A stretch of DNA of 39,243 bases. It comes from an uncultured Flavobacteriales bacterium (lineage in GTDB: Bacteria; Bacteroidota; Bacteroidia; Flavobacteriales_D; Sanyastnellaceae). Positions 1-39,243 of this stretch are shown in pieces. Under the pieces are notes generated by a model. That model worked only from the letters and a program-made list of their open reading frames with translations, searched no databases and was not told where the DNA came from. Position numbers and translations under genes: made by a program. The number at the start of each line of letters is the position of its first letter. Positions within the stretch are counted from its first letter, which is position 1. The stretch is taken from the NCBI GenBank assembly GCA_938082505.1, contig CALLLH010000024.1, positions 77,983-117,225 of the forward strand. Reading direction: 5' to 3'.

Positions 1-1238
1 AGGGCTTCGCGGTGCCGAAGGTTGGTCACCAGGATCCGTTCCTCAGTCAGCGCGCTGCGGTAATCTCGGGCCAGCCGTCGTTCCAGCAGGTCCAGTCCTT
101 TCCGTTCCTCCGCACTGATGGCGAGGACCTCTGCGGCGCCCTCCGGGTTCCAGCCTTCCGGCTCGGCACAGAGGTCGGTCTTGTTGACGAGCGCGAGCAG
201 CACGCCCTGGGGTTCTCCGGACCGCGCCGCGGCACGCTCCAAGGCTTGTGCCGCTACCCTGATCTCACCCTCGGCGGCCTGTCTTCCCGATTCGCTGGCA
301 AGGTCACGGGCGTCGAGCAGGTAGAGGATGAACCGGGCGGAGGCCGCCTTGGCCCAGGCCCGACGAATGCCTTCCGCCTCGATGTCATCCGTGGTATCCC
401 TCAGTCCGGCCGTGTCAATGAACCGGAATCGGATGCCTTCCAGCGTCAGCGTTTCCTCGAGGGTATCGCGGGTGGTGCCGGGGGTTTCCGAGACGATGGC
501 GCGTTCCTCGCGGAGCAGGGCATTCAGCAGGGTCGACTTTCCACGGTTTGGGGCACCGAGGATGGCGACGGGGACTCCCTCTGCGATGGCCCTGCCGGTG
601 GAGAACCCGTCGAGGAGCTCGGAGATGCGGTCAAGCAACCCGGTGACATGGCGACGATAGCCTTTGCGGTCCGCGAATTCCACGTCCTCCTCCCCGAAGT
701 CGAGCTCGAGCTCCATGAGGGCCGCATACTCGATCAGGGCCTCGCGGAAAGCGTTGATCTCCTGACTGAAGCCACCGCCAAGCTGCTGCAGGGCCAATCG
801 GTGGGCACCGGCATGGTCCGCATCGATGAGGTCACCGATGGCCTCCGCCTGGGCGAGGTCCCGCTTGCCGTGCAGGAAGGCCCGCTGGGTGAATTCGCCG
901 GGCAGGGCGGCCCGGCATCCCGCATCGACGAGGCACTCCATGAGCCGTTGTGCGATGTAGGGGCTGCCGTGGATGTGACATTCCACAATGTCCTCTCCGG
1001 TAAAACTCCGCGGTCCTCGAAAGGGAAGAAGCAATGCCTCGTCCAGTTCGGCATCGCCGTCGAACAACGTGCGGAGCGCAGCGCGTCCCGGTGTTGCGCC
1101 TTCAAGCCGTCCCGCGCACAGGCGGTCGACGATGGGCCATGCTTGGGAGCCGCTGACGCGCACCACCGCCACTCCGCCCCTTCCCGGGGGGGTGGACAGG
1201 GCGCAGATGGTCGTGCCGTCAAGTGGATGCGCAGGCAT
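1..1238 (-). CDS. mnmE: tRNA modification GTPase MnmE (partial, 3' end outside window)
   Basis: MnmE acts with MnmG to install the carboxymethylaminomethyl group on U34 of certain tRNAs. The minus-strand frame starts at ATG 1238-1236 and runs off the left edge after about 412 codons; the family is about 450-460 residues, so only the C-terminal tip with the CxGK motif is missing. The N-terminal folate-binding domain is followed by a helical domain interrupted by a GTPase domain. Visible G motifs are Walker A GAPNRGKS (Lys about 234), TTRDT, DTAGLRD (about residue 274) and NKTD. The ATG follows directly on a TAATTTG sequence (1250-1244) resembling a Bacteroidota -7 element with a one-base-short spacer, so the mRNA may be nearly leaderless. 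It is divergent from sucD. Confidence 0.95.
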
Positions 1239-1286
1239 GGGGGCAAATTAGCCCGCAGGCCTTCTGTTTCCTCTGCGGTGCCGCGT

Positions 1287-1294
1287 TACTTTTG
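1287..1294 (+). promoter_or_regulatory. Bacteroidota -7 promoter element for sucD
   Basis: TACTTTTG matches TAnnTTTG exactly. It lies about 55 bases before the sucD ATG, in the divergent mnmE-sucD gap. A TTTC at 1267-1270 is the only candidate for the -33 element. Confidence 0.55.
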
Positions 1295-1348
1295 CGCCGC
1301 GCAAGGCATTCGGCACCATGCCCCAATGAACACCCTCAATCCCCCAAC

Positions 1349-2233
1349 ATGAGCGTTCTCGTCAACAAGGATTCCCGCATCATCGTCCAAGGTTTCACCG
1401 GGTCGGAAGGCACTTTCCACGCCAGCCAGATGATCGATTACGGCACCAACGTTGTGGGTGGTGTGACGCCCGGCAAGGGTGGTCAGACCCACCTCGACAA
1501 GCCGGTCTTCAACACGGTGGAGGACGCCGTGAAGCAGGCGGGAGCCGACACGAGCATCCTGTTCGTGCCACCGGCCTTCGCCGCCGACGCCATCCTCGAG
1601 GCGGCCGACGCCGGCATCAAGGTCATCATCTGCATCACCGAGGGCATCCCCGTGGCCGACATGGTCAAGGTCAAGGCCCACTTGGACACACTGCCCGGCT
1701 GCACGCTGGTCGGTCCGAACTGCCCGGGCGTCATGACGGCGGGCGAGGCCAAGGTGGGCATCATGCCCGGCTTCATCTTCAATCCCGGTCGCATCGGCAT
1801 CGTGTCCAAGAGCGGCACGCTGACTTACGAGGCCGTGGACCAGATCACCAAGGCGGGCTTGGGCCAATCCACCGCCATCGGCATCGGAGGGGACCCGATC
1901 ATCGGCACGACGACCCTGGACGCGGTCAAGCTGTTGATGGCGGACGACGCGACGGACGGCATCATCATGATCGGTGAGATCGGAGGAGACCTCGAAGTCA
2001 AGGCGGCCCGTTGGATCGCCGAGCACGGGACCAAGCCGGTGGTCGGATTCATCGCGGGTGTGACGGCCCCCAAGGGACGGACCATGGGTCACGCAGGGGC
2101 CATCGTCAGCGGGGAGGAGGAAAGCGCCGAGGCCAAGAAAGCCGTGATGCGCGAATGCGGCATCCACGTCGTGGACAGCCCGGCACAGATCGGGTCGATG
2201 ATGGTGGAAGCGCTGAAGGGCGTTCAGGCCTGA
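1349..2233 (+). CDS. sucD: Succinyl-CoA synthetase (ADP-forming) alpha subunit
   Basis: This 294-residue protein is the CoA-binding, phospho-histidine subunit of the TCA-cycle enzyme converting succinyl-CoA to succinate with nucleotide triphosphate formation; it works with SucB, which is not in this window. The N-terminal Rossmann CoA-binding domain (from about residue 8, [13 protein letters not shown]) is followed by GPNCPGVMT (122-130) and the ligase domain with the active-site GHAGAI, His248. Length is typical for the family. An upstream in-frame extension exists, but ATG 1349 aligns with the family N-terminus ([16 protein letters not shown]). It is a monocistronic-looking gene with its own promoter element and faces the minus-strand kinase 15 bases away. 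Confidence 0.97.
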
Positions 2234-2236
2234 ACG
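2221..2236. terminator. Perfect 16-bp palindrome over the sucD stop codon
   Basis: CGTTCAGGCCTGAACG is a perfect palindrome that includes the TGA stop (2231-2233). As RNA it can form a 6-bp stem with a GGCC loop. It sits between convergent genes 15 bases apart and may act as a weak bidirectional terminator, although no T-run follows on either strand. Confidence 0.3.
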
Positions 2237-2248
2237 GACAACCTGACT

Positions 2249-2899
2249 TCAGGGACTGACTTTGTGGATCCCAACCTTGCGCGGTTGGCGGACCACTTCG
2301 ATGACACGGTCGAGGTCTTCGGCATTGCCAGCGAAGTCCACTCCTGAGGTGTCGAGCCAGAGGACGCGGCTTCCACGGGCATGGCGGAATTGGCCTTCAT
2401 AGGCCTTCTCGATTTTTTCCAGATAAGCGAAGTCGATGTCCTGTTCATAGGACCGGCCCCTCGCTTTGATCTGGGCGCGCTGCCGATCGGGACCTGGCCT
2501 CAGGTAGACCAAGAGTTCGGGTGCGGGCATGCCGTCCGCCATCACATCGTACAGGTTTCGGAACAGCGCATATTCCGTCTTGGGCAACGTGATTTTGGCG
2601 AAGAGATCACTCTTGGCGAAGACGTAGTCCGCAACCAGGGCATCCCGGAACAGGTTGCGGGCGGTAATGGCCGCCTTGAGCTGCTTGTAGCGCTGGGCGA
2701 GGAAGCTCAATTCCACCGGGAAGGCATAGCGCTCCGGGTCGCTGTAGAACTGCTCCAGGAAAGGGTTGTCCGCGAACGGTTCGAGGACGGGCGCGACCCC
2801 CATGCGCTCGGCAAGGGCCTTGGCGAGGGTGCTCTTGCCCGCGCCGATGCCGCCCTCGATCACGATGTGGCGGTAGGGGATGCTTGGGGAAGAGGCCAT
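2249..2899 (-). CDS. Deoxynucleoside kinase (deoxyadenosine/deoxyguanosine kinase family)
   Basis: A 216-residue dNK-family P-loop kinase that phosphorylates deoxynucleosides for nucleotide salvage. The P-loop GGIGAGKST lies at about residues 15-23, followed by the substrate-pocket segment with DNPFLEQFY and DPERYAFPVELSF, and the LID-like RGRSYEQDID region typical of bacterial dAK/dGK. Start chosen at ATG 2899 (MASSPSIPYRHIVIEGG); an in-frame start 42 bases further upstream is possible but would extend deeper into folK. The first 40 bases overlap the 3' end of folK, so the two are probably co-transcribed and translationally coupled. Exact substrate preference cannot be read from sequence. 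Confidence 0.9.
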   Translation of the reverse strand: MASSPSIPYRHIVIEGGIGAGKSTLAKALAERMGVAPVLEPFADNPFLEQFYSDPERYAFPVELSFLAQRYKQLKAAITARNLFRDALVADYVFAKSDLFAKITLPKTEYALFRNLYDVMADGMPAPELLVYLRPGPDRQRAQIKARGRSYEQDIDFAYLEKIEKAYEGQFRHARGSRVLWLDTSGVDFAGNAEDLDRVIEVVRQPRKVGIHKVSP

Positions 2900-3387
2900 G
2901 GTGCAATTTCGGGTACATCCGCGGGAAGCGCAGCAAGCCATTGGGCGACGGTGCGGCCCGTTCCGGGAATTTCCTGGTCGGGAACCAGGTCCGCCAAGGG
3001 GCGCAGGACGAACCGCCGGCCCAACATTCGGGGATGGGGTACGGTGAGGGCGGTTTGCACAAGTTGTCGGTCACCCCAGAGTACGATGTCCAGGTCGATG
3101 GCGCGGGATGCGATGCCGGGACTGCTGCGCTGCCGCCCCATATCCCGTTCGATGTCGAGGAGCGTTTCCATGACAGCGGTGGGGTCCTCGTTCCAGGCGG
3201 GGTCGAGTGCCACTTCAACGACACGGTTGAGGAAGTCCGGTGCACCCGGTTCCATGCCAACCGCGGCGGTGCTGTAGGTTCTTGACGTCCGTCGCACCGC
3301 ACCGAGAACCGACAGCCGACGGTCGGCTTCGTCGAGATGGGCAATCCTGTCTCCAAGGTTGGATCCGGTAGCAACATGGATGAGCAC
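2860..3387 (-). CDS. folK: 2-amino-4-hydroxy-6-hydroxymethyldihydropteridine pyrophosphokinase
   Basis: HPPK transfers pyrophosphate from ATP to 6-hydroxymethyl-7,8-dihydropterin in folate synthesis. The 175-residue product has the family start (HVATGSNLGDR), the central FLNRVVEV strand, and the signature SRAIDLDIVLWGD followed by VPHPRMLGRRFVLRPL. No ATG is available at the family N-terminus; GTG 3387-3385 (VLIHVATGSN) is the best start, while an upstream in-frame ATG would add 55 residues of non-family sequence. A GATCTTTG (3399-3392), one base off the -7 consensus, lies immediately upstream. The 3' end overlaps the kinase gene by 40 bases. Confidence 0.9.
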   Translation of the reverse strand: MLIHVATGSNLGDRIAHLDEADRRLSVLGAVRRTSRTYSTAAVGMEPGAPDFLNRVVEVALDPAWNEDPTAVMETLLDIERDMGRQRSSPGIASRAIDLDIVLWGDRQLVQTALTVPHPRMLGRRFVLRPLADLVPDQEIPGTGRTVAQWLAALPADVPEIAPWPLPQASPTATS

Positions 3388-3481
3388 GGGGCAAAGATCG
3401 CATGTGGCCAAAGAGAACCCGAACAAATTGGCGCCTTTTGAACTGAGGTTGTCGGCGGATTCCGGTATTGGCAATTGTTTG

Positions 3482-3502
3482 GTACTATGTATTGCAAAGT
3501 AC
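3482..3502. promoter_or_regulatory. Near-perfect palindromic operator upstream of padR
   Basis: GTACTATGTATTGCAAAGTAC pairs in 8 of 10 symmetric positions about a central T, with intact GTACT/AGTAC outer arms. It lies 28 bases before the padR ATG, next to a TTTG at 3478-3481 that could be a -33 element. PadR regulators commonly bind such dyads in their own promoters, so this is the probable autoregulatory site controlling padR and pspC. Inference from symmetry and position. Confidence 0.6.
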
Positions 3503-3530
3503 AGGGTGATGAATGCATCTTTGCTTCGCC

Positions 3531-3860
3531 ATGACGAAGGAAACATCTGCATCCACCGCTCAAATGCGCAAAGGGGTCCTGGACCTTTGCATCCTTCGTG
3601 TCCTCGGGAAGGGGGAGGCCTACACCTCGGATATCGTTGCGGTCCTCAAGTCCGTGGACCTGCTCGTCGTGGAGGGCACCATTTACCCCCTGCTCAACCG
3701 CATGAAGAATGCGGGCACCCTGACCTACCGATGGGAGGAAAGTGCAGCGGGTCCACCGAGAAAATATTACAGTCTGACCGAAAAGGGACAGGCTTTGCTC
3801 GACGAGCTCGAGACGGCCTGGGCGCAATTCGTGGCATCGGTCAATTCCCTTCAATCCTGA
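3531..3860 (+). CDS. PadR-family transcriptional regulator
   Basis: A 109-residue winged-helix regulator of the short PadR class. The PadR core is visible: QMRKGVLDLCILRVLG (helix 1), the recognition segment VVEGTIYPLLNRMKNAGTL, and the wing GPPRKYYSLTEKGQALL, followed by a short dimerisation helix. Start chosen at ATG 3531 (MTKETSAST); an ATG 18 bases upstream is possible. pspC follows after 19 bases, a pairing widespread in Bacteroidota where the regulator is thought to control membrane-stress genes. The palindrome at 3482-3502 is its likely binding site. The effector is unknown. Confidence 0.92.
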   Translation: MTKETSASTAQMRKGVLDLCILRVLGKGEAYTSDIVAVLKSVDLLVVEGTIYPLLNRMKNAGTLTYRWEESAAGPPRKYYSLTEKGQALLDELETAWAQFVASVNSLQS

Positions 3861-3879
3861 ATTCAACAGCACGACCATC

Positions 3880-4650
3880 ATGATGGAAACACGCAACATC
3901 TCGCTCGGTGGCCTCCTCTTCCACTTGGAGTTGCCTGCCTTTGAGCGCCTCAACCGTTACCTCGCATCGCTGAAGCGCGTGTTGACGGGAACCCTCGGTG
4001 AGGAGGAGATCCTCCAGGAAGTCGAGCACCGCCTGGCCGAACTCCTTCACGAGGCGCTCGCGGGAGCGGACCGTGCCGTGACCCTCGCCGATGTGGACCG
4101 GGTGTGCTCCCAGCTGGGGGAGCCACAGGAATTCGCGGGTTCGGACGATCCTGAATCGGATGGGCCGGGCGACCGGATGAACCCATCCCGTCGGCGCTGG
4201 TTTCGGGATCCGGATGACCGGATGGTCGCCGGTGTGGCTTCGGGCATCGCATACCGGTTCGGTGTGGATCCTGTCGTCATCCGGGCCCTGTTCGTCGCGC
4301 TCGTCGCCTTCACGGGGACGGGGGTCATCATCTACCTTGTTCTGGCCGCCATCATGCCGGTGGCCAAAACGACAGCGGACCGACTGGCCATGAAGGGTGA
4401 CACCGTGACCTTGGCTTCCATCATGGCGGCGGTGGAGTCCAGCATGCAAGGCGCCACGAGCAACATGTCCAACAGTGGCGAGAACATGGCGCGTCGCTGG
4501 AGCCGATTCGTGTCCACGACACTGCCCGATTTCCTGAGGGCCTTGGCCAGGGGACTGGGATATGCCACCATCGGAGTGCTGGTCTTCATGCTGCTCGCCG
4601 CAGGCACACTGTTCATTTCAACTTTGCTGGGCATCAGCGCCATCTGGTAG
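3880..4650 (+). CDS. PspC-domain membrane protein
   Basis: A 256-residue protein with three parts. The N-terminal ~90 residues (METRNISLGGLLFHLE...VEHRLAELL...LGEPQEF) form the helical cytoplasmic module usual in Bacteroidota PspC proteins. A PspC domain follows at about 108-165, with RDPDDRMVAGVASGIAYRF, the family's amphipathic start, and the hydrophobic stretch ALFVALVAFTGTGVIIYLVLAAIMPV. A C-terminal membrane segment is at about 225-250 (IGVLVFMLLAAGTLFISTLL). PspC proteins belong to phage-shock/envelope-stress responses. It is the second gene of the padR operon. ATG 3880 and ATG 3883 are equally possible starts. Confidence 0.88.
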   Translation: MMETRNISLGGLLFHLELPAFERLNRYLASLKRVLTGTLGEEEILQEVEHRLAELLHEALAGADRAVTLADVDRVCSQLGEPQEFAGSDDPESDGPGDRMNPSRRRWFRDPDDRMVAGVASGIAYRFGVDPVVIRALFVALVAFTGTGVIIYLVLAAIMPVAKTTADRLAMKGDTVTLASIMAAVESSMQGATSNMSNSGENMARRWSRFVSTTLPDFLRALARGLGYATIGVLVFMLLAAGTLFISTLLGISAIW

Positions 4651-4708
4651 GGTGCACAGTGCGCCCATCTAATGGGTTTCGTTCACAATAAACTTCTTCC
4701 CTTTTCCC

Positions 4709-4716
4709 CAATTTTG
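4709..4716 (+). promoter_or_regulatory. Possible -7 promoter element for sppA
   Basis: CAATTTTG differs from TAnnTTTG by one base and lies 36 bases upstream of the chosen sppA ATG, in the 101-base gap after pspC. Confidence 0.3.
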
Positions 4717-4751
4717 TCGCCTTGGACCAAGGCAATTCACAACCTACCCTT

Positions 4752-6650
4752 ATGAGTTTCGGAAAGCAATTCCTCGCAAGCCTGCTCGGCTCCACCCTCG
4801 CTCTATTCGTGACGGGCACCCTTCTCATCTTTGTCTTTGTCGGTGCCCTCATTGGGGGGCTGACTTCCGCTTTTGCAGAGAAGGGGGCTGACCTCGAGAC
4901 CGAATTCGGTGTGGACATCGAAGATGGCTCCGTCCTCCACCTCACCTTCGACGCCCCCATGGTGGAGCGCGGCATGGAGGTGCCGTTCACCATTGGATTC
5001 GGCAGCCTCGAACCCGAGACCCAGATGGGCCTCAACCACTTCCTCGCAGACATGGAACGCGCTGCGGAGGACGAACGGATCGAGGGAATACTGCTTCAGG
5101 CCGACATGCTCTCAGGCTATCCTTCGATGCTGGGCGAGGTGCGGGACGCCTTGGCGAAATTCAAGGCTTCCGGGAAGTGGATCGTCGCCTGGAGCGAGGT
5201 CTACACGCAGAGTGCGTATTGGATGAGTTCAGTCGCCGATGCAGTCTACCTCCACCCTGAGGGCGGCATCGACATGCGCGGCATGGGCATTGAGACCACT
5301 TTCTACAAGAGGATGCTGGAGGATCTCGGCGTCGAAATGACCATTGTTCGCGGTCCGGACAATGCCTACAAGAGTGCCGTGGAGCCCTATTTGAGGGAGA
5401 ACCTGTCGGAGGCGAACCGCGAACAGTTGACCGCCCTGATCGAGGACTTCTGGTCCCGCATGGGGGGCGACATCGCCACCGCGAGGGGCATGACACCCGC
5501 CGAATTGGATGGGCACATCAACGCGCTGGCCATGAGAAGTCCCCAGAATGCGTTGACCTTGGGTTTCGTAGATGGTCTGATGTACGAGGATGAACTGCAT
5601 GCCCTGCTCATGGAGAAGGGTGCTGCAGAGGATGAGAACGAAGAAAGCCATGCCCTGCTCTTGGGGTACAACAAGTACCACAATCCCGATTTCTTCGAGG
5701 ATTTCATCACGACCCTCCAGGTCGAGCTAGAAGGTGGCGAGCCAGAAGGGGATGATGACGTGGAGGAAGGTGAAGCCAGCGCGGTAGCCGTGGTGTTTGC
5801 CGTAGGCGGCATCGAGAGCGGCAAGGGCGATGATGCCACCATCGGTTCGGAGCGCATTGCCGGCGCCTTGCGGGAGGCCCGCCTCGACCCGGAGGTCGGC
5901 GCGGTGGTCCTGCGCGTGAATTCTCCCGGCGGCAGTGCACTGGCCAGCGACGTCATCTGGCGCGAGACGGTGCTCCTCAAAGAGGCCGGCAAGCCGGTGG
6001 TGGCCTCGATGAGTGACCTTGCCGCAAGTGGAGGATACTACATCAGCTGTGCTGCAGACCACATCTTCGCCCAGCCCAACACCATCACGGGAAGCATTGG
6101 GGTCTTCGGAGTCCTGCCTTCCGCAGGGAAGCTGATGCGCGACCGCATCGGTCTCGATTTCGATGGGGTGAAGCTCCACGAGCACGCGGATGTGATGAAC
6201 GGCCACACCCCAGTCCAAGGCGAGGCCTTGGCGGCCATCAATGAAGGGGTGACCAACATCTACAACGGCTTCATCGCCCGTGTCGCGGAAGGCCGGGGCA
6301 TGACCGTGGAGGCGGTGGATGACATCGCCCGGGGTCGGGTCTGGACTGGCCAGGATGCCATGGAGATCGGGCTCGTGGACGGCATGGGCGACCTGCAGGA
6401 CGCGGTGGCGCTCGCCGCAGAAATGGCGGGGTTGACTGACCCCGGCCTGGTCGAACTCCCCAAAGCGGTGGATCCTTTTGAGCAGTTCATCGAGGACTTT
6501 GCTGGAATTACCGCCGCCAAGGCCCTTGCCCAGGCCGCCGGAATCGAGGGCGACATCATGGGGCCTTTGTTGGAGGTGGAAGCCTTGCTGACGGCGAGCC
6601 CACAGGACCGCATCCAGGCGCGTCTGCCCTACACGCTGCGCATCAACTGA
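4752..6650 (+). CDS. sppA: Signal peptide peptidase SppA, 67K type
   Basis: A 632-residue membrane-anchored serine protease of the long, two-domain SppA class, which degrades leftover signal peptides at the membrane. An N-terminal membrane segment (about 9-40) is followed by two ClpP/crotonase-like domains. By alignment with E. coli SppA the general-base lysine is Lys207 (GPDNAYKSAVEPY) and the nucleophile is Ser426 (SDLAASGGYYIS); NSPGGSALASD is at 390-400. An acidic insert (about 328-342) separates the domains. ATG 4752 is preferred over the in-frame TTG 30 bases upstream because it places the basic residue and hydrophobic stretch at the N-terminus. The stop overlaps the next start by one base (TGATG), indicating co-translation with the methyltransferase. 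Confidence 0.95.
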   Translation: MSFGKQFLASLLGSTLALFVTGTLLIFVFVGALIGGLTSAFAEKGADLETEFGVDIEDGSVLHLTFDAPMVERGMEVPFTIGFGSLEPETQMGLNHFLADMERAAEDERIEGILLQADMLSGYPSMLGEVRDALAKFKASGKWIVAWSEVYTQSAYWMSSVADAVYLHPEGGIDMRGMGIETTFYKRMLEDLGVEMTIVRGPDNAYKSAVEPYLRENLSEANREQLTALIEDFWSRMGGDIATARGMTPAELDGHINALAMRSPQNALTLGFVDGLMYEDELHALLMEKGAAEDENEESHALLLGYNKYHNPDFFEDFITTLQVELEGGEPEGDDDVEEGEASAVAVVFAVGGIESGKGDDATIGSERIAGALREARLDPEVGAVVLRVNSPGGSALASDVIWRETVLLKEAGKPVVASMSDLAASGGYYISCAADHIFAQPNTITGSIGVFGVLPSAGKLMRDRIGLDFDGVKLHEHADVMNGHTPVQGEALAAINEGVTNIYNGFIARVAEGRGMTVEAVDDIARGRVWTGQDAMEIGLVDGMGDLQDAVALAAEMAGLTDPGLVELPKAVDPFEQFIEDFAGITAAKALAQAAGIEGDIMGPLLEVEALLTASPQDRIQARLPYTLRIN

Positions 6651-7204
6651 TGGGCGAAGGGCACCGCGCCACCCCCATGGACGCGTTGGAGCGGCTGTCT
6701 CCGGAGGCCTTCACGGCCGCCGGAAAATTGCCCCTCCGGTTTGTGCTGGACCAGATCAGGAGCGGGCTCAATGTCGGCTCCATCTTCCGCACTGCGGATG
6801 CTTTCCGGCTGGAAGGCATCGACCTTTGTGGCTACACGGCCCGTCCGCCGCACCGCGATATCTTGAAGACGGCATTGGGTGCTGCGGACCACGTGGCCTG
6901 GAAAGGCCATGATGATGCGGTGGACGCCATCGGTCAACTGAAGGCGTCGGGTTATCGTGTCTTCGCATTGGAGCAGGCCTCCGGTTCCACCCCCCTGGAG
7001 CAGTGGTCCCCGGAAGGAGGCGGCCGTTGGGCCGTGGTGCTGGGCAATGAGGTCCGCGGCTGTTCAGAAGCGGTCCTGTCCGCAGTGGATGGCGTGATCG
7101 AGATTCCGCAATTCGGGGTCAAGCACAGCTTGAATGTCTCTGTCGCTGCGGGCATGGTGTGCTGGCAGGCCTTCCGCACACTGGGTCCGCCTCCGCCGCG
7201 CTGA
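6650..7204 (+). CDS. TrmH/SpoU-family RNA 2'-O-methyltransferase
   Basis: A 184-residue SPOUT methyltransferase. All three family motifs are present: motif 1 NVGSIFRTADAF (Asn41, catalytic Arg47), motif 2 LGNEVRG, and motif 3 IPQFGVKHSLNVSVAAG, which forms the SAM-binding trefoil knot. The short length without an N-terminal L30e-like substrate-binding domain fits a TrmH/TrmL-like tRNA methyltransferase or one of the small uncharacterised SpoU proteins, so I do not assign a target nucleotide. Its ATG overlaps the sppA stop by one base. A strong terminator follows at 7228-7264. Confidence 0.9.
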   Translation: MGEGHRATPMDALERLSPEAFTAAGKLPLRFVLDQIRSGLNVGSIFRTADAFRLEGIDLCGYTARPPHRDILKTALGAADHVAWKGHDDAVDAIGQLKASGYRVFALEQASGSTPLEQWSPEGGGRWAVVLGNEVRGCSEAVLSAVDGVIEIPQFGVKHSLNVSVAAGMVCWQAFRTLGPPPPR

Positions 7205-7227
7205 TTCCCTGCGGAAACGCCTTTGGC

Positions 7228-7264
7228 AAAAAGCCCCGAACTGCATCTGCAGCCGGGGCTTTTT
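7228..7264. terminator. Bidirectional Rho-independent terminator
   Basis: AAAAAGCCCC (7228-7237) pairs perfectly with GGGGCTTTTT (7255-7264) around a 17-base loop. With a T-run after the stem on both strands it can end the sppA-methyltransferase transcript (plus) and the lipoprotein transcript (minus), which converge here. Confidence 0.9.
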
Positions 7265-7283
7265 GAAATGAGGTGGTTCCGAA

Positions 7284-8987
7284 TCAGTCGAGGTCGCGGA
7301 ACTCCAGGTCGGCGCTGGCCTTCGAGGAGAGCCCGGCGTCCTTCTGGACGGCCATGTCGCGGTGCTGCTTGGCATCGGCACTGTTGCCGAGGCGGGCATT
7401 GGCGATGGCCATCACATAGTGGGCCACAGCACTGTCGTCGTCGGCATTGTTGAGGATGGTCTTGGCTCCGTTGGCATCGCCGTTGAGCAACTTGGCGAGG
7501 GCGGCGTTGACCGTGTTCTCCCCGCTGAAGCTTGAGACGGCCTGGCCGTAGTTGCCTTCCTGGATTGCCAGGATGCCTTTGTTGTATTTCACGGCATCGC
7601 CGGCACCTGAGGCACTTGCCAACAAGCGCTTGGCATCTTCCAGGTTGCCCTTCATCCGCGCTACCGCACCGAGGTTGTTGTTGATGATGGGGCTGTCACC
7701 GCGCTCGTCGGCCGCCATGAAGCGGTCGGCCGCCTGGTTCAGTTTGCCCATTTCCATCAGGCAGACCCCCTCGTTGTTGGGGCCCCTCCAGTCACCGGAA
7801 TGCACCCGGCTGGCGGCTGCATAGACCTTGAGCTTGTCCGCATTGTCCTCGAACAGGGTGGCAGCGTAAAGAACCTCCTCGACGGTGAGGGTATCGGGAT
7901 TGTCCATGGCGAGGGCGATGAGCTCCTCATCGCTGTAGCCTTCAATGTCGTAATTCAGGGTGATCATGGACCGGCGGAGCGCGGGCAGAATGTCTTTCTC
8001 GATCTCCTTGTAGGTCTTGGCGATGTTCTTGATCTCTTCCTCACGTCGGTTCTTGTCGCTGTACATGGAAAGCACGCGCAGGATGAGGTCCTTGTCCTCG
8101 ATGTCGGAAGCCCGCATCATGGTCTGGAAACCTTCCCAATCTTCCCCCTTGGGATTGTTGCCATAGAAGCCGTCCTCGACATTGATCTTGGCGCGCTTCA
8201 ACAGGCTGGCCAGAGCGGCATTGGCGCTCTCGGCGCGCTCCAGTGCGAGGTCCTCGTTGAGCGTGATTTCTCCTTCGGGCGAAGCATAGGCACTGACATT
8301 GGTGCCCTTGAGCATGACACTGTCATGGGCGGCCGCAAAAGAGACGAACTCCTTCATTTCCGTCATGTCGGAGTCCCGGAGTTCTCCTGAACGCACCCTG
8401 GACTGGTTGTATTCGTAGTTGATTTCCGCCTGCTGGGTGTAGGATACTAAGCGTTGGAAAGCGTCCTCCCCCATCACGAAGCGGTCGTCCGATTGGACCC
8501 AGTTGGGGGTGGTGATGACACCGTCGCCCAACACAACCGCAGCAAAGTCCATGGATTTGCTCCCCATCGTTCCGCTGATGCGCAACTCGAGTCGAGCACC
8601 GTCCTCCATGCCCTCCTGGTAGGCAATGGTGGCGTTGTAGTCGAACGACTTGGCGGATTTGAACGGCACCACGGTGTAGTTGCCCGCAGCGTCCTCTCCC
8701 TGGAATCCTTGGGTCTTGAAGGCGGCTTCACCTCCGTCCCAGACGAGGACCGGCGTGGCTTCGATGATCGCTTTCTTGGCGAAGTACTTTTCGGGGAACG
8801 TACCCGACAGGCTCAATTCGACCTCTCCACCCCGCATGATGAGGGGCTCGGGGTCCATGGAGATGTTCAGTTCCTCGATGGCCTTCTCCATTTTTCCGAG
8901 GCCTCCGCAGCCTGGAAGTGCAAGCAGGAGTGCCAATGCGGGGAGAAGAAATGCCAATGGTTGGCGGGTGATGTATTGCATTTTCAT
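7284..8987 (-). CDS. OmpA-like / TPR lipoprotein
   Basis: A 567-residue envelope lipoprotein of unknown function. ATG 8987 gives a signal peptide with n-region MKMQYITRQ, a hydrophobic core, and lipobox LPGC with Cys27. Residues about 30-200 are beta-rich (RGGEVELSLSGTFPEKYF). An OmpA-like segment follows at about 215-270 (VSAYASPEGEITLNEDLALERAE), resembling the peptidoglycan-associated SPEG...N..L...RA pattern. The C-terminal ~170 residues are TPR-like (RGPNNEGVCLMEMGKLNQAADRF, NNLGAVARMKGNLEDAKRLL, YNKGILAIQEGNYGQAV). This points to an outer-membrane lipoprotein tethered to peptidoglycan with a protein-interaction tail. It is preceded by its own promoter element (9010-9003) and ends at a shared terminator. 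Confidence 0.8.
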   Translation of the reverse strand: MKMQYITRQPLAFLLPALALLLALPGCGGLGKMEKAIEELNISMDPEPLIMRGGEVELSLSGTFPEKYFAKKAIIEATPVLVWDGGEAAFKTQGFQGEDAAGNYTVVPFKSAKSFDYNATIAYQEGMEDGARLELRISGTMGSKSMDFAAVVLGDGVITTPNWVQSDDRFVMGEDAFQRLVSYTQQAEINYEYNQSRVRSGELRDSDMTEMKEFVSFAAAHDSVMLKGTNVSAYASPEGEITLNEDLALERAESANAALASLLKRAKINVEDGFYGNNPKGEDWEGFQTMMRASDIEDKDLILRVLSMYSDKNRREEEIKNIAKTYKEIEKDILPALRRSMITLNYDIEGYSDEELIALAMDNPDTLTVEEVLYAATLFEDNADKLKVYAAASRVHSGDWRGPNNEGVCLMEMGKLNQAADRFMAADERGDSPIINNNLGAVARMKGNLEDAKRLLASASGAGDAVKYNKGILAIQEGNYGQAVSSFSGENTVNAALAKLLNGDANGAKTILNNADDDSAVAHYVMAIANARLGNSADAKQHRDMAVQKDAGLSSKASADLEFRDLD

Positions 8988-9002
8988 GAATCGTGTCGCG
9001 GA

Positions 9003-9010
9003 CAAAAATA
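9003..9010 (-). promoter_or_regulatory. Bacteroidota -7 promoter element for the OmpA/TPR lipoprotein
   Basis: On the minus strand TATTTTTG is an exact TAnnTTTG match, 15 bases before the ATG at 8987; an ATTG at 9030-9027 lies 16 bases further upstream as a possible -33 element. Confidence 0.6.
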
Positions 9011-9029
9011 GGAGTTCCATATGCGCCAA

Positions 9030-9983
9030 TCAGGGCTGAACCACTCCCATTGAAGAGAACTTTCTAATACGGGCGTCAATGCGTTTGTCGGGATTCTGGA
9101 CCCTCAGTTTCCGGAGGTGCTTGATGATTTCCTCTTTGACTGCGGCGAAGGCGGCCTCCCGGTTGTTGTGGGCCCCGCCGAGCGGCTCGGGGATGATGCC
9201 GTCGATCAACTTCTGACCGAGCATATCGTCTGCCGTGAGCTTGAGCGCTTCCGCCGCTTCGACCTTGTGGTCCCACGATCGCCACAGGATGCTCGAGCAG
9301 GATTCGGGGGAAATCACGGAGTACCAGGTGTGCTCCATCATCAACACGCGATCTCCGATGCCGATGCCGAGTGCGCCTCCGGAGGCCCCTTCTCCTATGA
9401 CCACGCAGATGACAGGGACGCGCAATTGCATCATCTCGATGATGTTGCGGGCGATGGCCTCCCCTTGCCCCCGTTCCTCGGCTTCCAGGCCGGGATAGGC
9501 GCCAGGGGTGTCAATGAGGCACACCACAGGGCGGTTGAATTTTTCGGCCAGCTTCATCAACCTCAGGGCTTTGCGGTACCCCTCTGGATTCGCCATGCCG
9601 AAGTTGCGGTACTGTCGGAGTTTGGTGTTGGCCCCTTTTTGTTGCCCGATGAACATCACGGGTAAATCGTCGATCATGCCCAACCCGCCAATCATGGCCT
9701 TGTCATCCTTGCAGGTCCGGTCGCCGTGCAGTTCCATGAACCGCCCCTCCGTCAAAGCGGCGATGTGGTCCAGCGTGTAGGGCCTGTCCGGGTGGCGCGA
9801 TACCTGCACGCGCTGCCATGGAGTGAGGTGGGAATAAATTTCCCTGCGCACCTCGTCAATCTTCTGCTCGAGGTCGGCCACTGTGCTCTGCATGTCGACC
9901 TGACCTTGGCCGTCAATGTTGCGGGCCTGCTCCATTTGTTCCCGTAGGAGGCGAATGGGCTCTTCGAAATCGAGGTAGTTCAT
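9030..9983 (-). CDS. accA: Acetyl-CoA carboxylase carboxyltransferase subunit alpha
   Basis: A 317-residue AccA, normal family length. With AccD it forms the carboxyltransferase that moves CO2 from biotin to acetyl-CoA, making malonyl-CoA for fatty acid synthesis. The N-terminal helical region ([14 protein letters not shown], about 8-21) is followed by the crotonase-like core, with [18 protein letters not shown], the oxyanion/CoA-binding run [20 protein letters not shown] and [17 protein letters not shown] 9983 (MNYLDFEEP) is the family start; an in-frame extension upstream crosses the promoter element and is unlikely to be translated. AccB/C/D are not in this window. Confidence 0.97.
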
Positions 9984-10025
9984 CTTGCGGATTCCTCCAT
10001 GATCCCTGGACGGGAATTCATGGTA

Positions 10026-10033
10026 CAAACCTA
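10026..10033 (-). promoter_or_regulatory. Bacteroidota -7 promoter element for accA
   Basis: Minus-strand TAGGTTTG matches TAnnTTTG exactly, about 43 bases before the accA ATG, in the rdgB-accA gap. It suggests accA is transcribed separately from the men-rdgB operon. No convincing -33 element seen. Confidence 0.5.
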
Positions 10034-10075
10034 ATGTGGCGGGCGATTCCGACCACAGGGTGTTCGCATGCTTTG

Positions 10076-10663
10076 TCAACCGAAGCTCCTGAGTTCCTCC
10101 ACCATGGCGCGCACGGCTTTGCCGCGGTGGCTGATGGCGTTTTTCTCTTTGGCGTCCATTTCCGCAAAAGTCCGCCCCGTCCCCTCCGGCTCGAAGAGGG
10201 GATCGTAGCCGAAGCCGTCCTCTCCACTTCTCTGTGCGGCGATGGTCCCCCGGCAGATGCCCTCGAAAGTCCGGGTACCGGAATTTGAGGTGAGGGCGAT
10301 GACCGTCCGGAACTGGGCACCCCGGTCCTCCATGCCCTCCATGGCGCCCAACAGCTTGCGCATGTTCGCAACGGCATCCTTCTCGGGGCCTCCATAACGG
10401 GCGGTCAGCACACCGGGGTCACCTCCGAGGGCGTCCACCTCGAGTCCCGTATCATCGGCGAAGCAGTCCACCCCGTAGTGCCGCTTGACATACTCGGCCT
10501 TTTGGACCGCGTTGCCTTCTATGGTGGGGGCCGTTTCCGGAATGTCCTCCCGGCATCCGATCTCATCGAGTCCCACCACTTCGAAGTGTCCATCGAGCAA
10601 CTGGGCGATTTCCCGGACCTTTCCGGGGTTGCGGGTGGCAAAGACGATGCGGGGCAGTTCCAT
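10076..10663 (-). CDS. rdgB: Non-canonical purine NTP pyrophosphatase (XTP/dITP diphosphatase)
   Basis: A 195-residue HAM1/RdgB-type enzyme that hydrolyses dITP and XTP to monophosphates, keeping deaminated purines out of DNA and RNA. The signature residues are present: N-terminal [12 protein letters not shown] (Thr10, Asn12, Lys15), the metal site [27 protein letters not shown] and the C-terminal NAISHRGKA. Start ATG 10663 matches the family N-terminus. It lies 20 bases after menE on the same strand and is probably the last gene of the men operon, an arrangement that looks incidental functionally. Confidence 0.96.
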
Positions 10664-10683
10664 CTCGCGAAGATGCGGCAGGT

Positions 10684-11718
10684 TCAGATGCGGCGCACCT
10701 TTCCGGTGGGCGTCATGCTGAAGGTCAACTTGAATTCCACGGCCCGGGGTCGGAGTGTTCCCTCCGAGGCCGAGGCCGACAGAACCCTTTCAGCCAGGGG
10801 GCCATCCTCGGGCCCCTCCACAACCAGCGTGATGCGCTGGCCAAGGAGGCCGTCCTCCCGTCCGACGAGGTACCACCTGCGACTTCCCATGAAGGGGACA
10901 AGGCGTTCCGACAGGGTGCGCTCAAGTGCAGCCGGATGGACCTTGAGGCCACCGGAATTGATGACGTCATCCAAACGACCGAGCCACCGGAATGCCACTC
11001 CATTCTCCGTCTCGACCAATTCCACGGCATCCTCCGTCTGCAGTTGGACAACCCCGCGCTCGGGGGCGTCCACCACGAGTCCACCGGATGCCCCGGAGGA
11101 AAGGGCGATGCCCGGCAAAGGGCGATACAGGGCCGATCCCAAGGGGCGGGTGGCGATGTGCGTCAGGGTTTCGGTCATGCCGAATCCATGATGGATGGTG
11201 CATCCTGAAGCTTGTGCCTGTTCCATCAGCTGAACTTCAAGCCCGGGGGGGAGGGGAGCGCCCCCCAGCAGCCATTGTTTGCTCAGGGGCAAAGCATCCG
11301 TGGCCATCAGGTGCCGTGCCTGCATCGGTGTGGCGACGGCGAAGTCATAGGCCCCGCCTTCACGGCGGGCTTCCATGACGGGACAGGCCGAGGGTTCGGC
11401 AACCGAAAGGTCCCATCCGAGGACCAACGCCCGCCACACCATCATGCGCCCTCCAGTTCCTGTTGCCGGCAGCGCAGACCAGGCACAGACCGTCCGGAAG
11501 TCCAGGCCGAAATGCCGCGCGGTGGCATGCGCCGATGCTTCGACCGCTTGTGGCGCATACCGGCATTCCCTCGGCGGGCCCGTGCTGCCCGATGTGCTGG
11601 CGCATGGCCGGCGTTCCCGCCATTGGATCACGCTCTCCTCGAGGGGCGCCGTCCAGGGCTCCCCGCCCGAGGGGGGGGCGACCTCACCGGATGCCGAGAT
11701 GCGCCATGCCCTGCTCAT
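10684..11718 (-). CDS. menE: o-Succinylbenzoate-CoA ligase (short form)
   Basis: MenE activates o-succinylbenzoate to its CoA thioester through an acyl-adenylate. The 344-residue product is an AMP-binding enzyme with the P-loop-like STSGSTGPPRE (about 37-47), GFGMTET, the hinge RLDDVINSGGLKVHP and the C-terminal catalytic lysine region TPTGKVRRI. It is about 100 residues shorter than the E. coli type at the N-terminus, as is usual for Bacteroidota MenE. ATG 11718 overlaps the menC stop as ATGA, so translation is coupled. Identity is strengthened by its place in the men operon. Confidence 0.9.
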   Translation of the reverse strand: MSRAWRISASGEVAPPSGGEPWTAPLEESVIQWRERRPCASTSGSTGPPRECRYAPQAVEASAHATARHFGLDFRTVCAWSALPATGTGGRMMVWRALVLGWDLSVAEPSACPVMEARREGGAYDFAVATPMQARHLMATDALPLSKQWLLGGAPLPPGLEVQLMEQAQASGCTIHHGFGMTETLTHIATRPLGSALYRPLPGIALSSGASGGLVVDAPERGVVQLQTEDAVELVETENGVAFRWLGRLDDVINSGGLKVHPAALERTLSERLVPFMGSRRWYLVGREDGLLGQRITLVVEGPEDGPLAERVLSASASEGTLRPRAVEFKLTFSMTPTGKVRRI

Positions 11719-12809
11719 GTCAGGATGCCCGAAAGGTCCCAGGTGTGCAGCGTGCCATTGGCGCGGGCTCCGGGGTGGTCCATCCGCAGCGTGCCATCCT
11801 TCACCACGAGGGGGGAGGGGATGTTGTCCGTGAACAGGCTGCCAGTTCCGAGCCCTTGTGGCAGTGGGCGCGGATCCTCGGAGATGGCATCCGCAGCCCA
11901 TTGTGCAATGGCATTGAGGCCGATGTTGCTTTCCAGGGCACTGGTGGCCCACCAGCCGGCATCCACTTCCATGGCCAGGTCAATCCAATGGTTGGCCTCC
12001 ACGAAACCGCCGATCAAGCTCGGCTTGAGGATGATGAAGTCGGGCCGGATCAAGTGCAGCAGGTTGCGGCGCAACGACGTGTCATGGACGCCGATGAGCT
12101 CCTCGTCCAAGGCGATCGGAATGGACGAAGCGCTGCAGATGTGTTGCATCTTTTTCCATTGGCCTGCCCTGATGGGTTGCTCCACGCTGTGGATGTCGAA
12201 CCGGGCGAGGGCTTCCAACTTGCGGAGTGTCACAACGGGGTCGGCATCATCCAGGCCGCCATTGGCATCGAGCCGCAGGGTAATCCTGTCTGCCGGGGCA
12301 ATGGAACGTATGGCCGCGAGGCAGGCACATTCCTGGTCAAAGTCCAAGGCGCCGACCTTCATCTTCAGGGTGGTGAAGCCTCGCTCCAGGAGGGACTCGG
12401 CCTGCTCCACCATGGTGTCTGCATCACCCATCCAGATGAGCCCATTGATGGGGATGGGGCTTCCTTCGGTAAAGGGGCCGGGAAACAGGGTGCGGTCACC
12501 CTCGTTGAGCAGGTCGATCAAGGCGGTCTCCGCTGCGAATCGCACTGCGGGATACTGCAAGCTCATGGCCTTGGGGTCCAGCGTGCCCGAGGCCGCCAAT
12601 TTTTTCAGTTCCATCCGCGCGCGGGGCGCACTTTCAGGACTCAGGCCGGGGATCAGGCTGCATTCCCCGATGCCGACCCGGCCGTCCTCCTCGAGGTCGC
12701 GGGCCACGACGAAAAAGCTGGGCTTCTCATGGAGTACACCCCGCGAGGTGCCGGCGGGTTGTCTGAACTGGAGCATCCGCTCCACGATGGTGATCTCGAT
12801 GCCGTTCAT
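11715..12809 (-). CDS. menC: o-Succinylbenzoate synthase
   Basis: A 364-residue enolase-superfamily enzyme that dehydrates SHCHC to o-succinylbenzoate. The muconate-lactonizing-type barrel has the KxK motif at Lys149/Lys151 (TTLKMKVGA), metal ligands Asp181 (RLDANGG), Glu210 (SVEQP) and Asp235 (ALDEEL), and the second catalytic lysine Lys262 (LKPSLIGG). Start ATG 12809 (MNGIEITIVE) overlaps the menA stop as ATGA, and its own stop overlaps the menE start the same way. Enolase-fold relatives can also be dipeptide epimerases, but context settles the call. Confidence 0.95.
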   Translation of the reverse strand: MNGIEITIVERMLQFRQPAGTSRGVLHEKPSFFVVARDLEEDGRVGIGECSLIPGLSPESAPRARMELKKLAASGTLDPKAMSLQYPAVRFAAETALIDLLNEGDRTLFPGPFTEGSPIPINGLIWMGDADTMVEQAESLLERGFTTLKMKVGALDFDQECACLAAIRSIAPADRITLRLDANGGLDDADPVVTLRKLEALARFDIHSVEQPIRAGQWKKMQHICSASSIPIALDEELIGVHDTSLRRNLLHLIRPDFIILKPSLIGGFVEANHWIDLAMEVDAGWWATSALESNIGLNAIAQWAADAISEDPRPLPQGLGTGSLFTDNIPSPLVVKDGTLRMDHPGARANGTLHTWDLSGILT

Positions 12810-13717
12810 CCGAAGGGGCTCAAGAAAAGAAACAGGGCCATGGCGAACGTACTCAGCGCCACCTTTTTCAGCTCGCCGTCCAAAGCTTGGGGATCGGTTT
12901 CGCGGAACACGAGGGCGAGGTGTTTGAGGTGGACGAGTCCGAACAGTCCGAACCACAATTGGCCGCGCCACGGCCCATCGGGATCGAGGGCCCAGAATGT
13001 CAGCAGGGCCAACCAGGCCGAAGTGATGAGCGCCCCGTGATACACCTTGGCGCGTGCGAAGCCCATCCGGACCACCAGCGTGTGTTTTCCGGTAGCCGCG
13101 TCCGAGAGGTGGTCACGGAGATTGTTGAGGTTCAAGACGGCGACACTCAGCAGCCCGATGGTCGCGGAGGGCAGCAGCCATCGGATGTCGAATCCACCAG
13201 AGATCAATGCTGCCGTTCCGGCCACGCCAGCGAGTCCGAAAAACAGCAGGACGCTGATGTCGCCCAAACCACTGTAGCCATAGGGTTTGCGACCGGCAGT
13301 GTAGGTGTAGGCGGCCACCATGCTGACGGCACCGGTACCCACCCAGAGCAGGAGTTCTTGCCAGGCGTCTCCCACGGCGAGGACCACGGTGGTGGCCCCG
13401 ACGAGGAAGGCCAGTCCGCCTGTCAGGATGACGGCCCGGCGCATCTGTGCCGCGGTCATCCGGCCTGAGGCCACGGCCCGGTCTTGACGGGCCCTGCCTT
13501 CGGCGAGGTCCGCTCCGTTCTCGAAATCGCCCAGGTCGTTGGCGAAGTTGGCCAGGATCTGCAGCAGCATCACTGTGGACAGGCAGCCCCAGAACAAGGG
13601 CCAGAATCTATCCCCAGCAGTCCCGTGGGCCAAGGCCAACCCTCCGCCGGTCAGAATGCAGGCGCTCGCCAGGGGGAGGGTGCGCAATCGAGCGGCTCCG
13701 ATGAGGTCCCGCAGCAT
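12806..13717 (-). CDS. menA: 1,4-Dihydroxy-2-naphthoate polyprenyltransferase
   Basis: MenA attaches the polyprenyl chain to DHNA, giving demethylmenaquinone in the membrane. The 303-residue UbiA-fold protein has about eight or nine hydrophobic segments, the first Asp-rich motif NFANDLGDFENGAD (Asn60, Asp61, Asp64) and the second one NNLRDHLSDAATGKHT. ATG 13717 is used; an in-frame TTG lies one codon upstream. The start is 6 bases after the menB stop and the end overlaps menC by four bases. Confidence 0.95.
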   Translation of the reverse strand: MLRDLIGAARLRTLPLASACILTGGGLALAHGTAGDRFWPLFWGCLSTVMLLQILANFANDLGDFENGADLAEGRARQDRAVASGRMTAAQMRRAVILTGGLAFLVGATTVVLAVGDAWQELLLWVGTGAVSMVAAYTYTAGRKPYGYSGLGDISVLLFFGLAGVAGTAALISGGFDIRWLLPSATIGLLSVAVLNLNNLRDHLSDAATGKHTLVVRMGFARAKVYHGALITSAWLALLTFWALDPDGPWRGQLWFGLFGLVHLKHLALVFRETDPQALDGELKKVALSTFAMALFLFLSPFG

Positions 13718-13723
13718 CAACCT

Positions 13724-14548
13724 TCAGGGGAATTTCGGATACTGTGAGAAGTTGGGTTCGCGCTTCTCGAGGAAGGCGTTCTTGCCTTCCTGTGCCTCCT
13801 CCATGAGGTAGTACATCAGGGTCGCATCTCCGGCAAATTCCATGATGCCGGCTTGTCCGTCCAGCTCCGCGTTCATGCCCCGCTTGATCATGCGGATGGC
13901 CAGAGGGGAACGTTTCATGATGGTTCGGCACCACTTGACATAGGTGTCCTCCAGCTGATCCAGCGGGACCACGGTATTGACGAGCCCCATCGCCTCGGCT
14001 TCCTTGGCCGAGTACTGCTCGCACAGGAACCAGATTTCCCGGGCTTTCTTCTGGCCTACGTGGCGGGCCAGATAGCTGGATCCGAAGCCCGCATCGAAGC
14101 TGCCGACCTTGGGGCCGGTCTGCCCGAAAATGGCGTTTTCAGATGCGATCGTCAGGTCACAGACCACATGCAGAACGTGGCCTCCCCCGATGGCATATCC
14201 GTTGACCGCCGCGATGACGGGCTTGGGCAACGAGCGGATCTTCTTGTGCAGGTCGAGGACATTCAACCGTGGAACCCCGTCTCCTCCGATATAGCCTCCC
14301 GAGCCCTTCACATTCTGGTCCCCTCCGCTGCAGAACGCCTTGTCACCGGCACCCGTGAGCACCACGACTCCGATTTCCTGGCGTTCACGGCAGATTTCCA
14401 TCGCATCGAGCATTTCGATGTTGGTCTCCGGCCGAAAGGCGTTGTAGACCTGCTGACGGTCGATGGTGATCCGGGCGATGCCCTCGAAGAATTCGAAGTG
14501 GATGTCCTCGTAGGCTTTGATTTCCTGCCAGTTTCTGTCTTGCGCCAT
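13724..14548 (-). CDS. menB: 1,4-Dihydroxy-2-naphthoyl-CoA synthase
   Basis: A 274-residue crotonase-fold enzyme that closes the naphthoate ring of OSB-CoA. It shows RPETNIEM, the flexible [15 protein letters not shown] loop, the oxyanion-hole run [39 protein letters not shown] and the C-terminal FSQYPKFP that completes the neighbouring active site in the MenB hexamer. ATG 14548 (MAQDRNW) gives the normal length; the frame stays open upstream but without family similarity. It is separated from menD by 82 bases containing a TAGCTTTG promoter-like element, so it may have an extra promoter. Confidence 0.97.
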
Positions 14549-14625
14549 GCGTGCTGAATTGGACTGTTGACAATCCCGACCGCCCCCAGGTTCATGTCCG
14601 GGTGCGGGTATGCGGGATGGAGGCG

Positions 14626-14633
14626 CAAAGCTA
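14626..14633 (-). promoter_or_regulatory. Possible internal promoter (-7 element) before menB
   Basis: Minus-strand TAGCTTTG matches TAnnTTTG exactly. Its TAG is also the menD stop codon. It lies 77 bases before the menB ATG in the only sizeable gap of the men operon. No clear -33 element. Confidence 0.4.
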
Positions 14634-16334
14634 AGCGCGGACAGCCTCCATGTAGCGCCGATGGGCCTCGGCACTTTCACGGCCGCCGGTGAGGATTTCC
14701 AGGACTTTGGGCGCCTCTGCAGGGTCCCACCATGTCTGGAGCGCTTTCCGCAGGCCCGCTTCATCGTGCACCCGTTCATGGACCAGCCCATGGAGGTCGC
14801 AGAGGGGGCGGAGTTCCGTGTCGTGCCGCCATTCGAAATGGGTTTCGGCGAGTCCCGTGCGTTCCGGACCATCCAACCAGCGGAAGATGCCGCCGCCGCC
14901 ATTGTGCACTACGGCGATGCGCAGGTCATCCGGAAGGGGGTGCACGTGAAAGGCATTCGCGTCATAGAGAAAGCCGAGTTCACCCGTGATCAAGGTGGTG
15001 GGGTGGCCGGCCAAAGCGGCACCCACCGCTGTGGAGGTGCAGCCATCAATGCCCGCGACACCGCGGTTGCACCAAGGGTGCGCCACCTCGCCGCCAGCCC
15101 AGAGCTGGGCATACCGCACCGGCGTGGAATTGCCGAGGTGCAGGCCCCAACCACCGGGCAGCGCGGCATGCAGCATGGCATGGACTTTCAGGTCACTCCA
15201 TGGTGCGGCAGCGAGCGCAGGCCCGTGGGCTTTTCTCAACGCATTTTCGAGGGTCCACCATCGGGTGCGCCATTCGGCCGGGTTCCCGGAAGATGGCGTG
15301 CCGGCTCGTCCGGAAAGGATGCGCGCGCCCTCATGGAGGGCTTTCGGCACCGGGCAGGAGATGTTCACGCAGGGGACTCCGAAAGCCCGGGGGGCCTGCC
15401 CGCCACCATCGATGTGCAGATGGTCCGGGGAGCCTTGGCCCAATGCCGACCGGAGTCGCCTCGACAGGAGGGGCGCTCCGAACGTGACGATGAGGTCCGG
15501 ACCCACATCACTCCAGGATTTCCCACTGGCTTGCCAAGCGCCGATCCAACGGTCGCACGCCGCGATGGCCCGGATGCCATGCGGAGCGAGTCCGCTCGTT
15601 GTATCTCCCGCCACGACGGCGGCGTCGGCCCAGATGCTGAGGTCGACAGCCGGGAGGGCAAGGGGCTGCGTCCCACCGAGCAGCAGAATCCGCTCTCCCC
15701 GTTCAACGGCCCGGGTCAGCCGATCGCACAGGACGGAGGTGGATGCGGTTGACGGAATTCCCCCTTTCCATTCCACGCCGGTCACTTCCGGACCGAAGGA
15801 AGCCCTTTCGGCATGAGGGGCGGGATAAAGCGGCTCGTCGAATGGGCAGTTGATGTGGACAGGACCATGGGCCAAAGCGGCCTCCATCCGGTCAAGGTCG
15901 GGTTCGAAGGCGCCGGCCCCGGGGTTCCAACTGAATTGCGCCCGGACATGGGGCGCGTGCATGCCCTCCTGCGGCAGGGTCTGGCTCTGCCATTCCCCAT
16001 CCGCACCTGCGGGTCGGTCCGCCGTCAGACTGATCAAAGGCAGTCCTGTACGCAGGGCTTCCGCCAATGCAGCACCGTGGTGCATCGCGGCAGTGCCGCT
16101 GGTGCAGCAGACGGCTACGGGGCGCTGCAGGGACAGTGCCATGCCCAAGGCATGGTGTGCAGCGGCCCGCTCATCCAAGGCAATGACCGTGCGCACACCA
16201 CAGCGGTCGAACGCCTGCATCAGGGGGGCATTGCGCGATCCTGGGCTCGTTACGGCGGCCACCAGTCCCCGCTGTTGCAAACCCTGGATGAGCTTCAGGG
16301 CCGAGGAGAGGGAGTCTTGGGACACCGGGTTCAT
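14631..16334 (-). CDS. menD: SEPHCHC synthase
   Basis: MenD is the thiamine-diphosphate enzyme that adds the succinyl semialdehyde unit from 2-oxoglutarate to isochorismate. The 567-residue protein has the normal N-terminal Pyr domain ([11 protein letters not shown], then [12 protein letters not shown] with the ThDP-activating Glu55, the same number as in E. coli), a central domain, and the C-terminal PP domain with the diphosphate/Mg motif around [13 protein letters not shown] and the following [13 protein letters not shown] 16334 overlaps the menF stop as ATGA. Length is normal. Confidence 0.96.
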
Positions 16335-17356
16335 TCTGCCCAGTGCACAATGGGGTCGAGGACGGCCCTCAGTTTGTTTCGTGTCTCGTCCCATTCCGCC
16401 GCCGGCTTTGAGGCGGCGGTAATGCCTCCTCCAGCATAGGCGGTGAGAACACCGTCCCGAAGATGGGCGCAGCGCAGGTTGACGTAATAAGCCACGTCAT
16501 CGTCTTCCTCGAGCCCCACCCAGCCGGTGTAATAGGCCCGGTCGTGGCCTTCATTGTTGGCGATGAAATCCAAAGCTTCGGCACGGGGCGTTCCGCCCAC
16601 GGCAGGGGTCGGGTGCAGGGCCTTGATGACTTCGTTGAGTGGGCGGGTGGCCTTGAAGTCAATCCACGTGCGGAGGTGTTCGATGGGGCCGTATTGGATG
16701 GTTTCTCTGTCTCCGGTGCGGACATTCTCGCACGCCGAAGCATCGAGTGCGGTCAGGGCACCATCCGTCACGAGTTGTTGCTCTTCCTGTTCCTTGGATG
16801 TCCAGGGGTCCGAAACGGCGCCGAGATGGGCCATGCGGGTTCCCGCAAGACAAGCAGTCCGAAGTTCGGGCCATTGGCCCTGGACAAGGGGTTCGGGAGA
16901 GGAGCCGAACCAGGTGCCGATGGTGGGGTGCTTGAAGGTCCAGCTGAATGAGTCGGGGTGGGCCAGGGCGAGCCGCTGGACAATGTCCTGGCCTTCCAGC
17001 CCCGCGACCTCCACCTGGAGTTGGCTGGACAGCACCACCTTCCTCAGGGGACCCTGGGAAATGGCTTGCTGGGCCCGGATCACACGATCAATGTGGTCTT
17101 CCTTCCGCGTTCCATCCACGGCGCGGGCGGTGCGCTTGACGGTGGGTCGGGCGATGACGATGAGGTTGGTGACCACTTCGGACCTGCCCCGAAAGACCAA
17201 TTCCCGATGGTCACGGGCCTGTTCCCAGGGGTGCAGCCGGAAGACGAGCCGGCCTTCACTGTCCGGGACCATCCGCTCCAGCACGGGACTGCCCGGGCGA
17301 TGGAACAGCACTTCTGAGCCGGTTGCATCGGTATGATCTGGGTTGTCCGTCATCAT
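16331..17356 (-). CDS. menF: Isochorismate synthase (menaquinone-type, chorismate-binding)
   Basis: Converts chorismate to isochorismate, the first step of menaquinone synthesis. The 341-residue protein contains a chorismate-binding domain from about residue 85 to the end: KVVLSSQ, SFSWTF, GTWFGSSPEPLV, CLAGTR, the active-site stretch LHPTPAVGGTPR and YTGWVGLEEDDDVAYYVNLR, YAGGGIT. Shorter than E. coli MenF at the N-terminus, like other Bacteroidota homologues. EntC-type siderophore enzymes look alike, but the location between menI and menD makes the menaquinone role clear. ATG 17356 overlaps the menI stop as ATGA; a second ATG follows directly. Confidence 0.94.
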   Translation of the reverse strand: MMTDNPDHTDATGSEVLFHRPGSPVLERMVPDSEGRLVFRLHPWEQARDHRELVFRGRSEVVTNLIVIARPTVKRTARAVDGTRKEDHIDRVIRAQQAISQGPLRKVVLSSQLQVEVAGLEGQDIVQRLALAHPDSFSWTFKHPTIGTWFGSSPEPLVQGQWPELRTACLAGTRMAHLGAVSDPWTSKEQEEQQLVTDGALTALDASACENVRTGDRETIQYGPIEHLRTWIDFKATRPLNEVIKALHPTPAVGGTPRAEALDFIANNEGHDRAYYTGWVGLEEDDDVAYYVNLRCAHLRDGVLTAYAGGGITAASKPAAEWDETRNKLRAVLDPIVHWAE

Positions 17357-17799
17357 CGGGTCGGCTGGGGAGAGGGGATCAGCATGACGGTCAGGCGGCT
17401 GGTGCAGATGGCCTTTCCGAGTTCATCCTCGATGTCGATGTGCCACACATGCAGTTTCCCGCCCTCGTGGTGCAATTTGGCCCTGCCGATGACCCAGCCG
17501 GAACGGACGCTGCGCAAATGGTTGGCATTCACTTCGACACCGACCGCAGCCTTTCCGAGGGGGGCCGCGATGAAATGCGAGCCGACCGAGCCCAACGTTT
17601 CTGCGAGCACCACGCTGGCACCTCCATGCAACATGCCGTATGGCTGGTGGGTCCTCCGGTCCACCGGCATGCGGCCCTCCACAAGGCCGTGACTGACCGC
17701 GGTGAGTTCGATGCCGAGGGCCTCACTGATGGTGTTGCGGCCCAAGGCCTTCAGTTGGTCCTCATCGGGCAAACCCGATGTGGGAGATGTCTCCGTCAT
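17353..17799 (-). CDS. menI: Hotdog-fold thioesterase, probable DHNA-CoA thioesterase
   Basis: A 148-residue PaaI/YdiI-type hotdog thioesterase. The core helix PYGMLHGGASVVLAETLGS carries His58-Gly-Gly and the likely catalytic Glu67, equivalent to the glutamate of E. coli MenI. As the first gene of the men operon it probably hydrolyses 1,4-dihydroxy-2-naphthoyl-CoA between MenB and MenA; this is inference from context, since the family is substrate-diverse. ATG 17799 begins only 8 bases after an exact -7 promoter element, so the transcript may be leaderless. The stop overlaps menF. Confidence 0.85.
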   Translation of the reverse strand: MTETSPTSGLPDEDQLKALGRNTISEALGIELTAVSHGLVEGRMPVDRRTHQPYGMLHGGASVVLAETLGSVGSHFIAAPLGKAAVGVEVNANHLRSVRSGWVIGRAKLHHEGGKLHVWHIDIEDELGKAICTSRLTVMLIPSPQPTR

Positions 17800-17806
17800 C
17801 AAGGGA

Positions 17807-17814
17807 CAAATGTA
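17807..17814 (-). promoter_or_regulatory. Bacteroidota -7 promoter element for the men operon
   Basis: Minus-strand TACATTTG matches TAnnTTTG exactly, 7 bases upstream of the menI ATG, placing transcription start at or next to the start codon. Confidence 0.6.
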
Positions 17815-17912
17815 ACGGAGCAGCGCGCTGCATGCACGAAGAGGTCCATGGGTGGATCACGATTCAAACAACCGCTTTCCCGCGGCAGGCCTTGTCTCGG
17901 TCAAATTGCGGT

Positions 17913-18155
17913 TCAGGCGATTTGACGGTGCGAACCATCGCAAAAAGGCGGGGTCTTGGTCAGTTTGCAGGCACACATGGCGGCGGGGCCGGTGGATTCC
18001 GCAGTGAACACCTTGGGGGCGAATGTGGAGCCTTGATGGGCCCCGTTGCACCACGGTTGTCCGTCCGACTTGCCGCAGGAGCACCAAGCATAGCGGTTGC
18101 CCTGTTCAAGATCGGTCATGATGGGGGCCTTGGCGGCGGATTCTGGCTGTTCCAT
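17913..18155 (-). CDS. CDGSH iron-sulfur domain protein
   Basis: An 80-residue protein with two CDGSH-type 2Fe-2S motifs: CSCGKSDGQPWCNGAH (first, with Asn in place of Asp) and CACKLTKTPPFCDGSH (second, canonical). Each provides three Cys and one His ligand. The tandem arrangement resembles the short CISD3/MiNT-type proteins, which bind two clusters within one monomer. Redox or cluster-transfer roles are known for the family; the role here is unknown. ATG 18155 is used, but ATG 18119 (MTDLEQGNRYAWC) is also possible. A GACATTTG at 18191-18184, one base off the -7 consensus, may be its promoter. Confidence 0.9.
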   Translation of the reverse strand: MEQPESAAKAPIMTDLEQGNRYAWCSCGKSDGQPWCNGAHQGSTFAPKVFTAESTGPAAMCACKLTKTPPFCDGSHRQIA

Positions 18156-18252
18156 GTTGTGCTGTGTTCCGCAGGATAAGGTTCAAATGTCATTCGACCC
18201 GCGTTGTGGGGCCTTGAATTTCCCGTATCGCTCCATTGACGGTTGCCCATCA

Positions 18253-18390
18253 TCAGGACTCGGCCCTCCGGCGCATCCGCCTGAGGCCGTGCTTGACATG
18301 GATCAAAGGATCCTCGCACAGGTCCTGGATGGGATAGACCTCCAGCGCGCCGGGCTTCAAGGCCTCTGCGACAGCGCGCCTGAAATTTTT
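18253..18390 (-). pseudogene. Orphan coding-like frame without a start codon
   Basis: The minus strand holds a 45-codon open frame ending at TGA 18255-18253 and reading, in part, RAVAEALKPGALEVYP and EDPLIHVKHGLRRMRRR. Hand counting gives about 86% G/C at third codon positions against about 45% at second positions, the pattern of the genuine genes around it. There is no ATG; a TAA closes the frame upstream at 18393-18391, next to a run of seven A residues. Removing one A would join it to a longer frame (…CLPELKNFRRAVAEAL…), but that too lacks a good start codon. It may be a very short gene starting at TTG (KPGALEV…), a gene remnant, or a frameshift. No family recognised. Confidence 0.35.
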
Positions 18391-18436
18391 TTAGTTCCGG
18401 GAGGCAACGATTGCGGTTCGTGTCGTCTATACAGTG

Positions 18437-18517
18437 GATACGGCCCTCAAAAGCTGTATCGGTTTCAATATCCTTGCAGGTTTCGGAGGGGGCAGAAATG
18501 CCCCCTTCATTCTTTTT
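18437..18517 (+). ncRNA. Candidate small RNA 3' part: hairpin plus terminator on the plus strand
   Basis: GATACGGC (18437-18444) pairs with GCTGTATC (18453-18460) around CCTCAAAA with one G-U pair; the pair becomes an A-C mismatch on the minus strand, so the fold favours plus. A terminator hairpin with T-run follows at 18488-18517. No plus-strand gene precedes it. The 5' end and promoter are not identified. Confidence 0.25.
18488..18517 (+). terminator. Rho-independent terminator, plus-oriented, beside the rsmG stop codon
   Basis: GGGGGC-AGAAAT-GCCCCC is followed on the plus strand by TTCATTCTTTTT. On the minus strand the same hairpin falls directly after the rsmG stop but lacks a T-run, so it may serve only weakly for rsmG. 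Confidence 0.55.
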
Positions 18518-19205
18518 GGAGGGCAACATGGACGAGGCGCTTCGCCTCAAACCAGGGGTCCTCAAGCAAGGCCGAGAGGTCCCACTGCTCAACGGGCTCT
18601 TCAACCGTTGACAACTCTTCCCTCAAATCCCCTCCCTTCAGGTACAGGACCCCATTCGCCATGCCATGGCGGTGTTCTTGAGCGACCAGGGGCCGCACCC
18701 AATCGAGGAAAGGGGTCATCTGGGTAACGGCCCTGCTCACAACAAAGTCGAACGGCTCACGGTCCGTCAGGGATTCAGCCCTGGCCCAGACCCCTTCCAC
18801 ATTGTCCAAGCCCAGGGTTTCGGCAACAGCATGGACGACCTTCACTTTCTTCCCGATGGAATCGCACAGGGTGAAGTGCGCCTGTGGGAAGAGGATGGCC
18901 AGCGGCATCCCCGGGAAACCGCCACCCGTGCCCACATCAAGGATGCGCGCGCCTTTTTCTGGCCGCAGGATTCGGGCGATGGATGCGCTGTGGAGCACAT
19001 GTCGAACGAAGAAGGCATCGAGGTCCTTCCTCGAGATGACATTGATTTTCGCATTCCAATCCCGGAAAAGCGGGCCCAGCCGGGCGAGCTGATCGCGCTG
19101 TGCTGGGGCAACAGGGGGAATCGGGGCTCCAAAAGCGGAGCCCTCCTTGGAGAGGGCCGTCAACAATGCGTCAACGGCACGACAATCGGCGGCAGTAGGA
19201 TCCAC
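18507..19205 (-). CDS. rsmG: 16S rRNA (guanine-527-N7)-methyltransferase
   Basis: RsmG (GidB) methylates N7 of G527 in 16S rRNA. The 232-residue product has the family's N-terminal helix region (LARLGPLFRDWNAKINVISRKD), the His-rich RHVLHSASIARIL, SAM motif I ILDVGTGGGFPGMPLAI and the later VVSRAVTQM. No ATG exists near the family start; GTG 19205-19203 lies 8 bases after the sigma factor stop and gives a product slightly longer than the usual 205-215 residues. It is the last gene of a group with overlapping or nearly touching ends. Confidence 0.94.
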   Translation of the reverse strand: MDPTAADCRAVDALLTALSKEGSAFGAPIPPVAPAQRDQLARLGPLFRDWNAKINVISRKDLDAFFVRHVLHSASIARILRPEKGARILDVGTGGGFPGMPLAILFPQAHFTLCDSIGKKVKVVHAVAETLGLDNVEGVWARAESLTDREPFDFVVSRAVTQMTPFLDWVRPLVAQEHRHGMANGVLYLKGGDLREELSTVEEPVEQWDLSALLEDPWFEAKRLVHVALQKE

Positions 19206-19213
19206 CGGAACGG

Positions 19214-19846
19214 TCAGAATTTGTCGCGGTCCGTTTCGAGCACACCGGCCAGGATGTCACGGGCCCGGAACAACTGGGCCTTGACCGTGCCGAGGGGCAG
19301 CTTGAGCTCCTGCGCAATTTCATCGTAGCTGTATTCCTCGAAATAGCGCAACTCCACGAGCCGACGGTAACGGGGCTTGAGCTGGGCCACCACCTCACGC
19401 ATCCGGTCCACGCGCTGTTGCTTCTCCAAGCTCTGTCCGGGATCGAGACCGGAGTCGGCCACCTGGATTTCCATGGTGTCCCCCTCGGAATCCGTGAAGC
19501 CCTTGTCCAGGCTCAGCGCCTTGATGCGCTTTTTTCGGATGAAATCGATGGCACCGTTCGAGGCGATCTTGAACAGCCAGGTGGAAAAGGCGAACTGCGG
19601 GCTGTATTGCTTCAGCCTGCGGAATGCCTTGCCGAAGGTCTCAATCATGAGGTCCTCCGCATCATCCTGGTTGTTGACCATCTTCAGCAGCATGTAGAAG
19701 ATGGGCTCCCTGTACCGTTCCATGAGCTCGGCGAATGCGCCCTGATCATGCTGGTCCAATGCCCTGCTGATCAGCCCAAAGTCATACTTGGCCTTGTCGG
19801 AAAGGTGGTCGATCACGACCGGCTTGTCGGTGCCCGCTGCGTCCAT
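19214..19846 (-). CDS. ECF-type sigma-70 family RNA polymerase sigma factor
   Basis: A 210-residue two-domain sigma factor. Region 2 spans about residues 28-100 (GAFAELMERYREPIFYML, DAEDLMIETFGKAFRRL, FSTWLFKIASNGAIDFIRKKR), and region 4 lies at about 148-205 (LKPRYRRLVELRYFEEYSYDEIAQEL, LGTVKAQLFRARDIL). The linker (KALSLDKGFTDSEGDTMEIQV) is longer than in minimal ECFs. No anti-sigma gene is adjacent; the neighbours are a glycosyltransferase upstream and rsmG downstream. ATG 19846 overlaps the end of the glycosyltransferase gene by 34 bases. Its regulon cannot be inferred here. Confidence 0.93.
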   Translation of the reverse strand: MDAAGTDKPVVIDHLSDKAKYDFGLISRALDQHDQGAFAELMERYREPIFYMLLKMVNNQDDAEDLMIETFGKAFRRLKQYSPQFAFSTWLFKIASNGAIDFIRKKRIKALSLDKGFTDSEGDTMEIQVADSGLDPGQSLEKQQRVDRMREVVAQLKPRYRRLVELRYFEEYSYDEIAQELKLPLGTVKAQLFRARDILAGVLETDRDKF

Positions 19847-21000
19847 TTCGGCGATGAGGTGAATATGTTCCCCAAGGTGGCGGTGGCGAGGAACGTCCAT
19901 CTGACGGGCCCCCAGAACGCGACCCCCATGGCCGTCATTCCACCGTTTCCCCATACCCGGGAGAACGAGGACAAGGTAATCGACCGAACGAGGAAGGCAA
20001 GCATCAAGGCCACAATCGGTATCCAACCGGCGCTGTGCAAAAGGCCAAGGCTGCCTGCGGTGGCGGCAAGGACAATCAGGATGTCCAGCGCGGAATCAGC
20101 GCCAAGTCGCCACCGGTCCGCTCGGGCATACCGGTGGTGGGTGCCCAGGTGGCGCCGTTTTCGGTCCCATCCATCACGCGGATCCGCGGAAGGCAAAGTG
20201 ACGATGCCGTCGGTCGGCCCTGCGGGGGGAGCGAGCCCAATGGTGAAACCAGCGCATTTGACGTCCTGAACGAACAGGTCGTCATCCCCGCTGACAAGCC
20301 CGCTATGCCCGTCGAACCCGCCGACGGTCATCCACGTTGAACGGCGGTAGGACAGATTCCGGCCCACCCCCATGTATGGTCGGCCCAATGCGGCCTCTGC
20401 GCAATACTGGAAGGCCACCCTCAAGCCATCGAACCGGAGCAGCCTTGGTCCGCCATCGGGCAGGCACACGCCGAGCGCGAGGTCGAGACCGCCATGGGCA
20501 GCAACCGGGTCGCGCAGTGCGCGGGCCATCGAATGGGCCCAGTCCGCTCGTGGCATGCAGTCCGCGTCGGTCATCACCAACCGGTCGTGGCGGGCGGCCC
20601 GGATGCCCGCCGCCAGGGCGTGCTTCTTTCCGGGGAGCTTCTTGTCGTGATGGAGTATGGTGAGCATGGGATCGCCGGCGGCTTGGGCCTCGAGCCAGTC
20701 CAGGGTGCCGTCATCGGAACCGTCATCGACGACCAGCCATTCCACTGACCAGCCTTCCGGGAAATGCTGGCCCCGCCAAGCCGACCAGGTCTGCTTCAGC
20801 GCGGGCAGATCATTGTGGCTGCAGCGGATCAGGGTGACGGCTTGGTCCCCTTCGGCGGTATGGCCCCCCGAATCGGCCGTGATGGTCAACTCAGCCTGGC
20901 GCCGCAGTGCAGCATGCCAGCGCAGGTCCCACAAGATGCGGAAGGCCCCCGGCAGAGCGGAGGAGGCACAGGCCCCGATGTCCCACAGGGCCTCCATCAT
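19813..21000 (-). CDS. Family 2 glycosyltransferase with C-terminal membrane segments
   Basis: A 395-residue GT-A enzyme, probably membrane-bound at the inner face of the cytoplasmic membrane. After an N-terminal hydrophobic/amphipathic stretch come the GT2 elements: VTLIRCSHNDLPAL, WLVVDDGSDDGT (nucleotide-binding acidic pair), LPGKKHALAAGI, the metal-binding MTDADCMP, GVGRNLSYRR and SGDDDLF. C-terminal hydrophobic segments (ALDILIVLAATAGSLGLL, IVALMLAFLVRSITL, WTFLATATLG) are likely transmembrane. Sugar donor and acceptor unknown. ATG 21000 shares one base with the upstream lipoprotein stop (TGATG); a second ATG follows at once. Confidence 0.88.
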   Translation of the reverse strand: MMEALWDIGACASSALPGAFRILWDLRWHAALRRQAELTITADSGGHTAEGDQAVTLIRCSHNDLPALKQTWSAWRGQHFPEGWSVEWLVVDDGSDDGTLDWLEAQAAGDPMLTILHHDKKLPGKKHALAAGIRAARHDRLVMTDADCMPRADWAHSMARALRDPVAAHGGLDLALGVCLPDGGPRLLRFDGLRVAFQYCAEAALGRPYMGVGRNLSYRRSTWMTVGGFDGHSGLVSGDDDLFVQDVKCAGFTIGLAPPAGPTDGIVTLPSADPRDGWDRKRRHLGTHHRYARADRWRLGADSALDILIVLAATAGSLGLLHSAGWIPIVALMLAFLVRSITLSSFSRVWGNGGMTAMGVAFWGPVRWTFLATATLGNIFTSSPKWTQRAPTSRS

Positions 21001-21416
21001 CAATCGGAGTAGCGGTAGTCGAGCAAACCGGACCAGCCTTGCAGTGCAAGCCGTACCATCGGCTGGGAGGGGTCGCGGAAGGGTGTCAGGTCGAATGCAC
21101 GCCCTTCCGTGATGAGGGCCCGGCCCATGTCACCATGGCTGTCGTGAACGAGGCGCAGGGGCTGCTGGCGAGGCAGGGACTTGGTCGCGGCACCGTCTGA
21201 TGACAGCGTGAAGGTGTGGGCGCGGAACCCCCCGCCGAACTGGACCTCGACCCTGAGGCTGTCCCCTTCGATGACGGCATCCAGGATGGAGAAGGGGGAG
21301 GGAATGGGGCGATCGATGGGCTTGACGACCACAGTTTCCACCTTGGTTGTCGAGGCCACTTCCCTGTCGGAACAACCCGCCAATACGGCCGCTATGATGA
21401 GTGGGGTCCAGCGCAT
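21000..21416 (-). CDS. Hypothetical lipoprotein
   Basis: A 138-residue protein with a clear lipoprotein signal: MRWTPLIIAAVLAGCS, lipobox VLAGC with Cys15. The mature part is beta-rich (DSLRVEVQFGGGFRAHTFTL) and ends in DYRYSD. No domain recognised. It starts 6 bases after the stop of the secreted protease gene and its stop overlaps the glycosyltransferase start, so it belongs to the same transcript. Confidence 0.8.
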   Translation of the reverse strand: MRWTPLIIAAVLAGCSDREVASTTKVETVVVKPIDRPIPSPFSILDAVIEGDSLRVEVQFGGGFRAHTFTLSSDGAATKSLPRQQPLRLVHDSHGDMGRALITEGRAFDLTPFRDPSQPMVRLALQGWSGLLDYRYSD

Positions 21417-21422
21417 GGGGAA

Positions 21423-23693
21423 TCAACGCAGCACGCAGGGCACAGCGTATGCGCCCGTTTCTGTTTCCACCCTCAGCACGGCCCATCCGCGGGGCCAATT
21501 TCCTGTGGACAGTGCCCATTGTCCAGTGTTGACGGGGATGGATCCGGTCAGCGGGCGCCCCAGCGCATCGAAGGCCTGCAACCGGGAGCCTGCGGGCAAT
21601 CCGTCGATTCGGATGATGTCAGTGGCGGGGTTGGGCCAAACCTTGACCTGGGTGCCGGCCAGCCCTTCAATGGACATCTCATCGGTACAGAACTGTTCCA
21701 CTTCGGAGTCTCCGAACGTTCCGCCGGTCAGGACCAGGTCCCCTTCGGGGTCGAAGATGGTGAAACTGCCATCCCCGAAATCGCAGCACATGCCATCTCC
21801 CCAACTGTCCTCGACCTCGAGGATGTAGCAGCCGTCCTCCAGGCACAACGGAACCGTGATGACCTCACCTTCCAGGTCGTCCTCGTAGGGGCCGCCGCTG
21901 TAGACAACCGTGCCCAGCCGTCGGATTTCCCAGGTCGTCTCACTGCCGTAGTCGTCCAGGACGAGCTCGAGGGTGAAGTCGAACGTCTCTCCGGCGAACG
22001 CCGTGTACTCCACGAGCACCGCATCATTGAAGCCGTTCTCATCGGCCTGACCATTGACCGAGACGACGTAGGCCGCGACCTCGGTGGTGCCGTCCTCCGC
22101 AGCGAGGGGAGGCAGGGCGATGGTGGTGTTCTCGTATTGGGCCAGGGTCCCGTTCCAGCCCAGGGTTTGCTCGGGACCGCCATTGACGGTGTATCCGATC
22201 TCTGCACTCGTGAGGGGTTCTTCTCCGAAATTGTTGAGCGTCAACACAATGACGACTTCGCCGCCTCCGCAGAGGACCCCTTCCGGGGCTGAGGCAACGC
22301 CCAGGCCCATGTCGAGCATGAAGCTGGTGACACACCCCTCATTCGGATAGCCGTCGAGGACCTCGATGCCCAATCCGAGCGGGTCGAGGTGGTCCGCAAT
22401 GCCGTTGTTGAAGCTGACGCCCATCCGGCCGTAATAGTCGAACTGGCCGTTGTTCTGTTGACCGGAACAGGCGGCGGCGCCACCGTAGAGCTGACCGATG
22501 ATGCGGTGTTGCTGGTCGAACAGGGGTGACCCGGAGGAGCCCCCCTCGGTGACCCCATCTTCCCAAGCATCGATCCACCAGACGGCCGCACCGGCCGCAT
22601 TGTCGTGATAGGGGGCATCTTCCTCGAAACAGATTTTCTTGAGGTCTCCGGAAGGGTGATGGATGCCCGTGGCGTTCTCCACGGCCTCGTTGTCGGTGCC
22701 GTCCCAGCCTGCATAGAAGACGTTGTATTCTTCCGGGGGGGTCTCATCCAGCAGGAGAAGTCCAAAGTCGCTTCCGCTGCTGTTGGCCAGCAATTCTCCG
22801 CCGCTGGTGGTCTGGTTCTGTGGTCCCGTATTGCCTTCGCACCCTTCCGTCTCGTGATTGAAATAGAAGGTCCAGTTGCCCACATTGCCGCTGCCCGGCA
22901 AGCAGTGGTTCGCGGTCAGGAAAAGCGGACTTCCATCTTGTGCGGTGTTGTTGACCAAGGCACCGCTGCACACGGCGAATCCCCCCTGGACGATGAGGGC
23001 GACAGAGCGCTTCTCGCACTGCCAGGTCGCTCCTTCGGGGCAATTGACATTGATGTTGCAATCGCCACTGTTTCCGAAGGGGCCGCGTTGGACCTCCGGA
23101 TCAGCCGCGGCGAGGGCGGCCTTGCCGGCGATGTCGCGGTAGGCGTGCACCACCTGGTCGACACGGAGGGTGACGGCATCCTCCATTCCGGAGGGCACCT
23201 GGAGCTCCACGACCACGGCGTCTCCGGCGACCAGACCGGTGGCCAGTCCGCCCCACGCCTTCATGTTGCGGTGATCAAATCCACCGATGAACTCGATCCG
23301 GTCTGCATTCCAGACGAAGAGCCTCGCTCCTTTGGGCACGGCAAACTCCGAAAAAGAAAGGCTCATTGCCAATGCTCCCGGGGCTTGGATTTGCGTCCTC
23401 CAAACCGAAATTCCGTTGATGTCCAGCCATTGGCCATCGTTCAAGCCGATGTCCACAGGGATTTCCTGACCGAACCGCCAAGGGGCGCTTTTGACCTGGT
23501 CGGTCACGGCGTCCGCAGCGCTCAAGGCGTCAAGGTCGATGCCCGGCATGCGGTGCACCGGCCAGGCGGGATTGCCCATGTTCGTGCCCGGGGAGGTCCA
23601 GAACGGTGCTCCGCCGTGCGGGACTTGGGCGATCAGGGCGAAGGAGAGAACGGAGAGAAGGCAGGCACTCAGGAGGCGTGTGACACTATTCAT
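21423..23693 (-). CDS. Secreted trypsin-like (lysyl endopeptidase-type) serine protease with T9SS sorting domain
   Basis: A 756-residue exported protease. ATG 23693 gives a signal peptide ending near ALIAQ (about 1-23). A propeptide-like region extends to about 200. The S1-type catalytic domain (about 205-450) has His263 (FLTANHCL), Asp309 (GSDFGLLLLD) and Ser387 (EGGSSGSPLF), with paired cysteines as in bacterial lysyl endopeptidases. Then come beta-sandwich modules (about 455-670, including VILTLNNFGEEPLTSAEIGYTV and WGDGMCCDFGDGSF), and a C-terminal T9SS type A sorting domain (about 681-756, VKVWPNPATDIIRIDGLP, LQAFDALGRPL). Such proteins cross the outer membrane via type IX secretion and lose the sorting domain. 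Cleavage specificity is inferred from domain resemblance only. Confidence 0.9.
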   Translation of the reverse strand: MNSVTRLLSACLLSVLSFALIAQVPHGGAPFWTSPGTNMGNPAWPVHRMPGIDLDALSAADAVTDQVKSAPWRFGQEIPVDIGLNDGQWLDINGISVWRTQIQAPGALAMSLSFSEFAVPKGARLFVWNADRIEFIGGFDHRNMKAWGGLATGLVAGDAVVVELQVPSGMEDAVTLRVDQVVHAYRDIAGKAALAAADPEVQRGPFGNSGDCNINVNCPEGATWQCEKRSVALIVQGGFAVCSGALVNNTAQDGSPLFLTANHCLPGSGNVGNWTFYFNHETEGCEGNTGPQNQTTSGGELLANSSGSDFGLLLLDETPPEEYNVFYAGWDGTDNEAVENATGIHHPSGDLKKICFEEDAPYHDNAAGAAVWWIDAWEDGVTEGGSSGSPLFDQQHRIIGQLYGGAAACSGQQNNGQFDYYGRMGVSFNNGIADHLDPLGLGIEVLDGYPNEGCVTSFMLDMGLGVASAPEGVLCGGGEVVIVLTLNNFGEEPLTSAEIGYTVNGGPEQTLGWNGTLAQYENTTIALPPLAAEDGTTEVAAYVVSVNGQADENGFNDAVLVEYTAFAGETFDFTLELVLDDYGSETTWEIRRLGTVVYSGGPYEDDLEGEVITVPLCLEDGCYILEVEDSWGDGMCCDFGDGSFTIFDPEGDLVLTGGTFGDSEVEQFCTDEMSIEGLAGTQVKVWPNPATDIIRIDGLPAGSRLQAFDALGRPLTGSIPVNTGQWALSTGNWPRGWAVLRVETETGAYAVPCVLR

Positions 23694-23757
23694 AGGAGGG
23701 TTTCTACTTGCAGGTAGAGAAAGGACGGTTTCATCCCCAATTAGGTTGCAAGGTGCC

Positions 23758-25800
23758 TCACAGTTGCCAATTGGCCACGGCACCTTCCAATGCAAAAAGT
23801 TCGTCCCGCAACCTCGCGGCCTCCATGAAGGCCAGTTCTTTGGCTGCCCGTTCCATCTCCTTGCGTGTCCTTGCCATCAGTTTCTCCATGGCTTTGTGGT
23901 CCTTGGATTGAATGTAAGCGGCCACGACGGGGTCTTCGAGGATGCCGACTCCGGAAGCGGCGGGTTCCGCGGCCATGGGAGATGGGCGCCCATCGACGAG
24001 CTCACTCTGTTCGAAGACGGTCTTCTTGGAGCGCTTGACTTGTTGAGGGACAATGCCGTGCTCCTGATTGTAGGCCGCTTGTTTCTCCCTTCGGCGGGAC
24101 GTTTCGTCGATGGTCTGCGCCATGGAGTCCGTGATCCTGTCGGCGTACATCAGGACCCGGCCGTTCACGTTTCGGGCCGCCCTGCCGGCCGTCTGGGTCA
24201 GGGAGCGGTTGGACCTCAGGAAGCCTTCCTTGTCCGCGTCCATGACCGCCACGAGTGAAACCTCGGGCAGGTCAAGGCCCTCACGCAGGAGGTTCACCCC
24301 CACGAGGACATCGATGACCCCTTCGCGCAGGTTCCGGATGATTTCGATGCGGTCGAGCGTCTTGACCTCGGAGTGGATGTACGAGCAGGAGATCCGCAAC
24401 CGGTCCAGATAGCGGGACAGTTCCTCTGCCATCCGCTTGGTGAGGGTGGTCACCAGCACCCGGTCCCCAGCCTCGATGGTCTTGCGGATCTCGCCGATGA
24501 GGTCGTCGACCTGGTTCTTGCAGGGGCGCACTTCAATCGGGGGATCCAACAGGCCTGTGGGGCGGATGAGCTGTTCGACCACCACCCCTTCGCTCTTCTC
24601 GAGTTCGAAGTCTGCTGGAGTGGCACTGACATAGATGATCTGGTGCAGCATGGACTCGAATTCATCGGCTTGCAGAGGGCGGTTGTCCAAGGCGGACGGC
24701 AGCCTGAATCCATGCTCCACGAGGGAGACTTTTCTCGACCGGTCCCCGCCGTACATCGCGCCGACCTGCGGCACCGTGACATGACTCTCATCGACCACGA
24801 GAAGAAAGTCATCCGAGAAGTAGTCGAGCAGGCAGAACGGCCGCTGTCCCGGCTCGCGGCGATCGAAATAGCGGCTGTAATTCTCGATGCCGCTGCAGAA
24901 CCCGAGCTCACGCATCATTTCGAGGTCGTGGGTAGTTCGCTCTTCGAGCCGCTTGCCTTCGATGAAGCGGCCCTGGTTGTTGAACCACTCCACCTGTTTC
25001 ACCATGTCCTGCTGGATTTCCCAGATGCACTGGTGCAAGGTGTCCTTGCCGGTGACGAAGAGGTTGGCCGGATAGATGCGCAAGGCATCGAACGCATGCA
25101 GTACCTGGCCGGTCTCGGGGTCGATGGTCTCGATCCGTTCGATTTCATTGCCCCAGAAATGAAGCCGGACCGCATGGTCCGCGTAGGCGAGGTAGACATC
25201 GACCACGTCGCCGGTCACGCGAAACGACCCGCGGCTGAACTCGCCCCGTGTCCGATGGTACAGGCTTTCGACCAACCGGTGCAGGAGGGCATTCCGGCTG
25301 ATGACCAGCCCGGCCTTGACCTCGATGACGCTTTTGTGGAATTCCACCGGGTTTCCAATGCCGTAGATGCAGCTGATGGATGCAACAACGATGACATCGC
25401 GGCGACCGCTCAGCAAAGCCGAGGTGGCGGACAAACGGAGCTTCTCGATCTCCTCGTTGATGGCCAGGTCCTTTTCGATGAAAGTTCCGCTCGAGGGGAT
25501 GTAGGCCTCCGGCTGGTAATAGTCGTAGTAGCTGACGAAGTACTCGACGAGGTTGTCGGGGAAGAACTCCTTGAACTCGCTGTAGAGCTGTGAAGCCAGC
25601 GTTTTGTTGTGGCTGAGTACCAGGGTCGGCCGCTGGGTGCGTTCGATGACGTTGGCGATGGAAAAGGTCTTGCCCGATCCCGTTACGCCGAGCAGGGTCT
25701 GGTGGCGAATGCCCGAATCCAGACCCTCCACAAGCTGGCGGATGGCTTCTGGTTGGTCTCCCTTGGGACTGAAATCACTGTGGAGTTTGAATCCGCTCAT
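23758..25800 (-). CDS. uvrB: Excinuclease ABC subunit B
   Basis: UvrB is the damage-verifying helicase-like subunit of nucleotide excision repair. The 680-residue protein has Walker A GVTGSGKT (38-45), the damage-probing beta-hairpin beginning YYDYYQPEAY (91-100), motif II VVDESHV, helicase motifs LREGLDLPEVSLVAVMDADKEG and TAGRAARNVNG, and the C-terminal UVR motif (ARTRKEMERAAKELAFMEAA) that contacts UvrC. ATG 25800 (MSGFKLHSDF) is the family start; a GTG 9 bases upstream is less likely. It follows the rplI terminator and has about 64 bases before the protease gene. Confidence 0.97.
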   Translation of the reverse strand: MSGFKLHSDFSPKGDQPEAIRQLVEGLDSGIRHQTLLGVTGSGKTFSIANVIERTQRPTLVLSHNKTLASQLYSEFKEFFPDNLVEYFVSYYDYYQPEAYIPSSGTFIEKDLAINEEIEKLRLSATSALLSGRRDVIVVASISCIYGIGNPVEFHKSVIEVKAGLVISRNALLHRLVESLYHRTRGEFSRGSFRVTGDVVDVYLAYADHAVRLHFWGNEIERIETIDPETGQVLHAFDALRIYPANLFVTGKDTLHQCIWEIQQDMVKQVEWFNNQGRFIEGKRLEERTTHDLEMMRELGFCSGIENYSRYFDRREPGQRPFCLLDYFSDDFLLVVDESHVTVPQVGAMYGGDRSRKVSLVEHGFRLPSALDNRPLQADEFESMLHQIIYVSATPADFELEKSEGVVVEQLIRPTGLLDPPIEVRPCKNQVDDLIGEIRKTIEAGDRVLVTTLTKRMAEELSRYLDRLRISCSYIHSEVKTLDRIEIIRNLREGVIDVLVGVNLLREGLDLPEVSLVAVMDADKEGFLRSNRSLTQTAGRAARNVNGRVLMYADRITDSMAQTIDETSRRREKQAAYNQEHGIVPQQVKRSKKTVFEQSELVDGRPSPMAAEPAASGVGILEDPVVAAYIQSKDHKAMEKLMARTRKEMERAAKELAFMEAARLRDELFALEGAVANWQL

Positions 25801-25811
25801 CGTGGACACAA

Positions 25812-25836
25812 AAAAAGGGGGCCGAGCCCCCTTTTT
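25812..25836 (-). terminator. Rho-independent terminator of the rpsF-rpsR-rplI operon
   Basis: AAAAAGGGGGC…GCCCCCTTTTT forms an 11-bp stem with a CGA loop, and a T-run follows on the minus strand. It sits between rplI and uvrB, reading in the ribosomal operon direction. Confidence 0.85.
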
Positions 25837-25844
25837 CCTATTCT

Positions 25845-25860
25845 GGTCCCGGAAGGGACC
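25845..25860. other. Perfect GGTCCC/GGGACC hairpin
   Basis: GGTCCC-GGAA-GGGACC is a perfect 6-bp stem with a four-base loop, just after the rplI stop and before the terminator. It may stabilise the 3' end of the ribosomal mRNA or add to termination. Confidence 0.5.
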
Positions 25861-25870
25861 GGAATCAATG

Positions 25871-26317
25871 TCATTCAGCCACCACTTCGAAGCTGAGCTC
25901 GACGATCACATCCTTGTGCAGCTTGACCTTGGCGGTGTAGTTGCCGAGGTCGCGGATGGCCTCCGTTCCGAGGTCGATGCTCTTCCGGTCCACTTTCTGC
26001 CCTGCGGCTTCGAGTGCTTCAGCCAATTGGATGTTGTTGACTGAACCGAAAATCTTGCCGCTTTCGCCGGCCTTGGCGCCGATTTTGATGGAAAGACCCG
26101 CAATCTTCTCTCCGATGGCCTTGGCATCGTCCAACGCCTTGACGGCTTTGTGCGATTGCTGGCGAATCGTTTCTGCGACCATTTTACGGGCGCTTTCCGT
26201 GGCTGCCATGGCAAACCCTTGAGGAATCAAGTAGTTGCGGGCGTAACCATTCTTGACGTTGACGATATCGTTCTTCGAACCGAGGCGGTCGACGTCCTGC
26301 TTTAGAATCACATCCAT
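25871..26317 (-). CDS. rplI: 50S ribosomal protein L9
   Basis: A 148-residue L9 with the N-terminal rRNA-binding domain (MDVILKQDVDRLGSKNDIVNVKNGYARNYLIPQG…, signature GYARNYLIPQG at about 24-34), the long connecting helix (about 42-75) and the C-terminal domain (GSVNNIQLAEAL onward). Length normal. Last gene of the rpsF-rpsR-rplI operon, 20 bases after rpsR. Confidence 0.97.
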   Translation of the reverse strand: MDVILKQDVDRLGSKNDIVNVKNGYARNYLIPQGFAMAATESARKMVAETIRQQSHKAVKALDDAKAIGEKIAGLSIKIGAKAGESGKIFGSVNNIQLAEALEAAGQKVDRKSIDLGTEAIRDLGNYTAKVKLHKDVIVELSFEVVAE

Positions 26318-26337
26318 TTCGCGTGGGGTTGTACTGC

Positions 26338-26604
26338 TCAGTGCAGTTGGTCAGCGAGGTAAGGAAGCAGCGCGAGGTGGCGGGCCTTCTTGATGGCCTT
26401 GCCGACACGGCGCTGGTACTTGAGGCTGGTACCGGTCAGGCGGCGGGGCAGAATCTTGCCCTGCTCATTGACCAGCATCAGCAGAAAATCGGGGTCCTTG
26501 TAGTCGATGTACTTGAAGCCCTTTTCGCGGAAACGGCAGTACCGCTCGCTCTTCGTGTCGATGGCGATCGGGTTCAGGTAACGGACGTTCTTGTTGTCGG
26601 CCAT
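26338..26604 (-). CDS. rpsR: 30S ribosomal protein S18
   Basis: An 88-residue S18, which pairs with S6 on the platform of the small subunit. The diagnostic IDYKDPDFLLMLVNEQGKI and PRRLTGTSLKYQRRVGKAIKKARHLALLPY stretches are present. It lies between rpsF (20 bases upstream) and rplI (20 bases downstream) in the conserved ribosomal order. Confidence 0.97.
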   Translation of the reverse strand: MADNKNVRYLNPIAIDTKSERYCRFREKGFKYIDYKDPDFLLMLVNEQGKILPRRLTGTSLKYQRRVGKAIKKARHLALLPYLADQLH

Positions 26605-26624
26605 GATCGTTGAATCTGGGTCGT

Positions 26625-27011
26625 TCAGGCTTTGGTCTCAGCGCCGGCAGCAGTTTGCTTCGGCTTCTCGCGGCGGTCGGTCTCACGGTCGCGACGGCTC
26701 TCCGCATACTCGACGTGAAACTTGTCCATTCGGGTGGTCAGGAACCGGATCACGCGCTCGTCGCGGCGGAATTCAGTTTCGTAGGGGAGGATGACCGAAG
26801 CGTCGGCTTCGAATTCCATGAGGTAATAGAAGCCAGTGGACTTCTTCTGGATCGGATAAGCCAATTTGCGCATCCCCCAATTTTCCTGGTGGGTGATGTT
26901 GGCTCCCTTGTCAGTCAGGAGATCCTTGAACTTCTTGATCACGTCCTTGGTCTGCTCGTCAGAGAGGACTGGAGTGATGATGAAGACGGTTTCGTATCGA
27001 TTCCGGGTCAT
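26625..27011 (-). CDS. rpsF: 30S ribosomal protein S6
   Basis: A 128-residue S6. The ferredoxin-like fold is seen in [15 protein letters not shown], the [26 protein letters not shown] segment that contacts S18, and the [17 protein letters not shown] strand. A charged tail (about 105-128, with [13 protein letters not shown]) follows. First gene of the operon, behind an exact -7 element. Confidence 0.97.
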
Positions 27012-27033
27012 ATGCTTGGCGCAAAAGGGGGCG

Positions 27034-27041
27034 CAAATCTA
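27034..27041 (-). promoter_or_regulatory. Bacteroidota promoter for rpsF-rpsR-rplI
   Basis: Minus-strand TAGATTTG matches TAnnTTTG exactly, 22 bases before the rpsF ATG; TTGC at 27064-27061 lies 19 bases upstream as the -33 element. Confidence 0.65.
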
Positions 27042-27159
27042 CGCGAAATGCCGTGGTATCGCAATAGGGCGCCGGAGGATTCTTCAAGTCGTGCCCGACA
27101 AACACAAAATGTGGGGCTCCTGTGCAAAATTGAGAAAGCGGGATTCGCCTTACAATGCC

Positions 27160-27167
27160 CACCTTTG
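27160..27167 (+). promoter_or_regulatory. Possible -7 promoter element for dnaX
   Basis: CACCTTTG is one base off TAnnTTTG and ends 4 bases before the dnaX ATG, which would make the mRNA leaderless. Part of the 160-base divergent rpsF-dnaX gap. Confidence 0.35.
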
Positions 27168-27171
27168 AGGC

Positions 27172-28257
27172 ATGGCTGAAGGCAACACCTTCCTTGTTTC
27201 GGCGCGAAAATACCGCCCGACCACATGGGAAACCGTGGTGGGGCAGCAGAGCATTACGGATACGCTGCGCCACAGCATTGCCTCAGGGCAGATTGCGCAG
27301 GCTTATCTGTTCTGTGGTCCCCGGGGCGTGGGCAAAACCACGTGTGCCCGGATCTTCGCCAACGCCATCAACGGGTTCACGGCGGAGCAGGCGGAGAGGA
27401 GCTTCAACGTCTTCGAACTGGATGCGGCTTCCAACAATGGCGTGGAGAACATCCGGAGCATCATCGACCAGGTGCGCATTCCACCGCAGGATGGAGACTA
27501 CAAGGTCTACGTCATCGACGAGGTGCACATGCTGTCAAAGGATGCGTTCAACGCCTTCCTCAAGACGCTGGAGGAACCGCCCAAGCATGCTGTTTTCATT
27601 CTGGCCACCACGGAGAAGCACAAGATCCTGCCGACGATCCTGTCCCGTTGCCAGATTTACGACTTCCGCCGGATCACCACCAGGGACATCGCGGAGCACC
27701 TCGCCTTCGTCGCCGGAAAGGAGGGGGTGCATGCCGAGGCGGAAGCTTTGAATGTCATCGCCCAAAGGGCGGATGGCGCGATGCGGGACGCGCTGAGCAT
27801 TTTCGACCAGATGGTCGCTTCCAGTGCGGAAGGGGTCACGTATGAAGCGGTCACCCGGCACCTGAACGTGTTGGGTCATGACGTCTACTTCTCGATTGTG
27901 GATGCGGCATTGACAGGACGCATCGGTGACATGCTGCTCCAATTGGAGGAAGTCGTGGCGGCGGGATTCGATGCCCATCACTTTGTCACGGGGCTTGGAC
28001 AGCACTTGCGCAACCTGATGGTCTGCAAGGACGAATCGACCTTGGCGCTCATGGAAGCAGGAGAATCGGTCGTGGACCGATTCGGCGACCAAGCCAAACG
28101 CTGCGGTCTGCACTTCCTCGTCGCGGCCATCGGCCATTCGAATGAGGCCGACCAACAATACAGGCTGTCCCGACATCCGAGGCTGCTCGTCGAATTGATG
28201 CTGATGCGCATCGGCTCCCTCGAAGCGGTCAGCGCAGAGGGGGCAAAAAAAAAATGA
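27172..28257 (+). CDS. dnaX: DNA polymerase III subunit gamma (and tau N-terminal part)
   Basis: The clamp-loader ATPase of the replisome. This 361-residue frame has the AAA+ domains: FCGPRGVGKTTCARIF (Walker A, about 49-56), DEVHML (116-121), ATTEKHKILPTILSRC (sensor 1 and the SRC arginine-finger region), GAMRDALSIFDQM (sensor 2 region), and domain III to the end. The zinc-binding cysteine cluster that usually follows Walker A is absent: INGFTAEQAERSFNVFELDAASNN is shorter and Cys-free, which I recall for other Flavobacteria. The frame ends GAKKK-stop in a run of ten A residues; the tau continuation is open in the +1 frame. Either slippage makes both gamma and tau, or the A-run length is wrong in the assembly. 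Confidence 0.93.
   Translation: MAEGNTFLVSARKYRPTTWETVVGQQSITDTLRHSIASGQIAQAYLFCGPRGVGKTTCARIFANAINGFTAEQAERSFNVFELDAASNNGVENIRSIIDQVRIPPQDGDYKVYVIDEVHMLSKDAFNAFLKTLEEPPKHAVFILATTEKHKILPTILSRCQIYDFRRITTRDIAEHLAFVAGKEGVHAEAEALNVIAQRADGAMRDALSIFDQMVASSAEGVTYEAVTRHLNVLGHDVYFSIVDAALTGRIGDMLLQLEEVVAAGFDAHHFVTGLGQHLRNLMVCKDESTLALMEAGESVVDRFGDQAKRCGLHFLVAAIGHSNEADQQYRLSRHPRLLVELMLMRIGSLEAVSAEGAKKK
28245..28254 (+). other. A10 slippery run at the gamma/tau junction of dnaX
   Basis: Ten consecutive A residues lie directly before the TGA of the gamma frame. Loss of one A (or gain of two) in the transcript gives GCA AAA AAA AAT GAG CTG and continues into the downstream frame. A -1 ribosomal shift would instead hit a stop after Met-Ser, so transcriptional slippage or an assembly error fits better than E. 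coli-type -1 frameshifting. Confidence 0.7.
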
Positions 28258-29056
28258 GCTGATTCCGATTTCGGGTTGGGACGTTCCCCTCGACGGGGAA
28301 GGCACCATCGTTTCTGTGAACCGCGCGCGGTCACCAGAAGCGTCCAAGGCCGAGGAGCAACCTGCATCTTCTGGGCAAGCGGCTGTTTCCTCGGAGTCCG
28401 GCTCGGATGCAGGGCCGGAAGAATCCCTGGAAAGGGGCGGGGAATTGGTGCGCCCACCGGTGTCCGTGCCGGCCGCTGCAGGACCGGAACCGGAGGGAGA
28501 AAAGCCCCAGGCAGTCCATGAGGAGCTGGACGCCGATTTGGCGGCCACCTTGGGCAGGCCGAAGCAGACGGCGGTGCCCACAGGGAAATTGGGGTCGCTG
28601 CTTTCTGGGAAAAGCATGTTCGCAACGCAGATGGAGGACAAGACCTCCTCCGAAGTGGGCGAGCTGGACCTTGAGCACACCACCACATTGAAATCGGCCT
28701 ACGATGAATCCAAGGTGAGGCTGGCCTGGGACGCGTTGGTGGAGGAAATGCGCAAACGGAACAAAATGGGGCTGGCAGCCACACTCGCCACCGGCGACTT
28801 GCATTTCGAAGACCCCTTGCTCAAACTCAAGGTGGCCAATCAGGTGCAATTCGATGAGTTGAAGGAGAACGCCACAGAGCTGTTGCACTTCATCAGGGTC
28901 ACGGTGGGCAACGGTGCGATTGCATTCGAGGTGGAGGTGGCGGAGGAAGCTCCTGCCGCGGAATTCCTGACTGCCAAGGATCGATACCTGCGTTGGGCGG
29001 AGCAGAAACCGGAATTGGAAACCATGCGCAAGCGGCTCGACCTCGATTTAGGTTGA
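28253..29056 (+). CDS. dnaX: DNA polymerase III tau C-terminal extension
   Basis: Open from the A-run in the +1 frame relative to gamma and reading NELIPISGWDVPLDGEG, then a Pro/Ala/Glu-rich linker (about 28330-28560) and a folded C-terminal domain (SAYDESKVRLAWDALVEEMRKRN, LAATLATGDLHFEDPLLKLKV, YLRWAEQKPELETMRKRLDL), as in the tau tails of Bacteroidota DnaX. There is no start codon with family support near the frame start; GTG 28316 would remove the junction. Joined to gamma with one A deleted, the product is 627 residues, a usual DnaX length. Tau tethers the polymerase to the clamp loader and helicase. Confidence 0.85.
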   Translation, partial: NELIPISGWDVPLDGEGTIVSVNRARSPEASKAEEQPASSGQAAVSSESGSDAGPEESLERGGELVRPPVSVPAAAGPEPEGEKPQAVHEELDADLAATLGRPKQTAVPTGKLGSLLSGKSMFATQMEDKTSSEVGELDLEHTTTLKSAYDESKVRLAWDALVEEMRKRNKMGLAATLATGDLHFEDPLLKLKVANQVQFDELKENATELLHFIRVTVGNGAIAFEVEVAEEAPAAEFLTAKDRYLRWAEQKPELETMRKRLDLDLG

Positions 29057-29139
29057 GGGGCATTGAACCTCCATTCGTGGTGGGGTGTTCCACCCACGTG
29101 TTGTCAATCTCCTTCCTCTTGTCTGTTGCTCGGAACCAC

Positions 29140-31551
29140 GTGAAAGCATCGCGAAGGTCCATTTCGATGCTCGGTTTGCTGCTGCTCTGTGGGGTCGTCC
29201 AGGCCCAAACGGCCAGTGTGCGTGGTGTGGTCGCGGATGAGGTCACAGGGATGCCGCTGCCTTTCGTTTCGGTGGTGGTGCAGGGCACGGCCACGGGCGT
29301 GTCGACCGACCTCGATGGGGCATTCGAGCTCACGGGGTTGGCACCTGGTCTTGTCAACCTGGCCTTCAGTTCCATCGGGTACCAGTCTACCACCCGGCTG
29401 GAGATTGAGATTACCCCTGCACGGTCGGCGTTCATCAATGTGGACATGGCGCCCCTCTCCGTGGCCATGGAGGCAGCGGAAGTCGAAGCGACAACGGCCC
29501 GTGGAGAGGAGGAGGCCCCGGTGTCGCTGAGACGGATCGGGACCAATGAGATCAAACGGAATCCGGGAGGAGGTCGGGACATCTCCAAAGCCATCCGCAG
29601 TCTTCCCGGAGTGGCGGCCATTCCAAGCTTCAGGAATGATATCGTGATCCGGGGAGGAGCGCCCAATGAGAACCGGTTCTACATCGATGGGATCGAAATC
29701 CCGAACATCAATCACTTTGCCACGCAGGGAGCGAGCGGAGGTCCGGTGGGCATGATCAACGTAGACCTGGTTGAGGAAGTGGAATTTTATTCCGGAGCCT
29801 TCCCGGCCACAAGGGGCAACGCGCTGTCAAGCGTCATGGAATTCGGTTTCAAGACGGCGCGGACGGATGAATGGACTTCGAACGCCGTGGTGGGCACAAG
29901 TGACCTGGGATTGACCTTCGAAGGCCCCACAGGTGAAAACAGCTCGCTCATCCTGAGCGCAAGGCGCAGTTATCTGCAATTCCTGTTTGAAGTGTTGGGG
30001 CTGCCGTTCCTACCTGTTTATAATGACATCCAGTTCAAATGGGTCCACCAGCCGTCCCCCAATGAAAGGCTGACCGTACTCGGCATCGGGGCGTATGACG
30101 ATTTCCAGCTCAACCTCTCGGCTGCCGATGACACGTCGGCTGAGGATTATCTGGACCAGGTGGCGATCCTGGATGCCCTTCAGGTCAACAAGCAGTGGAA
30201 CTACACCGTTGGCGCGACGTATGACCGCTTCACCGAGGATGGGCGTTGGACATGGGTAGCGAGCCGCAACATGCTGAGCAACCGGGCCTACAAGCATCTT
30301 GACAACGACGAGGCGCTGCCGCTCACCCTCGATTACCTCTCGCAGGAGATGGAGAACAAGCTTCGAATGGAGCGCAGGAGATACGGCGCAGAGGGGTTCA
30401 AGGTCACGTGGGGAGGCCAATATGAGTTCGCGCGTTTCAACAACCGCACGTTCAGCGAGCGATACCTTTTTCTGCAGGACACGCTCATCGAGGTTGATTT
30501 CGAGAGCGCATTCGACCTGCACAAATACGGAGCCTTCATCCAGGCCTCCAAGCCGATGGCGGATGGAAGGATGACCCTGAGTGGCGGGCTCAGGGTGGAC
30601 GGCAATGAGGTCAATGAGGCCATGGCCAATCCCCTGCGGCAGCTGAGCCCGAGGGTGGCGTTCCGATGGAACCTGGCGCCCCGATTGAGCTTGAACGCCA
30701 ATGTGGGACGCTATTTCCAGTTGCCCAGTTACCTCATTCTCGGTTTCGAGGAGCAGGGACAACGCGTCAATCGGGAAGGCGCGCGCTACCAGCGTTGCGA
30801 CCAGGCTGTCCTCGGTCTTCGCTATGATTGGCCGGAGCGGAACACCACCCTCGGTCTGGAAGGGTTCATGAAAGGCTACGACCAAGCGCCCATCAGCGTG
30901 GAAACAGGCATAGCGCTGGCGAATCTCGGCGCCGATTTCGGAGTGGTGGGCAACGAAGCTGTACGCTTTGATGGCAAGGGCAGGGCCCGGGGAGTGGAAT
31001 TCCTGGCGCAGCGCAAACTGTACAAAGGGGTGTATGGTCTGCTCGCCTACACTTATGTCAGGAGTGAATACAGCTTCCTCGAGGGATACGCTCCCAGCGC
31101 CTGGGACAGCCGGCACATCGTGTCGCTGACAGGGGGCGCGAAGTTGAAGCGGGATTGGGAGGTCGGTGTGCGTTGGTTGTACAGCGGAGGGCTCCCTTAC
31201 ACACCGTACGACCTCGATGTCAGCCTGGATCGGGTGTACTGGGACAGCAACAGTGTCCCCCAACTGGATTATGCCCAATTGAATGCCATGCGGAATGCCT
31301 CCTTCAGTCAATTGGACCTTCGCATCGACAAGAAGTGGTTCTTCGATCGTTGGAGCCTCGACGTATTCATGGATGTGCAGAATTTGCTCAGTCAGGTCCC
31401 CGATGCTCCTCCGGCTTTGGACGTCGTGCGTGATCTCAATACTGGAGCTCCTGTTCCGGACGCAGCCAATCCATCACGCTATCAGGCGCGTTATATACCG
31501 CTGAGTTCAGGAACGGTGATTCCGGCAATCGGGTTGATTGTCGAACTTTGA
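29140..31551 (+). CDS. TonB-dependent outer-membrane receptor
   Basis: An 803-residue outer-membrane transporter driven by TonB. A signal peptide (n-region KASRRSIS, core MLGLLLLCGVV, cut after QAQ) is best served by GTG 29140; ATG 29167 is the alternative but leaves no basic n-region. A carboxypeptidase-like regulatory domain follows at about 24-105 (VRGVVADEVTGMPLPFVSVVV, DLDGAFELTGL, IGYQST), then the plug (about 120-235, RDISKAIRSLPGVAAI, DIVIRGGAPNENRFYIDGIEIPN split by NHF, VEFYSGAFPATRGN), then a beta-barrel to the terminal LIVEL. It is not of the SusC type and no SusD partner is present. The substrate is unknown. S4-domain gene follows after 3 bases. Confidence 0.92.
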   Translation: MKASRRSISMLGLLLLCGVVQAQTASVRGVVADEVTGMPLPFVSVVVQGTATGVSTDLDGAFELTGLAPGLVNLAFSSIGYQSTTRLEIEITPARSAFINVDMAPLSVAMEAAEVEATTARGEEEAPVSLRRIGTNEIKRNPGGGRDISKAIRSLPGVAAIPSFRNDIVIRGGAPNENRFYIDGIEIPNINHFATQGASGGPVGMINVDLVEEVEFYSGAFPATRGNALSSVMEFGFKTARTDEWTSNAVVGTSDLGLTFEGPTGENSSLILSARRSYLQFLFEVLGLPFLPVYNDIQFKWVHQPSPNERLTVLGIGAYDDFQLNLSAADDTSAEDYLDQVAILDALQVNKQWNYTVGATYDRFTEDGRWTWVASRNMLSNRAYKHLDNDEALPLTLDYLSQEMENKLRMERRRYGAEGFKVTWGGQYEFARFNNRTFSERYLFLQDTLIEVDFESAFDLHKYGAFIQASKPMADGRMTLSGGLRVDGNEVNEAMANPLRQLSPRVAFRWNLAPRLSLNANVGRYFQLPSYLILGFEEQGQRVNREGARYQRCDQAVLGLRYDWPERNTTLGLEGFMKGYDQAPISVETGIALANLGADFGVVGNEAVRFDGKGRARGVEFLAQRKLYKGVYGLLAYTYVRSEYSFLEGYAPSAWDSRHIVSLTGGAKLKRDWEVGVRWLYSGGLPYTPYDLDVSLDRVYWDSNSVPQLDYAQLNAMRNASFSQLDLRIDKKWFFDRWSLDVFMDVQNLLSQVPDAPPALDVVRDLNTGAPVPDAANPSRYQARYIPLSSGTVIPAIGLIVEL

Positions 31552-31554
31552 TGC

Positions 31555-31914
31555 ATGCGCATCGATAAGTTCCTGTGGGCTGTTCGGGTGTTCAAGACCC
31601 GCTCCATGTCGACCGACAGGATCAGGGATGGTAAAGTGGAGGTGGAGGGCAGCCCCGTCAAGCCGAGCAGGGAAGTCAGAATGGGAGAGGAGATCACCGT
31701 TCGGCAAGGACCAGTATGGTTCTCTTATCGTGTCAAGGACCTCCCAAAGGCGCGGGTGGGGCCAAAGCTCGTCGATGATTATATTGCCGATACAACGCCG
31801 GAAGAAGAGCGGGAAAAAGCGGCCATGATTAGGCAGTCACGCATCAATAACACTTTTCCTCAAGGAAGGCCGACGAAGAAGACGCGGCGGGATTGGAACA
31901 AATTCATCGGTTGA
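31555..31914 (+). CDS. S4-domain RNA-binding protein (Hsp15/HslR-like)
   Basis: A 119-residue protein with an N-terminal S4 domain (about 1-60): MRIDKFLWAVRVFKTRS, then GKVEVEGSPVKPSREVRMGEEITV. A lysine/arginine-rich tail ends GRPTKKTRRDWNKFIG, the GRPTKKDRR-type ending common to Bacteroidota homologues. E. coli Hsp15 binds nascent-chain-carrying 50S subunits; a ribosome-rescue role is possible here but not shown. It begins 3 bases after the receptor stop and shares one base with the next gene. Confidence 0.93.
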   Translation: MRIDKFLWAVRVFKTRSMSTDRIRDGKVEVEGSPVKPSREVRMGEEITVRQGPVWFSYRVKDLPKARVGPKLVDDYIADTTPEEEREKAAMIRQSRINNTFPQGRPTKKTRRDWNKFIG

Positions 31915-32381
31915 TGAAAGCGGAGTACACCATTGGTCGGATATTACCCGAAGACACTTGGGCGCTGCGCGCTGCGGTGCTCTGGCCGGAGAAAGAGCCA
32001 GGGATTCAGTGCGCACTGCCGGTGGACCTCGATGCCGGGGTATTCCATCTGGGCGCCCGAAAGCATGGCGAGGTCATCTGCATCGCCACTTTCATGCCGG
32101 ATCGTCACCCTGCCTTGGGTCCGGAAATCGATTATCGCCTTCGGGCCATGGCAACGCATTCCGATCACCGGGGTCGGGGAGTGGGGCGCCAGATTCTAGA
32201 GCGCGGAATAACGGAGTTGAGGGAGCATGGAATTGACGGGGTCTGGGCCGATGCCCGACACGCCGCATTGGGCTTTTATGCCAGCCTCGGATGGGAGGTC
32301 ACCGGGCCATCCTACGAGGTCACTTTGAGAGGGCTTCACCGCCTTGTTTGGCGGCGAACTGACGAAGTGATAAATCGTTAG
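31914..32381 (+). CDS. GNAT-family N-acetyltransferase
   Basis: A 155-residue GNAT protein. Motif A is clear (YRLRAMATHSDHRGRGVGRQILERGI, with the acetyl-CoA pyrophosphate loop HRGRGVG), and the C-terminal ADARHAALGFYASLGWEVTG is the usual motif B. Substrate unknown. ATG 31914 overlaps the S4-gene stop by one base (TGATG), so the two are translationally coupled; an in-frame start 21 bases upstream is less likely. Confidence 0.9.
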   Translation: MKAEYTIGRILPEDTWALRAAVLWPEKEPGIQCALPVDLDAGVFHLGARKHGEVICIATFMPDRHPALGPEIDYRLRAMATHSDHRGRGVGRQILERGITELREHGIDGVWADARHAALGFYASLGWEVTGPSYEVTLRGLHRLVWRRTDEVINR

Positions 32382-32405
32382 TCGATTAAAATAGGGTAGT
32401 CAAAA

Positions 32406-32423
32406 TATTATACACGTATAATA
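32406..32423. promoter_or_regulatory. Perfect inverted repeat in the AT-rich leader
   Basis: TATTATAC-AC-GTATAATA has two perfect 8-base arms with a 2-base spacer. It lies 142 bases upstream of the giant surface-protein gene. Its size and symmetry suit a dimeric regulator. Confidence 0.5.
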
Positions 32424-32466
32424 CGGCGCTTTGAACTTTTCAAAAGCCCTGTAAATTATTGTAAGA

Positions 32467-32484
32467 CAGTCGCTTAAGCGTCTG
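32467..32484. promoter_or_regulatory. Second palindrome in the leader of the giant gene
   Basis: CAGTCGCTTAAGCGTCTG is symmetric except for one T-T pair, with a perfect 10-bp core CGCTTAAGCG. Could be an operator or an RNA hairpin. Confidence 0.45.
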
Positions 32485-32525
32485 CAAAGCCGTCGAAATT
32501 AGCTGTGTAATAATTTCATAATGGC

Positions 32526-32538
32526 GAGAAGGCTTCTC
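32526..32538 (+). other. Hairpin near the 5' end of the giant gene
   Basis: GAGAAG-G-CTTCTC, perfect 6-base arms, 26 bases before the ATG at 32565. Probably within the 5' untranslated region. The whole gap 32382-32564 is AT-rich: 42 G/C in the 120 bases from 32401, by hand count. The best -7-like element is TAGCTGTG at 32500-32507, one base off consensus. Confidence 0.35.
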
Positions 32539-32564
32539 ACTTTCCGATAGCCAAAAGTATCGCC

Positions 32565-35500
32565 ATGTCTTACCAGAAGTCTGTCGCGCTTCTCAGCTGC
32601 CTCTTCACTTTTTCGGTCATCACCATGACCGGCGCAGCGCATCCGGAAAACGGACCCTTCCTCCCAGGGGGAAATCCGACCACCGAAGTGGGTTCGTCCC
32701 GCTCTGTCGGTGATCCTTCCAGCGCTCTCCTGCTGAATGCACTTTTTGTCGCACCACCGGACACCACGCCTCCCGTCATCACCATCACCATGCCGGATGA
32801 TGTTTTCCTTACGGGTTGCTATTCCGATTTCACCTACTCCCAAGCTGCCATGGGCAAGCCGCACATCGTGGTCTTCGATGAGTGCGGAGGGGTGACCGTG
32901 ACCGACATTTGGTCGGATTCCTTCGATTATTGTGCCTCCACCGATGATGGATCTCCGGAAGGTGGTCTCGTGATCACACGGCAATTCGTGGTCACGGCAA
33001 CGGACTGTTTTGGCAATGTTGCGGCGGATACGGTATACCAGGCCATTACGGTGACCGATGCTGGTGCCCCGACCTTCGTTGAGGCCCTTCCCGCCGATAC
33101 AACCGTGGATTGTGGCGCGATCCCAACGGCTGTGACCCTCACTGCGACGGACGACTGCGATACCGACGTCACGGTGACCTATACAGAAGATGCGACGACG
33201 ACCTGTGCTGGCCTTGTGCGCACCTGGGTGGCCGTGGACGATTGCGGCAACACCACGACCCACGTTCAGAACATTACGGTTACCGACACTGAGAATCCCG
33301 TGATTGCCGATACCCCTTCGGACATCGCGCAGAACAACGACAGCGGCAACTGCAGTGCGGTGGTCACCTGGACCGAACCTACGGCCAGTGACAACTGCAC
33401 CTTGGACACCTTCGTCTCCACCCACGCTCCCGGCGACACTTTTTCAGTGGGTGCGACGACGGTGACCTACACAGCAACGGACGACTGCGGCAACACGACC
33501 ACGTCGAGCTTCACGGTGACCATCGCGGATGCCGAGGATCCGACCATCACCGCTACGCCTGCGGACATCACCCAGACCAATGACGCCGGCCTTTGTTCGG
33601 CCGTTGTGAACTGGACACCCCCGACCGATGCGGACAATTGTTCGTCCACGATGACGTCCACGCACGATTCGGGCGACGTCTTCCCCGTCGGCACGACGAC
33701 GGTCACCTACACCGCCACCGACCCAGCCGGCAACACGGTCTCCACCTCCTTCACCGTCACCGTCACCGACGACGAACTCCCGGTGATTTCAAATATGCAG
33801 GCAGACCAAAGTTTCCCTACCAATGCCTCCTCTTGTACGAAATACTTCACATGGCCAAGTCCTTCGGCAGCTGACAATTGCGGTGTGGACACTATTACAG
33901 CTACGCACAACGAAGGAGGGTCCACATTCTCAATTGGGGATACCGAGGTTACTTACACGGCAACTGACATTCATGGCAACACCGCCACGTCTTCATTTAC
34001 CATTACGGTTTATGACGCTGAGAATCCGGTGATTTCAGGGATGCCGGCGGACATCACGCAGACCGCCGATGCGGATACGTGTGGGGCGGTGGTGAATTGG
34101 ACGGATCCGACTGCCACGGATAACTGTACAGTAGATACGTTCTCGGCTGACTACAACAGTGGGGATTTCTTCCCGCTGGGGACGACCACGGTGACCTACA
34201 CGGCGGTTGACTCGACCGGCAACTCGACCACGGCGTCGTTTGACATTACGATTACCGATGATGAGGCGCCGAGCATCAGTGGCACGCCGGCCGACCTTAC
34301 GCAGAGCACTGATGGTGCTTCGTGCGATGCGGTGGTGTCTTGGACGGCACCCACTGCCGACGACAATTGTGCGCTCGCGAGTTTGACCGCGGACTACAGC
34401 AGTGGCGATACGTTCCCCTTGGGTACGACGACCGTGACCTACACGGCCACCGATGCGGCGGGCAATACGACGACGAGCACGTTCACCATTACGATCACGG
34501 ACACTGAGGATCCGACCATTTCCGGTACCCCGGCCGACATCACCCAGACTGCTGATGCGGGCAACTGTTCTGCTGCAGTGAATTGGACAGCACCGGCCGC
34601 GGCGGACAACTGCAGTGTTTCCACATTGACCTCGACCCACAGCATTGGGGATACGTTCCCCGTGGGTACCACGACGGTGACCTATACCGCAACGGACAAT
34701 GCGGGCAATACGAGCACCACGAGTTTCACGGTGACCGTGACGGACAATGAGGATCCGACCATCACGGGCATGCCTGCCAACATCACGCAGACGGCCGATG
34801 CCGGCAACTGCTCGGCAGTGGTGAGTTGGACGGAACCCACGAGCTCCGACAATTGTGCGGTAGACACGTTCACGTCCAACCACAACAGCGGGGACGCTTT
34901 CCCCGTCGGGGCGACGACGGTGACCTACACTTCCACGGACATCCACGGCAATGTGACCACGTCTTCCTTCACGGTGACGGTGACCGATAACGAAGTGCCG
35001 ACCATCAGTGGCATGCCGGCTGACATTTCTCAGGACACCGACGCCGGGGTCTGCTTGGCAGAGGTGACGTGGACAGCTCCGACAGCGGATGACAACTGCA
35101 GCGTTGCCTCATTGACATCGGACCATGAGCCGGGTGACGATTTCACGCCGGGCACCACGACGGTAACCTATACCGCTACGGACATCCATGGCAATGTCAC
35201 GACGGCCAGCTTCACGGTGACCGTGACCGATGCGGAGGCCCCCTCCATTTCGGGCATGCCTGCCGACATCAGTCTCAACGCTGTGGCCGCAGGGGACACC
35301 TGCTCGGCTGCGGCCAGCTGGACGGCTCCAACGGCATCCGACAACTGTGCGGTGACCAGTTTCACATCCACTCATAATAGTGGTGACAGTTTCGGAACGG
35401 GCACCACCACGGTAACGTATACAGCCATGGACGCCGCGGGCAACACCACGACCGCCACGTTCACGGTGACCGTGACCGACAATGACGCGCCTTCCATTTC

Positions 35501-38500
35501 GGGAATGCCGGGCAACATCACCCAGTCCAACGATGCGGGCAGCTGCGCTGCAGCCGTGACTTGGACCGAGCCGACCATGTCGGACAATTGCGGTGCGACC
35601 TTGACCTCGACCCACGATCCGGGCGTCATGTTTGGAGTGGGTACGACGACCGTGATCTACACGGCTGTTGATGAAGCGGGCAACACAACCACAGCTTCGT
35701 TCAACGTGCAGGTACAGGACACCGAGAACCCGACCATCACTTCCATGCCGGCCGACATCACCGTCGATACGGATGCCGGAGTGTGCACGGCTGTGGTGAC
35801 CTGGACTGAGCCGAACGCTCAGGACAACTGCGCCGTGAGCACGTTCACTTCATCGCATTCCTCCGGGGACACTTTCTCCCTCGGCACGACGGCAGTGACT
35901 TACACCGCCACCGACATCCACGGCAACACGGCCACCTCATCCTTCAACGTTGCAGTGCAGGACAATGAGGCCCCGACCATTTCTGGTGTGCCGTCAGACA
36001 TCACGCAGAACACGGATTCGGGTGTGTGCACGGCTGACGTGAACTGGGTCGTGCCTACCGGTGCAGACAACTGCACCCTGGCCTCATTGACTTCCAATTT
36101 CGCCTCCGGAGACACATTCGGACTCGGCCCCAATACGGTGACCTACACCGCGACGGATGGGGCGGGCAATGTCACGACGGCTTCCTTCACGGTGACCGTC
36201 ATCGATGTGGCCGTACCTACCATTTCGGGCATGCCGACGGACATTACCCAGTCCATGGATCCCGGCAGCTGCAGTGCGACCGTGACCTGGACGGAGCCCA
36301 CCGCGGATGACAACTGCTCCGTCTCGTCGTTTACGAGCAGCCACAATTCAAATTCCACTTTCACGAGCGGAACGACGACGGTGACCTACACCGCCATGGA
36401 CCCCTCCGGCAATACGGCCTCCGCCACCTTCACGGTGACGGTGAACGATACGGAGAATCCGACCATCTCGGGAACACCGGCGAACATCACGCAGTCCAAC
36501 GATGCCGGCATATGTGCCGCTGCGGTGAGTTGGGCCGCCCCGAGCGCTTTGGACAACTGTGGTGCGACCTTGACTTCGAGCCACACCAGTGGATCCACTT
36601 TCGGGGTGGGAACGACAACGGTGATACTTACCGCCACCGACGAGGCGGCCAACACGGCGACCACGAGCTTCACGGTGACCGTGACGGACAATGAGGCGCC
36701 TTACTTCACGACATTGGCGAACGATACCGTATCCACGGATCCGGGAACTTGCGATGCCGTGGTCAATTTTGCCGATCCCGGTGCTGCGGACAACTGTTCC
36801 GTGGCCAGTGTGACTTCCGACATCGCTTCGGGCACCACCTTCAGCCTCGGCTCCACGACCGTGACCTACACGGTGACCGACATCTATGGCAACTCGGCGA
36901 CCGGTGCGTTCGAGGTCGTAGTCGAGGATAACGAGGGCCCAACCATCACTTCTGCGGCACAGGACGCCTCGGTTGAATGCGACGGTGCAGGCAACTCGGC
37001 CGCACTGTTGGCCTGGTTGGACAACAACGCAGGGGCTGCGGCTACGGACAATTGCAGTGGCGTGACCTGGTCCAATGATTTCACGACCATGGCGGCCAGT
37101 TGCGGAGGCAGCGGGGCGGTTCAGGTCGTCTTCACCGCGACGGATGATGCGGGCAATCAGACCTCCACGGCGGCCATCTTCACCATTGTGGACACCACGG
37201 CGCCGACCCTGACGGCCGCGGCCCAGGATACCACGACGGAGTGCGATGGATCCGGGAATGCCGCCGAACTCGCGGCATGGTTGGCCAACAATGGTGGTGC
37301 GTCCGCCAGCGAGACCTGCAGTGGCGTGACCTGGAGCCACAACTACGGCAATGGAGCGTCTCTGAGCAACCTCTGTGGTGCGACCGGCACAGTGACGGTG
37401 ACCTTCACCGCTGAGGACGCCTGTGGCAACAACGTCACCACGAACGGCACGTTCACGATCACGGACACCACGAATCCGACGGCTGTGGCCAAGGATTACA
37501 CCGTGACCTTGGATGCCAACGGTGTGGGCATCATGACGGCTTCCGACATTGACAACGCTTCTTCCGATGGCTGTGGAACCGTATCCTTGGCTGCGAGCCA
37601 GACGACCTTCTCCTGCTCGGATCTCGGAGCCAACACCATCACACTGACCGTCACCGACGAATGCAGCAACACGGCAACAGCCACTGCTACGGTCACGGTG
37701 GTCGACACCACCGATCCGACCATGACGGTGACGGCATCCGATGCCACATACGAATGCACGGGTGGTGCCTTCACCTCTGAATTCAATGACTGGATCACCA
37801 GCAACGGTGGTGCCTCCGCCACGGACGCCTGTGGCTCCCTGACCTGGTCCAACAACAGCACGGGCCTCTCCGACGGCTGCGGTGCTACCGGCAGCGAGAC
37901 CGTGACCTTCACGGTGACAGACGGCAGCGGTAACTCCACGAGCACCACGGCGACGTTCTCCATCACGGACACGACGGCCCCGACCATTGCCAGCGATGCC
38001 ACGGACATCACGCTCGAGTGCGACGGTTCGAACGATCTCATCGGCCTCAATGCCTGGCTGCTCGCCAATGGCGGTGCGGGTGCGGTAAGTGATGCCTGCG
38101 GTAGCGTCACCTGGAGCCACAACTTCCATGACTACGGTTTGTCCTGCATCGGAACGGGTGCCATCGACGTGACCTTCACGGCCACGGACGAGTGCGGCAA
38201 TACCGCCACGACGATGGGCAGCTTCACAATCGTGGACACGACGGCGCCTGTGCTGTCTGCCACGGCTTCGGATACCACCATTGAGTGCAGTGCCGGTACT
38301 GGTGTGGAAATCGCTTCCTGGCTCGCCAACCACGGTGGCGCTGCAGCGGCGGACCTCTGCGGCAACACGACTTGGACGCACGATTACGCCGGCCTGTCCG
38401 ACCTGTGCGGCAATACCGGTACTGCGACGGTGATTTTCACCGCAACCGACGATTGTGGCAACTTCACGACGAGCACGGCCACCGTGACCGTGGAGGACAA

Positions 38501-39243
38501 CACTTCGCCAATCGCCCTCGGTCAGGATGTCACGGTAACCCTGGATGGAACCGGCCTTGCCAACATCACGGCGAACGACATCGACAATGGCTCCTATGAC
38601 GATTGCGGCAACGTGACCTTGTCCATCGACGTCACCTCCTTTGATTGTGACGATGTAGGTTCGAATGCCGTCACTTTGACGGTGACGGACGAGTGCCAAA
38701 ACGCATCTTCCGCCACGGTAATCGTGACGGTGACGGCAGTGGACGATGCCTCACCGACCATTTCCAATGTGCCGGCCAACATCACCCAGACCAACGATGC
38801 AGGAGATTGCAGCGCTGTGGTGACCTACACCATGCCGAGCATTGCAGACAACTGCGATGGCGGTTCCATCGTCAGCTCACACCCGAGCGGTTCAACCTTC
38901 CCGGTCGGTGCCACGGAAGTGATCTTCACGGCCACCGACCCGAGCGGAAACGACACCACGGCCACCTTCACGGTGACCGTCACCGACGATGAGGCCCCGA
39001 CCTTCAGCGGACCGGCTCCGGATCCGTCTGATGAGGACTACGCCCTCGGACCGATCTCCAACTCCGGAGCCTCCACCATCCAGGAGGAATGGTCCGGTGG
39101 TGACGGAACCTACTTCACGAACGACGGCACCGATGACGAGGCCGTCACCGATGCCGAGGCCAACTCCGGAAGCAACAGCTGGTTCTACACCGACGCCTAC
39201 AACAACCCGGGTTCGGGTTCGCCCCACACGCCTGATCTGGGCT
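32565..39243 (+). CDS. Giant secreted HYR-repeat protein (partial, 3' end outside window)
   Basis: At least 2226 residues, open to the right edge. ATG 32565 gives a signal peptide (MSYQKSVALLSCLFTFSVI…, cut near GAA/HP, about residue 24). Two atypical Ig-like modules follow (about 67-165, 166-241), then fifteen tandem HYR repeats (242-1455), two ECDG…AWL-type repeats (1456-1634), a shorter YTVTLDANG-type module (1635-1714), three more ECDG-type repeats (1715-1978), another short module (1979-2060), a sixteenth HYR repeat (2061-2141), and the start of a different domain with EEWSGGDGTYFTNDG and SNSWFYTDAYN, resembling a jelly-roll. HYR modules are Ig-like adhesion repeats, each with a Cys pair. 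A surface adhesin or gliding-type filament secreted by T9SS is likely, but the C-terminus is not visible. Confidence 0.9.
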   Translation, partial: MSYQKSVALLSCLFTFSVITMTGAAHPENGPFLPGGNPTTEVGSSRSVGDPSSALLLNALFVAPPDTTPPVITITMPDDVFLTGCYSDFTYSQAAMGKPHIVVFDECGGVTVTDIWSDSFDYCASTDDGSPEGGLVITRQFVVTATDCFGNVAADTVYQAITVTDAGAPTFVEALPADTTVDCGAIPTAVTLTATDDCDTDVTVTYTEDATTTCAGLVRTWVAVDDCGNTTTHVQNITVTDTENPVIADTPSDIAQNNDSGNCSAVVTWTEPTASDNCTLDTFVSTHAPGDTFSVGATTVTYTATDDCGNTTTSSFTVTIADAEDPTITATPADITQTNDAGLCSAVVNWTPPTDADNCSSTMTSTHDSGDVFPVGTTTVTYTATDPAGNTVSTSFTVTVTDDELPVISNMQADQSFPTNASSCTKYFTWPSPSAADNCGVDTITATHNEGGSTFSIGDTEVTYTATDIHGNTATSSFTITVYDAENPVISGMPADITQTADADTCGAVVNWTDPTATDNCTVDTFSADYNSGDFFPLGTTTVTYTAVDSTGNSTTASFDITITDDEAPSISGTPADLTQSTDGASCDAVVSWTAPTADDNCALASLTADYSSGDTFPLGTTTVTYTATDAAGNTTTSTFTITITDTEDPTISGTPADITQTADAGNCSAAVNWTAPAAADNCSVSTLTSTHSIGDTFPVGTTTVTYTATDNAGNTSTTSFTVTVTDNEDPTITGMPANITQTADAGNCSAVVSWTEPTSSDNCAVDTFTSNHNSGDAFPVGATTVTYTSTDIHGNVTTSSFTVTVTDNEVPTISGMPADISQDTDAGVCLAEVTWTAPTADDNCSVASLTSDHEPGDDFTPGTTTVTYTATDIHGNVTTASFTVTVTDAEAPSISGMPADISLNAVAAGDTCSAAASWTAPTASDNCAVTSFTSTHNSGDSFGTGTTTVTYTAMDAAGNTTTATFTVTVTDNDAPSISGMPGNITQSNDAGSCAAAVTWTEPTMSDNCGATLTSTHDPGVMFGVGTTTVIYTAVDEAGNTTTASFNVQVQDTENPTITSMPADITVDTDAGVCTAVVTWTEPNAQDNCAVSTFTSSHSSGDTFSLGTTAVTYTATDIHGNTATSSFNVAVQDNEAPTISGVPSDITQNTDSGVCTADVNWVVPTGADNCTLASLTSNFASGDTFGLGPNTVTYTATDGAGNVTTASFTVTVIDVAVPTISGMPTDITQSMDPGSCSATVTWTEPTADDNCSVSSFTSSHNSNSTFTSGTTTVTYTAMDPSGNTASATFTVTVNDTENPTISGTPANITQSNDAGICAAAVSWAAPSALDNCGATLTSSHTSGSTFGVGTTTVILTATDEAANTATTSFTVTVTDNEAPYFTTLANDTVSTDPGTCDAVVNFADPGAADNCSVASVTSDIASGTTFSLGSTTVTYTVTDIYGNSATGAFEVVVEDNEGPTITSAAQDASVECDGAGNSAALLAWLDNNAGAAATDNCSGVTWSNDFTTMAASCGGSGAVQVVFTATDDAGNQTSTAAIFTIVDTTAPTLTAAAQDTTTECDGSGNAAELAAWLANNGGASASETCSGVTWSHNYGNGASLSNLCGATGTVTVTFTAEDACGNNVTTNGTFTITDTTNPTAVAKDYTVTLDANGVGIMTASDIDNASSDGCGTVSLAASQTTFSCSDLGANTITLTVTDECSNTATATATVTVVDTTDPTMTVTASDATYECTGGAFTSEFNDWITSNGGASATDACGSLTWSNNSTGLSDGCGATGSETVTFTVTDGSGNSTSTTATFSITDTTAPTIASDATDITLECDGSNDLIGLNAWLLANGGAGAVSDACGSVTWSHNFHDYGLSCIGTGAIDVTFTATDECGNTATTMGSFTIVDTTAPVLSATASDTTIECSAGTGVEIASWLANHGGAAAADLCGNTTWTHDYAGLSDLCGNTGTATVIFTATDDCGNFTTSTATVTVEDNTSPIALGQDVTVTLDGTGLANITANDIDNGSYDDCGNVTLSIDVTSFDCDDVGSNAVTLTVTDECQNASSATVIVTVTAVDDASPTISNVPANITQTNDAGDCSAVVTYTMPSIADNCDGGSIVSSHPSGSTFPVGATEVIFTATDPSGNDTTATFTVTVTDDEAPTFSGPAPDPSDEDYALGPISNSGASTIQEEWSGGDGTYFTNDGTDDEAVTDAEANSGSNSWFYTDAYNNPGSGSPHTPDLG
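33288..36929 (+). repeat. Fifteen tandem HYR-encoding repeats, about 243 bp each
   Basis: Repeat starts read from the translation: 33288, 33531, 33771, 34017, 34260, 34503, 34746, 34989, 35232, 35481, 35721, 35964, 36207, 36450, 36690. The consensus begins (N/T/D)E-x-PTISGMPADITQ, has a Cys in DAGxC, DNC about 17 residues later, GTTTVTYTATD and ends SFTVTVTD. Spacing is 240-249 bases. Repeats are clearly related but diverged at the DNA level. Confidence 0.9.
36930..38744 (+). repeat. Second block: five ECDG/AWL-type repeats and two short modules
   Basis: About 88-residue repeats starting at 36930, 37194, 37707, 37971 and 38238 share TTAPT…(V/T/L)EC(D/T)G…AWLxNNGGA…CG…TWSHN…FTATD.CGN. Two about 80-residue modules at 37467 and 38499 share VTLD(A/G)xG…ITA.DIDN.S.D.CG. 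These classes alternate in the order B-B-C-B-B-B-C before a last HYR repeat at 38745. Confidence 0.8.

Follow-up and report, generated by a model that had tools for sequence, protein, structure and literature searches.

A widely conserved A-run at the gamma/tau border of dnaX in Bacteroidota as a probable site of programmed transcriptional slippage

In the dnaX gene of an uncultured Flavobacteriales bacterium, located in a 39,243-nucleotide stretch of contig CALLLH010000024.1 (hereafter, the window), the DNA frame encodes gamma and stops right after a run of exactly ten A, and the frame of tau opens right behind the run. Judging by its anatomy and by its relatives, the gene is likely expressed via programmed transcriptional slippage giving a mixture of gamma and tau; the long DnaX is probably made by RNA polymerase slipping on the run and not by straight read-through. 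The sequence comparison also favors, with less confidence, a broader view: across much of Bacteroidota, the gamma:tau ratio would be set by slippage on one deeply conserved run, with the frame being almost neutral and flipped among the three phases dozens of times, so that tau would never be contiguous in the DNA of whole genera.

The features of the junction are collected in Table 1. The gamma frame ends as GCA AAA AAA AAA TGA, i.e., GAKKK-stop with the stop next to the A10; the tau frame is open straight after the run, from a GAG to the stop at 29054-29056, in +1 relative to the gamma frame; and in an A9 version of the gene the two frames are joined into (1882-1)/3 = 627 codons. All this is in line with the preliminary description of this DNA, made from the sequence alone, which had also placed the split exactly at the gamma/tau boundary. 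The latter point is borne out by the NCBIfam model of DnaX, NF011531, which matches the gamma frame with its positions 3-368 of 614 and the tau frame with positions 416-613, thereby locating the A10 at the border of the two parts. Taken alone, each frame scores under the whole-protein cut-off of this model (685), and the match of TIGR02397 to the gamma frame reaches 379 bits (cut-off 250). The Pfam model of DnaX domain III, for which one match was found in the window genome, scored 24.0 in one search and 25.7 in another (cut-off 24.4). The best-scoring solved structures for the gamma frame are E. coli gamma/tau chains. If the run had eleven A, the frame would read ATG AGC TGA and stop after two codons. 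The non-tau frames end at 0 and 2 codons after the run.

Table 1. Features of the dnaX junction, with positions in the window
Feature	Position	Strand	Evidence
dnaX gamma frame (AAA+ domain, lid, domain III; 361 aa; no recoding needed)	27172..28257	+	ORF, TIGR02397, NF011531
A10 slippery run (A of GCA + AAA AAA AAA); predicted transcriptional realignment site	28245..28254	+	Sequence, relatives
Gamma stop TGA, directly after the run	28255..28257	+	Sequence; TGA 15/16, TAA 1/16 in the genus
Second short exit: A11 would give ATG AGC TGA, another gamma-sized product	28254..28262	+	Sequence, frame stops
Tau tail, +1 frame, 266 aa + stop: variable linker, then conserved C-terminal domain	28256..29056	+	NF011531 416-613/614, E 2.6e-13; codon-position divergence
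Predicted folded C-terminal domain of tau (helices + three strands)	28670..29053	+	AlphaFold2
GAGGGGG, Shine-Dalgarno-like, 1 nt upstream of the run; putative role	28237..28243	+	Predicted anti-SD duplex -11.1 kcal/mol

This A10 is the sole A- or T-run of eight or more in the 39 kb of the window and one of two exact A10 runs in the 2.45 Mb genome, both strands counted, where 0.25 would be expected from the base composition of the window. A search in 17 genomes of the window's genus recovered the junction in 16; the remaining genome, 78% complete, gave weak paralogue matches only. The comparison of sister genomes at the run, suggested as a check in the preliminary description, revealed exactly ten A in all 16 junctions, followed by TGA in 15 and by TAA in one, and such an identity puts the run beyond chance. 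Tau lies at +1 in 13 of them (in 12 by profile and in one, L014, whose phase was taken as +1 once an N gap had been considered); the contigs of the other three break off shortly behind the run. Hence, the split of dnaX was observed correctly and represents no assembly error.

Beyond the genus, 241 dnaX loci were classified. Two of them (L115, L116) end before the junction, and the count of 237 distinct loci omits these two along with the duplicates L117 and L234. The sample is uneven: 99 junction-holding loci come from the window's family (114 genomes searched, 102 with a match), the named loci represent the top 80 among at least 592, and a further 60 loci were hand-picked among the matches listed (20 each from other families of the order, from other orders of the class, and from the part of the phylum outside the class). 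For genes without the run, “junction” means merely the longest A-run within a 330-nt stretch.

Runs of A9-A12 are present at the junction in 194 of the 237 distinct loci (A10 in 155, A11 in 25, A9 in 12, and A12 in two), namely in 98/99 loci of the family, 18/19 of the order, 18/20 of the class, 4/20 from outside the class, and 56/79 of the named set. Sorted by NCBI order, the named loci bear the run in Flavobacteriales (32/32), Sphingobacteriales (4/4), Cytophagales (2/2), and Marinilabiliales (2/2), in 10/31 Bacteroidales, and in 6/8 loci with no order given; all ten named loci of Bacteroidaceae/Prevotellaceae (L121, L145, L150, L157, L166, L167, L179, L185, L190, L192) are without it. As a control, A9 or longer was found in none of the 702 upstream 330-nt windows and in four of the 451 downstream 300-nt windows of the same loci. 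The 98 run-bearing junctions of the family all have A10 or more (A10 in 84, A11 in 13, A12 in one). Its sole exception, L111 (G019:C8), shows A8 and A7 with the frame broken nearby, and in both of its genus mates the run is A10 and tau is in frame; L111 can be read either as a degraded gene or as poor sequence. The junction of L117, titled Flavobacteriales bacterium MOX_bin5, is the same as that of one genome (G008) of the window's genus. Since cultured species of Flavobacterium and Pedobacter in the sample bear the run, slippage is directly testable.

The codon comparison indicates that the run is maintained at the level of bases. In 14 species with the full gamma part, with codons counted back from the run without gaps, all eight invariant Lys columns of gamma mix AAA and AAG, and 89 of the 91 two-fold columns whose residue is invariant show synonymous variation. 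The AAA AAA AAA of the run and the preceding A are unchanged in 16/16 same-genus genomes, the first A being supplied by GCA in 15 and by ACA in one. In ten frames of the window, GCA makes up 13% of the Ala codons and AAA 30% of the Lys codons.

Behind the run, the pattern of divergence is that of a constrained coding frame. In 13 same-genus tau tails, divergence at codon positions 1/2/3 amounts to 0.37/0.28/0.61 across the final 165 columns of the alignment, with the linker being looser than the C-terminal part. The AlphaFold2 model of the C-terminal domain (72-row alignment, window positions 28559-29053) has a mean pLDDT of 84.7, with 112 of the 165 residues at 90 or higher. A Foldseek search with this model gave no match at E <= 0.001 (the best, SirA, at 0.049), and a profile search of solved chains with the domain returned three weak unrelated matches (E 0.039 to 0.088). 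In view of this, the identity of tau rests on NF011531 and on the profile built from 139 single-frame genes.

The phase of tau relative to the run is variable. Among the 194 run-bearing loci, tau is in frame in 109, at -1 in 51, and at +1 in 29, with no phase assigned in five. The earlier statement that dnaX of Bacteroidota is usually one frame fails in this sample, weighted as it is to the window's family: 80 of the 189 phase-assigned run-bearing loci are split. Within the family, tau is in the DNA frame in genera g2 (two loci), g8-g12, g14, g19-g21, and most of g18; -1 is needed in g3, g4, g5, g13, g15, g16, and g17; and +1 is needed in the window's genus g1, in g6 (A11), in g7, and in one genome of g18. 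In g6 (L057, L061, and others), A11 goes with +1, and the one genome with A12 is at -1, as one extra A would give. In Flavobacterium, A10 places tau at -1, and A9 (strain YO12) places it at +1 (L135 beside L133 and L136). Close relatives one A apart thus flip phase, as if the run length were tolerated both ways, and the first A of the run can fall on codon position 1, 2, or 3, depending on the locus. In the FastTree tree of 239 gamma parts, at least 31 changes of phase and 14 of run presence are required, and at least eight changes of phase in the family tree (the phase states omit L111, L164, L180, and L232); these are quick trees whose changes cannot be given a direction, so they do not tell the ancestry of the run.

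If slippage makes gamma, both non-tau frames are expected to end soon after the run. In the single-frame run-bearing loci, both stop within six codons in 85/104 and within ten codons in 98/104, compared with 515/4160 and 1013/4160 in-frame random positions of the same genes. The split loci display the same feature (72/80 within ten codons, 78/80 within 20). In the single-frame loci without the run, paired stops occur in 3/37 (six codons) and 6/37 (ten codons), with 92/1480 and 213/1480 in their controls. These counts omit the loci cut by a contig end, include L234 (single-frame) and L117 (split), and, the loci being related, are not independent trials. The lack of paired early stops suggests that the single-frame genes without the run, including those of Bacteroidaceae/Prevotellaceae, make tau only or make gamma in another way.

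A mechanism can be proposed that would account for this anatomy. RNA polymerase passing over ten T in the template would release mRNAs differing in the number of A. The unslipped A10 mRNA would yield gamma (361 aa), and the A11 mRNA a near-identical short form ending in KKKMS; the loss of one A (A9), as well as A12, would join the frames and yield tau of 627 or 628 aa, respectively. One gene would then supply both clamp-loader subunits at a ratio set by slippage. Since all three frames would arise from a template of any length, the frame in the DNA would be nearly free to drift, and selection would act on the run and on the early stops of the two non-tau frames but not on the phase. We infer the transcriptional nature of the slip, its efficiency, and the production of both proteins from these sequence patterns. 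If this is true, tau in these bacteria depends on an error of a polymerase, and what was supposed to be an assembly error becomes a test case for obligatory recoding. Another implication is that dnaX may be annotated as truncated or frameshifted in sound genomes.

The choice between transcription and translation is aided by the passages of Antonov et al. 2013 (PMC3711429) stating that genes with ribosomal frameshifting keep one direction of the shift and those with transcriptional realignment need not. Given that 51 loci require -1 and 29 require +1, and that the run may start at any codon position, dnaX sides with transcriptional realignment. Three phases on one conserved run represent, in effect, a natural experiment opposing transcriptional slippage to ribosomal frameshifting. 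According to the parts of PMC6260861 on this subject, bacterial RNA polymerase requires long A-runs, insertions and deletions are cited on A10 and A11, and the reports quoted there disagree on which of the two predominate on long A-runs. The dnaX of the window requires the loss of one A or the gain of two for tau.

Slippage on the A-run, for which the preliminary description referred to Thermus thermophilus, stands as the best-supported mechanism; its polarity turned out to be reversed, as the DNA of the window encodes gamma, and it is tau that needs the slip. In T. thermophilus (Larsen et al. 2000, as presented in PMC1088944 and PMC5009743), dnaX has a run of A9, its DNA frame encodes tau, and gamma arises by slippage. 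Common to both genes, as far as these accounts go, are an A-run of at least nine at the gamma/tau border and near stops in both non-tau frames; in Thermus, the two products come from mRNAs of mixed run length, as proposed for the window. The two differ in that the window has A10 with gamma in the DNA frame. The Thermus-type arrangement with tau in the DNA frame, absent from the window, is present in 109 run-bearing relatives.

The closest precedent is the set of 17 split dnaX genes in Antonov et al. 2013 (PMC3711429), all at -1, nine of them with A10, for which slippage was proposed. Like the window, these genes have, in the passages concerned, gamma in the DNA frame with a stop at the poly-A site and tau open in another frame. 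Unlike them, the window and its genus need +1, the -1 relatives belonging to other genera, so the window is set apart as a variant and not a member of that cluster. Moreover, the passages of that paper on dnaX cover split genes, whereas here single-frame relatives bear the run, too. In Blochmannia (PMC3017870), a frame break in an A tract of dnaX is thought to be rescued by slippage. In that gene, it is the tau-only part that is broken, at a point downstream of the slip site of the E. coli type, whereas the break of the window is at the gamma/tau border; the window belongs to a GC-rich genome with the break kept across the genus, in contrast to the insect endosymbiont. Atkins et al. 2016 note, in the part on dnaX, that one nucleotide can reverse the roles of gamma and tau.

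In a literature search covering mostly titles and the starts of abstracts, with subscription papers thinly represented, dnaX genes needing recoding for tau came up in Antonov et al. 2013 and in the review by Atkins et al. 2016 only. Within the same scope, no report was found of a +1 form or of a run common to split and single-frame genes of Bacteroidota; some of the nine A10 species of Antonov et al. may belong to Bacteroidota. Thus, judging from the passages on dnaX in PMC3711429, a split dnaX with A10 needing recoding for tau is already known, and what is new here is the +1 direction across a genus and the broad conservation of a run whose phase is free.

The main rival of transcriptional slippage is programmed ribosomal frameshifting, which we consider rather unlikely. 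In this case, the ribosome would shift +1 from AAA to AAU at AAA-UGA, or slide on the run, aided by GAGGGGG, to enter the tau frame. Several features of the window's genus speak for it: UGA comes straight after the run in 15/16 genomes, the predicted SD-like pairing amounts to -10.0 to -11.2 kcal/mol in 10 of the 13 tested loci (-7.7 in one and -6.2 in the two most distant), and the predicted fold of the 60 nt behind the run is somewhat more stable than that of controls (-20.8 vs. -15.7 kcal/mol; mean rank 2.4 of 12). Of the synonymous redraws, about 90% are weaker than the SD-like site of the window; for the 11 +1 loci sampled, the mean rank is 0.32. Atkins et al. 2016, in their account of reversed dnaX genes, describe them under ribosomal frameshifting. 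Since ribosomes, too, are reported to slide on AAA runs (PMC4363877), part of the recoding could take place at the level of translation with the same anatomy.

Still, a +1 slip requires just the last AAA and the stop, not A10, and both the direction and the codon phase of the run differ among the relatives, unlike the ribosomal cases in the data presented by Antonov et al. No extra downstream folding was found in the groups outside the window's genus, and Flavobacterium johnsoniae is reported, in the part of PMC12421855 concerned, to be poor at frameshifting on the prfB motif. The strength of the SD-like site mostly follows the encoded residues: in the synonymous-redraw test over 115 junctions, the mean rank was 0.41 vs. 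0.47 at control positions (one-sample t p 0.001; against control positions p 0.054), and the GAGGGGG of the window is largely accounted for by its Glu-Gly residues. An SD-like excess is present in the other groups, too (-4.8 vs. -2.1 and -2.5). A G-rich SD-like stretch before the run (28230-28244 in the window; 117 sampled loci) recurs across families and codon phases above the codon-position background. Most of this stretch, perhaps not all, is explained by the residues encoded there.

The SD of prfB lies about 3 nt before the P-site codon. The window does have the stop expected for a prfB-type +1 shift, but about 8-11 nt separate its SD-like site from the P-site codon. A prfB-like shift was kept as the main rival owing to GAGGGGG. 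The control with synonymous codons and the mixed phases weaken it. The -1 shift of the E. coli type was rejected on account of the frame. In E. coli, tau is in the DNA frame, and -1 ribosomal frameshifting takes place on the A_AAA_AAG heptamer of dnaX. The window shares with it the gene, the two products, and a purine-rich SD-like sequence upstream; the downstream fold is moderately over control in the genus, not in other groups. The differences are that no G follows the run and that -1 gives just KKKMS-stop, the frame ending after Met-Ser (ATG AGC TGA), as the preliminary description, which held such a shift unworkable, had noticed.

It is highly improbable that gamma and the tau tail are two separate proteins, with gamma ending at the run and the tail translated alone by re-initiation. 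Gamma is indeed complete as it is, and the run overlaps an ATGA, but this ATG belongs to the third frame, which closes after Met-Ser, the distance from the run down to the first ATG/GTG/TTG in the tau frame ranges from 5 to 57 codons among the 16 genomes with no common place, and the A10 of single-frame relatives would be left unexplained.

Variation of the run length between cells at the DNA level, or a decaying gene in which tau is lost, is just as improbable. Long A-runs mutate readily, and both A11 and A12 occur in genus g6. On the other hand, the run is ten in 16/16 junctions of the window's genus, the tau frame bears codon-position constraint there, and the genome has just one match to DnaX domain III. 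Tau couples the polymerases at the fork and is expected to be needed.

The least probable explanation is the homopolymer-length error that the preliminary description had set against the split, with a true genome of A9 and dnaX in one frame: the window genome is a 60-contig draft and A10 an error-prone kind of site, but the stop comes directly after A10 in 16/16 same-genus junctions, A9-A12 recurs in 194 of the 237 distinct loci, and other lineages, including the one-contig genomes G063 and G435 (both -1, A10), are split in the opposite direction. The genus yielded no sister genome in which the frame is uninterrupted and the run absent; other genera of the family have uninterrupted frames yet keep the run.

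The other exact A10 of the window genome is on the start codon of carB, coding for the large subunit of carbamoyl-phosphate synthase (L197, G000:C44:42478-42489, minus strand; NF003671 at 745 bits for L197 only). The A10-TG context at carB is present in 12 of the 17 genomes of the genus (L197-L201, L203, L204, L207, L208, L209, L212, L213), possibly as a second use of slippage or as an A-rich initiation site. In the window itself, the next gene on the same strand (29143-31551) codes for a TonB-dependent receptor with a carboxypeptidase-regulatory-like N-terminal domain. Further on, a giant ORF made of HYR repeats (16 stretches pass singly) occupies positions 32565-39243; it comprises at least 2226 aa, is still open where the window ends, and probably encodes a surface or secreted repeat protein.
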